Positions 1 to 64,000 of a DNA stretch of 64,000 bases are shown here, in pieces. A program made the translations under genes and the position numbers. Below the pieces are notes generated by a model that worked only from the letters and a program-made list of their open reading frames with translations, had not been told where the DNA came from and did not search any database. Source of the stretch: Planktothrix agardhii NIES-204 (GTDB taxonomy: Bacteria; Cyanobacteriota; Cyanobacteriia; Cyanobacteriales; Microcoleaceae); contig AP017991.1 in NCBI GenBank assembly GCA_003609755.1, positions 780,001-844,000 on the forward strand, given 5' to 3'. Position 1 is the stretch's first letter. Each line of letters starts with the position of its first letter.

Positions 1-226
1 GGGAAATCGCTTTTGCTTTCTTTTCCTCGGGCTACTAAGATGTTTCAGTTCGCCCGGTTCGCTCATGCCCACCTATTTGATTCAGTGGGCTGTTTTTGGG
101 TTCCCCCATTCGGACACCCCCGGCTCGTCGCTCGCTTCCAGCTCCCCGGAGTTTATCGTCGGTCGCCACGTCCTTCTTCGCCTCTGTGTGCCAAGGTTTC
201 CACCGTCAGCCCTTTCTATCTTGACC
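1..226 (-). rRNA. 23S ribosomal RNA, 5' end (partial)
   Basis: Read on the minus strand, this begins GGTCAAG.. and continues with the conserved 23S 5' segment (GGCACACAGAGGCGAAGAAG, then GGACGTGGC). That is the start of cyanobacterial 23S rRNA. The gene runs off the left edge of the window, so only about 226 nt are present. It lies downstream of the 16S gene in the same transcript. The 5' boundary is estimated from alignment memory, within a few bases. Confidence 0.9.
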
Positions 227-557
227 ACTTTCTCTTTTTTAGAGATTTTCTGTTCTTGTTTGGTTAGTTCTCTCAACTGTAGGTCAGTTTCCTTTCCTGC
301 GGCTGGGAGTTCTAACTACGAACTACTGCCAGTTTTTGTTTCTCTGCAATTTTCAAGGTTCTGTCTGGACTTGTTAGTCCAGCATTCTGGCTTCTTTTTG
401 ATTGAAGCTAGGTGCTGAATTGTCCTAGGTTTTGAACCGGACTTCCGAGTTTGAAAGCTGTTGTTGTGTTTTTCATTTTTCTCGTAACGACCTGGGATGA
501 CTTTTGATGGTGCTATTTTTGTTGGATTTGGCACTCTCATCAAAAGTAGGTCTCCCT
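227..557 (-). other. 16S-23S internal transcribed spacer without tRNA
   Basis: A spacer of about 330 nt. On the minus strand it shows the usual cyanobacterial ITS elements. A long D1-D1' hairpin spans 489-552 (closing arms GACCT/AGGTC, then CTTTTGATG/CATCAAAAG, then GTGC/GCAC). A small CTGGACT/AGTCCAG hairpin lies at 365-382. A box-B helix spans 380-417 (CAGCA/TGCTG and GCTTC/GAAGC). A box-A-like GAACCTTGAAAATTGCA lies at 345-361. I found neither tRNA-Ile nor tRNA-Ala, so this is the tRNA-less ITS type. Confidence 0.85.
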
Positions 558-2051
<1,494 letters not shown>

Positions 2052-2072
2052 GAAGAATCTGTTGTTTTGGCT

Positions 2073-2098
2073 CTAAAACTTGTTTCTCAAAGTTTTAG
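2073..2098 (-). other. Hairpin in the 16S leader
   Basis: A 9-bp inverted repeat (CTAAAACTT / AAGTTTTAG with an 8-nt loop) lies just upstream of the mature 16S 5' end on the minus strand. It is in the transcribed leader and probably takes part in pre-rRNA processing or antitermination. That role is inferred from position only. Confidence 0.5.
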
Positions 2099-2244
2099 AA
2101 TTTTTTGCTTTTTCAGAAAGTTTGTGTTAAACTCCCTGGTTAAGCTCTAAATTCTGTTTTGACGAGAATAAAATGTTTTAACTTGGCTTTCAAACTCTTT
2201 AGTTGTCCAGGTTCGGTGTGTCTTTGTTTTTCGACACTTTTATA

Positions 2245-2273
2245 AATCTATCAGTCTTTCTCGAAGATGTCAA
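2245..2273 (-). promoter_or_regulatory. Putative sigma-70-type promoter of the rRNA operon
   Basis: On the minus strand there is a perfect -35 hexamer TTGACA (2268-2273), a 17-nt spacer, and a -10-like TAGATT (2245-2250). It lies about 190 nt upstream of mature 16S. Position, hexamers and spacing fit the main rrn promoter. The transcription start is not known. Confidence 0.65.
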
Positions 2274-2795
2274 CCATTTTGAGAAAATATTTTTTTATGC
2301 CTGCCAAATCCTATCTGTATAAAGGGTTCAGCTTTTTGTCTCTGGGATTGACTCGCCTAGGGAACAAATGATGGCATCAGGATTTAATTGTTTTTGTCCG
2401 ATACAAGGGTCAACGGTCTAATCTTGGACATACGCAGACACATATATATGGATATTGGGCGTTGCTGAATCAGGGGGTATGCCTAAGAAGCGAAGCGATT
2501 CTGCAAGGTGGAGACTACACCATTTTGTTAATTTTGTATGATAGAATTTGGGATCTTCGCCCAGATGCACTTAAATAAGTGAAGTCCCGAAAGGAAAATT
2601 TACTTTTTAGACTCTGATTGACAATCCACCCATCTGAAATTAATGAGGTTATGAGCTAATGTCTACTTCTAGTCATTCTCAACCAAATGGAGATCCTAAT
2701 TAGGGTTGAAGCCCGCCCCAACCCTAGGATTTTTGAAGTCTCAGCCAATTTATAAATCCATTCAAATTTAAGTTTATTAGTCGTTTTTTTACAAC
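2274..2795. other. Intergenic region between rrn promoter and dxr
   Basis: About 520 bases without a convincing gene. Near 2459-2480 there is gggcgttgctgaatcaggg, which resembles terminal sequences of cyanobacterial insertion sequences. No transposase is present, so at most it is a remnant. An interrupted inverted repeat at 2693-2730 (ATCCT..AGGGTTG / CAACCCT..AGGAT) precedes a short T-run on the plus strand. It could act as a terminator, but no plus-strand gene precedes it. I see nothing else. Confidence 0.4.
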
Positions 2796-3980
2796 TTAAA
2801 CCGCTATTTTTTGATGAAGTTTTTTAGAAGCTGAAATAACTTCTTGTCTTGCCCAACGGTCTGACTCTATAATATCTTCTAAAGTTGGATATTGACGATT
2901 ATCAATTTGATGACGATCGCAAGTTAGTTCTATGACCTTGGGAATATCTAAAAATGCAATTTTTTCTTCTAAAAATAAAGCAACTGCTTGTTCATTTGCT
3001 GCATTTAAAACCGCAGGCATCGAACCCCCAGCCCTGCCGGCAGCATAGGCTAAAGACATACAAGGATATTTTTGATCATCCGGTTCTTTAAAGGTTAGAT
3101 TCCCCGCTTTAACTAAATCCAAACGTTGCCAATTTGTATAAATTCTTTCCGGCCAAGACATGGCATATAAAATTGGTAAACGCATATCTGGCCAACCCAA
3201 TTGGGCTAAAACGGAGGTATCTTGTAGCTCAATTAAAGAGTGAATAATACTCTGGGGATGAATCACAATTTCGATATCATTATAATCCAATCCAAACAAG
3301 AAATGCGCTTCAATCACTTCTAAACCTTTGTTCATCATTGTGGCTGAATCAACGGTGATTTTTTTGCCCATTGACCAGTTAGGATGGGTAATGGCATCAG
3401 CAACGGTTACTTCCTTTAATTTTTCCACAGGCAAATCTCTAAAAGCACCCCCAGAAGCTGTTAAAATAATTCGTCTTAATCCCGCTTGGGGAACTCCTTG
3501 TAAACATTGAAAAATTGCTGAATGTTCCGAGTCCGCAGGTAATAATTTTACCCCATGTTTTTTGATTAAAGGATTGACAACAGGCCCCCCAGCAATTAAG
3601 GTTTCTTTATTAGCTAGGGCGATATCTTTTCCGGCTTCAATGGCGGCAATTGTAGGTAATAAACCTGCACAACCGACGATTCCGGTAACTACTGCTTCCG
3701 AGTCCCCATAGCGTGCAACTTCGATAATTCCTTCCTCTCCCGCGAGTAAAATTGGTTGGGGGTTAATATCAGTAATCAGGGCTTTTAATTCGGGTAACTG
3801 GTCAGGATTGGAAATGGCGACAATACTGGGGTTAAAGGCGCGAATTTGTTGGGCTAATAGGTTAATATTGCTTCCGGCAGAGAGTCCCACAATCGAAAAC
3901 TGTTCGGGATATTCTGCTACAATGTCTAAGGTTTGAGTCCCGATGGAACCTGTAGAACCCAGAAGTGTAATTGCTTTCAT
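2796..3980 (-). CDS. dxr: 1-deoxy-D-xylulose 5-phosphate reductoisomerase
   Basis: A 394-aa cytosolic enzyme of the MEP isoprenoid pathway. It converts 1-deoxy-D-xylulose 5-phosphate to 2-C-methyl-D-erythritol 4-phosphate using NADPH and a divalent metal. The N-terminus has the dinucleotide-binding [22 protein letters not shown] follows near residue 120. The metal and substrate region [13 protein letters not shown] lies near residue 150, and [14 protein letters not shown] near 215. Length is normal for the family and the ORF is intact. It is transcribed alone, divergent from the DUF2079 gene. The ATG at 3980 directly precedes the Rossmann motif, which supports this start. Confidence 0.97.
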
Positions 3981-4153
3981 CTTTTCTTAACAAGTATTTG
4001 ATATAACCATAGTACGATGGTTGATCCCAATTTCCCAATTCCTGCTCAAATCGAGTTAGGGATATTATCTAGGAATTAAAAGATTGAGATATAATCAAAG
4101 ATTCTACTGTTCAGAAGATTCACTCTCAGGTAGACTGAACTTCGTTGTGAGTA

Positions 4154-5746
4154 ATGAACAAAATGCAAACCCACCCAGACCATTCTGAACCTTCAGCACC
4201 GATAGAGACTAAGAGCCTATTTTCCATTTCTATCTGGAAAGTTATGGCAATTGGCACATTTATTTTATTTTTCTATAGTAGTTTACGTCACTTTTTATTT
4301 CAGTCTACTGCCTATGATTTAGGAATTTATGATCAAATTATATACTTAATTAGTATAGGAAGACAACCCATTTCTTCATTTTTGGGTTTTCATTTTTTGG
4401 GAGATCATGGAGCGATCGCAATTTATCCTTTAGCATTATTATACAAAATTTATCCAAGTGTTTATTGGTTATTTTTAGTGCAAGCAATTTGTTTGGGATC
4501 TGCGACTGGATTAACTTGGAAATTAGCTCAATTAGCTGGATTAAATCAACGATTAAGTTTAGCCGTTGCGATCGCCTATTTACTCTATCCTGAAATTTTT
4601 AATATTAATTTATTTGATTTCCACCCCGATGTTTTAGCAATCCCAGCAATTTTTGGAGCAATTTTAGCAACAAAACAGAAAAAAATTATCTGGTTTACTA
4701 TAGCAATTATTTGGATATTAGCCTGTAAAGCCGTTTTCGCATTAACCGTAATTGCTATTGGATTTTGGTTGATCTTTTTTGAACAACGTCGTTTTTATGG
4801 AATGATAGCAATAGCGTTAGGAATCACTTGGTTTTTAATTGCAACTCAGGTTATGATTCCTTTTTATAGTGGTCAAGAAGCCGCCGGAGTATCTCGATAT
4901 GATTATTTAGGGGATTCGGTTTTAGGGGTAATTTTCAATACAATTATTAAACCTAAATTGATTTTAGGAAAATTATTATCTATCAATACTTTAGTTTATT
5001 TCTTGGAGTTTAGTGTCGCGGTGATTTGGTGGTTAAATCCTCAAAAGTTTATCGTATTAGTTCCCGCCATTCCAACTTTATTACTCAATATATTATCTAT
5101 TGACCCGATGCAACGCAGTTTAATTTATCAATATTCTCTCCCGGCATTACCTTTTTTATTATTAGTGATGATAGAAACTTTAGCAGTAGAAAAGCCAGGA
5201 CTTGCTAATAGTTTATGGGGTTTATGGAATAAATTTCAGACCCCCCCTAGCCCCCCCTTGCTAATGGGGGGAAAAGAACTGGGTGAAAATGTATCTTCTC
5301 ACCCCCCATTACTAAGGGATGGACGGCGGGGGTCTTCTTCTCATCTATTCACAATTCCCCATCAAAAACTACCGAAATGGATCATACTTTGGTCAATTTT
5401 AGTATTCTTATTATGGGCAGATCATACACAAGTTTTAGGCTATTTTACTCGAATTAATAATTGGTCAGCAACCCAAAAAGCTGTCAGCCAAATTCACACT
5501 AAAGGTGGAGTTTTGACCGATAACAGACTTGCACCCCATTTTACCCATCGTAAAACTATTAAATTACTCAATCAAGTGTCACCAGACTTTAATTTAAGAG
5601 AATTTGATTATGTGATTTTAAATTTACGTCATCCTTGGCCCGATACAAAAGATTTAGGGGAAAAATATGCAACTCAATTAAAAGCAAAACCCAATTTTAA
5701 ATTGTCCTATCAAAAGAATGGTGTATTAGTTTTTAAACGACTTTAA
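4154..5746 (+). CDS. DUF2079 family multi-pass membrane protein
   Basis: A 530-aa integral membrane protein with about nine to ten hydrophobic segments. The region FQSTAYDLGIYDQIIY near residue 50 and the following FLGFHFLGDHGA are typical of DUF2079. The family is related in layout to membrane glycosyltransferases, but its function is not established. Residues about 362-394 (nucleotides 5239-5334) are hydrophilic, rich in Pro, Gly, Ser and Arg, and come from an inserted GC-rich repeat that keeps the frame. The C-terminal soluble part (LPPHFTHRKTI-like, after residue 440) resumes normal family sequence. An ATG eight codons into the N-terminus is within a non-conserved leader, so the exact start is uncertain. 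Confidence 0.8.
   Translation: MNKMQTHPDHSEPSAPIETKSLFSISIWKVMAIGTFILFFYSSLRHFLFQSTAYDLGIYDQIIYLISIGRQPISSFLGFHFLGDHGAIAIYPLALLYKIYPSVYWLFLVQAICLGSATGLTWKLAQLAGLNQRLSLAVAIAYLLYPEIFNINLFDFHPDVLAIPAIFGAILATKQKKIIWFTIAIIWILACKAVFALTVIAIGFWLIFFEQRRFYGMIAIALGITWFLIATQVMIPFYSGQEAAGVSRYDYLGDSVLGVIFNTIIKPKLILGKLLSINTLVYFLEFSVAVIWWLNPQKFIVLVPAIPTLLLNILSIDPMQRSLIYQYSLPALPFLLLVMIETLAVEKPGLANSLWGLWNKFQTPPSPPLLMGGKELGENVSSHPPLLRDGRRGSSSHLFTIPHQKLPKWIILWSILVFLLWADHTQVLGYFTRINNWSATQKAVSQIHTKGGVLTDNRLAPHFTHRKTIKLLNQVSPDFNLREFDYVILNLRHPWPDTKDLGEKYATQLKAKPNFKLSYQKNGVLVFKRL
5239..5334. repeat. GC-rich inverted repeat inserted in the DUF2079 gene
   Basis: A 96-bp block begins gaccccccctag and ends ggcgggggtc. 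It holds two CCCCCC...taatgggggg-type arms (ccccccttgctaatgggggg and ccccccattactaaggg). C and G runs contrast sharply with the AT-rich surrounding gene. The length is a multiple of three and the frame stays open. It resembles the hairpin repeat at 40909-40973, suggesting one repeat family. Confidence 0.75.
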
Positions 5747-5783
5747 TAGATTTAAAGCGACCAGAAAGACGAAAACACAAAGA

Positions 5784-5830
5784 CAAAAAAAAGAAGAATT
5801 AAATTATTTTCTAGGTATTCTTCTTTTTTG
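5784..5830. terminator. Rho-independent terminator, probably bidirectional
   Basis: A long inverted repeat: caaaaaaaagaagaat, a 17-nt loop, then attcttcttttttg. An A-run on one side and a T-run on the other let it work in both directions. It follows the DUF2079 stop by about 40 nt and also lies downstream of the convergent sensor kinase gene (stop at 6011). Confidence 0.75.
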
Positions 5831-6010
5831 TGAAAACTTGCATTATCAAGAATATTTAAGTGATTTTTAGCAGGCATCTTTTTATTGATTTTTCTAAACT
5901 TAGTTTTTCGTTATACCCTATTTAGATACTTAACAGCTTATTCCCAATGTAATATTTAAGATGGTTCATGGTTAGCTCTGATGGAAAATTCTTTCTATAG
6001 TATCATTTTA

Positions 6011-8119
6011 TTAACAAGGAATCTCAATCATAAATTCTGTGCCGTTTTTCTGTTGAGTCTTAAATTCCAATTTGCCACCATGGGCTTTAACAATGACTTG
6101 ATAACAAATCGCCAGTCCCATTCCTGTCCCTTGGCCTACGGGTTTTGTCGTAAAGAATGGATCAAAAATTCGAGATTTAATTTCATCTGGAATTCCTAGT
6201 CCATTATCTTGAATTGTAATTCTGATAAAATCTGGACTGTGATCTTCAGTTGTTAAAGTAACTTCTCCCTGTTTTGGATTAGATTTAACCGCATCAATGG
6301 CATTACTTAAAACTTGGAAAAAGACTTGATTAATTTGACTAGGGAAACAATTAACTTTGGGAATGGTTTGATAATTTTTATTGATTTTAATTTGAGTCAT
6401 TCGATGTTCTAACAAGGTCAAACTACTTTCTAAACCTTCAGTTAAATCAACGGATTTCCATTCGGATTCGTTTAAATGGGAGAAATCTTTTAAACTATCA
6501 ACAATAGAACGAATTCTCACACTTCCCTGTTCCATAGAATCAATTAACAGGGGAAAGTCCTCTTGAATAAAATCGAGTTCTACTTCCTCACCCATTTGAT
6601 TTAAAAAATCTCCCACTTCTGGGCTAAACTCTCGACATTTATTCAAGACTTCTAGCAAGTTTTGAACGTAGTTTCTGGCGTGGGAAATATTAGCATATAT
6701 AAAATTATTGGGATTATTAATTTCATGGGCAATTCCGGCTACCATTTCACCTAAACTTGATAATTTTTCACTTTGAATTAATTGAATTTGAGTATTTTTT
6801 AATTCTTCTAAGGTGGCTTGCAACTCTTGGGTTTGGAGTTGATATTGGCAAGCGGTTTCTTGAACTTGGGTATAAAGTTGGGCTTGTTTAATCGCGATCG
6901 CTAATTGATCAGCCAGTTGTTTTAAGCCATCAATTTCCCAAGTTTTCCAACCACGAGGATTACTACATTCATGGGCAATTAATAATCCCCAAAGTTGACC
7001 ATCTATTTCAGGTTGGTGATCTTCTATTTCTGCTCCCATGATAATTGGGACAATTAAATTGGCTCGAACTTGTAACATATCCAAAAAATTCAGATGACAG
7101 GGATCTAAATCGGATTTATGAATATCATTAATCGCCCGTACTCGTCCATTTTTGTATAGTTGTCCATGTTGTTCGGGAAAACAATTATCGGTAATTTTAT
7201 CTCCAAAAATTGATGGCCAAGGGATGCGATAATTCTCGACTTTGATTTCTCCTTCCCAGCCATTAATAAACTGATAAATCACCACTCGATCTGTATTTAG
7301 AACTTGCCGAACTCCCTCAACTGCGGTGTTTAAAATTGCCGTCAGATCTAAACTACTTCTAATTTGGTTAATAACTAATCTTAATAATGCTTCTTGTTCC
7401 CCTTTAGCACGGCTTTCTTGATAGAGTTGGGCGTGATGAATTGCGATCGCTAAGGGGGAAGCAATACCCTCTAAAAGTTGAATTTCCCAGTCTTGCCATT
7501 CTCGCTCATGATCGCATTGATGCAGCCCAATAATCCCTTTGATTTCACCTTGATAACGCACCGCAACCGCTAACATTGATTGAATGTCTAATTGCTCAAT
7601 TAAGGCTTTGGTCGTCTGATCAAAACCCGGAAATTCTTTAAATTTTGTTACCGCTAAAGGTTGAGATTGAGATAATAATGCTTGTAAATGGGGGTTATCA
7701 TTGACATTGAGTTTAATCCCTAATTGACATGAATATTCTCCTTGATTATATTCATTTCTGGTGGTAAATTCTTGATCAGAATGGGATTCTTTAACTAAAA
7801 TACTAACTCGACTACAGTTAATAATTTTACCTAAATGTTGACAAGCAGAACTTAATACCCGATCTAAATCCAATGTACTAATAATCTCTTTATTAATCTG
7901 ATGAACTAGATCATAAAACTGCATCCGGTGTACTTCTGGATTTTCTTTGGAGGAAGTAACTGATGATAAGTTTTCAGAATTGCTAAAAATAGAATTTTTA
8001 GGTAATGAACAGTATGGAGAATCTAAATCAAGCATAGACATAAAAATGTATACAATATTGTTCATAAAATTGGAAGTATTCCTAAAGATAGATGTGTGAA
8101 TCCCCTCAATTATACTCAT
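6011..8119 (-). CDS. GAF-GAF sensor histidine kinase with a cyanobacteriochrome-type GAF
   Basis: A 702-aa cytosolic two-component sensor. Domain order: a first GAF (about residues 75-230, no bilin cysteine), a second GAF (about 245-415), a short coiled coil (415-455), HisKA with phosphoacceptor His465 in GIAHEINNP, then HATPase (N box NAIDAV, G1 DNGLGIP, G2 [11 protein letters not shown]). The second GAF has DNCF (Cys313) and a CH dyad (Cys341-His342) followed by [15 protein letters not shown]. These match the DXCF class of cyanobacteriochromes, where both cysteines attach the bilin, so blue-light sensing is inferred. No response regulator is adjacent. The first 30 residues are not conserved and overlap the divergent coaX start, so the true start may be the later Met at residue 27 or 29. 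Confidence 0.9.
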
Positions 8120-8838
8120 TCCGAAATCGTCTCTGGTTAGGATTGATGCTAGGAAATTCTCGACGCCATTGGGCTAAGTTATGCGGTCAAACGGTATTAG
8201 AGACTTGGGATGAGGACAATACCGAACCACCCCCAACCCTAAAAGATGATTTACCTTTAATCGTTGCTTCCGTGGTCTGCGAACCCACCCAATATTGGGC
8301 CAGATTCCCCCAAGTTCGGGTTTTGACCTTAGCTGATATTCCCCTGAACGGAATGTACTCAACCCTAGGCATTGATCGCGCCTTAGCGGTATTAGGAGCA
8401 GGAACACACTATGGATGGCCAATTTTAGTAATTGATGCGGGAACAGCCCTAACCTTCACCGCCGCCGACGCCGATCAACGGCTAGTGGGAGGAGCTATCT
8501 TACCCGGTTTAGGGCTACAACGGTCTTCCTTGGCTCAGAAAACCGCCACCCTACCGAGGGTTGAATTCCCTCCCCATCTACCGCCACGCTGGGCTACGGG
8601 AACCTCAGAGGCAATTCAGAGCGGAATTATTTATACCCTGTTGGCCGGAGTGCGGGATTTTATCGAAGCCTGGCAAACACAATATCCCCATGGGGCGATA
8701 GTGATCACTGGAGGCGATCGCAATTTATTACTGTCCTACTTCACCAAGCGGTTTCCTGATAGGGGTATTCATCCTGTGGCTGATCCTGATCTAATATTTC
8801 GGGGGATGGCGGCTCTGAAAACTGAACCTGATGGGTAA
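8092..8838 (+). CDS. coaX: Type III pantothenate kinase
   Basis: A 248-aa enzyme for the first step of coenzyme A synthesis, phosphorylating pantothenate with ATP. It belongs to the ASKHA fold. GLMLGNSRRHWAKL near residue 18 is the N-terminal phosphate-binding motif. GWPILVIDAGTALTFTAA near residue 115 supplies the catalytic Asp, VGGAILPGLGL is the family signature, and ITGGDRNLL near residue 215 is the C-terminal motif. The N-terminal 15 residues before LWLGLMLGN are not conserved and overlap the divergent kinase gene by 28 bp, so translation may start a little later. The 3' end overlaps the convergent alpha/beta-hydrolase gene by 98 bp. Confidence 0.92.
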   Translation: MCESPQLYSFRNRLWLGLMLGNSRRHWAKLCGQTVLETWDEDNTEPPPTLKDDLPLIVASVVCEPTQYWARFPQVRVLTLADIPLNGMYSTLGIDRALAVLGAGTHYGWPILVIDAGTALTFTAADADQRLVGGAILPGLGLQRSSLAQKTATLPRVEFPPHLPPRWATGTSEAIQSGIIYTLLAGVRDFIEAWQTQYPHGAIVITGGDRNLLLSYFTKRFPDRGIHPVADPDLIFRGMAALKTEPDG

Positions 8839-9640
8839 TAAATTCCCGAATATATTGGGCGATAACTTCTGGCATTTGCAAGGGTAAATTCGGTTTCCCG
8901 CCCTCAATTATATGATATTGAGTCATCGGTGCGATTTCGGAGAAAGTTTTACTCTGGTTCAAGGCGGTGGCGGTATCCTCATCTCCTTGTAAGACCAAAG
9001 TGGGTAATTTCAACGACTCCAGAGGTTGATTCAACATTTCTGCCTGAATTTCTGCCCAGCGACGACGGTACAACAGTTGACTGGCAACAGGCCACTCCAA
9101 CAGAATTTGGCGATCGCTAAACCAAGCCTGAATTTTTTTTCCTTGTCCGAATAGAAACCCTAGGGGATAAATCAGTTTCAAAAACAAAAATAACGGAGAA
9201 AAATAAGCCGATAATTGTCGTTTCCATCCCCATTCTTTTTTATAGTTTTTAAAGGTTATTCCCTCCGGGGCAATAACCACTAAACCCTTAACCACTTGGG
9301 GATATTTCAAGGCATAACTGGTTGCTATCCAAGCTCCCAACCCATTACCTACTAAACAGACTTCTTCAATTTTGAGGGTTTGAATATATTCCGCTAAACA
9401 CTCAACTTCTAAATTAATAGAAGGGTGAATTTTTGTAAACGGTCGAGACTCTCCAGATCCCAAAGTATCCGGTGCAAAACAATGGTGATCCAGACTTAAA
9501 TGCTGCATCAACGGTACCCACTGACTGCTATCCGTCCAAGACCCATGCAGAAAAATAATTGCCGGGCCATCACCGACTTCACACCAGAAAATCTGTCCCT
9601 GGGACACTTGAATTCGGAAGTGATGAAATAATTGATACAT
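8741..9640 (-). CDS. Alpha/beta-hydrolase-fold protein lacking catalytic Ser and His
   Basis: A 299-aa protein with a clear alpha/beta hydrolase layout: oxyanion strand IIFLHGSW (about residues 28-35), then DTLGSGES, the elbow region VCLVGNGLGAWIA (residues 94-106) and a late acid LQGDEDTATA. At the nucleophile position of GxSxG it has Gly100 (GNGLG), and at the usual His-Pro position it has Lys249-Pro250. Two of the three triad residues are therefore absent and ordinary esterase or peroxidase activity is unlikely. The last ~33 codons are antisense to the coaX 3' end and have low-complexity acidic/proline composition. The ORF is intact and the gene is probably expressed; its role is unknown. 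Confidence 0.85.
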   Translation of the reverse strand: MYQLFHHFRIQVSQGQIFWCEVGDGPAIIFLHGSWTDSSQWVPLMQHLSLDHHCFAPDTLGSGESRPFTKIHPSINLEVECLAEYIQTLKIEEVCLVGNGLGAWIATSYALKYPQVVKGLVVIAPEGITFKNYKKEWGWKRQLSAYFSPLFLFLKLIYPLGFLFGQGKKIQAWFSDRQILLEWPVASQLLYRRRWAEIQAEMLNQPLESLKLPTLVLQGDEDTATALNQSKTFSEIAPMTQYHIIEGGKPNLPLQMPEVIAQYIREFITHQVQFSEPPSPEILDQDQPQDEYPYQETAW

Positions 9641-9669
9641 CCTAAATTTTTAATATTGTGGACAAAACC

Positions 9670-10137
9670 TTACGCTAGGGTCGTTAAACCCTGTAAATAG
9701 TCCTGAAGATGTCGTTCACAGTCATGGCTAAAATCGGAGGGGAGGGATGTAACAGAAAAGGCTTTAACCTCCGTAATTTCCTGGATGTCCTGAACTTGAA
9801 AGTTACCTTGAACATCCGCTTCTACGACAACACAAATGGAATGGACTCGCGGATCTCGATCAGGCGCAGAATAGACACCCGCCAAACGGCGAATCTTAAC
9901 CAATTCTAACCCAGTTTCCTCTGCCAGTTCTCTTTTAATAGTGGTGGGGATATCTTCACCCCAGTCTACCATGCCCCCGGGTAAAGCCCATTTCCCATTA
10001 TCTCGACGGCGCACCAGCACAATTTTGCCATCAGGTAGAATTGGAATAATACTGGTTCCAGGGATAGGATGACGAAAAATAATTCCTAATACCGTTTGTC
10101 CAAAATTCCAAACATATTTGGCAAAGGATACTACCAA
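9670..10137 (-). CDS. Nudix hydrolase
   Basis: A 155-aa Nudix-fold pyrophosphohydrolase. The complete Nudix box runs through GMVDWGE, a 7-residue spacer, and RELAEETGLEL (about residues 55-77), so metal binding and catalysis should be intact. The substrate (for example a nucleotide sugar, ADP-ribose or oxidised NTP) cannot be told from sequence. The start is a TTG at 10137, chosen because a strong GAGGAG ribosome site (10148-10153) lies 10 nt upstream and the first residues lead directly into the domain. The alpha/beta-hydrolase-fold gene follows 29 nt downstream and may be co-transcribed. Confidence 0.88.
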   Translation of the reverse strand: MVVSFAKYVWNFGQTVLGIIFRHPIPGTSIIPILPDGKIVLVRRRDNGKWALPGGMVDWGEDIPTTIKRELAEETGLELVKIRRLAGVYSAPDRDPRVHSICVVVEADVQGNFQVQDIQEITEVKAFSVTSLPSDFSHDCERHLQDYLQGLTTLA

Positions 10138-10232
10138 AGTGTTTTTTCTCCTCTAATTAAAAAAATAGACAGGTTTTGAGTTTTTGTTACTAATTAGCCT
10201 ATCCCTATCATAAGTACAAAATCAGGAAAATT

Positions 10233-10703
10233 CTATGGTTTCTCAAGAGTTTGCAGGATTTCTAGGCTATGGGTTTCCGGTTTAACTTTCCGATAAATTG
10301 CTTCTATGCGACCCTGAGCATCAATCACAAAAGTATGACGAAATATCCCCATAAATTCTTTCCCCATAAATTTTTTCAGTCCGTAACTGCCATATTCGGT
10401 TGCTACTTCCCCCCCTTCATCAACTAATAGAGGAAAGGGTAACTGATATTTACTAATAAATTTACGATGAGCAACCTGGTTATCCGTACTTACCCCTAGA
10501 ACAATTATATTTTTTTCTTGGTATTCTCCGTAATTATCCCGAAACCCACAGGCTTCCTTTGTACATCCAGGGGTATTATCCCTCGGATAAAAATATAAAA
10601 CCACCGGTTTCCCCCGAAAATCACTGAGACGGACAGGGTTACCATCGCTATCGGGTAGAACAAAATCCGGTGCTAATTCACCGAGGTTCAGGGTTATGTC
10701 CAT
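10233..10703 (-). CDS. prxQ: Peroxiredoxin Q / bacterioferritin comigratory protein
   Basis: A 156-aa thioredoxin-fold thiol peroxidase that reduces H2O2 and organic hydroperoxides. The active-site stretch [20 protein letters not shown] (about residues 37-56) has the peroxidatic Cys in TPGCT and the resolving Cys five residues later, as in atypical 2-Cys PrxQ/BCP enzymes. No signal peptide is seen. Length and C-terminus are typical. It sits between the Nudix gene and tRNA-Leu on the same strand. Confidence 0.94.
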
Positions 10704-10807
10704 TTTAAAGAATTTTAATATGGGGTGATTGGGATACAGAAACCTTGAAATAATGATAAAGCCCTAAAGGGCTTACTACGCGAGTGAAGCTCTTTAAGGC
10801 TTAGAAG

Positions 10808-10889
10808 TGGGCGGGAAGAGACTTGAACTCTTATGACCGAAGCCGCCGCATTTTGAGTGCGGTGCGTCTACCAATTCCGCCACCCGCCC
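10808..10889 (-). tRNA. tRNA-Leu (anticodon CAA)
   Basis: An 82-nt class II tRNA on the minus strand. The acceptor stem GGGCGGG pairs with CCCGCCC, and discriminator A is at 10808. The anticodon stem is CCGCA/TGCGG with a 7-nt loop CTCAAAA, giving anticodon CAA. A short variable arm and a GTTCAAGTC T-loop follow. CCA is not encoded. Its 5' 22 nt overlap the end of the M48 protease reading frame. Confidence 0.96.
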
Positions 10890-11743
10890 TTTCGGTTGGC
10901 TTCACCATCATACACCATAAACTTTCTTTTTAGCAAGTCCTGATAATTTGAACTACTCGACCAGCGATCAATTTCCCTCGCCCGTAGCACAGGGAGAGGA
11001 TGGCTTAATTGGGCGGTTTGGGCTTGTTTAAGCAGTTCTCCGAGTTCCGTACTACTAATTTGATCATACGTCCGAGCTTGGGCTACAAAGGCATCTAAGT
11101 TGAGTTGGGGGGCTAAACTGGGAGAGCCTCCCGATAATTTCATTAATACCGACATCACAATTCTGGGATCTTGAGTGGCCAATAATGCCGCCCGATCGCA
11201 AGTAAATTCTGCACAGCGCACCCATTCCATTAACTGAGTTTGTAAACCCTGGGTTAACATTGTTCCCCAGGGGGATAATTGATTAGCGGCTAGTACCACT
11301 AAATTCGCCAGGGTTAAATAAACCCCATGTTCACACTTTAAATGTCCCAACTCATGGGCAATCACCGCTTGAATTTCATCTGGAGTTAATAATTCAATTA
11401 GGGAGGTATGAATCACAATAAAGGGCTGTTTTCCCCGCATGGCAAAGGTATAGGCATTGGGAACAGGATTTTGGCGAATATACAGTTGAGGAGGTTCTAA
11501 ATCTAATATTTTGCAAGCATCTAATAATAATTGATGCAAATTAGGTAATTGTTGGTCACTCACCAAAATACTAGAAGCAATATTTTCTAAATAAAAAAAC
11601 TGTTCTCCCAGACCCCCTAATAATTGCCGCACTAATATATCTAAACCCGGAAATTGTTTCAAGGTATTCGTAGATTGTAAATCCAAAGGATGACGGAAAT
11701 GGTCAGCGCGTAACCCAATTAAAGGAATAGTTGAAAATGTCAT
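10868..11743 (-). CDS. M48 family zinc metallopeptidase
   Basis: A 291-aa protein with zinc motif VIAHELGHLKCEHG (HExxH) near residue 129 and a downstream EFTCDRAALL segment that supplies the third zinc ligand (Glu), as in M48 (HtpX/Ste24-like) peptidases. I see no strong N-terminal membrane segments, unlike HtpX itself. It is probably a soluble or weakly membrane-associated protease of the cyanobacterial M48 group; the substrate is unknown. The last six codons (GGWRNW) and the TAG stop are encoded by the 5' end of tRNA-Leu. The ATG at 11743 opens the conserved domain. Confidence 0.9.
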   Translation of the reverse strand: MTFSTIPLIGLRADHFRHPLDLQSTNTLKQFPGLDILVRQLLGGLGEQFFYLENIASSILVSDQQLPNLHQLLLDACKILDLEPPQLYIRQNPVPNAYTFAMRGKQPFIVIHTSLIELLTPDEIQAVIAHELGHLKCEHGVYLTLANLVVLAANQLSPWGTMLTQGLQTQLMEWVRCAEFTCDRAALLATQDPRIVMSVLMKLSGGSPSLAPQLNLDAFVAQARTYDQISSTELGELLKQAQTAQLSHPLPVLRAREIDRWSSSSNYQDLLKRKFMVYDGEANRKGGWRNW

Positions 11744-11967
11744 AATAGGTAATGGGTAATGGGTAAGAGGTAATAGTGATCACGGATTTAAAAGGATTTC
11801 ACTGATTTCACGGATTTTAATCTGTGTTAATCTGCGTAATCATCTTAAATCCGTGATAGGTAATTTTGTTATAGAGTCAAGACTTTTGGCTGTTTTTTTG
11901 TATTCTTGGTGTCTTTGTGTCTTTGTGGTTAAATCAAGCCTCCCCCGCGTAAAAATACCAATTCCAA
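11738..11967. repeat. Short tandem repeats between M48 gene and ABC system
   Basis: It contains tandem taatgggtaa units (11747-11767), a diverged direct repeat of 'cacggatt..aaatccgtgat' type and the tctttgtgtctttgtgg motif (about 11910-11929) that recurs at 49921-49941. No gene is supported; ORFs here are fortuitous. Confidence 0.6.
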
Positions 11968-13575
11968 CTAACGTCTTTTCCACCACACAAACACCGCCAT
12001 CCCAAACCCAAATATCGGTAAAACCAATAACGCCAACCAACTCAAAGTTTGTCCTAAAAGTGGGGTCATGGCAATTCGGCGACTGGTGGCTAATTTCGGA
12101 CGAATAGATAAAGTCTCTTGGTCAGACTGACTCAACCAACTCACAGAATTGAGAAACACATCGGCATTCAGTTGCTGACCAAACCAGCCATTAGTGGCAA
12201 ATTGGGAATTTCCGAACACCACTAACCGGGCTTCGGATTTCTCTGGAGAGGGGCTGGGTGAGGGTTTAGTTTGCGACTTTTCAGCCTGTTTCTGGGGGCG
12301 ACTCAAGGCAACTCCTAGGGATAGGGGGCCGGCTCGGTCTACTTCAGGGTTAAGTTTGAGTTCAGGACTTTTGAGATCGCTTTCCGCCCAGGTTTGATCA
12401 TTTGTCCAAATTAACGGAATCTCGGTAATCCCATCAATAGTGCGGGTTTCCACCGGACTGGCGTAGGGATAAATCGAAATTCCATTCCCAAAATCCTGGG
12501 TAATCGGATGTTTACCATATTCTCGCACAATCGGAACGGTCGGCCCCAAACCAACTAAACGGCCACCCCCTGACCCATCAATAGCCAGACGCGGATCAAC
12601 TTTAACCCCCCATTTTTCTAGGAGTCCATCTAAACCATGATTCGTTTGCGGGTCTAATAATAATAAAACACTACCACCTTGATCTAAATAGGTTTCTAAG
12701 GCCTTAACTTCTCCTTCAAATAATTTACGTTGGGGACTAGCCAGGATAATCACATCTGCATCCGAGGGAACAGCAGTTTGTTCGGCTAAATTTAACGGTT
12801 CGGCGATGAAATTCTTTTCAGTTAAACTTTTGATCGCCTCCGATAATCCTCCCTGTCCCTCGGTTAACGGTCGTTCTCCATGACCTTCGATAAAATAAAC
12901 TTTTGGAGTCCGGTTACTGAATAATTGTGCAATATTATTGGTCAGTTTTAATTCGGTTAAGGGTTCTAAGGCTTCTTTTCTTACCCGTTGTCGTTTTTTT
13001 CCTGATTCTAAATAGATTTCGCCAAACTCTTTCACCCCAAATTGTTGCGCCAGTCCGGGTTGAGCTTGGGGGTCGATAAATTCATACTGAAAATTTTTAC
13101 CGCCCAGGCGTTGATAGTTGGCTAATAATTCTTGAATTTGGGGATTTTTCCCTCGGTCAAAAACCCAAACTTTTAGCGGTTGTTCAAAGGTTTTAACTAG
13201 GTTTTGGGTTTGGGGAGATAGGGTAAATTGTTGATTTTCGGTTAAATCAATGCGGAAGTTATTTCTAATTGTGACAAAATTAATTAATCCTAAAATTAGG
13301 AATACAGAAACCGTAGATGCTAAAGCATTAGTTCCAGCTTGGGTAGCTCGGCGACGACCGTAGGGAGTTTGAGACTGATCTTGGGGTTTAAAATAGGCTT
13401 GGAATAAAAACCATAATCCTAAAATTACAACTCCAGTAATAATTAAGATTAAAGTAATTGGTTCCCAACTGCCAATCACGACCCCCGCAGATAATCCCAT
13501 GACGATCAAACTAGGGCCAAGGAAAAATAGGAATTGTATAAATTGACGATTGAGTTTAAATTGGGTTTTGATCAT
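11968..13575 (-). CDS. GldG-like ABC-system auxiliary membrane protein
   Basis: About 535 aa. It has two membrane segments near the N-terminus, a third near residues 73-95, a large extracytoplasmic domain and a C-terminal membrane anchor. The domain order and TLSPQTQNLVKTFEQPLKVW, then YFIEGHGERPLTE and VIILASPQRKLFEGEV, match the GldG / ABC_transp_aux family that pairs with an ABC-2 permease and ATPase. The transported substrate is unknown. The start is set at the ATG at 13575 (MIKTQFKL), 4 nt after the permease stop; an in-frame upstream Met at 13608 would overlap the permease. It is third in the operon. Confidence 0.85.
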   Translation of the reverse strand: MIKTQFKLNRQFIQFLFFLGPSLIVMGLSAGVVIGSWEPITLILIITGVVILGLWFLFQAYFKPQDQSQTPYGRRRATQAGTNALASTVSVFLILGLINFVTIRNNFRIDLTENQQFTLSPQTQNLVKTFEQPLKVWVFDRGKNPQIQELLANYQRLGGKNFQYEFIDPQAQPGLAQQFGVKEFGEIYLESGKKRQRVRKEALEPLTELKLTNNIAQLFSNRTPKVYFIEGHGERPLTEGQGGLSEAIKSLTEKNFIAEPLNLAEQTAVPSDADVIILASPQRKLFEGEVKALETYLDQGGSVLLLLDPQTNHGLDGLLEKWGVKVDPRLAIDGSGGGRLVGLGPTVPIVREYGKHPITQDFGNGISIYPYASPVETRTIDGITEIPLIWTNDQTWAESDLKSPELKLNPEVDRAGPLSLGVALSRPQKQAEKSQTKPSPSPSPEKSEARLVVFGNSQFATNGWFGQQLNADVFLNSVSWLSQSDQETLSIRPKLATSRRIAMTPLLGQTLSWLALLVLPIFGFGMAVFVWWKRR

Positions 13576-13579
13576 ATTA

Positions 13580-14356
13580 TTAAGAACGTTGGAAACGTAA
13601 AGCATCAATGGACTGTGCTGTTAGAAATACTCCTAAAATAATATAACTGGCTAACAGGACTATACTACTACTATCCACAATTCCTCGGATAAAGTTAGTA
13701 TAACTAGAAATTAGAGATAATTGTTTTAACCCCTCTCCTAATACTCCTCCCAGACTTCCACCAATTAAGTCAATTACCCAGAGAAATAAAACTAAAGCAA
13801 AGGTAAATACCGCCGCCAAAATTGTACTATCGGTTAGAGAAGAAATAAACATTCCCAGGGATAAAATTCCCGCCGCCAATAAAATTAACCCCAAATGAGC
13901 TAATAAAAACAAACCCGGAGAAACCGGAGGTTTAGAAGCGCTGAAGGCTAATACCTGTAATCCCATTAAGGGTAAAATCATAGTTATATAAAACGTCAGC
14001 ACCCCTAATAATTTTCCCGTGGCGATCACCCAATTCGTTATCGGAGAAGTGGCTAACAATTCCAAAGTTCCCAGTTTTCGTTCTTCTGCATATAACCCCA
14101 TCGACAACATCGGTAACACAAATAACGATAAGGTTCCAATCAAACGCAAATATACTTGTAAAAATTCATAAGGTAAATCAATCGGGGGGTCAGTCATTCC
14201 CATCTGATCTCGGTAGGCAACCTGTTGAATTAACCCTTCTGGCCCTAATAAAATTGCTATGAAAAAGTATCCGGTAATTAGCCAAAAAACTCCCGCAATA
14301 GCATAGGCCAATGGAGAGGCAAAATATCCCTGTAATTCCTTGCGATAAATTGCCAT
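13580..14356 (-). CDS. ABC-2 type permease (GldF-like)
   Basis: About 258 aa with six hydrophobic segments, in the ABC-2 permease family. The N-terminus AIYRKELQGYFASPLAYA and the conserved MGLYAEERKLGTLELLATSP loop near residue 108 are characteristic of GldF/NosY-like permeases. The start is taken at MAIYRKEL (14356), which is the family N-terminus; an in-frame Met lies eight codons earlier. It sits between the ATPase and the GldG-like gene with short gaps, so one complex is likely. Confidence 0.87.
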   Translation of the reverse strand: MAIYRKELQGYFASPLAYAIAGVFWLITGYFFIAILLGPEGLIQQVAYRDQMGMTDPPIDLPYEFLQVYLRLIGTLSLFVLPMLSMGLYAEERKLGTLELLATSPITNWVIATGKLLGVLTFYITMILPLMGLQVLAFSASKPPVSPGLFLLAHLGLILLAAGILSLGMFISSLTDSTILAAVFTFALVLFLWVIDLIGGSLGGVLGEGLKQLSLISSYTNFIRGIVDSSSIVLLASYIILGVFLTAQSIDALRFQRS

Positions 14357-14382
14357 AATATTGTTCAAAATTATTAACACAA

Positions 14383-15486
14383 TTATTCCTCCTCCCGATC
14401 TAATGTTGAATTTTTAGGTTGAGAATCAGGATCTTCTATATTTTTAGATTCCTCATTCCCCAATTCTGAACTAATATTTTTCTCTGTTTCCATATCCTCT
14501 ACAGTCTGGGAATCTGTTGTTGTGAACAACTCGGTTTTTTCAGGCTGAGTTTGGGTAGTTAACTCTAAAAATACATCTTCCAAACTTGCACGAGTCCGCC
14601 GCAGTTCATACACTTTCAAATCCGATGCCAATAACATCGCTAAAATTTCCGGTGCAGGTTCTTGATCTAGTTCACAACCAAACCGCCATATCCCTCGGTT
14701 CAAATCCCCTAAATTACCAACTTTTTCAATAACTTTTACCCCCGATATCTGTTTCAACCCGACCAATTTCTCCTCCTCTATTTCTCCGTCGAGTTCTACT
14801 TCATATCCCGAACCTCCCGTCAACTGTTCCATCAGGGTTTCCGGTGTCCCCGTTGCCACAATTTCACCTCGGTTAATAATCGCCACTTGGCTACAGGTCA
14901 TACTAACTTCCGGTAGAATATGGGTTGACAAAATAATCGTATGACTCCCGGCTAAACTCTTAATTAAATTCCGCACTTCAATAATTTGTCGCGGGTCTAA
15001 CCCTACCGTCGGTTCATCTAATACAATTACAGGCGGATCATGGACAATAGCTTGAGCAATTCCTACTCGTTGACGGTAGCCTTTCGATAATTTTCTAATT
15101 AGGAATTTTCGCCTTTCCAATAATCCACATTTTCTGATCGCCGTTTCTACGTTGGTTTGGCGATCGCCCGCCGATACTTGTTTAATTTGTGCCACAAAAT
15201 ACAAATAACTTTCCACACTCATATCGGGATACAGTGGCGGATTTTCCGGCAAATAACCAATCCGTTGTCGCACATCCATGGATTTTTCATGCACATCAAA
15301 CCCGGCAATTCTCGCAGTTCCACTGGTAGCCGGAAGATAGGCCGCTAAAATTCGCAGGGTGGTGGTTTTTCCCGCCCCATTTGGCCCCAAAAATCCCAAG
15401 ATTGCCCCAGGTTCCACCGCAAAGGAAACATCCCGCAGCGCTACAGTAGAACCGTAGGTTTTACACAACTTTTCAACTTCAATCAT
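14383..15486 (-). CDS. ABC transporter ATP-binding protein (GldA-like)
   Basis: A 367-aa ATPase energising the adjacent permease. Walker A is GPNGAGKTT (about residue 35), the Q-loop lies near GYLPENPP, the signature is LSKGYRQRVG, Walker B is VIVLDEPTVGLDP, and the H-loop is ILSTHIL. The nucleotide-binding domain is followed by the domain common in ABC-2 exporters (RTRASLEDVFLELT near residue 300). The last ~55 residues are an unusual acidic, Glu/Ser/Asp-rich low-complexity tail. It is first in the three-gene operon. Confidence 0.9.
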   Translation of the reverse strand: MIEVEKLCKTYGSTVALRDVSFAVEPGAILGFLGPNGAGKTTTLRILAAYLPATSGTARIAGFDVHEKSMDVRQRIGYLPENPPLYPDMSVESYLYFVAQIKQVSAGDRQTNVETAIRKCGLLERRKFLIRKLSKGYRQRVGIAQAIVHDPPVIVLDEPTVGLDPRQIIEVRNLIKSLAGSHTIILSTHILPEVSMTCSQVAIINRGEIVATGTPETLMEQLTGGSGYEVELDGEIEEEKLVGLKQISGVKVIEKVGNLGDLNRGIWRFGCELDQEPAPEILAMLLASDLKVYELRRTRASLEDVFLELTTQTQPEKTELFTTTDSQTVEDMETEKNISSELGNEESKNIEDPDSQPKNSTLDREEE

Positions 15487-16023
15487 GCTTACCGCTTGAG
15501 CAACGTCTCTTACTTTAGCTTGAAACGGACATTCAATTATCCACTATTATTTTTAACTCTATTATCTCCCATGCCCAAGGAAAAAACAATAAGTAAAAAT
15601 AATAAATCTGTACAGATGATTTTAAAATTTAAAACATTCGGAATTGTAAACAACTGTAAACCGCCAAATTATTGAGAATTATTCTCATATTTTTGACGAA
15701 AAATCAGGGGGTTGACAGGATGAGGTGGGTGAGATAAAATCTTTCTCAAAATACTATAATGGTTTTTTTGTGTAAAAAATCAGCGAGAGTGGCTACAAGT
15801 CTCAATTTATTGTGAATTTAGCTAATTAAACTGTGAATTTAGGGATAATATCTGCCCAAATTATCCTTCCTAATCCCCCTTGAAGAACATTTCTGATTAT
15901 TACGGAGTATAAATATTTGTAATTGCTATTGACAAAATTATAATAGTGTGCATATTATCTGAGATAAATTTCTGATATGGGGTATTCTATTGTAATCCTT
16001 GAGTAATTCCATTATATTTTAAT
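15487..16023. other. AT-rich intergenic region with an operator-like palindrome
   Basis: About 540 bp between divergent genes, strongly AT-rich. A perfect 15-bp palindrome, described separately, lies at 15673-15687. A loose repeat of tgtgaatttag occurs at 15811-15842. I see no ORF, tRNA or clear terminator. Confidence 0.5.
15673..15687. promoter_or_regulatory. Putative Fur-family operator (7-1-7 palindrome)
   Basis: TGAGAATTATTCTCA is a perfect 7-1-7 inverted repeat of the kind bound by Fur/Zur-type regulators. It lies 187 bp upstream of the ABC ATPase start and 337 bp upstream of the methyltransferase remnant. If functional it could link the GldA/F/G-like operon to metal status. This is inference from one site. 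Confidence 0.4.
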
Positions 16024-16707
16024 ATGGCAAATCGCCTGTTTTTAGACAACCGACTCCGAGAAAAATTTTTGAGTCAGAATGTCAAAGAATTCAATATCAG
16101 TTTACCCCAAGATATTCTGGATATTGAGGACAAAACTCGGTCTAACCTGTTTAACTGGCGTGGACAATTTGCTCCTCAATTAGTGGAAAATCTAATTTTT
16201 GCCTATGCTCCCAAAACCGCCACAATTTTAGATCCCTTTCTTGGAAGTGGAACTGTAGTTTATGAAGCTGGGTGTTTAGGCTTAAAAGCATTTGGATGTG
16301 AACTTAATCCCGCAGCCTGGATTTTAAGTCGTACCTATCAATTGATCAACTTAACACAACAGAAACGAGAACAGATCATTACATCCGTAACCCAGAAATT
16401 AGAAATTATACTGGAAATATCTAACTTTTTTGATATCCAGTACCATCAACCCCTGACAATAGAAGAATTTCAACAAAATTTGAGTGAACTCTATGATCAA
16501 TTAGAAGATTTTGAGAGTATTATTGTTCATGGGTTAGTGATCCTATTAGATATCTCAGAAAATCATAACTTAACCAGAGAACAGATTTACCATACCGCTT
16601 GTAAACTCTACCAATTAATTCGGGAACTTCCCTATTCTGAAGCAAAAATTAATCCAGTTTTAGGAGATGCGCGTCAGCTTCCCCTCGAAGAGGACATTTT
16701 TAACTAA
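16024..16707 (+). pseudogene. Truncated DNA methyltransferase
   Basis: A 227-aa remnant. LFNWRGQFAPQLVENLI (about residues 45-61) and the SAM-binding motif ILDPFLGSGTVVYEAG (about 77-92) are typical of amino-methyltransferases acting on DNA (N4-cytosine or N6-adenine). The frame reaches GDARQLPLEED, the position normally just before the catalytic S/D-P-P-Y motif, then stops at EDIFN. I found no S/D-P-P-Y in any frame of the following 150 bases. It therefore lacks the catalytic half. No restriction enzyme is adjacent. Confidence 0.7.
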
Positions 16708-16858
16708 TTTTAATGAGCCACCAATACTAATTACCGATTTCCGGCGTGTTATAATGGGAATGATTGCTAGGCTGTATAGTCTAAATGCTGAACAGCTTAT
16801 GCTATTATGAATTTATAAAACCCGATGAAATCACAATCAAATCATACCCCGAATAAAA

Positions 16859-17338
16859 ATGCGATTAATTATTACTCACACAACTCTGTTAAAATTACGT
16901 CCTGTTGATTCTTCAGCCTTAACAGAGGCTCAAAAAATCAATTTTCCAGTTGGTAGTCGCTTAATCCTAAGCAGCTACGAGGATCACAACCCCGATCATT
17001 ATAAACTTACATTAGTTGCATCTTTAGGAAGTGGCAACGATAAAAGTATGGTTTGGTATGTCTATAAACCCCATGGCTTAGTTGTGCTTTCTGATCGAGA
17101 ATTTGCCACCGTGAATTTATCCACGGACACCAATCTTAATGTGCGTTCATCTCCTCATGTTGTTTCTGATAATGTAATTTATAAAATCCCTAATCATGTT
17201 GGTGTAGAATTAATTGAATGTTGCTTTAATCAGCAATTATGGTGGTTAGGAAAACCGTTAGGTGATGATAAAAAAGCCTATGGCTGGATGTCAGCAAAAT
17301 ATTTAAACCTTTATACTCCAGAAGGGTGTTCAATGTAA
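16859..17338 (+). CDS. Bacterial SH3-domain protein
   Basis: A 159-aa protein without signal peptide. The C-terminal half (about residues 85-152) has SH3b features: LNVRSSPHVVSDNVIYKIPN, then a conserved WWLGKPL and YGWMSAKYL. The N-terminal half (TTLLKLRPVDSSAL) looks like a second, diverged SH3-like unit common in cyanobacterial proteins. Such domains bind peptidoglycan or proteins; the partner here is unknown. It is probably transcribed alone. Confidence 0.7.
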   Translation: MRLIITHTTLLKLRPVDSSALTEAQKINFPVGSRLILSSYEDHNPDHYKLTLVASLGSGNDKSMVWYVYKPHGLVVLSDREFATVNLSTDTNLNVRSSPHVVSDNVIYKIPNHVGVELIECCFNQQLWWLGKPLGDDKKAYGWMSAKYLNLYTPEGCSM

Positions 17339-17434
17339 TTGTTTTCCTGATTAATCCAATTTTCAATCAAGGGTTAAAAAGCGGTCAGTCTTTAAACCAG
17401 GCGATCGCTTTTTTAACTTTGAGCAAATATTGAA

Positions 17435-18343
17435 TTAACCCGCACGCAACCAACCATTGAGGGTAAAGCGTCCATCTTCAAACCGTTGGGACGGACAACT
17501 GACAGGCATGACCTCATGTTTGCAACGACTATCAAAAAAAACAATACTATTATTATGGGGTTCAATATCAATAAATTCCCGTTCATTCAAGGCATAACCA
17601 TTTTGCCATTCCGTAGCATATAGTCTTAAATTTCCCCCTGAAAAGTTTTTAGGTTCTCTATAAAAATAATAGACATAAGTAATTACGCGAGTATTAGTTT
17701 CGGGACTACCCGAATCATTATGAATTTTATAAAAACACCCGTCATTATGGGCGGTTAATTGCATTTCCACCTGAGAAACGGTAAAGGGTGAAAGGTTTAA
17801 CTGGGTGAGAACAGAAGGAATGGTAGCAATTAATTTTTTACGCAGTAATTCATAGAAATCAGGGAATAGAGTGGCATAGAGAATGGAAGATTTTCGATAA
17901 TTACTTGCTTGAGTGGTTGTTTTTGAACCTACAAATTTATCCGGTTGTTTGAAAGCAATTTTCAATGCTTCTTTGTGTTCTTGAGGTTTTAAAAAATTTT
18001 CAATCTGCACATAATTAGCAGGTAAAATTTCCAGATTATTCTCAGCTACAATTGGGACGGAAGATGGGAGAAGTTCAACGGTTGTTGTAGAGGGTTGGGA
18101 AATAGGAGAAGCGTTAAAACTTACAGATGGAGCCAGTAGGGAGGGAGATTGTAGAAGTTCCAGGGGAGTAACGGAAGAACATCCCGACATTTCTAATATT
18201 TTTAAGGCAATATTCGCTCGTTCAGTCGGAGAAACTGCTGGATCTTGAAGTAGGGTTTCTAGGGTGGTAATCGATTGATTAATTAAATGTTTGAGTCTTT
18301 CTATCGGAATTAGAGCAGGGGTTGGAGGAGGGATAGTATTCAT
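17435..18343 (-). CDS. 2-oxoglutarate/Fe(II)-dependent oxygenase
   Basis: About 302 aa. The C-terminal ~180 residues form a prolyl-4-hydroxylase-type double-stranded beta-helix. Fe ligands are His and Asp of YKIHNDSGS and His of CKHEVMPV, with Arg of GRFTLNGWLR as 2-oxoglutarate anchor. The N-terminal ~100 residues are Pro/Ser-rich and variable. It probably hydroxylates a protein or peptide, substrate unknown. The start is set at the ATG at 18343; the upstream extension would need a TTG. Confidence 0.85.
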   Translation of the reverse strand: MNTIPPPTPALIPIERLKHLINQSITTLETLLQDPAVSPTERANIALKILEMSGCSSVTPLELLQSPSLLAPSVSFNASPISQPSTTTVELLPSSVPIVAENNLEILPANYVQIENFLKPQEHKEALKIAFKQPDKFVGSKTTTQASNYRKSSILYATLFPDFYELLRKKLIATIPSVLTQLNLSPFTVSQVEMQLTAHNDGCFYKIHNDSGSPETNTRVITYVYYFYREPKNFSGGNLRLYATEWQNGYALNEREFIDIEPHNNSIVFFDSRCKHEVMPVSCPSQRFEDGRFTLNGWLRAG

Positions 18344-18435
18344 ACGGAGTTCGAGCAAAAACCATTAGAAAGCTATTTTTTCTATAGTGACATAAATTTT
18401 AGCATTGGGGTAGAGAAATGTAATAGCCACAACAG

Positions 18436-18459
18436 AGAGACGCGCCATGGCACGTCTCT
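18436..18459. repeat. Palindromic repeat / possible nrdB terminator
   Basis: AGAGACGCGCCATGGCACGTCTCT forms a 12-bp hairpin (one wobble). It lies 9 nt beyond the nrdB stop. It belongs to the same AGAGACG..CGTCTCT family as 39765-39794 and 49044-49091. It may stop transcription, although no T-run follows. Confidence 0.6.
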
Positions 18460-18467
18460 ACGACAGG

Positions 18468-18854
18468 TTAGATTTCGTCCCAACCACTGACCCCAGAAGA
18501 CATCACATAACTGGTGACGCTGGCTTCAAAGAAGTTGGCTTTAGTATGGGCTTCTTTTTTGGTATCCGAGAAGCGTTCTAAATGGGTATAGGGACTTTTA
18601 CTGTACTTTTTATCGGGATAAAGGGGCTCTAAACCGATAGAACGTAACCGAATATTGGCTAGATATTTGGTGTATTGTTCCGTACTATATTCCGTGATTC
18701 CTAAGATATTATTTCCGACAATATGATTAGTCCATTTACATTCATGTTCAACGGCGGTATTGAACATTTCGTAAATCTGATCAACGGAGTGGGTAAACAC
18801 TTCCATGGCTTCAGGAATTAATTTTTGGAATAACCGAACATGAGAAAGTTCATC
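18468..18854 (-). CDS. nrdB: nrdB exon 5
   Basis: 128 codons plus stop, beginning DELSHVRLFQ (Glu and His iron ligands) and ending SGVSGWDEI. The C-terminal tail is the part that docks on NrdA in this family. The in-frame Met before DELSH comes from intron sequence. Confidence 0.9.
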   Translation of the reverse strand, partial: DELSHVRLFQKLIPEAMEVFTHSVDQIYEMFNTAVEHECKWTNHIVGNNILGITEYSTEQYTKYLANIRLRSIGLEPLYPDKKYSKSPYTHLERFSDTKKEAHTKANFFEASVTSYVMSSGVSGWDEI

Positions 18855-21800
18855 CTTAATATTCAACAAGGGTCGTTAGTCCTTGCCCGTTCTGGTGAAG
18901 AACTGCTGAAAGTCACCTTTCAGAATAGACTATATCATCTTCCTAATAGGAAGCCCCCCGTTTCGTAGCACTTGCTACTACGCTTTTCGGCTGGCTAAAG
19001 CTTTATGTTTAATTTATGTATCATACACGGAACTTGGGATACATATTCTTGAACAACCGCTAAAAATTTTCTAGCTTCCTTCGTTCCACATCTGATTCTA
19101 TAATGCCCTCTATTCTTAACTTGGGTAAAAGATATATCCCATACATCACAAAAATAATCAATTATAATTTGATTATTTTCTTTAGTTGTGTGCGTGTTAA
19201 GAAAAAGTTCATTAGCGTGGATTTTCCCGTTTCTCTTTTTATGGGACAACCCGCCATCATCCATGTACCAAATTGCCAGATGCTCTCGATTTAGTTTATT
19301 AAGCAGTTTCCGGCGATAAATATTCTTGTATCCATCTTTATATAAAACCTTCCTATATAGTTTCCCATAGGATGTTGTTTTAATATACAAACGGTAAGCA
19401 GGAAAACCACTATTATTAAATGGTCTAATAGCTCCACACTCAACACCTTTAGAAACAAGATATTTTCTCTTCCACTGTAAATAATCCAACTGCGAGGAAC
19501 AATGAGTAATTTTAGCAGAACCAGTTTTTGTAATCCATCCATCACCTAAAATGACAGACAAAAAAGCTGTTCTGGTTTCTTTGGTTGTTTTCATAAAGCA
19601 TCCTTACACGCATAGGTGTAGTTTTTATCGCCTTTAGTCGTTGCACCTTTAGAATCAATAACTTCCCAAGCATCAATCCATGTTTTTATAAATATATAAT
19701 GACAGGGGAAAGTTCATCTTTCTACTTGGCTCAGGATTGTCTCAATTGAGAGTTTCCCTGAATTAGAGGGGTTTTCGATTCACGTTACCGTGAAAAGCCG
19801 CTATGAATTTAACGGTTAATCATTTTGAAAATATCAGCAGATCCCGGCATCAACATTCGGGAAGCTAAATTGTAGAAGTAGATAAACCCATTATAGAAGT
19901 AAATCCCTTCTAACATATAGTCTGCTAATAGGGAAATAAAGTAATTTTCCAGGGTGGGATTATCCATATATTGTTGATAAATCCCGGCAATGAATTCACA
20001 GCGATCGCGTAAGACACTATCGGTTTTCCAAAACTCATAAACAAAGGTTCTCCGATCGGATGGAATAATCGTTTCAATCATGTATTGATACATTGTGTTC
20101 AGTTAGGTTCGCTAATCCTAACCCGCTTTATTCAAGCTGCCATAAGTCACCTTATGGATCAGACTATATCTTCAACCCATTGGGTTGCTCCCCATTTCGA
20201 GCCGCTTGGCTCTACGCCTTTTGGCTAGTCGTTGAACTTTTGACCAATCCAACTTCTTGACCGCTATTAATCAGCGAAAATGCAGTTATCTTGTTTGGTC
20301 ACTTAGCTGCTGATTGTCTCTATCGTATATTTTAAAATATTCGAGTGAGATTTTCCAGCAATTAAAGGAGTGATCGATCGCCATTACTGACGAAAGGAGC
20401 TATCAATTAACTCTGATTGTGCATCGCCTCCTGAGAAGTTTGTTCTGCCATACAAAGACTAATTTCTGGGGCAGTTACACAACTTTTTAGATGAGGAATA
20501 TTGCAGGTTTGAACGGAATCTAAGAACGTTAAATAACTTAAAATTCCATCAAATGCCCAACGTTCATCGGGAGTTAAGTTAACATAGTTAGAGTCGATAG
20601 GAGCGTTACCACTCCGACCTCTCCTTCAGAACCGTGCATGAAACTTTCGCCTCACACGGCTCCTTGATAATTCCATCCTTGTTATGGATACGATTCAAAA
20701 CGGATTCTTGTCATAATTCTCAATTATTGGTAATTGCTTACTTTTCGTTAAAGAACCATCATGAGCCGTTTTTATGTCGTGGCAATGTTTGTGTAGAAGT
20801 TGTAAATTATCATAGATGTCTTTACCACTTAATGATGTTGGTTTGATGTGGTCAACTTCTACAATGTCTGTACTTGAAAAATACAAACCACAGTGGGGAC
20901 AAATACCCTTTTGTTTTTTGATTAATTTAGAAACTCTGTTAGGAGTTTCAGGATATTCGCCTTGTCGTTTACTCCAATAAATCCAGTTACCGTCAAATGG
21001 ACTAGCTTCACCTTTAACCTTTGTATGCCTGATGATTGGCGTACTGGCGTGTTTGATTAGTTCTATTCCATCTTCTGTACTGAAACACCAATTTTTGTCG
21101 CCTACTGTTTTCCAGTATTTGTCTTTGTTGATGTTCCCTTTTCCCCTCGTTTTTGCCCAAGCTCTTAGCTTGTCATAAGTTAGATGGTCAACTCTTGAGA
21201 AAGTGTCCTTGCTAACTTTAGTTGAGTAATAGTTTGACCAACCTCTGATAATTGGATTTAGCTTGTTAATTAAAGCCGCTTGAGGTGCATTTTTATGGGT
21301 GTCTATTACTTCAGCTATTTTGGCAAGATGTGTTTTTATTTTGACTTTAGAGGGTGTGATTAATGTTTTAAAACCTAGTGGTATTCCATATGAACTATAA
21401 GCACCTCTGTAGTTTCCTACTCTGTGTTGTTGTATATGGAATCCTAAGAAATCAAACCCAATATTTCCATCAATTTTATCGAGGGTGTGGGTTAATTTTG
21501 TCTTACTTGGTTTTAATTCCAATCCCATGTCACTTAACCAGTTAGCTATTATCTCTTGACATTTTTTGACAACGTTTATATCCTTGTGGATTATTACAAA
21601 GTCATCAGCATAGCGGATTAGGCTAAGTTCAGAGCGGTTTGCTACTTTACTCCCTTTTAGAGTTTCTGCATATTGCATAACTCTTTCTTCCATACCATGT
21701 AGGGCAATATTTGCAAGTAAGGGTGAAATTATCCCTCCTTGTGGTGTACCTGAGTATGTAGGAAAAAGTTCTTTTCCGTCACAGTACCCTGCTTTGAGCC

Positions 21801-23559
21801 ATCTTTTAATTAATCGGCTTAAAGTGGGGTATGTGTGTATTTTGGAGAGTAACGCTTTGTGGTTTATGCGGTCAAAGCATTTTGATATATCAGCATCAAG
21901 AACATATTTGGCTTTTTTGCTGATACTGGTAAATATTGCTTCAATCGCATCGTGACAGGAACGTCCTGGTCTGAAACCATAACTGTTTGGCTCAAAGAGC
22001 GCCTCCCATTCTGGTTCTAACGCTAGTTTGACTAACGCTTGCAATGCACGATCGTTGATTGTGGGTATTCCTAACGGACGAGTTTCAGTTGTGCCGGGTT
22101 TGGGAATATTAACTCTGCGAGTAGGTTTTACCTTACCTGTTAACTTTAATCGTCCTATAAGGCTCATACGTTGCTTTGGTGTTAGTGACTTAACACCATC
22201 TACACCCGCCGTATTTTTTCCTTGATTATCTTGTGTTACCCTTCTGACTGCAATACATTTAGCTGACCAGGAATTAATCAGGGTCTTTTGAAGTTTGCGA
22301 ACTGCTTTAACATCGCCTCGTTCACTCGCTTGAAATATGCGCTTTTGCAACTTGAACGTCAATCTCTCGGCTTTACGCCAATTGATTTCGTTCCATTCCA
22401 CCGTCTGATTTTTATTCAGCGTTTTAGACATATATATTGCTACTTGTTCTATTTCTTTGGAATTACCGAGTATCTGTCAGCATATCCCTTGCATTACCAA
22501 GGGCATTCGCTTTTGATACCATCCCTCCCCCATATATCGTTCATTAGCTACTTACTGGATTTCGACCTCTCCAGAGATATATAGGGGTTACTTCGTTCCG
22601 ATTACATATTTGTTTGAAGTCTTTAGCGTGATGCTTTCCACCGGGTTTATTGGGCGGGTGCTTATAAGTCGGGTGGACAACCGCTTATGCCCTATCCTTG
22701 CCTTTTGGCTTGGTGTTAATCAGATTTTTACCGTATTTTTCAATGGATTTATTCCTGATTTAGCCTTTACACCATTAGATGTAACGATGGTTCAGACACA
22801 TCTTTGCTTGCGCTACGCATGAACTTCTTGCTCGATAGTTACCAGATTTGGCTACCAGTAGTTCTACCTTTTAACCCCGCTTTAGCCTGTTGGTTGCTAA
22901 CCAAGCAAACTAGGGGTTATGCTTTCACCTCAGCACTTGAGGGGTGGGACTTAACTCACGGAGTTTCACCCACAAATGTAATCAGTTGTCACTAACTGCC
23001 TGAGCAGCTAGGCTAACCGTCCCATAAGCATTTCAGCTTATTTTAGGTCAAACGAATCGCACATCCACGACATCCTGAGTAATATCTAATTTTTCAGGTC
23101 ATTGGTGTTCAGTTAGATTCGCTAAGTCTAACCCGCTTGATTTAAGCTGCCATAAGTCACCTTATGGATCGGACTATCTCATCATCCTTTTAATAGAAAA
23201 AGGAGTCCCCCGCTTCGACTGTCAATCGCTTACAGCCTACTCCCTTATAGGGTTAGTCTCTACACCTTCTACTATTTTTAATAGTAGCTTGGCACGGTAT
23301 TGTCTGTCACCGAAAGAGATATTTTTTATAGATAATAAAAATTTCTCTTTCACAGATCCAGAGTTTCACCGTTTTCAAGGGATTTAGTCTGAGCTACCTA
23401 ATTAACCCAGAAATTCTCGCGCATTTGTTTATACAAACCCACCGCCCAGGAATAACGCACATCATTTAATTGCATTAAATTTGTGGTTTCCCCAAACCAA
23501 ATAGAACGATGATTAATATCATCATTTCCATTCGGATTGAAAATCGGATTTATGGGCAT
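18468..23559 (-). CDS. nrdB: Ribonucleotide reductase beta subunit, split by four introns
   Basis: Class I ribonucleotide reductase small subunit, which holds the di-iron centre and tyrosyl radical that start deoxynucleotide synthesis. Five exons on the minus strand: 23559-23405, 23099-23063, about 20592 (or 20586) to 20410, 20090-19812 and 18854-18468. Spliced, they give about 344-346 aa, a normal beta length. Expected ligands follow in order: Asp in FLDSVQ, Glu/His in QEAMH, the radical Tyr opening exon 4 (SYQYM), Glu in LEGIYFYNG, Glu/His in DELSH. The junctions restore family sequence such as NFWVPEKLDITQDVVD, HNQSYQYMIE and INRDELSHVRL. Start MPINPIFNPNG at 23559 is the family N-terminus; the frame is open upstream to a GTG at 23661. 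It follows nrdA by about 140 nt. Confidence 0.92.
18855..19811 (-). ncRNA. Group I intron 4 of nrdB, with homing endonuclease ORF
   Basis: A 957-nt intron starting TAAATTCATAGCGG (GCGG pairs with exon CCGT, U-G at the junction) and ending ..ATATTAAG. The conserved core GATATAGTC and AAAGGTGACTTTCAGC lies at about 18860-18935, related to introns 1 and 3. It sits between Arg and Asp of NR|DELSH, just before two metal ligands. It carries a LAGLIDADG ORF. Confidence 0.88.
18995..19594 (-). CDS. LAGLIDADG homing endonuclease (intron-encoded)
   Basis: A 199-aa endonuclease inside group I intron 4. It has two LAGLIDADG-type helices: LSVILGDGWI (about residues 12-21) and LAIWYMDDGG (about 106-115), each with the acidic catalytic residue. 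HTTKENNQIIIDYF and the Arg/Lys-rich first half are typical of intron-borne members. It probably cuts intron-less nrdB alleles at the DELSH site to drive homing and may assist splicing. The frame is intact. Confidence 0.92.
   Translation of the reverse strand: MKTTKETRTAFLSVILGDGWITKTGSAKITHCSSQLDYLQWKRKYLVSKGVECGAIRPFNNSGFPAYRLYIKTTSYGKLYRKVLYKDGYKNIYRRKLLNKLNREHLAIWYMDDGGLSHKKRNGKIHANELFLNTHTTKENNQIIIDYFCDVWDISFTQVKNRGHYRIRCGTKEARKFLAVVQEYVSQVPCMIHKLNIKL
19812..20090 (-). CDS. nrdB: nrdB exon 4
   Basis: 93 codons from YQYMIETIIPSDRR to FKMINR. It includes the radical Tyr (first codon) and the Glu ligand in LEGIYFYNG. The in-frame ATG before it belongs to the intron end, so it is not a real start. 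Confidence 0.88.
20091..20409 (-). ncRNA. Group I intron 3 of nrdB (no ORF)
   Basis: A 319-nt intron beginning TAATTGATAGCTC (GCTC pairs with exon GAGT, U-G at the junction) and ending ..ACACAATG. The core (GATATAGTC, CCATAAGGTGACTTATGG, GGGTTAG..CTAACTGAACAC) is almost the same as in intron 1. It lies exactly between the codons for Ser and the radical Tyr (S|YQYM). Confidence 0.87.
20410..20592 (-). CDS. nrdB: nrdB exon 3
   Basis: It encodes YVNLTPDERWAFDGILSYL and continues to HNQS, carrying the first Asp ligand (FLDSV) and the Glu/His pair (QEAMH). There is no ATG, so gene callers miss it. The 5' edge is 20592 or 20586. The 3' end GAGT pairs with GCTC in intron 3. Confidence 0.85.
20587..23062 (-). 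mobile_element. Group II intron in nrdB with encoded RT/maturase
   Basis: A retroelement of about 2.47 kb. The 5' end is GTGCG (23062-23058), the group II consensus. Domain V is a 34-nt hairpin at 20629-20662 (GAGCCGTGTG..GCACGGTTC type), followed by a domain VI hairpin GGAGTG-GTAA-CGCTCC. The intron ends in AC, at either 20593 or 20587; both keep the nrdB frame. The second gives VVD-YVNLTPDER, which looks closer to the family. The ORF lies in domain IV and about 630 nt of domains I-III precede it. Confidence 0.88.
20695..22431 (-). CDS. ltrA: Group II intron reverse transcriptase/maturase with HNH domain
   Basis: A 578-aa intron-encoded protein for splicing and retrohoming. The order is an N-terminal RT-0 region, the RT fingers and palm (NIPKPGTTETRPLGIPTI, YGFRPGRSCHDAI, catalytic SLIRYADDFVI near residue 275), maturase domain X (IIRGWSNYYS near 400), then a C-terminal HNH endonuclease (CPHCG, EVDHIKP, LQLLHKHCHD). 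All catalytic residues I can check are present, so the element may be mobile. It ends 33 nt before domain V. Confidence 0.95.
   Translation of the reverse strand: MSKTLNKNQTVEWNEINWRKAERLTFKLQKRIFQASERGDVKAVRKLQKTLINSWSAKCIAVRRVTQDNQGKNTAGVDGVKSLTPKQRMSLIGRLKLTGKVKPTRRVNIPKPGTTETRPLGIPTINDRALQALVKLALEPEWEALFEPNSYGFRPGRSCHDAIEAIFTSISKKAKYVLDADISKCFDRINHKALLSKIHTYPTLSRLIKRWLKAGYCDGKELFPTYSGTPQGGIISPLLANIALHGMEERVMQYAETLKGSKVANRSELSLIRYADDFVIIHKDINVVKKCQEIIANWLSDMGLELKPSKTKLTHTLDKIDGNIGFDFLGFHIQQHRVGNYRGAYSSYGIPLGFKTLITPSKVKIKTHLAKIAEVIDTHKNAPQAALINKLNPIIRGWSNYYSTKVSKDTFSRVDHLTYDKLRAWAKTRGKGNINKDKYWKTVGDKNWCFSTEDGIELIKHASTPIIRHTKVKGEASPFDGNWIYWSKRQGEYPETPNRVSKLIKKQKGICPHCGLYFSSTDIVEVDHIKPTSLSGKDIYDNLQLLHKHCHDIKTAHDGSLTKSKQLPIIENYDKNPF
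23063..23099 (-). CDS. nrdB: nrdB exon 2 (37-nt micro-exon)
   Basis: It encodes (V)PEKLDITQDVVD, a family-conserved stretch, and nothing else. It is enclosed by group I intron 1 and the group II intron. Without it the protein would lose a conserved loop and the reading frame. Confidence 0.85.
23100..23404 (-). ncRNA. Group I intron 1 of nrdB (no ORF)
   Basis: A 305-nt self-splicing intron. It begins TAATTAGGTAGCTCAGA, where GCTCAGA pairs with the exon end TCTGGGT through a U-G wobble at the splice site. It ends with G (..CCAATG), as group I introns do. Its 3' part (23101-23185) holds GATAGTCC and CCATAAGGTGACTTATGG, nearly identical to intron 3. Removing it joins W-V-P-E-K in frame. Confidence 0.85.
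23405..23559 (-). CDS. nrdB: nrdB exon 1
   Basis: 51 codons plus two bases, ending ..MRENFWV with GT in exon 1 and A in exon 2. The 3' end TCTGGGT pairs with GCTCAGA inside the following intron (P1, U-G at the junction), which fixes the boundary. Confidence 0.88.
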
Positions 23560-23699
23560 AGTTAAGGGCTTTCTACGCCCATTTTTGTCCAGGGGTGGGG
23601 ATGAAGCAAAGTCTAAGGTCATACTCGTAAAATCAAGGAATTTAAGATAACTTTCCCCCACCAGTATGACATAGTTTTATCAAGTTAGCTTGTTAGCCT

Positions 23700-25964
23700 T
23701 TAATTAGCACAAGCAACGCAACCATCATCAGCTTCTTTGAAACTATCACGCTGCACGGTTCTGACATAATAAACCGCTTTACAGCCTTCTTGCCAAGCTA
23801 AGATTAAGGTATCAAAAATATCCTTAGCTTTGATAGCGCGATCGGGTTCATCAGGAAAGTAAACTCCCTCATTCAAATTAAACATTAATTCCATGGAAAT
23901 TCCGGTATCAATCCACTTTTGAACCGTCGCCACCGCCTTAACAACAATTTGTTGATTTAGGCTTTTATTTTCCGGGTAAAACCAAAAATGATCCTGAAGA
24001 AACGGTGGAGCAATTGGAACTGTTCCCTTCGCCCATTTGTCATAGAAAAAACGACTATAACAGGGCAAAATACTAGCGGTACATCCTTGCACCAAAGAAG
24101 AGGATGTGTTAGGAGCGATCGCAGTAATATGAGAATTACGAATCCCATATTGTTGAATATCTAAACTCAATTGTTGCCAACGTTCTTTCTGCGCCGCGTG
24201 TTGCAAAAACCACTCTACGGGTTTCGCCCCAATTAACTTTCCTTGACTCCAAGCACTGCCTTTAAATGCTGGGTAATAACCCCGTTCTTTTGCCAGTTCC
24301 ATTGAGGTTTTAGTACAATAGAAACCGATATCTTCAAACAGATGACTAATTTCGTTTAAATGGTTATAAGTTAAGCGATTTTTGGCTAACCAATCCGCTA
24401 ATCCCATCGCCCCTACCCCAATTGTTCGATATTTTTGGTTATGGTTTTTACTAGCTTCAAAGGGCGTGTTAGTAATTTCAATGGTATTATCTAACATTCG
24501 CACCGCAATTTCACAGACTTCTGGCAGTTCTTCTCGTTCAATATTAGCTAAATTTAAAGAATCCAAGTTGCAAGTGTGGGCTTCTTCTCCGGGTTTAACA
24601 TTCGACCAACTTTCTTGGCACAAATTCCCCCCCGGAATATAGCCTTCATGTTGATTAGGATTAGCCCGATTTGAGGTATCTTTGAACCATAAATAGGGCA
24701 TTCCGGTTTCTACTTGGGAACGCATGATTAACTTAAATAAATCCCGAGCATTAACCTTTTTATAAAGGGTGATTTCCGTATCTAAGTTTGCTTCTATTTT
24801 TTGATATACACTTTCAAAGGATTCCCCCCAAGTTGTGGCTAATTCAATGCCCAGTTTTTCCCTAACTTCATAGGGGTCAACCAGTGTCCAATCTTCTCGA
24901 CTGATCACCCGACGCATGAACTCATCAGGAATCACTAATTGAGGGAAAATATCATAAGCTTTGCGACGTTGATCGCCATTTTCTGTCTGCATTTCCAGAA
25001 ATTCAGGAACATCTAAATGCCAGACATCTAAACTCACCGTAATCGCCCCCGCCCGACGTCCACCTTGATTTACCGCGATCGCCGTATCGTTTAATAATTT
25101 AATCCAAGGAATCACACCCCCCGAGGTGTTTTGTTTTCCCATCACCCAACTGCCAGTTGACCGCACTCGGCTAACATTTGTGCCCACACCGCCGCCATTT
25201 TTAGAAATTCTGGCGGCATCTTTAATCGTGTCAAAAATGCTTTCCAAATTATCATCCATTGCCGTAATAAAACAGCTACTCAGGGAGCCGTGAGGAATCC
25301 TTAAATTTGCTAAAATTGGGGTAGCTAAGGAAACTTTACGTTGAGCGATCGCTTGATAAAACTTTCTCGCCCAGAATAACCGATTTTCTGGTTTTTCTAC
25401 AATTGCTAATAGCAACGCACAGGTTAATAGAGCTTCTTGGGGTAATTCATCTGTTAATAAATAGCGTTTATTTAACAAAACTGCCCCAGCATAATCATAA
25501 TCTTTGTCCCATTCGGGATTAATCCAACTTCCGGCCTCTTGAAGTTCTTCGGCGGTGTAAGTCAGAATCCGAACGTCATATTGTCCCTGTTCCACTTTAT
25601 TATGAACCGTTCTGCAATAGTCGCCGTATTCATAGCCCCGACGGACTAAGGTATCTTTCCATAAACTCCAAATCTGTAGTCTTCCCGCCACATAACGCCA
25701 GTTTGGGTCGGAGGGACTGCATAACTCTAAGGCGCAATTAATTAAATTATCCTGAATTTCTCGGGTAGTCACACCATGCCGCAGTCGGGTGGTTAGTCCC
25801 GCTTCTAGGGTAATCGGATTCGCCTCCATTCCCTCACAAGCCCAGTTAACGACTTCTCGAATTTTAGAGACATCTAATGGGGCCAGACTACCATCTCGTT
25901 TAATGACTTTAATATTTTTATTAGGGGTGATAGTAAGGGATGGTGATGTTGATTGCATAGTCAA
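23700..25964 (-). CDS. nrdA: Ribonucleoside-diphosphate reductase alpha subunit
   Basis: A 754-aa catalytic subunit of class I ribonucleotide reductase. An N-terminal ATP-cone (VIKRDGSLAPLDVSKI, about residues 20-100) provides allosteric control. The active site has the redox Cys of HGSLSSCF, the radical-relay NLCQE (Asn, Cys, Glu) and the partner Cys of HTCNLDSLNL. The C-terminus ends CVACAN, the CxxC pair that passes electrons to the active site. No intein or intron is present, unlike its partner nrdB immediately downstream. Two NrdR-like boxes lie upstream. Confidence 0.96.
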   Translation of the reverse strand: MTMQSTSPSLTITPNKNIKVIKRDGSLAPLDVSKIREVVNWACEGMEANPITLEAGLTTRLRHGVTTREIQDNLINCALELCSPSDPNWRYVAGRLQIWSLWKDTLVRRGYEYGDYCRTVHNKVEQGQYDVRILTYTAEELQEAGSWINPEWDKDYDYAGAVLLNKRYLLTDELPQEALLTCALLLAIVEKPENRLFWARKFYQAIAQRKVSLATPILANLRIPHGSLSSCFITAMDDNLESIFDTIKDAARISKNGGGVGTNVSRVRSTGSWVMGKQNTSGGVIPWIKLLNDTAIAVNQGGRRAGAITVSLDVWHLDVPEFLEMQTENGDQRRKAYDIFPQLVIPDEFMRRVISREDWTLVDPYEVREKLGIELATTWGESFESVYQKIEANLDTEITLYKKVNARDLFKLIMRSQVETGMPYLWFKDTSNRANPNQHEGYIPGGNLCQESWSNVKPGEEAHTCNLDSLNLANIEREELPEVCEIAVRMLDNTIEITNTPFEASKNHNQKYRTIGVGAMGLADWLAKNRLTYNHLNEISHLFEDIGFYCTKTSMELAKERGYYPAFKGSAWSQGKLIGAKPVEWFLQHAAQKERWQQLSLDIQQYGIRNSHITAIAPNTSSSLVQGCTASILPCYSRFFYDKWAKGTVPIAPPFLQDHFWFYPENKSLNQQIVVKAVATVQKWIDTGISMELMFNLNEGVYFPDEPDRAIKAKDIFDTLILAWQEGCKAVYYVRTVQRDSFKEADDGCVACAN

Positions 25965-26013
25965 TATTTTTACCCAATGCTATAATGAATTGACGCCTTA
26001 CCACTGTACTCTA

Positions 26014-26070
26014 ATTCCATATTTAGTGACAGGGATTGACAGAAATCTTATTTTACGCTATATTTAGTGT
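26014..26070. promoter_or_regulatory. Two putative NrdR boxes upstream of nrdA
   Basis: On the minus strand ACACTAAATATAGCGT (26055-26070) matches the NrdR consensus acaCwAtATaTwGtgt at 14 of 16 positions. A weaker site at 26014-26029 (TCACTAAATATGGAAT) matches at 11. Their centres are 41 bp apart, about four helical turns, as expected for cooperative NrdR binding. They lie 50-106 bp before the nrdA start. Confidence 0.65.
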
Positions 26071-26229
26071 GACACTGGGTAACTTTACTTAAAATTAGGC
26101 TTATTACTATTATTAAGTTGCCCAAAAAGCCAACCCCAAACTTCTAACCATGGGTGGCTTGATGCGCCCAGATAAATCAGATCAATTGATACTTAAAATC
26201 AAATTAGCGATCGCAACTTCCCACTAACC

Positions 26230-26655
26230 TTAAATTTCCTTAACCACCAAAACCGAACAATTTGCTTCCGAAACCACCTGAGAACTCACTGACCCTTCCA
26301 GAATTCGTTTTACTCCCGTTAATCCCCGATTCCCAATAATAATTAAATCCGTCTTATATATATTAGCCAAACGAATAATTTCCGCCGCGGGATCACCCGC
26401 TACGATCTCAATTTCAGTTTCACAATCTAACTGATCCTGATAAACCCGCAGTTGCTTTTCCAAATTACCATAGGGAAACTCATCTGCACTCGGACGCGGT
26501 CGATCCGCCACCAGATCAAAATCTGATTCTACCGTTGGAATAACATGGCAGAAGATCACGTTAGTTGTGGGTTGCAATTGCAGTTGACCCAGGGCCTTAA
26601 TCACAAACTTAGCAGTTAGTGAATCATCCACAGCAACCAAAATCGTATTCAGCAC
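26230..26655 (-). CDS. Universal stress protein (UspA family)
   Basis: About 141 aa, a single Usp domain. ILVAVDDS opens the fold and the ATP-binding signature GNRGLTGVKRILEGSVS (G-2x-G-9x-G-S) is complete near the C-terminus, so this is an ATP-binding-type Usp. The role in stress physiology is not specific. The start is a GTG at 26655, chosen because GAGGAG lies 8 nt upstream and VLNTILVAVDD is the family N-terminus. Confidence 0.88.
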   Translation of the reverse strand: MLNTILVAVDDSLTAKFVIKALGQLQLQPTTNVIFCHVIPTVESDFDLVADRPRPSADEFPYGNLEKQLRVYQDQLDCETEIEIVAGDPAAEIIRLANIYKTDLIIIGNRGLTGVKRILEGSVSSQVVSEANCSVLVVKEI

Positions 26656-26727
26656 AAAAACGTCTCCTCTAAACAACTGGAAAATCACCGCGCCTTAAAA
26701 TCCTACCGCTTCAAATCGCTATTCTAA

Positions 26728-26980
26728 AGGCAAGACTTGACACTCCCCACATCTGAAGCCGGGGGATTCTTGAAGATCTGTGAACCGTTTCAATGGTGCT
26801 ATCAAGACACCCTACACGCTCAAAACAACTACCAGTACGATTTGTTTTGATTATATCACTATGGCTAAAGCCACGCAATCGTTTCACGGGATTTAAAAAT
26901 CCCTACCGACTTATCCATGAGTCTGAATCCAGGGGCTTGCGTCTCGCTTTTTGGTCAAAATTAACAGCCATCACTCACGA
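26728..26980 (-). mobile_element. Possible IS200/IS605-type right-end remnant
   Basis: On the minus strand the segment finishes with a hairpin-forming GAATCCCCCGGCTTC..GTGGGGAGTGTCAAG (about 26733-26771), the style of end found after tnpB genes in cyanobacteria. A short tail KKRDASPWIQTHG precedes a TAA, like the C-terminus of such transposase-associated proteins. Several small inverted repeats lie between, such as GGGATT/AATCCC and TGGCTTTAGCCA. No intact tnpA or tnpB is present. This rests on pattern memory only. Confidence 0.4.
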
Positions 26981-28276
26981 TTAAGGTTGAGTTCTGAGTC
27001 GTACCGAGTCACCATGGGAGGGTAAACCCTCCGCATCAGTCAACACCTGAATCAATCCGGCAACTTTCTGTAAAGCCGTTGGCGAATACTGAATTAAACT
27101 TGAATGTTTCATAAACGTTTCCACCCCCAAGGCCGAGGCATAACGGGCTGCCCCCGATGTGGGTAAGGTATGGTTAGGGCCAGCCAAATAATCCCCAACC
27201 GCCTCCGGGGTCGAACAACCCAAAAAGATTGCCCCGGCATGGCGAATTTTTTCTAGTAAATCCCAGGGTTCGGCTACCTCTAGTTCTAAGTGTTCTGGGG
27301 CAAATTCATTAGATAACTCGGCTGCGGCCTCCAAGGAATCCACCACTACCACCACACCATAATGGGCGATCGCCTTTTCCGTCAACGTCCGTCGGGGATG
27401 ATTCACCAACTGCCGTTCTACCTCCGCCACCACCTGTCGGGCTAAAGCCGAATCCGTTGTTAATAAAATTGCCGCAGCCATGGTGTCATGTTCCGCCTGG
27501 GCCAATAAATCCGCCGCGATATGAACCGGATTCGCCGTACTATCCGCAATAATTAGAACCTCCGATGGCCCCGCCAGGGAATCAATGCCCACCGTCCCAT
27601 AAACCAACTTTTTCGCCAAGGTCACATAAATATTGCCCGGGCCGGTAATCACATCCACCTTCGGGATCGTTTCCGTGCCATAGGCTAAAGCCGCCACGGC
27701 CTGTGCCCCACCCACCCGATAAATTTCATGGACTCCTGCCTCTTGAGCCGCCACTAACACGGCTGGGTTTACCTTAGAGTCTGGCCCTGGGGGAGTCACC
27801 ATCACAATCCGGGGAACCTTGGCTACCTGAGCCGGAACTGCATTCATCAAAACCGTACTGGGGTACGACGCTTTCCCCCCAGGTATATACAATCCAGCCC
27901 GGTCAACGGGGGTAAACCGTTTCCCCAGAACCACATCATCCTCCCCAAACTGCACCCAGGACTTAGGAGTGCGCTGGCGGTGAAAGGCTTCAATTTGTTG
28001 GCGAGCAAATTGGATCGCATCCAACAATTCCTTCGAGACTTGCTGGTAAGCTGCGTCCAACTCCGAACCACTCACCCGCAACTCATCTAATGTTAATATT
28101 TTTTGATCGAATTCTTCCGTATAGTGCAAAAGAGCCTTATCCCCTTGACGCCGAACCGTTTGCAAGACTTCTCGCACGGTTGCTTCTTTATGGGTCATCG
28201 CGTCATCATGGGTACGGTCAGAGATCCGTCGTAATTCAGCTTGTGCTTCAACCCACTGAGTAATAATTCGCAGCAT
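26981..28276 (-). CDS. hisD: Histidinol dehydrogenase
   Basis: About 431 aa. It performs the last two oxidations of histidine synthesis (L-histidinol to L-histidine, NAD and Zn dependent). Family motifs in order: RAGLYIPGGKASYPSTVLM, VDSLAGPSEVLIIAD, the Zn-binding AQAEHDTMAAA, APEHLEL and GPNHTLPTSGAARYASAL. The ATG at 28276 (MLRIITQW) is the usual N-terminus; earlier codons would need a TTG. It is not clustered with other his genes and diverges from rpsT. Confidence 0.96.
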   Translation of the reverse strand: MLRIITQWVEAQAELRRISDRTHDDAMTHKEATVREVLQTVRRQGDKALLHYTEEFDQKILTLDELRVSGSELDAAYQQVSKELLDAIQFARQQIEAFHRQRTPKSWVQFGEDDVVLGKRFTPVDRAGLYIPGGKASYPSTVLMNAVPAQVAKVPRIVMVTPPGPDSKVNPAVLVAAQEAGVHEIYRVGGAQAVAALAYGTETIPKVDVITGPGNIYVTLAKKLVYGTVGIDSLAGPSEVLIIADSTANPVHIAADLLAQAEHDTMAAAILLTTDSALARQVVAEVERQLVNHPRRTLTEKAIAHYGVVVVVDSLEAAAELSNEFAPEHLELEVAEPWDLLEKIRHAGAIFLGCSTPEAVGDYLAGPNHTLPTSGAARYASALGVETFMKHSSLIQYSPTALQKVAGLIQVLTDAEGLPSHGDSVRLRTQP

Positions 28277-28620
28277 GGTGATTCGGAGTGCCAACCTTAA
28301 AAAAACTAGGGCGCAGATACGGAACAGACAACAGGGTTGAATATCTTGACACCGAGGCTTATTAACCCAGGTGAAAAATTTCTCCCCCTTGTTTCCTTGG
28401 CCATACCCAGACTTTGTATCCTTAAGCGATACTTTAGAGTTCTAGCCACAGGGGCAACACTCTGGGGATTCATACCGCATCTAGCATAGCACAAAAAGCT
28501 ATACCCGCCTACGCGAGAGCAACCCTAGAAGCACAGGATGTTAAACCCGTTTTTTTTTTGCTACAATGGTTCAAATCCAGAACTTTATTGCTCCTTCCTA
28601 TGGGTAAATAGGAAGATAGG

Positions 28621-28648
28621 TTGAATTTGACAAAATAAATGTTATATT
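28621..28648 (+). promoter_or_regulatory. rpsT: Possible rpsT promoter
   Basis: TTGAAT, a 16-nt spacer, and TATATT lie about 60 nt upstream of the rpsT start. A reasonable but unconfirmed sigma-70-type promoter. Confidence 0.4.
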
Positions 28649-28675
28649 GGTATGTCTGTAACTGAGTATCTCTAA

Positions 28676-29005
<330 letters not shown>

Positions 29006-29176
29006 CTCATCATTGATCAGTTATCAGTAAACGGTTAACAGTTAAGAGCCAATGCTTAGTAGTAGTCAACTCTTAGCCATGAAGGATACGGGTAATATAA
29101 ACTATCCCGCGAGGACGCTGGCACTGCAAAATTGGTAACTGATCACTGATTGCTGATGAATCTGAATAAAAGGACT

Positions 29177-29962
29177 ATGCAACTGATCGATACCCACGTC
29201 CATATTAACTTCAAAGCATTGGCATCCGATTTAGATGCAATTCGGCAGAGATGGCAGGAGGCGGGAGTAGTCCGTTTGGTGCATTCCTGTGTTCACCCTG
29301 GAGAATTTCAGGAAATACAGGAAATTGCTAATCAAGTCCCCGAACTAAGCTTTGCTGTTGGGTTGCATCCCTTGGATGCTAAACTCTGGAATTCAACCTC
29401 GGCCCAAACCATTACCCAACTCGCCCAATCCGATGATAGAGTCGTTGCGATTGGAGAAATGGGACTCGATTTCTATAAAGCCGATAACCGAGATCAACAA
29501 ATCCAGGTCTTCACCCAACAGCTAGAGATTGCTTATAGTTTGAAGAAACCTGTGATTATCCATTGTCGGGAGGCAGCAGAAACCATGATTCCCCTATTAA
29601 AGCAATTTTGGCAACAACAAGGCCAAGTTTCCGGGGTAATGCACTGTTGGGGAGGAACTCCCGAAGAACAGCAGGAGTTTCTGAAGTTGGGTCTGTATAT
29701 CAGTTTTAGCGGAACCGTTACCTTTAAAAACGCAATTGCTATTCAGGAATGCGCTCGTCTAGTTCCGTCTGATCGAATTTTAATTGAAACAGACTGTCCT
29801 TTTCTAGCGCCTGTTCCTCAACGGGGAAAACGCAACGAACCCGCCTTTGTGCGCCATGTTGCCGAAACCGTTGCCCGAGTGCGGGACATTTCCCTAGAAA
29901 CCCTATCTCAACAAACCACGAATAATGCCTGTCAACTCTTTCAGTTATCAGTTATCAGTTAA
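29177..29962 (+). CDS. TatD family metal-dependent hydrolase
   Basis: About 261 aa, a TIM-barrel nuclease/deoxyribonuclease-like enzyme. Metal ligands are seen in DTHVHIN (HxH), [21 protein letters not shown] and [11 protein letters not shown]. The start is the ATG at 29177 (MQLIDTHVH), with AAAAGGA just upstream. The last residues (LSVIS) are encoded by the start of a cagttatcagttatcag tandem repeat that fills the spacer to rpoB, so the natural C-terminus has been replaced or extended by repeat sequence. Confidence 0.92.
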
Positions 29963-30128
29963 CAGTGATCAGTTGAGGAGTGATTCAGTTGAGGAGTGAT
30001 CAGTTGAGGAGGTAATAAATTAACTGTAAACTTCTTAACGATTAACTGATGACTGATGACTGATGACTGATTATTGATAACTGACAACTATTAACTCAAT
30101 CACTGATAACTGATAACTGATAACTAAT
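29938..30128. repeat. Short tandem repeats between tatD and rpoB
   Basis: Degenerate units of agttatcag, gatgactgat and ataactgataactg form almost the whole spacer. The same unit families recur at 33552-33615, 35697-35716 and 42805-42918. Such short tandemly repeated sequences are typical of filamentous cyanobacteria. The final units sit directly in front of the rpoB ATG and leave no Shine-Dalgarno sequence. Confidence 0.8.
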
Positions 30129-30130
30129 AA

Positions 30131-33100
30131 ATGGCAAGTCTAACCCATAACGAACCCACTTTTGTACTCCCTGACTTAATTGAAATTCAACGGTCAAGTT
30201 TTCGTTGGTTTTTAGAAGCAGGGCTAATTGAAGAATTAGAAAGTTTTTCCCCCATTACCGACTATACCGGGAAACTAGAACTCCATTTTTTAGCCAAAGA
30301 TTATAAACTTAAACGTCCTAAATATGACGTTGATGAAGCCAAACGGCGGGATAGTACCTATGCCGTTCAAATGTACGTTCCGACTCGTTTAATTAATAAA
30401 GAAACTGGAGAAATTAAAGAACAAGAAGTCTTTATTGGGGACTTACCCCTAATGACAGAACGGGGAACTTTTATTATCAATGGGGCTGAACGAGTTATCG
30501 TCAACCAAATTGTCAGAAGTCCTGGGGTTTATTATAAATCTGAAATTGATAAAAACGGCCGACGGACATATAGTGCGTCCCTAATTCCCAACCGAGGTGC
30601 CTGGTTAAAATTTGAAACCGATAAAAATGACTTAGTGTGGGTCAGAATTGATAAAACCCGCAAACTATCCGCCCAGGTTTTATTAAAAGCCTTGGGACTC
30701 ACCAATAACGAAATTTTTGATGCCCTGCGCCATCCCGAATACTTTGAAAAGACCATTGAACGGGAAGGGGAATTTAGCGAAGACGATGCCTTAATGGAAC
30801 TGTACCGCAAACTCCGTCCAGGGGAACCCCCAACGGTGGCTGGTGGAGAACAGTTACTCAATAATCGCTTTTTTGATGCCAAACGCTATGACCTAGGCCG
30901 AGTCGGACGCTATAAACTCAATAAAAAACTGCGGCTGACCATTCCCGATACCACCCGGGTTCTAACCTCCGTGGATATTTTATCGGCGATTGATTATTTA
31001 ATTAACCTAGAATTTGATATTGGTGAAACCGATGATATTGACCACTTAGGAAATCGTCGTGTCCGGTCAGTGGGAGAACTGCTGCAAAACCAAATTCGGG
31101 TCGGTTTAAACCGCTTAGAAAGAATTATCCGAGAACGGATGACCGTGAGTGATGCCGATGCCTTAACCCCAGCATCCTTAGTCAACCCCAAACCCCTAGT
31201 GGCTGCCATTAAAGAATTCTTCGGTAGTTCCCAATTATCGCAGTTTATGGATCAGACCAATCCCTTAGCGGAACTGACCCACAAACGGCGCCTATCTGCC
31301 CTCGGCCCCGGGGGACTAACCAGGGAACGGGCCGGGTTTGCTGTCCGAGATATTCACCCCAGTCACTACGGTCGGATTTGTCCGATTGAAACCCCGGAAG
31401 GGCCCAACGCTGGATTAATTGGATCTTTAGCAACTTTGGCGCGGGTGAACCCCTACGGATTTATTGCCACCCCCTATAACAAAGTTGAAAACGGCAAAGT
31501 CCGCTTAGATTTACCTGCGGTGTACATGACCGCCGACGAAGAAGACGATTTACGGGTGGCACCTGGGGATATTAGCACCGATGCCGAGGGAACGATTTTA
31601 GGGGATATTGTTCCGGTGCGGTATCGCCAGGAATTCACCACCACAACTCCCATGCAGGTGGACTATGCCGCGGTATCTCCGGTACAGATTGTCTCTGTCG
31701 CCACCTCCTTAATTCCTTTCTTGGAACATGACGACGCGAACAGGGCATTGATGGGGTCTAATATGCAACGGCAAGCCGTCCCTCTCCTCCGTCCCGAACG
31801 GCCCTTAGTGGGAACCGGATTAGAAGCCCAAGCCGCCCGGGATAGTGGGATGGTGATTGTTTCGCGTATGGACGGGGAGATCAGTTATATTGACGGATCT
31901 CGGATTATTGTCAAATCCCTGACGGTAGATGCCGATTCAAATTCCAGCGAGGAAAGTTTCCTGATTCGCGAATACGACGATCTCGACCTCAAAACCAAAC
32001 AGCCCTCGGTATGGAAGCAAAAATACGCTGGCTATATCGAGTACGAACTGCAAAAATATCAACGTTCTAACCAAGATACTTGTTTAAACCAGCGTCCCTT
32101 GGTTTATGAAGGAGATCAGGTGGTAGCGGGTCAGGTATTAGCCGATGGTTCCTCCACCGAAGGGGCAGAACTAGCTTTAGGTCATAATATTCTGGTGACT
32201 TATATGCCCTGGGAGGGATATAACTACGAAGACGCGATTTTAATTAGTGAGCGTTTAGTCCAAGAGGATATTTACACCTCCATCCACGTTGAAAAATACG
32301 AAATTGAAGCCCGACAAACCAAACTTGGCCCGGAAGAAATTACCCGGGAAATTCCCAACGTCGGGGAAGACTCCCTGCGACAACTGGATGGGAATGGGAT
32401 TATCCGAGTTGGGGCCTGGGTAGAGTCCGGGGATATTTTAGTCGGGAAAGTCACACCCAAAGGGGAATCCGACCAACCCCCCGAAGAAAAATTACTCAGG
32501 GCAATTTTCGGAGAAAAAGCCCGGGACGTGCGGGATAACTCCCTACGGGTTCCCAACGGCGAAAAAGGTCGGGTTGTAGATGTGCGGGTGTTCACCCGGG
32601 AACAGGGGGATGAGTTACCGCCTGGGGCGAATATGGTGGTGCGGGTATATGTGGCGCAAAAACGCAAAATCCAAGTCGGGGACAAAATGGCCGGACGCCA
32701 CGGCAACAAAGGAATTGTGTCTCGGATTCTCCCCATTGAGGATATGCCCTATTTGCCCGATGGTCGGGCTGTGGATATTGTTCTTAATCCCTTGGGTGTA
32801 CCCAGTCGGATGAACGTCGGCCAAATCTTTGAATGTTTATTAGGGTGGGCGGGTCAAAACCTGAAAAAACGGTTTAAAGTGGTTCCCTTTGATGAAATGC
32901 ACGGCCCGGAAATGTCACGGGAAACCGTTCACGGGAAGTTAAAAGAAGCCCGGGATAAAACCAAGAAAGATTGGTTATTTAACGAAAACTATCCGGGGAA
33001 AAGCATCGTTTATGACGGTCGCACCGGAGAACCCTTTGACCAACCCGTCACCGTGGGGATTGCCTATATGTTGAAACTGGTTCACCTGGTTGATGATAAG

Positions 33101-33547
33101 ATTCACGCCCGGTCTACTGGCCCTTACTCTTTGGTGACTCAGCAACCCTTGGGAGGGAAAGCCCAACAAGGAGGACAACGATTTGGAGAAATGGAGGTTT
33201 GGGCATTGGAAGCCTTCGGAGCAGCCTATACCTTGCAGGAGTTGTTAACGGTGAAATCCGACGATATGCAGGGACGCAACGAAGCCCTCAACGCCATTGT
33301 CAAGGGTAAAACCATTCCCCGTCCTGGGACACCGGAATCCTTTAAGGTGTTGATGCGGGAGTTGCAGTCGTTGTGTTTGGATATTGCGGTACATAAAGTG
33401 GAAACCACCGACGAAGGTGGAAGTCGAGATGTGGAAGTAGACTTAATGGCTGATATCCCAGTCACCCGGATGACCTACACCTCCAATAACTTTGCCCCCG
33501 CTAAACCTACTTATGATTTAAGTAGTTCAGTCGAAGAAGACGAATAA
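30131..33547 (+). CDS. rpoB: RNA polymerase beta subunit
   Basis: A 1138-aa core subunit of RNA polymerase. Landmarks: [20 protein letters not shown] near residue 115, the rifampicin-pocket region [20 protein letters not shown] near 375 and [19 protein letters not shown] near 415, [15 protein letters not shown] near 695, and the C-terminal [12 protein letters not shown]-like clamp-associated segment. It is first gene of the rpoB-rpoC1-rpoC2 operon. Length is normal for cyanobacteria, which lack some of the E. coli insertions. Confidence 0.98.
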
Positions 33548-33551
33548 ATTC

Positions 33552-33702
33552 AGTCATCAGTTAACAGTTATCAGTCATCAGTCAACAGTTATCAGTTGAG
33601 GAGTAGTTATCAGTTGAATTCCTTAATGTTGCCTGTTCCCTGTTCCCCATTACCTGTTCCCTGTTCCCTGTTCCCTGTTCCCTGTTCCCTATTCCCTGAA
33701 TA
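33552..33702. repeat. Tandem repeats between rpoB and rpoC1
   Basis: Two families occur: (c)agttatcagtcatcag units (33552-33615) and a run of ctgttccctgttccc heptamers (about 33633-33698). The second array ends a few bases from the rpoC1 ATG. Confidence 0.85.
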
Positions 33703-33704
33703 AA

Positions 33705-35600
33705 ATGGCTAAAATTGAACAACGATTTGATTACGTTAAAATTGGAATCGCATCTCCAGAACGCATTCGGCAGTGGGGAGAAAGAACCCTACCCAATGGT
33801 CAAGTGGTTGGAGAAGTTACAAAACCTGAAACCATCAATTACAGAACCCTGAAACCGGAGATGGACGGGTTGTTTTGTGAACGAATTTTTGGCCCAGCAA
33901 AGGATTGGGAATGTCATTGTGGGAAATATAAACGGGTCAGACATCGTGGAATTGTCTGTGAACGCTGCGGGGTAGAGGTAACAGAATCCCGTGTCCGTCG
34001 TCACCGTATGGGTTTTATTAAACTAGCCGCTCCTGTAACCCATGTTTGGTATCTCAAAGGCATTCCTAGTTATATGGCTATTTTATTAGATATGCCATTG
34101 CGGGATGTAGAACAGGTGGTTTATTTTAACGCTTATGTGGTGTTAAATCCAGGTAACTATGACGGCCTATCCTATAAACAGTTATTAACCGAAGATACTT
34201 GGTTAGAAATTGAAGACCAAATTTATAGTGAAGATTCCACCTTAACCGGAATTGAAGTGGGAATTGGAGCCGAAGCCATTTCCCGTTTGCTCGAAGATAT
34301 TCCCTTAGAAGAAGAAGCCGAAAGATTACGGGAAGAAATTGCCGTTGCTAAGGGACAAAAACGCGCCAAATTAATTAAACGATTGCGGGTAATTGATAAT
34401 TTTGTGGCGACGGGTTCCAAACCGGATTGGATGGTTTTGAATGTAATTCCCGTCATTCCTCCCGATTTACGGCCAATGGTGCAGTTAGATGGGGGTCGAT
34501 TTGCCACCTCCGACTTAAACGACCTATATCGTCGGGTGATTAACCGGAATAATCGGTTAGCCCGGTTACAGGAAATTCTCGCCCCAGAAATTATTATCCG
34601 TAACGAAAAACGGATGTTACAGGAAGCCGTTGATGCCTTAATTGATAACGGTCGCCGAGGTCGGACAGTGGTGGGGGCGAATAATCGACCCTTAAAATCC
34701 CTCTCCGATATTATCGAAGGAAAACAAGGACGATTCCGTCAAAACCTATTAGGAAAACGGGTCGATTATTCTGGACGTTCCGTGATTGTGGTGGGGCCTA
34801 AATTAAGAATGCACCAGTGCGGTTTACCACGGGAAATGGCAATTGAATTGTTCCAACCCTTTGTAATTAACCGCCTAATTCGTCAAGGATTAGTTAACAA
34901 TATTAAAGCGGCGAAAAAACTGATTCAACGGAATGATGCCAGCATTTGGGAAGTCTTACAGGAAGTCATTCAAGGACATCCGGTGATGCTAAACCGCGCC
35001 CCAACCTTGCACCGTTTAGGGATTCAAGCCTTTGAACCGATTTTAGTCGATGGTCGGGCGATTCAACTGCATCCGTTAGTTTGTCCCGCCTTTAACGCTG
35101 ACTTTGACGGTGACCAAATGGCCGTTCACGTTCCCCTATCAATTGAATCCCAGGCTGAAGCTCGGTTATTAATGTTAGCTTCGAATAATATTCTATCCCC
35201 AGCAACGGGTAGACCGATTGTTACACCTAGTCAGGATATGGTGTTGGGATGTTATTATTTAACCGCAGAAAACCCTAAATTAGAGGATCAAAGTCACCGC
35301 TATTTTCCTGATTTAGAAGATGTAATCTTAGCCTATAAACAGGGCGCTTTGGGTTTACATTCATACATCATGGTGCGATTTGATGGGGAGATTTTATCGG
35401 ATGAAGTAGAACAGATAGGGGTCGAACTTAAAGACGACTTAACTGGAGTGATCACTAAAACTTATGTGGGCAAAAAAACAGGGAAACTAATGCGACGAGT
35501 TCGAGAAGATTCCGAGGGGAATATTCTTGCCCAATATATTCGTACTACCCCGGGGCGTGTCATTTTCAATAAAACCGTTCAAGATACCCTAATTCAATAG
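33705..35600 (+). CDS. rpoC1: RNA polymerase gamma subunit (beta-prime N-terminal part)
   Basis: A 631-aa cyanobacterial split beta-prime, N-terminal portion. The zinc site [20 protein letters not shown] lies near residue 70, the clamp/rudder region [16 protein letters not shown] near 350, and the catalytic Mg loop [16 protein letters not shown] near 465. The split from rpoC2 is the lineage marker. The C-terminus (TVQDTLIQ) ends at the border of a repeat array. Confidence 0.98.
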
Positions 35601-35716
35601 GTAATAGGTAATGGGTAATGGGTAATGGGTAATGGGCAATGGGCAATGGATAAATATTTTCTTCCCTATTGCCTATTCCCTATTGCCTCTTGCTATAACT
35701 GATAACTGATAACTGA
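35598..35716. repeat. Tandem repeats between rpoC1 and rpoC2
   Basis: Units of gggtaat(gggtaat)n, then its near-inverse ttcccta..ttgcct, then ataactgataactgataactg. The first array starts at the rpoC1 stop codon itself (caataggtaatagg). Confidence 0.85.
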
Positions 35717-35725
35717 TTTAAAATC

Positions 35726-38700
35726 ATGGCTAACAAAAAAATCTTTCGGAATCAAGTTATTGATAAAGGACAATTAAAAAAAATCATGTCCTGGGCTTTT
35801 ATGAATTATGGTACGGCTCGCACCGCCCAAATTGCCGATGAATTAAAGGAATTAGGGTTTACTTATGCCACAAAAGCCGGGGTTTCTATTAGTGTGGATG
35901 ACTTACAGATTCCTCCTTCCAAAAAAGCTCTATTAGAAGAAGCGGAAGAAGAAATTAGAAATACAGAACGTCGTTATATTAAAGGGGAAATTACCGAAGT
36001 TGAACGGTTTCAAAAAGTTATTGATACTTGGAATGGTACATCCGAAGCCCTAAAAGATCGGGTGGTGGAAAACTTTAAAGCCAGTAACCCCCTGAACTCG
36101 GTTTATATGATGGCCTTCTCCGGTGCGCGGGGGAATATTTCCCAAGTCCGTCAGTTAGTTGGAATGCGGGGTTTGATGGCTGACCCCCAAGGGGAAATTA
36201 TTGATTTACCGATTAAAACCAACTTCCGAGAAGGCTTAACCGTTACGGAGTATATTATTTCCTCCTATGGGGCGCGTAAAGGTCTAGTAGATACGGCCCT
36301 ACGAACCGCCGACTCTGGGTATTTAACCCGCCGTTTAGTCGATGTTTCCCAGGATGTGATTCTGCGAGAAATTGACTGCGGAACCAGCAAGGGGATTTGG
36401 ACTCGCAGTATGACCGATGGCGAACGGGTGTTAATTCCAATCAAAGATCGGTTAATGGGTCGGGTGTTAGGGGCAGATGTCCACCACCCCGAAACCGGAG
36501 AAATTATCACCTATCAGTCAGAACAGGCGGTCAAAAATCATTCCGTGAGTGAGGAGTTGGCCGTAGCTATTCAGGAAGCTGGAGTTGAGGAGGTATTATT
36601 GCGATCGCCTCTCACCTGTGAAGCCAATCGTTCCGTCTGTCAACATTGCTATGGCTGGAGTTTAGCCCATGGTCATAACGTCAACCTTGGGGAAGCGGTG
36701 GGAATTATTGCCGCCCAGAGTATCGGCGAACCCGGAACCCAGTTAACCATGCGGACATTCCACACCGGAGGGGTATTCACCGCCGAAGCCGCTGGAATGA
36801 TCCGGGCCGGAATTAATGGGGTGGTCAAGTTCTCTAAATCCCTGCGAGTCCGTCCCTTCCGTACCCGTCACGGAGATGATGCCTTCATCGTGGAAAGCAC
36901 GGGCCAGATTATTGTGGACGGTAGTGGAAAAAATACCGAAAAACACAGTATCACCCAAGGAACAACGATTATTGTCCAAGAAGGTCAACAAGTTAAAGCT
37001 AACGAAATCCTAGCGGAAATTGCCGCCGGGGGTCGGACAGCCCGCAAAACCACGGAAAAAGCTACTAAGGACGTCGCCACGGACTTAGCTGGGGAAGTCA
37101 AATTTGCCGATGTGGTTCCCGAAGAAAAAACCGACCGTCAAGGGAACATGACCCGTATCGCCCAACGGGGGGGGCTGATTTGGGTTCTCGGAGGAGAAGT
37201 TTATAACCTACCCCCGGCGGCGGAACCATTGGTCAAAAATGGTGATCCGGTGCATCCGGGAAGCGTTCTCGCCCAAACCAAACTGGTTTCAGAGCATGGG
37301 GGATTAGTCCGAATTCGGGAACAGTTTGCCGAAGGTGAGCTACCTCGGGAAATTGAGATTATCACCGCCTCGGTATTACTAGATCAAGCCTTAGTGCGGT
37401 TGGTACAGATGCAGGGACGGGAACAATATATTATTGAAACCAATAGTAACCATCGCTTCATGCTCAAAGTCAGTCCGGGTTCCAAAGTGGAAAACCACGA
37501 TGTGATTGCGGAACTGATGGATGATAGCTACCGGACAAAAACCGGGGGTATTATTAAATACGCCGGGGTAGAAGTCGCCAAACGGGGTAAGGGAAAACAG
37601 GGTTATGAAGTCACCCAGGGAGGGACTTTATTATGGATTCCCGAAGAATGCCATGAGGTGAATAAAGATATTTCCTTACTGTTAACTGAGGATGGACAGT
37701 ATGTGGAAGCTGGGATGGAAGTGGTTAAGGATATCTTCTGTCAGAGTAATGGGGTGATTGAAGTTACTCAGAAAAATGATATTCTGCGAGAAATCGTCAT
37801 CAAACCCGGAGAACTGCATCTGGTGGATGACCCGGAAATGGTGATGGCAATTGATGGCCAGATTGTCAATCCCGGCCAAGAGGTGATTCCAGGGATTATC
37901 TCGGACAACTTGCGTTATGTGGAATATGTGGAAACTCCCGAAGGCCCAGCCTTGCTGTTACGTCCCGTGGTGGAGTTTAGCGTTCCCGAAAATCCCACCG
38001 TCCCCTCTCAGGAGTCTCTGAACGAGTCCATCGTTCTGCGAGCCGTGCAACGTTTAACCTACAAAGATGGGGAACGGGTACGCTCTGTGGAAGGGGTGGA
38101 ACTGCTACGAACCCAGTTAGTAATTAGTATTGGCATCGAAGCCCCGCAGTTAGCCGCCGATATTGAGTTACTTCCCGATGAGAATGACCCCGACGTCAGG
38201 AAGTTACAGTTAGTGATTTTAGAATCCTTGGTAATTCGTCGGGATGCGATCGCTGATGCGACTCAGGGCAGTACCCTGACGCGGTTAATGGTCAAGGATG
38301 GAGATGAAATTGAGAAAGGCGCCGTTGTTACTCGCACGGAAATCATGTGTAAGGAAGACGGGATTATTCAGGGGATTCGGTCGGGGTCGGAAATTGTGCG
38401 CCGTTGTTTGGTGGTGCGCGAGAGTGACCAAATGACCATTCAGTTACCCGAAGGCGTTAAACCTACGGTGAAATTGGGTCAACTGTTGGTAGAAGGAATT
38501 GAAATTGCTGAAGGGGTTAACCTATCGGAGTCCGGTCAAGTCATTGCCGTTGGTAACAAAATCGTGGGTCAGGGGACTATCCCGGTAACGGGAAATCAGA
38601 TTACCATGCGTCGGGGTCGGCCCTATCGGGTGTCTCCCGGTGCGATTCTGCATATTAAGGATGGGGACTTAGTACAACGGGGGGATAACCTGGTGTTGCT

Positions 38701-39760
38701 GGTGTTTGAACGGGCTAAAACCGGAGATATTATTCAAGGGTTGCCCCGGATTGAAGAATTATTAGAAGCCCGTAAACCCAAGGAAGCCTGTATTTTAGCC
38801 CGACGCCCGGGAACGGCCCAGGTGACGATGGATGATGACATCACCGAACTGCGGGTAATTGAAAATGATGGCACGGTTACGGATTATCCCCTGGGTTCGG
38901 GTCAATCCCCGATTGTCTCCGATGGTTACAAAGTAGAGGCCGGACAAACCTTGACCGATGGCCCTAGTAATCCCCATGAAATCCTGGAAGTGTTCTATGA
39001 CCATTATCTGGAACAGGGAGAAGGGATGTATGACGCGGCTTTGGGTAGTTTCCGCCACTGTCAAGCATTCTTGGTTAACGAGGTACAGTCGGTGTATCAG
39101 TCCCAGGGGATTGATATTTCCGATAAGCATATTGAGGTGATTGTCCGTCAGATGACCTCGAAGGTGCGGATTGATGATGGGGGCGATACAACTATGTTAC
39201 CCGGGGAATTAGTGGAACTGCGCCAGGTAGAACAGGTGAATGATGCGATGTCGATTACCGGAAGTGCGCCCGCCAAATATACCCCCGTGTTATTGGGGAT
39301 TACCAAGGCGTCCTTAAATACCGATAGCTTTATCTCGGCGGCTAGTTTCCAAGAAACTACCCGGGTCTTGACTGAAGCGGCTATTGAGGGCAAATCCGAC
39401 TGGTTACGCGGTCTCAAGGAAAACGTGATTATCGGACGTCTGATTCCGGCGGGAACGGGATTTAATGCCTATGAGGAATCGGGTAATGCCGAGTATGGCT
39501 TTGATAATGGCACGTTGTATTTGGATGAGGAGGATGAGGACGAACTGCGGGATGTGGTTTTGGATGATAAAACCGCCCGGGTTTATAACAGTTTTGAACG
39601 GGAATTACCCCCGGAGTCCAAAGCAGCACCGTCTAGTTTAGGAAAAGGTAGCAAGGTTATATTTGAAGATAGTGAAGATGATCCTTTATTATCAGCTATC
39701 CTCGATGACGAGTTAATTGATGACGAATACGAAGACGACAACGAGGACGAAGACGAATAA
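35726..39760 (+). CDS. rpoC2: RNA polymerase beta-prime subunit (C-terminal part)
   Basis: A 1344-aa split beta-prime, C-terminal portion. [19 protein letters not shown] near residue 130 marks the region leading to the bridge helix, the zinc-binding [19 protein letters not shown] lies near 295, and the trigger-loop [21 protein letters not shown] near 330. It then has the long cyanobacterial SI3 insertion of repeated beta-barrel modules (about 350-980), then [15 protein letters not shown] near 1005. The tail is very acidic (ending DDNEDEDE). Confidence 0.98.
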
Positions 39761-39764
39761 AATT

Positions 39765-39794
39765 AGTAGAGACGTTGCATGCAACGTCTCTACT
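39765..39794. repeat. 30-bp perfect palindrome after rpoC2
   Basis: AGTAGAGACGTTGCA followed by its exact reverse complement. It lies 5 nt after the rpoC2 stop, where it could act as a transcript end hairpin. It shares the AGAGACG/CGTCTCT arms with copies at 18436 and 49044. Confidence 0.85.
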
Positions 39795-39819
39795 GGTCTA
39801 TCAATTTAAGAGTTAATCA

Positions 39820-40677
39820 ATGACTCAAATTATCCCCAAATTTACAATTAAACCGGGTTATCGACCTCAATCTCAAGATACGACACCGGAAGTTGATTGT
39901 TTGGAATTCTGGCTACTAAAACAACGAACACCCGAACAGCGATTGATAATGGGAAGTTCGATTAATCAAAATGCTCGTCGCTTTTCCATAAGTTGTTTTC
40001 GTCAAAGATTCTCATATTTATCTAAGGAACAATTTTCCCGAAAACTTGCGGAAGCTTGGTTGGCAGAAGATTGTCCGCACCATTATATTCCCACTGGAAA
40101 TGAAATAAGTTGGGTTCAAGATTCTATTACTTTAGCTGAAATTCTCCACCCGATTTTGGAGTCCCTTAATATTCCTTATTATATTACGGGCGGTGTGGCT
40201 GCTATTGCTTATGGAGAAGTCCGAACCACCCGAGATTTGGATATCGTTATCTCAATTTCATCTCAAGATTTAACGTTATTAATTTTACAATTAGAAGCAA
40301 TAGGTTTTTATGTTTCGGGTGTAGATGATGTGGTTTCGGGTCGAATGCGAATTCTACAAGTTACCCATATAGAAACAATCTCCCGTGCTGATTTAATTAT
40401 GGCAGAAAATTCGGAATTTGAACAGATCAAATTTGAACGACGGCAACAATATAAAATTCCAACGGGTGCAACTGTTTTTCTAGCTTCTGCGGAAGATGTA
40501 ATTCTGAATAAATTATATTGGCGAAAATCAAACCAGTCCGAAAAGCAATGGCGAGATGTATTGGGTGTATTAAAAGTACAAGGACAGTGTTTAGATTTAG
40601 CTTATCTCAAGCTTAGGGCTGAATCTTTGGGGTTAGTTGAGGATTTAGACCAAGCTTTAATTGAAGCCGGATTTTAG
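39820..40677 (+). CDS. Nucleotidyltransferase-fold protein
   Basis: A 285-aa protein. The second half has a minimal nucleotidyltransferase signature: ITGGVAAIAYGEVRTTRDLDIVI (about residues 126-148) with GG..AxxxG and the acidic DLD pair. SAEDVILNKLYW follows. Such proteins resemble toxin-antitoxin or tRNA-modifying nucleotidyltransferases. The N-terminal ~100 residues (LLKQRTPEQRLIMGSSINQN) look like a separate cyanobacterial module. No partner antitoxin is adjacent, so the role is open. Confidence 0.7.
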   Translation: MTQIIPKFTIKPGYRPQSQDTTPEVDCLEFWLLKQRTPEQRLIMGSSINQNARRFSISCFRQRFSYLSKEQFSRKLAEAWLAEDCPHHYIPTGNEISWVQDSITLAEILHPILESLNIPYYITGGVAAIAYGEVRTTRDLDIVISISSQDLTLLILQLEAIGFYVSGVDDVVSGRMRILQVTHIETISRADLIMAENSEFEQIKFERRQQYKIPTGATVFLASAEDVILNKLYWRKSNQSEKQWRDVLGVLKVQGQCLDLAYLKLRAESLGLVEDLDQALIEAGF

Positions 40678-40712
40678 CTATAATGAGATGACTAATAACT
40701 GATTACTGATTT

Positions 40713-40994
40713 ATGTCTGAAACAATTAAACTTGATCAATTTCTAAAATTTATGGGTGAAGTTTCCACCGGGGGACAAGCCAAAATCCTAATTAAATATG
40801 GTGATGTTGAAGTTAATGGTGAGGTTGAAACCCGCAGGGGACGAAAGTTAGTCACCGGAGATCAAGTATTGGTTAATGGAAAAACCTTAACGGTTAATTT
40901 ATATAGCAGGGAACACCGGAACAGCCCCCCTAGCCCCCCGTGCAGGGGGGCTAGGGGGGGAGGGAACACCGGAGGAAAAGACTTCACCATCTAG
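40713..40994 (+). CDS. S4-domain RNA-binding protein with repeat-derived tail
   Basis: A 93-aa protein. Residues 1-65 are a compact S4 RNA-binding domain (IKLDQFLKFMGEVSTGGQAK, then YGDVEVNGEVETRRGRKLV, then VLVNGKTLTV) of the small YaaA/YbcJ type, which is normally about 70 aa. The rest (from about residue 66: REHRNSPPSPPCRGARGGG) is encoded by a GC-rich hairpin repeat, so the natural C-terminus is replaced or extended. Confidence 0.8.
   Translation: MSETIKLDQFLKFMGEVSTGGQAKILIKYGDVEVNGEVETRRGRKLVTGDQVLVNGKTLTVNLYSREHRNSPPSPPCRGARGGGNTGGKDFTI
40909..40973. repeat. GC-rich hairpin with flanking direct repeats in the S4 gene
   Basis: CCCCCCTAGCCCCCC (40925-40939), loop gtgca, and its perfect complement (40945-40959) are flanked by two copies of gggaacaccgga (40909-40920 and 40962-40973). 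It looks like an inserted mobile repeat with a target duplication. Confidence 0.85.
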
Positions 40995-41035
40995 CTTTGC
41001 TGCATCACTCTTTGTCCTAATAGGTCTGGCGACTG

Positions 41036-41578
41036 CTATAACATAGATAATAGCACTTGACCATTGGGCATAATCGTATTATAAATTATTGCATCCTGAT
41101 CATTAAATCCGATGGCATCGGTTAGGTTGGCGTCGGTTAAGTTAGCTGCTTTGAAATTTGCTTTGTGTAAATCGGTATCGCGTAAATCTGCGCCCACTAA
41201 CCAAGCATTTTCTAAATTACATTCATATAGAGTTGCATCGCTTAAATCTGCTTGATAAAGATTAGTATAACTTAAATTTGCTTGAGTTAAATTTGCTCCA
41301 TTGAGATTAATATGGGAAAGATTTGCTCCCATCATTTGGCCACTATATAAACTGGTTTGTTTTAAAATGGCATAACTCAAATTCGTCCCCATTAAGTTAG
41401 CCCCGCGCAACGAAGCTCGACTTAAATTTGTGTAACTGAGATTCGCCCCACTCAAGTCCGCCCCAATAAAGACTAACCTACTCAGATCAAAATTTTGTAA
41501 ATCTGCACCCCTGAAATCCACTCCTTTAAAACTCCATTCTCCTTCTGCCTTTCGCTGTAGTAATTCCAACCCATCCAT
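41036..41578 (-). CDS. Pentapeptide repeat protein
   Basis: A 180-aa protein. After a short leader there are about 25 tandem A(D/N)LxX pentapeptides (for example FRGADLQNFDLSRLVFIGADL, SGANLSYTNLSRASLRGANL in consecutive turns), which fold as a right-handed quadrilateral beta-helix. The last ~30 residues (IGFNDQDAIIYNTIMPNG) cap the helix. The function of such proteins is rarely known. No signal peptide is seen. Confidence 0.88.
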   Translation of the reverse strand: MDGLELLQRKAEGEWSFKGVDFRGADLQNFDLSRLVFIGADLSGANLSYTNLSRASLRGANLMGTNLSYAILKQTSLYSGQMMGANLSHINLNGANLTQANLSYTNLYQADLSDATLYECNLENAWLVGADLRDTDLHKANFKAANLTDANLTDAIGFNDQDAIIYNTIMPNGQVLLSML

Positions 41579-41640
41579 AATATTAAGCCAAAATCCAATA
41601 CGATTAATACCATCAAATGTCTATTTAAGGAAAAGCCCAG

Positions 41641-42240
41641 ATGACACCAACAGTCCTGCCAGAAATCGATCAAAAGTTTCACCTAGTTTTACTGACTGCC
41701 CGACTTCTCCTCCAGAATAGTGCGGCAACTGAAAGAGTGCATCGAGTCACTCATCAATTGGCGGATAGTTTAGGAATTGAAGCCCGGTTATTAGTTTCCT
41801 ATGAAGCCATCACATTAACAACAAAAATCCATAATCAATTCTATTCGCGCATTAGCATCCCGATTCCGGTGATGAAAATTAATATGATGGTGATCACTCA
41901 AGTGATGCGTTTAGTTGATGATATTCAACAAGGACATAAAACCTTAGAACAACTTACGGATGAGTTAGAACTAATTAATTATCATTAAAATTAATTATCA
42001 TTAAAATTCAAAGTTCCCTCGGCAGCCATCGCATTTGGTGCCGTTGTGGGAATGATTCCTGGGATTTATATTTTCAGGGCGGGAAGTGGTTTGATTTTAA
42101 TGATGAAGTTAGGAATCCATGCCGATGTTCCGTTAATTGCTAATACTATTGTTATGGCAGGCACAGGATTATTAATGACACTAGCTATTCCTGTGGGTTT
42201 AGCATTGCCTAATCTCTTGTTTTTTCGTTCAGAGGATTAG
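41641..42240 (+). pseudogene. ThrE-type threonine/serine exporter, internally deleted
   Basis: The first part (41641-41988) encodes the cytosolic N-terminal domain of the ThrE family (LLLQNSAATERVHRVTHQLA) and stops at ELELINYH. The second part (about 42004-42240) encodes the family's last membrane segments (FKVPSAAIAFGAVVGMIPGI..). All middle membrane helices are missing. A 16-bp tandem duplication attaattatcattaaa lies at the junction (about 41970-42008), which may be the deletion scar. Confidence 0.75.
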
Positions 42241-42502
42241 AGGGAATAGGTAATAGGTAATAGTCACGTGATTAAGTATATGGAGTAAACATTTAAGTAT
42301 TAAGAATTAAAAATTTATGGTTAAGAATTCCAGTTAAATGTTAGCAATCCCTGAAAAAATCAATAATTGAGTATGGGCGATACCTGATGTTTGACAGAAT
42401 GTAAAGTTAAATTACAACTGTGATTAAAATGTTGAGAAATTTTCCAAAATTGAATCAATCCCTTAATCTGGAAGTTTAAAGTAATATTACAAGAGAGAAC
42501 CA

Positions 42503-42793
42503 ATGCAAGATCTGAAAAAGTATCGTATTCGATGCACACTAACCTATGGTGATATCTATAGCCAAATCATCATTTGGTTAATTGTCATCTTTATCGCCTT
42601 AGCGACTTCCCTAGCCCTGTGGAGTACAACCCGTCAAATTTATGCGTTAGCGACGGTTGGCTTAATTATTGTGCTGTCTTTACCTTTCCTACTCTTTGCA
42701 TTCGTCACCACTTTATTTAACCATATTGAAATTCTATCCGTAGACCCCTTAATTCAAGACGAACCCAGTCGTACTGAATTTCCGGCTTCCTAA
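42503..42793 (+). CDS. Small membrane protein of unknown function
   Basis: 96 aa with two hydrophobic segments (about residues 22-42 and 48-70) and short charged ends. The N-terminal RIRCTLTYGDIYSQI is polar. I do not recognise the family. AGAGAG precedes the ATG, supporting translation. It precedes sdhA but a repeat-filled 128-nt gap separates them. Confidence 0.6.
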   Translation: MQDLKKYRIRCTLTYGDIYSQIIIWLIVIFIALATSLALWSTTRQIYALATVGLIIVLSLPFLLFAFVTTLFNHIEILSVDPLIQDEPSRTEFPAS

Positions 42794-42796
42794 ACG

Positions 42797-42918
42797 GCAC
42801 AGATCAGTTATCAGTTAATAGTTAAGAAGTTTACAGTTAATTGATTAACTCCTTAACTGATGACTGATAACTGATAACTGATGACTGATGACTGATAACT
42901 GATAACTGATAACTGATT
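42797..42918. repeat. Tandem repeats before sdhA
   Basis: Consecutive tgataactgataactgatgac units, with an inverted copy (cagttatcagttaatagtt) at the left. These are the same repeat family as in the rpo operon. They reach to within 3 nt of the sdhA ATG and replace any Shine-Dalgarno sequence. Confidence 0.8.
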
Positions 42919-42921
42919 AAG

Positions 42922-44649
42922 ATGCTAGAACATGATGTGATTATTGTTGGGGGCGGGTTGGCAGGATGTCGGGCGGCCGTAGAAATGGCCCGGACTAACC
43001 CCAGCCTGAATATAGCTATTGTTGCCAAAACTCACCCCATCCGTTCCCATTCCGTCGCTGCCCAAGGGGGTATTGCTGCCACCTTAAAAAATATTGATGA
43101 AAGTGATAGTTGGCAAGCCCACGCCTTTGATACCGTCAAGGGTTCAGACTATTTAGCTGACCAAGATGCTGTCGAAATTTTAGCCAAAGAAGCCCCGGAT
43201 GTAATTATTGATTTAGAACATTTGGGCGTATTATTTTCCCGTCTTCCCGATGGCCGGATTGCTCAACGGGCTTTTGGGGGCCATTCCCATAATCGCACTT
43301 GTTACGCTGCTGATAAAACAGGTCATGGGATTTTACACGAACTGGTCAGTAACCTGCGACGCTATGGTGTCCATATCTATGATGAATGGTATGTGCTGCG
43401 TCTGATTTTAGAAGACGGACAGGCCAAAGGGGTGGTCATGTTCCGAATTGATGATGGACAGTTAACCGTTGTCCGGGCTAAGGCGGTGATGTTCGCCACC
43501 GGGGGCTATGGTCGGGCATTTAATACCACTTCCAATGACTATGCCTCAACCGGGGACGGGCTGGCGATGGCGGCAATGGCGGGGGTTCCCTTGCAAGATA
43601 TGGAATTTGTCCAGTTCCATCCTACGGGACTATATCCGGTGGGGGTGTTAATTTCCGAGGCTGTGCGGGGGGAAGGAGCCTATTTAATTAATAGTAATGG
43701 GGAGCGGTTCATGGCGACTTATGCCCCGAGTCGGATGGAATTAGCACCTAGGGATATTACTTCTCGCGCGATTACTTTAGAACTGCGGGCAGGCCGTGGA
43801 ATTAACCCCGATGGCAGTGCCGGGGGGCCCTATATTTATTTGGATTTGCGACATTTAGGACGGGAAAAAATTATGAGTCGGATTCCCTTTTGTTGGGAAG
43901 AAGCTCACCGTTTATTAGGAATTGATGCGGTGGTGGAACCGATGCCTGTACGTCCCACGGTTCACTATTCTATGGGAGGTATTCCCACTAATATTAATGG
44001 TCAAGTTTTAAGTGGTGCGGATAGTTTTGTTGATGGATTATTTTCCGCCGGAGAAGCCGCTTGTATATCGGTGCATGGAGCTAATCGTTTAGGCAGTAAT
44101 TCTTTATTAGAATGTGTGGTTTATGGAAAAAGAACCGGGGCGGCTATTGCCCAATTTGTGCAAAATCGCAAGTTACCAAATATTGATGAACAGCGTTATT
44201 TGAAAGAAACTGCATTGCAATTACAAGGTTTATTAGACCAGTCTGGAGACTACAGAATTGGAAAACTGCGTCAGGAGTTTCAAGATGCTATGACCTCCCA
44301 TTGTGGTGTATTTAGAACCGATACAGTTATGCGAGAAGGGTTAAGTCAAATTCAGGAGTTACAGAATCGTTATCAACGGATTTATTTAGATGATAAAGGC
44401 AAATGTTGGAATACAGAATTAATTGAAGCATTGGAATTAAAAAGTCTGATGATTGTAGGAAATATGATTTTAACTTCGGCCTTAAGTCGCCAAGAAAGTC
44501 GAGGCGCCCATAGTCGGGAAGATTATCCTCAACGCCATGATGAAACCTTCCTAAAACATACTTTAGCCTATTATTCCCCTGCGGGTATTGATTTAGCCTA
44601 TCGTCCGGTAAAAATTACCCTATTTGAACCCCAGGAACGTAAATATTAA
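42922..44649 (+). CDS. sdhA: Succinate dehydrogenase/fumarate reductase flavoprotein subunit
   Basis: A 575-aa FAD subunit of the quinone-linked dehydrogenase. The N-terminus [17 protein letters not shown] is the Rossmann FAD site. [11 protein letters not shown] near residue 40 contains the His that binds FAD covalently. [11 protein letters not shown] and [21 protein letters not shown] supply substrate-binding residues, and [11 protein letters not shown] near 345 the second. The C-terminal helical domain is present. The iron-sulfur and membrane subunits are not next to it, as is common in cyanobacteria. Confidence 0.95.
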
Positions 44650-44777
44650 GGTGAATAAATAGAATTTTTATATTTTATTTATGGGATAAAACCAAAAAAT
44701 CCTCTTGTTTTTGGTGACTGAACACCGTAACATTCAGGAGGATAATCTCAAAACCTGTTGAATTAAATCAAACCATC

Positions 44778-45140
44778 ATGGAGCCAAATTCACTACCAAC
44801 GGAATTGATACTAACACATTCTCATCAATCTCTTGGACGTATTTGTTTAGATTGGACACCCCAACCGGGTCATTATCTAAATTTCCAGGGTCAAACCTAT
44901 ACTGTTTTAGAGCGTCGTCATCGCTATCAACTCAAATCCGGTCGTTACCGACTGCATAAAATTTCCTTGTATGTGCAATCAGTACAACGACCTGAAGATA
45001 GAACCTTAATTGATGGACATTGGATTCTAGGAAATGCAAACTGTCGTTTTAATGCCTATTCTGAACTGATACGCTGTGCGGTGAATCCCCTTGGCCCTTG
45101 TCAAGAATGTCGTTTTTTTGAATCCGTTTTAACTGATTAA
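44778..45140 (+). CDS. DUF6464 family protein
   Basis: A 120-aa cyanobacterial conserved protein. HYLNFQGQTYTVLERRHRY and KISLYVQ form a small beta domain, followed by a Cys-rich end CRFNAYSELIRCAVNPLGP, then CQECRFFE, with four Cys that may bind metal. Function is unknown. The family name is from memory. Confidence 0.7.
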   Translation: MEPNSLPTELILTHSHQSLGRICLDWTPQPGHYLNFQGQTYTVLERRHRYQLKSGRYRLHKISLYVQSVQRPEDRTLIDGHWILGNANCRFNAYSELIRCAVNPLGPCQECRFFESVLTD

Positions 45141-45152
45141 GGATTGAATTTC

Positions 45153-47114
45153 TCAAATCATTTCTGCCCGATATTCTTCAGCCGAAACCAGACGCCATTT
45201 TTGATCTCCCATGAGTTCTAAAACGTTGTTATGGTAGCGCAATAAACTGATTCGATGCCCAACACTAATATAAGTTGTTCCGGTTTCATGTAGTTTTTTA
45301 TAAAGTAGTTCTTCATTTTTTAAATCTAAGGCGCTGGTGGCTTCATCTAAAATTGCGTAGCGGGGTTTACTAATTAATAATCGAGCAAAAGCTAACCGTT
45401 GCTGTTCTCCCACAGACAGAATATTAGCCCAATCTAATTCCGTATCAAAACCACTAACTCGTTCCGGTAAATCCGCTAAATTAACTAGCTTTAAGACTTG
45501 ATATAATTCCTGTTCACTCACCTCTTGATTACTATTAGGATAGAGTAATTGTTGACGCAATGTTCCGAGTATCATATAGGGACGTTGGGGTAAAAATAAC
45601 ATTGATGAGAGTTCAGGACGAATTAAGCGCCCGGTTCCCGATGTCCATAATCCGGCAATGGTGCGTAATAAAGAACTTTTTCCGACTCCACTTTGACCCA
45701 TAATTAATAATCCTTGACCGTCGGGTAAGCTCAGAGATAGGTCTTTAACCAGGATTTGTTGATAGTTTGGTGTGTTGACGGTAACGTGCTCTAAAGCTAG
45801 GGAATCATCAACTTTCATATCAATTTGTGTCTGACCTTCCTCCATGGATTTAGGAGATTCTAAAAATTCCGAGAAGGTTGATAAACGGTTAATTCCGGCG
45901 GCAAAAGCACTTAATATTTCAATCTGACTGACTACAATTGAAAAGGCTTTTAAAACTTGACTAAAGGCAAAACTCGCTTGGGTAATATCCCCATATTTAA
46001 TCGTTTCAGCAAAATAAATAGGAGCTAAGATCAGCGAAGGAATAATAACCACAGCATATCCATAACTTGTGGTAAAATAATCAACATTTCTCTGCCAACC
46101 AATTAATAAATTAAAGTTTTTAAAGGCTTTGAAAAATCGTTCTTTGACTTGGATGAGTTCCTGTTCTTCCCCTTGATAAAAAGCAATGGATTCTGCATTG
46201 TCTCGGACATGAATTAATCCATAACGAAAATCCGCTTCTCGTTTTAATTGATTGAAGTTTAGAGGAATTAAACGCTGTCCAATAAAAACCGTGATTATCG
46301 TACCGACAGAAGCGTAAATTAATAGAAATACGGAAAGAGATTTAGAAATAGACCAGAGGATTCCCGTAAAAGAAATTACATCAATAATGGAACTTAGAAT
46401 AATTAGTAAAAATCTTAAACTGGTAATCGTAAATGCCTTAATATCATCGGTAATTCGTTGATCTGGGTTATCAAGTTTATTTTCCGATTCTATTTGATAA
46501 AATGCTCGCTGACTTAAATATTGGTCTAAAAATTTATCCGTTAACCATTTCCGCCAATAGTTTCCTAAGCGATCGCGGGTATAAGCATAGATGACAATAA
46601 TGGGAGTTCCCACCACAAACACACTGGCATAAACATACAGAAAACGCCAAAAATTATCTTGATTTCTTTCAGCTAAAGCTGTTGAAAAAAAGTTGCCCAC
46701 ATAGCTAATAATTACATTCAATCCACTAACGGATAGGGATAAAAATAGCAGGACGCTCAAAAATGCCCAAGGTTGCCAACGAGTTCTAATTTGGTTTCTG
46801 TACACTAAAAATGTTCCGATGGGAACAATCAACATTAAAATAACGATAATAATATAGCGAGAATAAATAATACTTTCGATCAATTCATACAACCCCGGAG
46901 CAATGCTATTAAAGAATTCGGAAAAAATAGATTGACTGATAACAGTAACAATACTCACTAAAACAAAGACAGTCGCCGCCAGAAAAATTAATAATAATAA
47001 TAACAAACTTATAAAAATCTTGCTACTTCCTGGTTCTACAGGATAAAAGAAGGGTTGGGCAATTCTTAAAAAGCGTTGCCAAAGTTGAGTATCAAATTTA
47101 TTCATATTTTCCAT
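45153..47114 (-). CDS. ABC exporter, fused permease-ATPase (SbmA/BacA or ABCD-like)
   Basis: About 653 aa. The N-terminal half has six hydrophobic segments and matches the ABC_membrane_2 layout (FWRFLYVYASVFVVGTPI, then WRKWLTDKFLDQYLSQRAFY). The C-terminal ATPase has Walker A GQSGVGKSSLLR, signature LSVGEQQRLAFARL, Walker B YAILDEATSALD and an H-loop. It probably exports or imports peptides or fatty-acyl compounds as a homodimer; substrate not known. Start options lie close together (47126 GTG, 47114 and 47105 ATG); 47114 is a compromise. Confidence 0.87.
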   Translation of the reverse strand: MENMNKFDTQLWQRFLRIAQPFFYPVEPGSSKIFISLLLLLLIFLAATVFVLVSIVTVISQSIFSEFFNSIAPGLYELIESIIYSRYIIIVILMLIVPIGTFLVYRNQIRTRWQPWAFLSVLLFLSLSVSGLNVIISYVGNFFSTALAERNQDNFWRFLYVYASVFVVGTPIIVIYAYTRDRLGNYWRKWLTDKFLDQYLSQRAFYQIESENKLDNPDQRITDDIKAFTITSLRFLLIILSSIIDVISFTGILWSISKSLSVFLLIYASVGTIITVFIGQRLIPLNFNQLKREADFRYGLIHVRDNAESIAFYQGEEQELIQVKERFFKAFKNFNLLIGWQRNVDYFTTSYGYAVVIIPSLILAPIYFAETIKYGDITQASFAFSQVLKAFSIVVSQIEILSAFAAGINRLSTFSEFLESPKSMEEGQTQIDMKVDDSLALEHVTVNTPNYQQILVKDLSLSLPDGQGLLIMGQSGVGKSSLLRTIAGLWTSGTGRLIRPELSSMLFLPQRPYMILGTLRQQLLYPNSNQEVSEQELYQVLKLVNLADLPERVSGFDTELDWANILSVGEQQRLAFARLLISKPRYAILDEATSALDLKNEELLYKKLHETGTTYISVGHRISLLRYHNNVLELMGDQKWRLVSAEEYRAEMI

Positions 47115-47126
47115 CACGTTTAGCAC

Positions 47127-47488
47127 AGGTCTTTTATCCTATAAAAGTTATGTATTCTCTAGGGTTTTCTACAGATTAAATCTGTGAAAAGGGCTACAGT
47201 TTTTTGTAAGTAGTTAGAAAATCGGCACAATCGAATAAGGATATCAACAGCCACGGACGAGAGAAATATAACCCTAATCACTCTACCATATTAATTTCAA
47301 CTTTTAGCATTCATCCTGATTTTACTGAGTTGATTATTCTGACATTCTATAATATATCTTAGGATAGATGACAAAAGTTGATTCAGTTTATCCGATTAAT
47401 TTGAACATTCTGTACACAACCAGGAAAGCTCAATACTCAGATCGGCTGCGCTCAACGATAGAATGGTTCAGGGTCTAATAAGAACACG
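47127..47488. other. Intergenic region upstream of ferredoxin
   Basis: About 360 AT-rich bases between divergent genes. It must contain the ferredoxin promoter, but no convincing -35/-10 pair or NtcA/Fur site stands out. No ORF or RNA is supported. Confidence 0.4.
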
Positions 47489-47809
47489 ATGTCTCAAACC
47501 TATACCGTCGAATTTCACAATCAAGGGAACATCCAAACAGTCGAAGTTCCAGAGGATAAACAAATCCTCCAAGCTGCCTTGGATGCCGGAATTAAGTTGC
47601 CCAATTCTTGCAATGCTGGGGTTTGTACCACCTGTGCAGCCAAAATTATAGAAGGCGAAGTTGATCAACGTGAGGGCATGGGATTAAGTCCCGAACTTCA
47701 AGCCGAAGGTTATGTCCTGCTTTGTATTGCCTATCCCCGCTCTAATTTAAAATTGATCCCAGGGAAAGAAGACGAAGTTTATGATCGTCAATATCCCCAA
47801 ACTTCTTAA
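47489..47809 (+). CDS. Plant-type [2Fe-2S] ferredoxin
   Basis: A 106-aa soluble electron carrier. The cluster motif CNAGVCTTC (about residues 41-49) plus Cys of VLLCIAYP (about 79) gives the four ligands. The C-terminal tail (EDEVYDRQYPQTS) is slightly longer than in PetF1. Net charge is acidic. It may accept electrons from photosystem I or serve a special oxidoreductase. The start follows directly from the conserved SQTYTVEFHNQ N-terminus. Confidence 0.92.
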   Translation: MSQTYTVEFHNQGNIQTVEVPEDKQILQAALDAGIKLPNSCNAGVCTTCAAKIIEGEVDQREGMGLSPELQAEGYVLLCIAYPRSNLKLIPGKEDEVYDRQYPQTS

Positions 47810-47817
47810 CGAGTGAA

Positions 47818-47950
47818 CAGAGGGGGCAGGGGGAGCAGGGGAGGCAGGGGGAGGCAGGGGGAGCGTCCTCGGTCGCTGAATATCACCCATTACCCATTAC
47901 CCTGTTACTGAGCGAAGTCGAAGTATTACCCATTACCCATTACCCATTCG
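47818..47950. repeat. Purine-rich and ATTACCC tandem repeats
   Basis: A G-rich array (gcagggggag / gaggcaggggg units, about 47822-47865) is followed by attacccattaccc units interrupted by a gagcgaagtcgaagt insert. The repeats fill the gap between ferredoxin and the next small gene. Confidence 0.8.
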
Positions 47951-47954
47951 TAAC

Positions 47955-48143
47955 ATGACAACCCATTTTATTACGGCTGAAATTGATCTTCAGGAATCTC
48001 CAACCCAGTTAAATCAAGCCATTGAAGCGGAATTAAAAAAACGGGGTGAACCCCTACGCTGGGCAATTACCAGTATTGATTCTGAACAACAAAAAGCCCA
48101 TGTTGAAGCTGTTGTAACTGTTCAAGAAACCTCTAAGGTTTGA
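47955..48143 (+). CDS. Small conserved protein of unknown function
   Basis: 62 aa, soluble. TTHFITAEIDLQESPTQLNQ, then a helical middle and a beta end (HVEAVVTVQE), give a probable beta-alpha-beta fold. No recognised domain. It precedes the DUF3326 gene on the same strand by 45 nt and may be co-transcribed. Confidence 0.6.
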   Translation: MTTHFITAEIDLQESPTQLNQAIEAELKKRGEPLRWAITSIDSEQQKAHVEAVVTVQETSKV

Positions 48144-48187
48144 TGGTTAATAGTTAACTTTTCTTAGGGTGTTTCCCCTGATCTTCT

Positions 48188-49282
48188 ATGCCTCGTCCTT
48201 ATACGGTTGTTTTAATTATCCCAACGGGAATTGGTGCGGCCATTGGCGGATATGCGGGGGATGGTTTACCTGTGGCGCGGGCGATCGCTCAAGTTGCAGA
48301 TACCCTGATTACCCATCCTAACGTTCTCAATGGAGCCCAACTGTATTGGCCGATGGCTAATACTCTGTATGTGGAAGGGTACGCTCTGGATCAATTTGCG
48401 GCGGGAACTTGGGGACTTCAACCCGTTCACTGTAACCGGGTGGGGTTACTCCTCGATCAAGCCATTGAGCCAGAATTGCGCCTGCGACATTTACAAGTGG
48501 CGGATGCAGCTAGGGCAACCCTGGGCCTAACTTTAACGGACTATGTGGTCACAGATGCCCCCCTGAACGTGGCTATTCAAACCTCGACTTCGGGGGCTTC
48601 CTGGGGAACTATTGGCAACCCAGACAGCCTGCTACGGGCCGCAGAACGGTTAATTAAGGATGCTAAAGCCGAAGCGATCGCAGTAGTTGCCCGTTTTCCT
48701 GAACCGGAAAATATTGGGGTTTTAGAGGCCTATCGTCATGGACAGGGGGTTGATCCCCTAGCCGGGGCGGAGGCGGTGATCAGCCATTTAATTGTCCGCA
48801 CCTTTCAAATTCCGACAGCCCATGCTCCGGCCCTTTCTCCCCTGGCCATTGACCCGCAATTATCCCCCCGGTCGGCGGCGGAGGAATTGGGCTATACCTT
48901 CCTACCCTGTGTTTTAGTGGGGTTGAGTCGCGCCCCCCAATTCGTCACAACTCATAAGGCGGAGACAATTTGGGCCGATCAGGTGGATGCAATTGTGGTT
49001 CCAGCTACGGCCTGTGGGGGTGCGGCGGTACTTAGTTTTGGCCAAGACGCGCCAATAGCCTTCGGCATGGCTTCGCCTGGGCACGTCTCTACCACTCAAA
49101 TTATTGCCGTCGGGGAAAATCAAACCCGAATGGAAGTTACCCCGGAACAGTTAGGAATTAAAGCAATACAGGTAAACTCTTATTTAGAGGCTTTAGGGGT
49201 TTTAGTGGTGCATAAAGCTGGACTTGATCCTAACTCCCTGCGTCCGAATATATTATCCTTGAATCAACTTAAATCCTATTAA
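48188..49282 (+). CDS. DUF3326 family protein with repeat-derived insertion
   Basis: A 364-aa protein of a family found mainly in cyanobacteria, function unknown. RPYTVVLIIPTGIGAAIGGYAGD opens the family in two blocks; VVPATACGGAAVLS near residue 275 and TQIIAVGENQTRMEVTPE near 304 are conserved. Between them, about residues 286-301 (SFGQDAPIAFGMASPGH) come from an inserted palindromic repeat that keeps the frame. Family members I recall join these blocks with only a few residues. It overlaps no neighbour; a CPBP gene follows 12 nt later. Confidence 0.85.
   Translation: MPRPYTVVLIIPTGIGAAIGGYAGDGLPVARAIAQVADTLITHPNVLNGAQLYWPMANTLYVEGYALDQFAAGTWGLQPVHCNRVGLLLDQAIEPELRLRHLQVADAARATLGLTLTDYVVTDAPLNVAIQTSTSGASWGTIGNPDSLLRAAERLIKDAKAEAIAVVARFPEPENIGVLEAYRHGQGVDPLAGAEAVISHLIVRTFQIPTAHAPALSPLAIDPQLSPRSAAEELGYTFLPCVLVGLSRAPQFVTTHKAETIWADQVDAIVVPATACGGAAVLSFGQDAPIAFGMASPGHVSTTQIIAVGENQTRMEVTPEQLGIKAIQVNSYLEALGVLVVHKAGLDPNSLRPNILSLNQLKSY
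49044..49091. repeat. Palindromic repeat inserted in the DUF3326 gene
   Basis: The arms agacgcgcc..ggcacgtctct match the repeat at 18436-18459. The centre aatagccttcggcatggct extends it. The block is 48 nt (16 codons) and keeps the frame open. Confidence 0.7.
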
Positions 49283-49294
49283 TTTTTAACTCCC

Positions 49295-49894
49295 GTGGTA
49301 GAACAAAAAACACCTAACAATTTTGAACTCGAATCTTTAACCCGGACTCAGGTTTTGATAGCCATGGGGGGGACGGCTATTATATTATTAGCGATCGCTA
49401 AAGCTTGGTTATATCTGAGTCATGTCACCCTTTTACCGATTAACTTAACGTGGGTTAGTTTGGGGTTGGGGTTAGGTGTGGGATCAATGATTACAGTTGC
49501 TAGTTTTGTCATGTATAGAATCTGGCCTGCCTATAGTCGCAGTGCAGATATTTATTTAAAATTAGTCTTAACTCCTTTATTATGGCCGGATTTAATTTGG
49601 TTAGGCTTATTACCCGGACTGAGTGAGGAGTTATTATTTCGAGGAGTAATGTTATCGGATTTGGGATTAGGAACTCTGGCTTTAGTTGTTTCTAGTATTG
49701 CTTTTGGGGTTCTACATTTTAGCGGTTCTCAACAATGGCCTTATGTGATTTGGGCAACGGTTGTGGGGTTTATTTTAGGGTATAGTGCGATCGCCACAGG
49801 TAATTTATTAATTCCGATTATAGCCCATATTTTTACTAATTTTATGTCTGGTTGTTTATGGAAATTAAACTATTTTGGTGCTAAACTCCCATAA
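49295..49894 (+). CDS. CPBP family intramembrane metalloprotease
   Basis: A 199-aa membrane protein with about five to six hydrophobic segments. The CPBP motifs are present: SEELLFRG (EExxxR type), FGVLHF and HIFTNF supply the Glu and His residues of the intramembrane site. Family members process prenylated or signal-like proteins or act in immunity; the substrate is unknown here. The start is a GTG at 49295, 12 nt after the DUF3326 stop, so translation may be coupled. Confidence 0.88.
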   Translation: MVEQKTPNNFELESLTRTQVLIAMGGTAIILLAIAKAWLYLSHVTLLPINLTWVSLGLGLGVGSMITVASFVMYRIWPAYSRSADIYLKLVLTPLLWPDLIWLGLLPGLSEELLFRGVMLSDLGLGTLALVVSSIAFGVLHFSGSQQWPYVIWATVVGFILGYSAIATGNLLIPIIAHIFTNFMSGCLWKLNYFGAKLP

Positions 49895-49989
49895 ATCCCC
49901 CTGATATCCTGCTGCATTTCTTTGTGTCTTAGTGCCTTTGTGTTTACTTCAAATTGTCAAATTCTCAATCTTCACGCCATACCCCATGC

Positions 49990-51348
49990 TTATTTACCGA
50001 CAAAAACAAACTTCAAAACAAAAATAACCGCTAAAATCCACATCGCAATATTGGTTTCATGAAACTTCCCTTGACAGGATTTAATCACAGGATAAGTAAT
50101 TAAACCAACAGCCAAACCATCGGCGATAGAATAACTTAAAGGCATAATAAAAATCGTTAAAAATGCCGGAATAGATTCTGCTGGGTCATCCCAGCGAATA
50201 TATTGAACACTCCCCATCATTAACACCCCCACAATAATTAAAGCCGGGGCGGTGGCAAAACTGGGAATTCCAGATAATAGGGGAATAAAAAATATCGAAA
50301 TTGTGAATAATATTGCCACAATTACAGCCGTAAATCCACTTCTTCCCCCCTCAGAAATTCCCGATGCGGATTCAATATAAGTAGTTACCGTTGAAGTGCC
50401 AAAAATTGCCCCGGTTGTAGTGCCCACTGCATCGGCCATAAATGCTTCTGTAACCCTCGGAAATTCCCCATCTTGATTAATATAACCTGCTTTCATTCCT
50501 AACCCCGTTAGAGTGCCTACCGTATCAAATAAATCCACAAAGAAAAATACAAAGGTAATTGTAAATATTTGGAAAAAATTCACTTCTAAAACTTGTTTTA
50601 ACCCAATAATTCCTTGACCGAATAAATCCACAGGTAATTGAGGTAAACCGATAATTCCTTGGGGCCAAGGAGCAATTCCTAGAATCCATCCTAACCCGGC
50701 TGTGGCTAAAATTCCTAATAATAACGCCCCGGTAATTCGACGAGCAATTAAAGCAGAAGTAATCAAAATTCCGGCAATTGTAATTAATACAATCGGGTCG
50801 TTTAAGTTTCCTAATGTAGTGGTAGTGGCTGCATCAGTTACAATAATTTTTGCACCCGTTAAGGCAATATAGGCAATAAATAAACCAATTCCGGCGGCGA
50901 CGGCGTGTTTAATTCCTTCAGGAATAGCGGTGATAATTTTAGTTCTAAATTGACTCAGAGTTAAGGCGATAAAAATTAAGCCTTCAATTAAAATAGCGGC
51001 TAACGCCACCCGCCAAGGAATGCCTAATTTTAACACCACTGAAAAGGCAAAATAGGCGTTTAATCCCATGCCTGGGGCTAAAGCAAAGGGATATTTAGCA
51101 TATAATCCCATGACTAACGTTGCTAAGGCAGAAGCCAGGGCGGTTGCTATAACTAATTCTCCAAATAAATCCCCCGATGTTTGTAGAAAAATAGCATTGG
51201 ATAAAATAGCAGGATTGACAATTAAAATATAAGCCATAGTCATAAAAGTCGTGACTCCGGCGATAATTTCGATCCTAAAATTAGTCTGAAGTTCTCGAAA
51301 GTTGAAAAAACGGGCAATTGATTCTAAAGTGGAAGAATTAGAGTTCAT
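49990..51348 (-). CDS. NCS2 family purine permease (AzgA-like)
   Basis: A 452-aa transporter with about 12-14 membrane segments. VTTFMTMAYILIVNPAIL near residue 33, APGMGLNAYFAFSVV near 92, FFFVDLFDTVGTLTGLG near 262 and STVTTYIESASGISEGGRSG near 320 are diagnostic of the adenine/guanine/hypoxanthine branch (AzgA/PbuG). It probably imports purine bases with protons. It is transcribed alone. Confidence 0.93.
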   Translation of the reverse strand: MNSNSSTLESIARFFNFRELQTNFRIEIIAGVTTFMTMAYILIVNPAILSNAIFLQTSGDLFGELVIATALASALATLVMGLYAKYPFALAPGMGLNAYFAFSVVLKLGIPWRVALAAILIEGLIFIALTLSQFRTKIITAIPEGIKHAVAAGIGLFIAYIALTGAKIIVTDAATTTTLGNLNDPIVLITIAGILITSALIARRITGALLLGILATAGLGWILGIAPWPQGIIGLPQLPVDLFGQGIIGLKQVLEVNFFQIFTITFVFFFVDLFDTVGTLTGLGMKAGYINQDGEFPRVTEAFMADAVGTTTGAIFGTSTVTTYIESASGISEGGRSGFTAVIVAILFTISIFFIPLLSGIPSFATAPALIIVGVLMMGSVQYIRWDDPAESIPAFLTIFIMPLSYSIADGLAVGLITYPVIKSCQGKFHETNIAMWILAVIFVLKFVFVGK

Positions 51349-51373
51349 ATTATCGCTGAATCAAAAATAAATT

Positions 51374-51696
51374 ATGGATATTAAAGCCGCCGTTGCTTGG
51401 GAAGCTGGAAAACCTTTAAACCCGGAGATCATGTTATTCCTTTGTATATTCTAGAATGTCGTAAATGTCAATATTGTTTAAGTTTTAAGACGAATTTATG
51501 TCAGGCAATTCGAGGGACTCAGGGCAAAGGTTTAATGCCCGATGGTAGTAGTCGTTTTTCTAAAAACGGTCAGATGATTCATCATTATATGGGAACTTCT
51601 ACCTTTTCAAATTATACGGTTTTACCGGAAATTGCCTTAGCAAAAATTCGAGAATATGCTCCATTTGATAAGGTTTGTTATATTTTTATGGGGTAG
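51374..51696 (+). pseudogene. S-(hydroxymethyl)glutathione dehydrogenase remnant
   Basis: It starts [17 protein letters not shown], the class III alcohol dehydrogenase N-terminus, then jumps by deletion (about 75 codons lost) and frame change into [21 protein letters not shown], continuing [10 protein letters not shown] and [12 protein letters not shown]. It stops at DKVCYIFMG, before the NAD-binding domain. The structural-zinc cysteines remain but the catalytic region is gone. Confidence 0.85.
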
Positions 51697-51796
51697 TTTT
51701 CAAATATTTAGATGGCTTTTAAAATTAGCTATTTTGTTCTAAATATTCTCAACTTACCCCATTATTTTAAAGATTTATTTTGACAAATTGATAATT

Positions 51797-52420
51797 TTAG
51801 GAGCAGAAAATACAGGTTAATTGCGATGTGGATTTTTGAGAAGGACAGGTTAAATGATTGGAACCAAACCAAGGATAAAAATTAGCATCCCAATCCGCCT
51901 TTGGTACAAATTCAAGAAATAAATCCATCATAATTTGATTGACAACCTTGGCAATAAATTGATTCACTAACCAATTATAGGTTTTCTCAAAATCTCGATC
52001 CCACTCTAAATAAACTGCACCAACTAATGCTTCAAACATTTCTGATAATATTTTTTGTTGTTCAAACTCCGGTTTGAAAGGATAGTTTTTTCCCAAATCA
52101 CTGCCTTGATCGATCTTGATTTTTAACGCTAATTTTGCTAAAATTATGGGACTAACTAAATCACTTTTTAAAAGCGTCCGGGTTGCTTCTCCTAAATGGG
52201 AATAGTGCAGATATAAATAATCACTCACCATTTGGCTAAACAAGTTAGAACCTAAATGAGTAATACCCCAATATTCTAGGGTTCTGAGTTTCCTTTCCTT
52301 GGGCGTTAAATCCAGGTTTTCTACAATAGCATCAGGATGAGTTAAGGCAATTTCCAATAACTCTTGATGAGTAAAAAACTTAATTCCAATTTGGTGTTTG
52401 ACAAAATTTGGATTAATCAT
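51797..52420 (-). CDS. RNase III-like protein with degenerate active site
   Basis: 207 aa. HQELLEIALTHPDA and LRTLEYWGITHLGSNLF (about residues 47-63), then LSEMFEALVGAVYLE (125-139), match the RNase III helical fold. Of the usual acidic residues, the Glu (49) and the later Glu (130) are kept, but the signature Asp of LGDAVL is Ile53 and the Asp before FEAL is Glu127. No dsRNA-binding domain. The C-terminus ends CIFCS. It may bind RNA without cutting, or be decaying. It lies between two broken formaldehyde genes, on the opposite strand. Confidence 0.7.
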   Translation of the reverse strand: MINPNFVKHQIGIKFFTHQELLEIALTHPDAIVENLDLTPKERKLRTLEYWGITHLGSNLFSQMVSDYLYLHYSHLGEATRTLLKSDLVSPIILAKLALKIKIDQGSDLGKNYPFKPEFEQQKILSEMFEALVGAVYLEWDRDFEKTYNWLVNQFIAKVVNQIMMDLFLEFVPKADWDANFYPWFGSNHLTCPSQKSTSQLTCIFCS

Positions 52421-52556
52421 GATTGAAAAAGATTTTAAGGTTTAATTAAAAGGAGTCTACAAGATATTAAAAGGAGATTACGGAAAACCAGAGATCGCTT
52501 TTCCGATTGATAAAATAAGTTGAGAAATTGAAAGTTTACAGAGGATTTCTGCTTGG

Positions 52557-52824
52557 AATCTAATCCGTGAAAGTTTATGCTTTGGTGGTAAAGTCTGGTT
52601 CTATCGCCATTTTTACTGCAAGTTGTCATAGCGAGATGGGATCTTTCGTCTGTCAACCACCCCAAGCTCAATCTCACCCTCTTCCCGTACTTTACTACCT
52701 TTTGGGATTAATCTGTAGGTCAGAAAACTTTACAATTCAAGCAGATATCCAAAATTTTCCCGTCATCCCCCATAAAACAGGAATTTTCGGTCATTCTATG
52801 GAAGGACATGGTGCTTGTCGTTAA
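52557..52824 (+). pseudogene. S-formylglutathione hydrolase remnant
   Basis: An N-terminal block LIRESLCFGGKVWFYRHF is readable in one frame from 52557, then a T5 run shifts the frame and TASCHSEMGSF, PPQAQSHPLPVLYYLLGL, then CRSENFT continue. After QADIQ about 70 codons are missing, and NFPVIPHKTGIFGHSMEGHG (nucleophile Ser in GHSMxG) follows before the stop. At least one frameshift and one large deletion. Confidence 0.85.
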
Positions 52825-52825
52825 A

Positions 52826-53179
52826 CTAAGTCAGAGAGTCTGGGAATATTGAGCGTCCACAACAGCGTTCAATTCCTAAGCTATCTAATAACAAATCGCT
52901 GACCGCATTAGCGATCGCAAATTCTCCAAAAAAACTTTTAGAAAAATCAAAAGATTCCATTTCAGTCACAATCGCCAGCACCAAAGAACCCACATCATTT
53001 TCCCCTTCCATTCGTTGACGAACATAAATTTGAGCGACACGCTGTGCAATAGTTTCATTCACAGATTCAGGGATAAATTGTTCATCCAACCAACGATTTA
53101 AGGTTTGTTTTAACCATTCTCCTTCCTGTTGCAAATTCTCACTAGGGGGTAAGGTTATGGGTGCAATGGGTTCATTCAT
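52826..53179 (-). CDS. Conserved hypothetical protein
   Basis: 117 aa, soluble, largely helical. A Pro-rich N-terminus (MNEPIAPITLPPSENL) is followed by EWLKQTLNRWLDEQFIPE, then VNETIAQRVAQIYVRQRMEG and a C-terminal LLLDSLGIERCCGRS with a Cys pair. I do not recognise a domain. The stop overlaps nothing, but lies 2 nt from the convergent pseudogene. Confidence 0.6.
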   Translation of the reverse strand: MNEPIAPITLPPSENLQQEGEWLKQTLNRWLDEQFIPESVNETIAQRVAQIYVRQRMEGENDVGSLVLAIVTEMESFDFSKSFFGEFAIANAVSDLLLDSLGIERCCGRSIFPDSLT

Positions 53180-53228
53180 ATCCGGTTAAATATTCACGGT
53201 TGACTTTTGACTATAACATTTGATGGTT

Positions 53229-53648
53229 CTAGTCTTGAATTAGGGTAATAATCGGAGAATCTTTACCTTTATATTCCTCTGATATTTTGTTTTTAATTAA
53301 TTCGGCAAATAACCGATTAATTGAGGATTCAATGGAATTAGCTTCTCTTTTAAAACAAACCTGAAAACTCTTAGCTTTGTCGTAGGTCTTTGTTTCTTTC
53401 CTATAGGTTTTTTCGGTTTTTGCCTCTACAAAAACTGAAGGATTGGGACGTTTATACCAATATAATTGATAGGAATAGGTGGAATCATTACCTTTAAATT
53501 TTAGAATATCATCTCCGTATCCGGGGATGGTGAGATAATATAATTCTCCCCTATGATAGACTTGGAGATAACCCCAGGTTTTCTCGGTTTTATTGAGAAG
53601 TTTTGTTAAGGTACTCTCTAACATAAAAGATGAGTTAAGATTTAGCAT
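53229..53648 (-). CDS. Hypothetical protein
   Basis: About 139 aa, soluble, basic. LLNKTEKTWGYLQVYHRGEL and YWYKRPNPSVFVEA suggest a beta-rich domain, followed by a Lys-rich helical end. No family recognised. The start is uncertain: the ATG at 53648 is chosen because an upstream start at 53720 would overlap the divergent aat gene; 53624 is also possible. Confidence 0.5.
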   Translation of the reverse strand: MLNLNSSFMLESTLTKLLNKTEKTWGYLQVYHRGELYYLTIPGYGDDILKFKGNDSTYSYQLYWYKRPNPSVFVEAKTEKTYRKETKTYDKAKSFQVCFKREANSIESSINRLFAELIKNKISEEYKGKDSPIITLIQD

Positions 53649-53703
53649 AGATGAGACAATACCCCTTAGTATATTAACCAAAGTATAGCAAAGTTTGTCA
53701 CCT

Positions 53704-54282
53704 ATGCAATATGATGTCAACGCAATTATCCAAGGGTATGCAGTAGGATACTTTTTGATGGCAAATGACGGGGAACATAGCTTGGAATGGTATTCTAGTC
53801 GAGAACGGGCCCTAATTCCCCTCGATCAACGATTTCGCTATCCCAGTTCTTTGCAACGGGTTTTGAATCAAAATCGGTTTACCGTCGCCATTAATCGAGA
53901 TTTTACTAGCGTTGTAGAAGGTTGTGCAAATCGAGAAGAAACTTGGATTTCTTCAGAATTAAAAGAAATTTATCATGCCTTAAACGAAGCTGGATTTGCC
54001 TATAGTTTTGAAACTTGGCAAGGAGATGAATTAGCCGGAGGCATCTTAGGAATTGTGATTGGTGGAGCTTTCATTGGGGAATCCATGTTTTTTAGAATCC
54101 CCGATGGTTCCAAGGTAGCAATGGTAAAGTTAGTTGAACGGTTAAGACAGAAAGAGTTTATTTTATTTGATGCTCAAATGAATAACCCTCACCTAGAAAG
54201 ATTTGGCTCTTATATTATTAAAAATAAAGAGTACAAAACTATCTTAAAAAAAGCAATCAATCAACCCTGCTCTCTCAATTAG
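53704..54282 (+). CDS. aat: Leucyl/phenylalanyl-tRNA--protein transferase
   Basis: About 192 aa. It transfers Leu or Phe from tRNA to N-terminal Lys/Arg of proteins, marking them for ClpS/ClpAP. The family blocks are GYAVGYFLMANDG, LEWYSSRERALIPLDQRF, GFAYSFETWQGDELAGGILG (with W and E), GESMFFR and FDAQMNNPHLERFGS. Starts at MQYDVNAII (53704). Confidence 0.95.
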   Translation: MQYDVNAIIQGYAVGYFLMANDGEHSLEWYSSRERALIPLDQRFRYPSSLQRVLNQNRFTVAINRDFTSVVEGCANREETWISSELKEIYHALNEAGFAYSFETWQGDELAGGILGIVIGGAFIGESMFFRIPDGSKVAMVKLVERLRQKEFILFDAQMNNPHLERFGSYIIKNKEYKTILKKAINQPCSLN

Positions 54283-54302
54283 TGAGTCCTTCAGGACTCA
54301 CT
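54281..54302. terminator. Terminator after aat
   Basis: AGTGAGTCCTTCAGGACTCACT forms a 9-bp perfect stem, overlapping the aat stop and followed by caaatctttctt. It lies between convergent aat and cobO. Confidence 0.7.
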
Positions 54303-54381
54303 CAAATCTTTCTTAATTATCTCAATTGAGATAAACCCGCCCCTAGGAATGAAACTAATTCAAGCAATATTAAATAGATAT

Positions 54382-55011
54382 TTAAAATTCTATTCCGGGT
54401 TGAGCCTTAATACCTTGTTCTCGAAAAGGATGTTTAATTAAAGACATTTCTGTCACCAGATCTGCTTGTTCAATTAAAGCCTGGGGAGCACCTCGACCTG
54501 TTAAAATAATATGGGTATCCTCAGCTTTTTTTTCAAGTCCAGCGAGAACTTCTTCAACGGGTAAATAACCTAGTTTTATAGCAATATTAATTTCATCCAG
54601 TAAAATCAATTTAAACTCAGAATTTCCAATAAAAGTTAGGGCTAAATTCCAAGCCTCCCGGGTTTTTTCAATATCTCGATCTCGGTCTTGAGTTTCCCAA
54701 GTAAATCCCTCCCCTAACGCATGAAATTCTAATTGTTCCGGCCATTTACTAAAAACCGCCTTTTCTGCGGGTTCCCAAGCACCTTTAATAAACTGAATAA
54801 TAGCGACCCGATAGCCATGACCCAAAGACCTTAACACCATCCCTAAAGCGGCAGTGGTTTTTCCCTTTCCGTTTCCAGTATTAACAATAATTAATCCTTT
54901 AGTTTGATTCCGTTCGGCTACTCGTTGATCCTGAACTTCCTTGCGCCGTTGCATTTTTAAACGGTGTTGTTCGGCGGTGAGACTGAATTCGCTCGTTGTG
55001 TTAGTTTCCAT
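54382..55011 (-). CDS. cobO: Cob(I)alamin adenosyltransferase (CobO/BtuR type)
   Basis: A 209-aa enzyme that adenosylates corrinoids from ATP. The P-loop variant IIVNTGNGKGKTTAALG lies near residue 41. QFIKGAWEPAEKA, WNLALTFIGNSEFKLILLDE and IILTGRGAPQALIEQADLVTE are CobO-specific in order. The N-terminal ~30 residues are a charged helix. No other cob gene is adjacent, and no B12 box is seen upstream. Confidence 0.94.
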   Translation of the reverse strand: METNTTSEFSLTAEQHRLKMQRRKEVQDQRVAERNQTKGLIIVNTGNGKGKTTAALGMVLRSLGHGYRVAIIQFIKGAWEPAEKAVFSKWPEQLEFHALGEGFTWETQDRDRDIEKTREAWNLALTFIGNSEFKLILLDEINIAIKLGYLPVEEVLAGLEKKAEDTHIILTGRGAPQALIEQADLVTEMSLIKHPFREQGIKAQPGIEF

Positions 55012-55424
55012 TTTTCATCTTAGATACTTGTTCGATCCTTATTTTACCTCTTTACTTTGAAAGAATTTAGGCGCAAAGATGCTAAACTCAAATATAATCC
55101 TATTGTCCAAAAACAATAGTTTACAATAAAAACCATTTAACTTACACCGCCGGGAAGTCCCCCGATCTACCTGTACCCAGGTGAGCGGTGGTATGAAAGA
55201 CAGGTCAACTCCGTACCTACGTTGACCCCATCTTTTTTCAGTATTATGTAGTAAGATATTCAGTTACCGATGGTGAAAAGGTTTCTAAATATGACAATCC
55301 TAATCTATCTCGAGAAAGATATAGACCGATCTTAATATATTGTAGCTTTAGATTAAACTCTAATTTAGTCTCAATTTGATCGCTATTTTACTCTGATAAA
55401 AATGACCTTAATTTTGGCTGAACC
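55012..55424. other. Intergenic region between cobO and RND operon
   Basis: About 410 bp between divergent genes. A small hairpin CTATTG/CAATAG lies at about 55110-55130 and the structured element at 55145-55238 is listed separately. The remaining sequence is AT-rich without a gene. Confidence 0.5.
55145..55238 (+). ncRNA. Candidate structured RNA, family not recognised
   Basis: A three-way junction is visible: CACCGC (55145-55150) pairs with GCGGTG (55185-55190), enclosing CGGG/CCCG (55151-55164) and ACCTG/CAGGT (55169-55182). A separate 7-bp hairpin GGTCAAC/GTTGACC (55203-55227) is followed by ccatctttttt, which looks like a plus-strand terminator. It could be a small RNA, a leader of the efflux operon, or a mobile repeat. 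Confidence 0.45.
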
Positions 55425-57020
55425 ATGTCTAATTTGCAATCCCCAAAATCTAACGTGAAAAAACAGGATCAAGAATGGATTCAGCAAGAAAACTACCGAG
55501 AAAAAACTGATTTTCTTGCTGAATCTTTACCCATAAAAATTACCCCACAACCATCAAATTCTAAAACGGGATGGTTCCAAATTCTACTTATTATTTCAAT
55601 GGCATTGGGGATTGGTTTTGTTGGAGGACAATGGTGGCAAAGCACGCCTAAAAATGAGGATAATCCAAAGTCAGAAAAAGCTAATAAGCCGAGGGGAAAT
55701 ACAGTTAAAATCGCTGCGGTAGAAACTTTTAAATTTGAAGAAACCTCTGATTTTGTAGGCACATTAGAGGCACAACGGGCGGTAGATATTAAGCCAGAAA
55801 TCGAAGGTAGAATTACTCAGATTTTAGTGCGTTCGGGGCAAGTGATTCAACAGGAAGAAACGATCGCTCGCCTCAAAAGTGATAGTGTAGAATCGAGTTT
55901 AAATCAAGCTAAAGCTAATTTAGTTAGAAATCAGGCTCGTTTATCAGAATTACAAGCCGGAAGTCGTCCTGAAGAAATTGCTCAGGGAAGGGCAAAATTA
56001 GCCGAAGCAAAAGCCAGATTAGCTGATGCCGAATCGGGGAGTTTATTAGCAGAAATTAATCAAGCCACATCTCAAATTGATTCGATTCAATCCGATGCTG
56101 AATTAGCTCAAAATCGGGTCAATCGCTTTAAAGATTTAAGCGAATCAGGGGCAATTTCTCAAGATCAATTTGATGCTTTATCCGCTCAAAAAAACAGTGC
56201 TAATGCAAATTTACAAGCGGCTAAACGCCGTTTAGAACAATTACAAAAAAATCGACAATCAGAAATTAATCTCCGTAAAGCCGTTGTTGAACAGGAAAAA
56301 CAGGCTTTAAACCAATTAGAAAATGGCACTCGAATTCAAGAAATTCAACAGGCGGAAGCCCAGGTTGCTGAAGCAGCGGCTCAGGTTCGCAATATTGAAT
56401 TAGATTTGCAAGAAACCGCCGTTTTAGCACCGTTTACCGGAGTAGTTGGTGATGTGGGAATTAAAGTTGGAGATTATGTTAGTAAAGGAGATATTCTCAC
56501 CCGTTTAACCGCAAATGATCAGTTAGAATTACGCTTACCCGTAGCCTTAGAACACAAAGAAGATCTCAAGTTAGGATTATCGGTGAACATGATTGATGCC
56601 CAGGGAAAAGTATTAGCCACCGGACGAATTAGTTTTATTTCTCCTTCAGTTAATCAAGACTCCCAAACAATTTTAGCTAAAGCAAGTTTTGATAATCGTC
56701 AAGGATTATTTAAAGATGGTCAATTTGTCCGGGCTGAAGTGGTTTGGAAACAAAAACTAAATGCCGTTGTAATTCCGATGACCGCCGTTCAATTTCAAGG
56801 TAATCAACGATTTGTATTTATTGCGGAAGGAGAAGAAAAATTAACCGCTAAAAAACAACCAATTAAATTAGGTTTAATTCAAAAAGATCAGGCGGAAATT
56901 TTAGAAGGATTGAAACCAGGACAAAAATTGATTATCTCCGGTACACAAAAATTATCCGATGGTGCAGCTATTAATATTTTACCTGCTAATTCCGATCAAA
57001 CTCCAAAGGGTAAACGTTAG
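55425..57020 (+). CDS. RND efflux periplasmic adaptor (HlyD/AcrA family)
   Basis: A 531-aa adaptor. One membrane segment (about residues 49-67) after a cytosolic N-terminus anchors it. A lipoyl half (VDIKPEIEGRITQILVRSGQ) precedes a long alpha-helical hairpin with Ala/Glu/Gln-rich repeats (about 150-310), the second lipoyl half (VLAPFTGVVGDVGIKVGDYV) and beta-barrel plus proximal domains (GLKPGQKLIISG). It bridges the permease to an outer-membrane channel, not encoded here. The permease follows 66 nt downstream. Confidence 0.93.
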   Translation: MSNLQSPKSNVKKQDQEWIQQENYREKTDFLAESLPIKITPQPSNSKTGWFQILLIISMALGIGFVGGQWWQSTPKNEDNPKSEKANKPRGNTVKIAAVETFKFEETSDFVGTLEAQRAVDIKPEIEGRITQILVRSGQVIQQEETIARLKSDSVESSLNQAKANLVRNQARLSELQAGSRPEEIAQGRAKLAEAKARLADAESGSLLAEINQATSQIDSIQSDAELAQNRVNRFKDLSESGAISQDQFDALSAQKNSANANLQAAKRRLEQLQKNRQSEINLRKAVVEQEKQALNQLENGTRIQEIQQAEAQVAEAAAQVRNIELDLQETAVLAPFTGVVGDVGIKVGDYVSKGDILTRLTANDQLELRLPVALEHKEDLKLGLSVNMIDAQGKVLATGRISFISPSVNQDSQTILAKASFDNRQGLFKDGQFVRAEVVWKQKLNAVVIPMTAVQFQGNQRFVFIAEGEEKLTAKKQPIKLGLIQKDQAEILEGLKPGQKLIISGTQKLSDGAAINILPANSDQTPKGKR

Positions 57021-57086
57021 GGAGGGGTGTTGACTGTTGATTGAAGCCCTAAAGGGCTTACTACAAAAATCCAATAGCCTAATAAT

Positions 57087-60000
57087 ATGTTTACTAATTT
57101 TTTCATTAAAAGACCTGTTTTTGCTTCGGTTTGTTCGTTGCTGATTATTATTTTAGGACTGGTGGGTTATACTCGCCTTCCGGTGCAGGAATATCCTAAA
57201 ATTGATCCGCCCATTGTAACTGTAAGTACCAGCTATCCGGGGGCAAGTCCCCAGGTGGTAGAAACAGAAGTTACAGAGATTTTAGAAGCCCAAATTAACG
57301 GTATTGCCGGAATTAAAACCCTAACTTCTAATAGTCGAGAAGGAAGCAGTTCTATTTCAGTTGAATTTGAATTAGATCGAGATTTAGAAGTCGCCGCCCA
57401 AGAAGTTAGAACTAGGGTAGGAAGGGCGGCCAGAAGATTACCTGATGAAGTCGATGAACCAACCGTAGAAAAGCGTTCTGGAGATGATGAAAGAATTTTA
57501 TGGGTGGGATTCTTTGCCGATAATTTATCTCCTTTAGAATTAAGCAACTATGCCGATCTTTATATTAAAAATACCTTAGAAACCGTTGATGGTGTAAATA
57601 GCATTTCTATTGCCGGAGAACGCCGTTATGCCATGCTATTATGGCTAAACCCGGTGCAAATGACAGCCCGTCAAATTACCGCTTTAGATGTTGAACAAGC
57701 CCTAAGACGGCAAAATATTGAAATTCCCAGTGGTCGAATTGAAGGTAAAGAAACGGAATATCCCGTGAGAACATTAGGAAGATTACAAACCCCTCAAGAT
57801 TATGAAGACCTAATTATTAAGCGCAATGATAATGGATCTCAGGTTAAATTTCGGGATATTGGACGAGTAGAAATTGGAGCAAGAGATGATCGAACAGTTG
57901 CCCGTTTTAATGGAAAACCTGCGGTTTCCATGGGGATTAGTAAACTAGCAGACGCTAATTTAATTGAAGTAGTTCGGGGAATTAAAGCTCAATTAGCCGA
58001 ATTAGAAAAAAGTTTTCCCGAAGGGCTCAGATATGAAATTGCTGTAGATTATTCTGAATTTGTCGAATTGGCTATTGAAGAAGTTTGGATTAGTTTGTTA
58101 ATCTCGATTTCTCTAGTCGTTTTAATTATCTTCCTATTCTTGAAAAATTGGAGGGCTACGTTAATTCCAGCCATCACCATTCCTATTTCTTTAATTGGGG
58201 CTTTTAGTGTGATGTTTTTTATGGGATTTTCGATTAATACCCTCACCCTATTTGCCTTAACTTTAGCCACGGGTTTAGTCGTGGATGATACGATTGTGGT
58301 CTTAGAAAATATCATCCGTTATATGGAAGAAAAACGGCTAGATGCTTTTCCAGCTACTTATGCCGCCGTGGGAGAGGTGGTCTTTGCTGTAATTGCTACA
58401 ACGGTGGTTTTAGTGGCGGTATTTGTTCCCGTCGCCTTTGCCGGGGGAGCAACGGGACGATTATTTAATGAATTTGCCTTAACTTTAGCGGGTTCAGTTG
58501 TTTTTTCTAGTATTGTGGCTTTAACCTTAGCTCCTCCCATGGCTGCCCGTTTATTGCGGCATGAAACCCAGCCCAGGGGATTGATGAAAATTTTCTCTTT
58601 TCCCCTAGATGTCTTTGAATGGGTTTTGAATAAAATTACTGCTATTTATGCTTGGACATTAAGCCTATTAATGGGAATTAAACCCGTTGTTATTTTAGGA
58701 TTTATTGCTAGTTTAGGATTAACAGCTTGGTTATTTTTACAGTTACCCCAGGGATTTTTGCCTACCGAAGATCGAGGGCGCATTTTTGCCCCAATTACGG
58801 CGCCAGAGGGAGTGAGTATTAACTATACTAACCGGGTGGTTCAACAGGTGGAAAATATATTTAATCAAGTTCCCGAAATTGAAAATTATTTTGCGATCGC
58901 TGGTTCGAGTCGAGGAGTATCCCAGGGTAATAGAGGATTTTCTTTTGCCCGTTTAAAACCTTGGTCTGAACGCACCGAACCCGAACAGTCCCAACAATCT
59001 ATTGTGAGGAAATTATTAGGTAAATTTTCAACAATTACTGATGCTTTAGTCTTCGCTACAAATCCAGGGGGATTACCCGGAGGCGGTCAAGGTCAACCCA
59101 TACAATTTGTCTTACAAGGTAATGATTTAGAACAATTGGCACAAGTTTCTCAAGACTTTGTAATTCGCGCTAGGGATTTACCTGAATTAGTTAATATTGA
59201 TACTAATTTGAAACTGAATAAACCGGAATTAACTATTAGTGTAGATCGTTCTCAAGCAGGAAATTTAGGAGTTTCTGTACAGGATATTGCCCGAACCTTA
59301 CAAATTTTGGTTGGCGGTCAGGAAATTACTAATTTTAATCAGGGAAATCAACGCTATGAAGTTGTGGTTCGTGCTGAGGAAAAATATCGCTCAAATCCAG
59401 AGGATTTAAAGCAATTATATGTGCGTTCCCAACAGGGAGAAATGATTGCTTTGAGTAATTTAGTTACGATTTCTACCGCGACAACACCCCCTCAAATTAA
59501 CCATTTTAATCGCTTTCGTTCTGCAACTTTAGAAGGAAGTCCGGCCCAGGGAGTTAGTTTAGGAGTCGCTTTAAATGCCTTAGAAAATTTAGCCAAAGAT
59601 ATTCTACCCCCTGAAATGCGAACCTCTTTTTCTGGGGAGTCTTTAGAATTTAAAGAAGCGGGTCAATCGACTAATTTTATTTTCGCCCTCGCCTTAGTTT
59701 TTATTTTTCTGACCTTAGCCGCCCAATTTGAAAGTTATATTGACCCGGTGATTATTCTATTAGCGGTTCCTCTGTCTTTATTAGGAGCATTTGGTGCTCT
59801 GTGGATAGCACAATTAGAGTTAAATGCTTTTAGTCGGATTGGGTTAATTATGTTGATAGGATTATCGACAAAAAACTCTATTTTAATTGTGGAATTTGCT
59901 AACCAATTACGAGAACAGGGATTATCAATTCAACAGGCGGCAATTGAAGCCTGTCGCTTACGATTTCGACCAATTATGATGACGGCATTATCTACTATTT

Positions 60001-60326
60001 TAGGGGTAATGCCTCTGGCTTTTGCGACGGGGGCAGGAGCCACAAGTCGGGTAGCAATTGGCATGGCGGTGATGGGTGGAATGTTTGTTTCTACATTTTT
60101 GAGTCTGTATATTATTCCGGTTTTTTATGTGATTGCCACCAGTATCCAGTCCCGTTTGATTGGGCATAATTCTCAACACCAAAATTTAGAAAATGTCGCG
60201 CCGAATACAGACAACGGATCTCATTATAATGGAAATATTCATAGTAATGGTAAGGAAACTGTGACATCCCATCGGGATCATCTGACCAAATCTTCACAAA
60301 GTTCTGATCAAACCCAGAATTTGTAA
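57087..60326 (+). CDS. RND efflux permease (HAE1/AcrB family)
   Basis: A 1079-aa proton-driven exporter with 12 membrane segments in two halves. FIKRPVFASVCSLLIIILG opens TM1, PVQEYPKIDPPIVTVSTSYP the first loop, and TM4 carries the proton-relay Asp pair (GLVVDDTIVVLENI, about residues 396-409). TM10-12 region has LIMLIGLSTKNSILIVEFAN. The C-terminal ~60 residues are a polar Asn/His/Ser-rich tail. Probably hydrophobic or amphiphilic drug efflux; substrate unknown. Confidence 0.95.
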   Translation: MFTNFFIKRPVFASVCSLLIIILGLVGYTRLPVQEYPKIDPPIVTVSTSYPGASPQVVETEVTEILEAQINGIAGIKTLTSNSREGSSSISVEFELDRDLEVAAQEVRTRVGRAARRLPDEVDEPTVEKRSGDDERILWVGFFADNLSPLELSNYADLYIKNTLETVDGVNSISIAGERRYAMLLWLNPVQMTARQITALDVEQALRRQNIEIPSGRIEGKETEYPVRTLGRLQTPQDYEDLIIKRNDNGSQVKFRDIGRVEIGARDDRTVARFNGKPAVSMGISKLADANLIEVVRGIKAQLAELEKSFPEGLRYEIAVDYSEFVELAIEEVWISLLISISLVVLIIFLFLKNWRATLIPAITIPISLIGAFSVMFFMGFSINTLTLFALTLATGLVVDDTIVVLENIIRYMEEKRLDAFPATYAAVGEVVFAVIATTVVLVAVFVPVAFAGGATGRLFNEFALTLAGSVVFSSIVALTLAPPMAARLLRHETQPRGLMKIFSFPLDVFEWVLNKITAIYAWTLSLLMGIKPVVILGFIASLGLTAWLFLQLPQGFLPTEDRGRIFAPITAPEGVSINYTNRVVQQVENIFNQVPEIENYFAIAGSSRGVSQGNRGFSFARLKPWSERTEPEQSQQSIVRKLLGKFSTITDALVFATNPGGLPGGGQGQPIQFVLQGNDLEQLAQVSQDFVIRARDLPELVNIDTNLKLNKPELTISVDRSQAGNLGVSVQDIARTLQILVGGQEITNFNQGNQRYEVVVRAEEKYRSNPEDLKQLYVRSQQGEMIALSNLVTISTATTPPQINHFNRFRSATLEGSPAQGVSLGVALNALENLAKDILPPEMRTSFSGESLEFKEAGQSTNFIFALALVFIFLTLAAQFESYIDPVIILLAVPLSLLGAFGALWIAQLELNAFSRIGLIMLIGLSTKNSILIVEFANQLREQGLSIQQAAIEACRLRFRPIMMTALSTILGVMPLAFATGAGATSRVAIGMAVMGGMFVSTFLSLYIIPVFYVIATSIQSRLIGHNSQHQNLENVAPNTDNGSHYNGNIHSNGKETVTSHRDHLTKSSQSSDQTQNL

Positions 60327-60627
60327 AGGAATCTTGTTGATTATTCTGGCAACTTATCTGCTTGTGGCAAATGGGATAATATGTGTATAATTTAGTTAAC
60401 ATAACTTAATTCATAAATTGTTAAGTTATGATGATTTGATAACATCACAAGATTAACGATTCTTGTCAGGGTTGCAGAGAGAACGGTCAGGATAAGTCTA
60501 TCCAACGTCAGAAAGATAGATCACGTTCCCGATTTCTAATCGAGCTTTTGATTCCTACCCTCTCCCTTAACTGAAAAGCTAAAAACTTTCAAAATAGTCC
60601 TTTAAAACCTAACTTTAATAAAACATC
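60327..60627. other. Intergenic region, possible leader of DUF1830 gene
   Basis: About 300 bp. A small GGATA/TATCC hairpin lies near 60492. The bases just before the start (60600-60627) are AT-rich with no clear ribosome site. Nothing else is seen. Confidence 0.4.
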
Positions 60628-60888
60628 ATGCAAACCGTAAAATTGGCTGTAGATTCGATTAAGACTGAAATTTTGTGCGGTTATAAAAACCCCACTAAAC
60701 AGGTGCAAATTCTGCGTATGGAAACTACAGTTCAGGGTTATTTTGAACGGGTTATTTTTCCAGGGGAATATTGCTTATTTGTCGGAGAATCTAATCAGGA
60801 TTTGGAGGTTTATTCTAGTGGAGATCCCACCCGAATCGAACTAGAAAAAATCCCCTGTGATACATTAAAAGTTGAAGAAACCGAATAA
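60628..60888 (+). CDS. DUF1830 family protein
   Basis: An 86-aa small cyanobacterial protein. ILCGYKNPTKQVQILRM, then FERVIFPGEYCLFVGE and LEVYSS match the DUF1830 beta-rich fold; PCDTLKV near the end is also conserved. Function is unknown. Probably monocistronic. Confidence 0.8.
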   Translation: MQTVKLAVDSIKTEILCGYKNPTKQVQILRMETTVQGYFERVIFPGEYCLFVGESNQDLEVYSSGDPTRIELEKIPCDTLKVEETE

Positions 60889-60899
60889 TTCCCTAACTT

Positions 60900-60966
60900 C
60901 GTAGTGAGGCGTTTACGCCTCAATTCTTACTCAAAGATAAAGAGGAGGCGTGAACGCCTCACTACG
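60900..60966. repeat. Inverted repeat between convergent genes
   Basis: cgtagtgaggcgtttacgcctc and its near reverse complement gaggcgtgaacgcctcactacg enclose about 23 nt. Each arm is itself a small hairpin (GAGGCGT/ACGCCTC). It resembles a cyanobacterial interspersed element and could act as a terminator for both sides. Confidence 0.75.
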
Positions 60967-60982
60967 CGGAAATGGAGTTATA

Positions 60983-62710
60983 TTACAACAGTTGGTATTT
61001 TGAACGAGCAAATTGATATAATTTTCGCCAGATTAAACGGTTGGTTAAGACTACTAATAATGACATCACAGCCGTAGAAGCAAACAACAGAGGATAGTTA
61101 CCTGTTTCTGTTGCTTGAGAAATTAGTGATCCTAACCCTGGTGTGATTAAAGTTTGGTTTTGAAACTGAACATATTCGCTAACAATACTGGCATTCCACG
61201 CCCCACCAACGGCCGTAATCATCCCTGTAATTAAATAGGGAAAAATTCCGGGTAAAATCACAGTTTGCCATCGCAGCACTAACGAGAGTTTATAAATACT
61301 AGCTGCTTCAAATAACTCTGAGGGAATTGCCTGCGCCCCGGCAATTACATTAAATAAGATATACCACATTGTTCCTAACATCATCAGCGCCACAGAACCG
61401 ATTTGTAAACCTCCTCCTAAACGCGCTAAAAATAGTAATAAGACGGGAAATAAAGCTGTTGCTGGAACTGATGCAGCAATTTGAACTAAGGGTTGTAAAG
61501 TTTGGGCTAGTCGAGGATTTCGGCCAATAGCAACTCCCACAGGTACAGTCCATAATAAGGATAAAAATAAGGCGATAATAACCCGTAAAGCGGTTAAAAT
61601 AGCTCCGGTAATCACTTGTTTCCAGTCTTGAAAATCTAGTTTTTGTAATAATATAACTCCTTCCCAAGTTCCCCATAAAACCATAAATCCAAACCCAGTT
61701 AAAAATATCCGACTCCACCAATTTTGATCGGATTTTGATGGTAAAACTGGGGTGGAGGTGGGATTAGCTTTGACGATGCGCTGAGAAATTTTATCTGACC
61801 AAAGCTGCCCAAAACGTTCGGTTACAATTCGCCAAGTAGGAGAACGTCGCAGGAAATCTAATACAATTGATTGGGGAATATTTTGGGATTCAACGGTTTC
61901 TAACTTGAATTTTTCTGCCCAAGCAATTAATGGTTTCCAGACCAAAAAATCTAGAAGAATAATAATTCCAATTAAAACTGCTACTCCCCAAGCAATAGCA
62001 ATAAAATCACCTTGATCAGAAGCCTGAGCTAAAAATGATCCTAAACCGGGAAGGCGAAAACTGCGATCGCCTAAGGTAAAGGATTCAATTGCCATCAAAA
62101 AAAACCATCCTCCGGCAACGGACATCACACTATTCCAAACTAATCCTAAGATTCCCGATGGTAATTCCACTGACCAAAACCGTTGCCAAGAATTGAGATG
62201 ATAGACTTTTGCTACTTCCAATAATTCTTTAGGAATACTCGATAAAGATTGATAGAAACTAAAGACTAAATTCCAAGTCATTCCCGTAAAAATTAACAGA
62301 ATAGCTGCCAGTTCAATTCCAATTCTTTGACCGGGAAACAGGGCAATTAAAGCGAGTACAACCCCAGGTAAAAATGATAAAACTGGAATGGATTGTAAAA
62401 TATCTAATAAGGGAATTAAAACTTTAGCCGCCAAGGGAAAACGATAAGCAGAATAGGCATAAACTAAACTAAAAATTAAGGATAAAAAATAAGCTACTCC
62501 CATCCTTAATAATGTTTGGGCGGCATAACTTGGAAGTTGATCTAAATCAGTGGAGATGATGACATCGGGTTGATAGTCTCCGGTTAATTGGGAAGCCGTG
62601 CGAACAATTACTAAAAGTACAGTAATAACTGCTAGAATTAATAAGCCATCTTGCCATGTTAAACGAGAGCGATCTAAGGTTTGATTTTTAGGGGTAAGAG
62701 AACGAGTCAT
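60983..62710 (-). CDS. ABC transporter permease, two fused BPD domains (NitT/TauT type)
   Basis: A 575-aa protein with about 12 membrane segments in two homologous halves. Each half carries an EAA-type loop: SIPKELLEVAKVYHLNSWQR (near residue 157) and AIPSELFEAASIYKLSLVLR (near 465). Family members import nitrate, bicarbonate, sulfonates or similar anions. No substrate-binding protein is in the window. It starts 5 nt after the ATPase stop, so the two are one operon. Confidence 0.9.
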   Translation of the reverse strand: MTRSLTPKNQTLDRSRLTWQDGLLILAVITVLLVIVRTASQLTGDYQPDVIISTDLDQLPSYAAQTLLRMGVAYFLSLIFSLVYAYSAYRFPLAAKVLIPLLDILQSIPVLSFLPGVVLALIALFPGQRIGIELAAILLIFTGMTWNLVFSFYQSLSSIPKELLEVAKVYHLNSWQRFWSVELPSGILGLVWNSVMSVAGGWFFLMAIESFTLGDRSFRLPGLGSFLAQASDQGDFIAIAWGVAVLIGIIILLDFLVWKPLIAWAEKFKLETVESQNIPQSIVLDFLRRSPTWRIVTERFGQLWSDKISQRIVKANPTSTPVLPSKSDQNWWSRIFLTGFGFMVLWGTWEGVILLQKLDFQDWKQVITGAILTALRVIIALFLSLLWTVPVGVAIGRNPRLAQTLQPLVQIAASVPATALFPVLLLFLARLGGGLQIGSVALMMLGTMWYILFNVIAGAQAIPSELFEAASIYKLSLVLRWQTVILPGIFPYLITGMITAVGGAWNASIVSEYVQFQNQTLITPGLGSLISQATETGNYPLLFASTAVMSLLVVLTNRLIWRKLYQFARSKYQLL

Positions 62711-62715
62711 ATAGT

Positions 62716-64000
62716 TTATACCTCCGGTGTTGTTGAACTAAAATCAGATGTTTCTAAAAAGATTTCTCCACTGGGTTCATCATAGGCATAAAGTTCTGCA
62801 TAACGTCCCCAGTCAATGGCTGTATTTAACTGTCGTTGCGCTTCTTTAGGACTAAAATGATTATTCAGAACATCTAAGACTAAATCTTCGGGAATACGAC
62901 GATTTTGTTTAGATTGACAAAGGGTATAGATTTGTTGAACTAGGCGAATATGACTCAGTAATTGTTGACGAATAATTTGTTTTCGCTGGTCAATATTTCC
63001 CTGAATAAACTCTAGGGCGATTGGTTTTAGGTTAAAATCTCCTTCTCGAATTTCGATTAAATCCATAAATTTTGCGGCTTCTAAAATGGGGAGTAAATCA
63101 TCAACATCCAGTTGCAGTTCTTGCCCTAAACGATATAAATCAGGATTTTGTCGATCTTCTAAAAGTTCTAATAAACCCGCAATAGAACCAATGCGGACGT
63201 AGGGTAAAGATTGATATTTATTCAGAGTATTTTTAACGGTTGTTTGAGGTTCTATGGTTTCTAATTCTGGGTTGGTGAGAATTTTATAAACTTGATCGAC
63301 TAAGGCTTGGAAACTTGCACTTTTGCGATCGCGATAATGACTTAATTTAATTGATAAATTTGCCCGAATTCGCCCAGGATTTCTACCTAAAACAATTACC
63401 CGATCTGCTAAGGTGATCGCTTCTTCAATCCCATGAGTTACAATTAAAATTGCTTGGGTAGGAATACGTTTTTCTAACCACAAATCTAACAGTTCAATTC
63501 GCAAGTTTTCTGCGGTTAAAACATCTAAAGCGGAGAAAGGTTCATCCATACATAATAATTCCGGTTCAACGGCTAAAGCCCTAGCAAATCCAACCCGTTG
63601 TCGCATTCCCCCTGATAGTTCTTTGGGATAAGCATTTTCAAATCCATCTAAACCAATAATATCGATCATTTTTAGGGCTTTTTGTTGTCGCCAGGCTACA
63701 GGAAATCCCCCGGCTTTTAATCCTAATTCGACATTTTCTAAAACCGTTAACCAAGGGTAAAGGGCAAAACTTTGGAAGACAATTGCTACCCCGGGATTAA
63801 TTCCAATTAATGGTTTTCCATGACAGAGGACTTGTCCTTGGGTTGGATAAATTAACCCGGCAATTATTCGCATTAAGGTGGATTTTCCTGAACCAGAAGG
63901 CCCTAATAAAGCGATGATTTCGCCCCGGCGCAATTCTAAGTTAATGTTATTGAGAATCGGAATTTCTTGACCATTGGGCTGTTGATAGGATTTACCAACG
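62716..64000 (-). CDS. ABC transporter ATPase with AAA-associated C-terminal domain (partial)
   Basis: The frame is open to the right edge of the window, so the N-terminus lies outside; at least 405 aa plus the preceding SYQQPNGQEIPILNNINLEL are encoded. Walker A is GPSGSGKST, signature LSGGMRQRVG, Walker B ELLCMDEPFSALD, H-loop LIVTHGIEEA. After the nucleotide-binding domain, about residues 240-395 match the AAA_assoc_C domain (YVRIGSIAGLLELLEDR, PEDLVLDVLNNHFS), which marks NitT/TauT-type ATPases. A ribosome-site-like GAGGTAT overlaps the stop. Confidence 0.92.
   Translation of the reverse strand, partial: VGKSYQQPNGQEIPILNNINLELRRGEIIALLGPSGSGKSTLMRIIAGLIYPTQGQVLCHGKPLIGINPGVAIVFQSFALYPWLTVLENVELGLKAGGFPVAWRQQKALKMIDIIGLDGFENAYPKELSGGMRQRVGFARALAVEPELLCMDEPFSALDVLTAENLRIELLDLWLEKRIPTQAILIVTHGIEEAITLADRVIVLGRNPGRIRANLSIKLSHYRDRKSASFQALVDQVYKILTNPELETIEPQTTVKNTLNKYQSLPYVRIGSIAGLLELLEDRQNPDLYRLGQELQLDVDDLLPILEAAKFMDLIEIREGDFNLKPIALEFIQGNIDQRKQIIRQQLLSHIRLVQQIYTLCQSKQNRRIPEDLVLDVLNNHFSPKEAQRQLNTAIDWGRYAELYAYDEPSGEIFLETSDFSSTTPEV

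Follow-up and report, generated by a model that had tools for sequence, protein, structure and literature searches.

A Planktothrix agardhii nrdB gene interrupted by three group I introns and one group II intron, in a genus whose strains carry different intron sets

The stretch of Planktothrix agardhii NIES-204 DNA analyzed here (64,000 nt; hereafter the window) comes from a host genome of 5.08 Mb that is 99.99% complete, and it carries on its minus strand nrdB, the gene for the beta chain of class I ribonucleotide reductase (RNR). The coding sequence is divided into five exons, which when joined give 1098 nt and 365 amino acids, and is interrupted by three group I introns (305, 319, and 957 nt) and one group II intron of 2476 nt (Table 1). 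A preliminary description of this DNA had claimed that the five exons rebuild a normal beta chain, and the spliced protein bears this out, with scores of 231 bits against PF00268 (cut-off 33.6) and 356.3 bits against NCBIfam NF007184 (cut-off 310). Residues 27-357 align to the solved beta chain 6zjk, and the segments FLDSVQ, EAMHNQSY, LEGIYFY, and RDELSH, which we take to be the motifs holding the metal ligands and the radical tyrosine, align with solved beta chains. The exons could be aligned without indels across 24 nrdB loci, comprising 11 from ten Planktothrix genomes (the window among them) and 13 from other cyanobacteria; in loci outside the genus the first 55-63 nt are unaligned, and one locus (L082) aligns only from nt 220. 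The five-exon gene of the preliminary description stands, but its 5' limit, a GTG at 23661, is probably not the start. The likely start is the ATG at 23622, which is common to eight of the ten Planktothrix genomes, the alignments of the other two (G005 and G008) beginning at nt 7. Exon 2, with a group I intron before it and a group II intron after it, is just 37 nt long, which would make ordered splicing demanding.

Table 1. Features of the nrdB region, with window coordinates
Feature	Position	Strand	Basis or remark
nrdA, class I RNR large subunit, without introns	23700-25964	-	Pfam; upstream of nrdB, same orientation
nrdB exon 1, ATG start	23405-23622	-	Spliced alignment; PF00268 piece weak, 11.6 bits
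I1, group I, without ORF, 305 nt	23100-23404	-	RF00028 66.3 bits; P1 7 bp, P10 6 bp
nrdB exon 2, 37 nt	23063-23099	-	Exon model and spliced alignment
I2, group II, site 255, GTGCG...AC, 2476 nt	20587-23062	-	RF00029 63.6 bits; ends match plasmid copy
EBS2 of I2, CATCT	22777-22781	-	5/5 pairs with IBS2 GGATG
EBS1 of I2, GTCCAC	22673-22678	-	6/6 pairs with IBS1 GTGGAT, exon 2 end
I2 ORF, 578 aa: reverse transcriptase, maturase (GIIM), HNH	20695-22431	-	Pfam; TIGR04416 340.8 bits (cut-off 300)
Domains V and VI of I2	20587-20664	-	RF00029
nrdB exon 3	20410-20586	-	Spliced alignment
I3, group I, without ORF, 319 nt	20091-20409	-	RF00028 90.0 bits; P1 4 bp, P10 7 bp
nrdB exon 4	19812-20090	-	Spliced alignment
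I4, group I, 957 nt	18855-19811	-	RF00028 46.4 bits; 3' end from empty alleles
I4 ORF, 199 aa: LAGLIDADG_2 homing endonuclease	18995-19594	-	PF03161 76 bits
nrdB exon 5, including stop	18468-18854	-	Spliced alignment

The further claims of the preliminary description concerned the introns themselves, and these were upheld. Each of I1, I3, and I4 has a P1 pairing whose U-G pair lies at the 5' splice site and ends in G, and I2 shows the reported GTGCG start (with AC at its end) and domains V and VI. Covariance-model searches, which had been proposed as a check, placed I1 (match span 23150-23414), I3 (20140-20419), and the group II domains V and VI above the gathering score. I4 falls below the 50-bit cut-off (E 1e-9), with a second 3' piece of 20.4 bits past its ORF, and the I4 alleles of two sister genomes, which lack the ORF, reach 102.6 and 99.7 bits. 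The covariance models, the rebuilt protein, and an empty allele of every site in sister genomes agree on four introns of two classes.

Insertion sites are numbered here by nucleotides after the nrdB start, as taken from the spliced alignment. I1 (site 218) lies two bases into codon 73, the codon that follows W72; I3 (site 432) lies immediately 5' of the Y145 codon in EAMHNQSY; and I4 (site 711) lies immediately 5' of D238-E239 in RDELSH. In E. coli numbering, the 432, 711, and 218 sites are presumably near Y122, E238, and W48. Conserved codons are the usual targets of homing endonucleases, and windows around the four group I sites were slightly more conserved than random sites (P 0.038), while the six group II sites showed no excess conservation over random sites (P 0.125); with 71 of 80 named loci used in the test, choice of site by conservation is only a hint. 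P1 spans 7 bp at site 218, where it covaries between genera: exon GGGT faces internal guide sequence (IGS) GCTC or GCCC, and exon GGAT faces GTCC (the register chosen by script in L078 differs from that in the other loci). P1 is 4 bp at 432, 637, and 711, a pairing that is equally possible at 6-23% of the other T positions of the gene.

The 3' end of I4 was placed 9 nt further than at first, because of the intron-empty alleles in relatives and the indel-free alignment. The first junction (...TTG/AAT..., the slash marking the splice point) gave a protein of 368 amino acids that read ...KMINRNIKDELSH..., with the three extra residues NIK, and was contradicted by sister genes without an intron there, which read ...KMINRDELSH.... 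With the shifted end (...TTAAG/GATGAA..., that is, ...TTGAATATTAAG/GATGAA) NIK is gone, the terminal G is kept, and a 5-bp P10 forms with the guide sequence. An exchange of 3' domains between I1 and I3, suggested by their near-identity there to the eye, is not claimed, since the difference from the remainder of the intron was not significant (65/70 versus 149/178, Fisher p 0.066).

From its domain content, the group II intron I2 may belong to subclass CL2B. Pairing between group II introns and their insertion sites is specific: EBS1 matched its own site at five or more of six positions in six of eight introns, compared with 6 of 50 wrong-site pairings, and EBS2 matched at four or more of five positions in nine of 11 introns, compared with 7 of 104, the EBS columns having been chosen beforehand as the best-scoring ones. 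The intron at site 213 of G007 is a clear exception (1/6 and 1/5), and partial fits were seen for EBS1 at site 561 of G002 (4/6) and EBS2 at site 341 of G009 (2/5). Group II copies with 84-91% mutual identity occupy nrdB sites 255, 561, and 804 and two further places in the window's genome, sqdB and another locus. In addition, plasmid p4 of P. agardhii No.365 (NZ_LR882948.1) carries an 83.5% identical copy whose ends agree with those of I2; it was the best of 490 plasmid records that matched some part of the introns, many of them from Escherichia.

Two side observations concern the relatives of I2. A related group II intron at L143 1819-4312 (G000:C1, about 2459818-2462311) interrupts a sqdB-like gene, named by eye from the protein of its 3' exon, and of the 5' exon only ATGAAAGTCCTGGTT is visible. 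The reverse transcriptase ORFs of L130 and L131 (G000:C1:3178865 and 2462234 regions) both hold an in-frame PPQAPRARGVWGGG in place of the RPLG of the nrdB copy, which could reflect the insertion of a small repeat into the reading frame.

The four-intron gene of the window is not an isolated case in Planktothrix. In all ten Planktothrix genomes searched nrdB is in pieces, and together these genomes carry 30 introns at ten sites. The four group I sites are filled in six (218), three (432), seven (637), and five (711) of the ten genomes, and the six group II sites in one (213), two (255), two (341), two (561), one (804), and one (909), the intron at 909 being visible as two contig ends, GTGCG... 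and ...CTCTAAC. Every site is empty in at least three genomes and none is filled in all ten, yet each genome has at least one group I intron in nrdB. There are nine distinct intron sets, with G003 and G009 having the same one; the set of the window is {218, 255, 432, 711}, that of G001, a member of the same species, is {218, 561, 637, 711}, and G002 has five introns. Rfam supports the intron classes in the sister loci, where ORF-bearing introns score lower. Because related strains carry different intron sets, nrdB looks like a landing strip on which introns are still coming and going. The 218 intron is absent in both cases in which a group II intron occupies or adjoins the P1 region of that site (at 213 in G007 and at 220 in L077).

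Genome-wide searches of the genus place these numbers in context. Nine of 89 group II matches in the ten genomes fall within nrdB, against an expectation of about 0.016 from its length, and several of the nine are shared by descent. RF00028 gave 38 matches in the genus, 19 in nrdB and the other 19 mostly in tRNA genes; ARAGORN found 17 of the latter flanked by tRNA-Leu(UAA) or tRNA-Arg(CCU). The group I intron of L128 (G000:C1:3335031-3335280) borders the 5' half of tRNA-Arg(CCU) at one end, and its other flank is masked. A 27.5-bit match in G004 (L162) falls in what looks like a sensor kinase/response regulator region and is probably a false positive. The search recovered 17 of the 21 nrdB group I introns, and the four it missed carry ORFs; thus, ORF-bearing group I introns elsewhere may have been missed too.

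Beyond the genus, this nrdB was found in 15 of 61 genomes of the family, ten of which are Planktothrix. Both genomes of genus g8 have introns at 218 and 711, and the three other family members have no intron within the aligned part. Across the order, 113 of 243 sampled genomes have this nrdB, in at least two pieces in 36 (30 of them outside Planktothrix, and a few on two contigs) and as a match in one piece in 77, not all of full length. Twenty of the 30 split genes outside Planktothrix were inspected, and in 18 of these the insertions, 24 in all and placed by alignment without shifting, fall exactly at 218, 432, 637, or 711 (two of the 18, G250 and G186, are apparently the same genomes as L076 and L078). 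An Rfam group I match at E 0.001 was obtained in 14 of the 18 loci and not in the other four. The remaining two genes, L254 (G172) and L259 (G213), have group II introns at 637 and near 436. In L254 there is a second group II domain V match, and the first exon is unplaced. Named genomes with an intron at 218 are those of Nostoc, Rhizonema, an uncultured Scytonema, Geminocystis, and a Coleofasciculaceae MAG, and group II introns lie at 145 and 220 in a Crocosphaera MAG (L077) and at 156 in C. watsonii (L075). In one genome (G245:C1:4635861-4636505), NrdB residues 52-157 and 256-364 adjoin with zero DNA between them, and about 100 codons are seemingly missing.

We consider it very likely that the window carries a working nrdB from which four mobile ribozyme introns are removed before translation, and that strains differ in their introns because these are still being gained and lost. 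I1, I3, and I4 would be removed by guanosine-initiated group I splicing, and I2 by lariat group II splicing aided by its own maturase. Group I introns are predicted to spread through double-strand-break homing, always at the same four sites, into nrdB alleles that lack them, with LAGLIDADG, HNH, and GIY-YIG genes coming and going independently of the ribozyme, and group II introns would retro-insert at other nrdB sites via EBS/IBS pairing. The anatomy of the gene, the intron boundaries, the filled and empty alleles, the failure to find another RNR, the purifying selection on the exons, and the site-specific pairing are direct observations, and with them we count the horizontal spread at two group I sites discussed below. 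We infer from them that splicing occurs in the cell and that the endonucleases and the reverse transcriptase are active, and likewise the direction in which individual introns were gained or lost.

An alternative, which we regard as rather unlikely, is that the introns are old and vertically inherited, and that the sets differ only because introns of a rich ancestral set were lost. Introns at all four group I sites are found elsewhere in the order, so their presence must be old somewhere, and the intron at 218, which is common to g8 in the same family, is without clear incongruence: introns there match 0.67-0.85 of the Planktothrix reference in other families and 0.75-0.76 in the same family, in no clear conflict with the host families. 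The other sites argue against loss as the sole process. At 432, the intron cores of the window and of G206, a member of another family, share 93.7% identity, whereas the exons are 77.3% identical and their third codon positions 57.7%. At 711, the matched share of the Planktothrix reference is 0.69-0.79 in six genomes of other families and only 0.61-0.65 in the two g8 genomes; long ORF-bearing introns can inflate these figures, but two of the six (0.69 and 0.78) are short. We read this incongruent divergence as a sign of horizontal homing at no fewer than two of the group I sites. The similar group II copies at several nrdB sites, at two other places in the genome, and on a plasmid likewise fit poorly with descent and loss.

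Ongoing gain and loss would also be consistent with the turnover of the endonuclease genes. At site 711, no ORF is present in G002, an HNH gene occupies one loop in G001 and G004, and a LAGLIDADG gene occupies another loop in G000. The other sites add a GIY-YIG type at 637 and an HNH type at 432; the ORF at 218 in G001 and G006, with a similar one in L076, is without a Pfam match and HNH-like by eye, and the Geminocystis 218 intron has LAGLIDADG (Pfam was applied to one copy per kind). The endonuclease genes are therefore not fixed to their ribozymes, and even within a species one site can hold different ones. On viral contigs, the LAGLIDADG genes nearest to the I4 ORF are 64-68% identical to it (L163-L165, among the best 80 of 141), and group I cores lie near such genes among phage-like genes (L165 1758-1995 and L164 130-290). 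No nrdB was found near the viral relatives in 80 loci with flanks of up to 3 kb, and the best match in named phage genomes is 40% identical (11 records). As evidence for phage as a vector, this is suggestive only.

A broader and more speculative proposal, to which we give slightly less credence than to descent and loss, is that nrdB of the Cyanobacteriales is an intron marketplace, in which four near-catalytic group I sites and interchangeable endonucleases are traded across families and group II introns add further sites, and that in Planktothrix guanosine-dependent splicing controls dNTP synthesis and replication. It is unlikely that the introns have been adopted as a regulator, with guanosine-dependent splicing or ribosome-controlled folding tying the supply of NrdB to the nucleotide pool. 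Three guanosine-dependent ribozymes in a gene of nucleotide metabolism would suit such a role, as would the in-frame stop found 0-3 codons into all 30 group I introns examined (21 from Planktothrix and nine others) and the constant presence of a group I intron in the Planktothrix genes. Against such a role, each of the ten sites is vacant in some Planktothrix genomes, and an uninterrupted nrdB is common in the order.

It is very improbable that nrdB is a decayed pseudogene broken by insertions, with dNTPs supplied by another enzyme. The preliminary description had named an intact second nrdB, which would make this copy redundant, as what would speak against it, and a profile search of the window's genome found no second PF00268 locus. 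The same genome has a single match to the large subunit (PF02867), and neither NrdD (PF13597) nor a monomeric class II RNR (PF17975) was found in it; positive controls were detected in each search, including Synechococcus elongatus for the class II enzyme. The exons are under strong purifying selection, with the frame kept and dN of 0.001-0.041, dS of 0.11-0.51, and dN/dS of about 0.01-0.09 between the window and eight other Planktothrix genomes (G008, whose gene is split over two contigs, was left out). Moreover, the insertions lie at ribozyme boundaries and have empty alleles elsewhere. Since nrdB belongs to the sole RNR found, is under purifying selection, and holds introns that cannot be translated, splicing is almost certainly needed for its function, as judged from sequence. 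An assembly error or chimera is scarcely conceivable, the same sites and boundaries recurring in other Planktothrix genomes and in other families.

A plain open-frame reading would call the cyanobacterial nrdB broken, which is probably not so. Instead, Planktothrix offers a natural series in which one essential gene carries one to five introns of two ribozyme classes, with ten sites that are occupied in some genomes and vacant in others, and with one site whose endonuclease gene is exchanged within a species. With this series, the gain and loss of introns, the replacement of their endonucleases, and what multiple splicing costs become directly testable in bacteria.

RNR genes have a history as homes of introns. 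The title of a 2001 study by Lazarevic reportedly speaks of a 'refuge' in connection with RNR-gene introns of Bacillus phages and prophages, and another titled study is said to deal with those of phage Twort. In the parts of the open-access literature available to us, no mixed, strain-variable intron collection in one essential gene was found, nor a bacterial gene with both intron classes or a mention of Planktothrix nrdB introns. Among cyanobacteria, one source mentions 'split ribonucleotide reductase enzymes' in Nostoc (PMC5987646), and another (PMC8919778) notes that P. agardhii_A, in contrast to its family, has fewer than 10 group II introns. The Nostoc punctiforme RNR (Meng et al. 2007, as described in an excerpt of PMC12702839) also has a group I intron in a cyanobacterial RNR gene; it is described as single, and its likeness to the Planktothrix introns is one of description and not of insertion site. 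The RNR gene of a 2003 study, as cited in the portion of PMC4649490 at hand, also holds several self-splicing elements. These are inteins and group II introns, whereas in Planktothrix it is the small-subunit gene that is loaded, with introns of groups I and II at ten strain-variable sites. According to the available part of PMC1995217, nrdB, nrdE, and nrdF of T-even phages and of Bacillus phages and prophages are likewise RNR homes of group I introns with HNH or GIY-YIG genes, but those are phage or prophage genes, whereas Planktothrix nrdB is chromosomal and part of the only RNR found in its host. The same source (Haugen et al. 2007) describes Synechococcus 23S rRNA genes, which carry multiple group I introns and LAGLIDADG genes and resemble the present case except that they involve rRNA and one intron class, while Planktothrix nrdB is an essential protein gene with two classes and three endonuclease families. 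Each element of the Planktothrix gene is of a known kind; what sets the gene apart is how these elements are mixed, how many sites they use, and how they turn over within a species.
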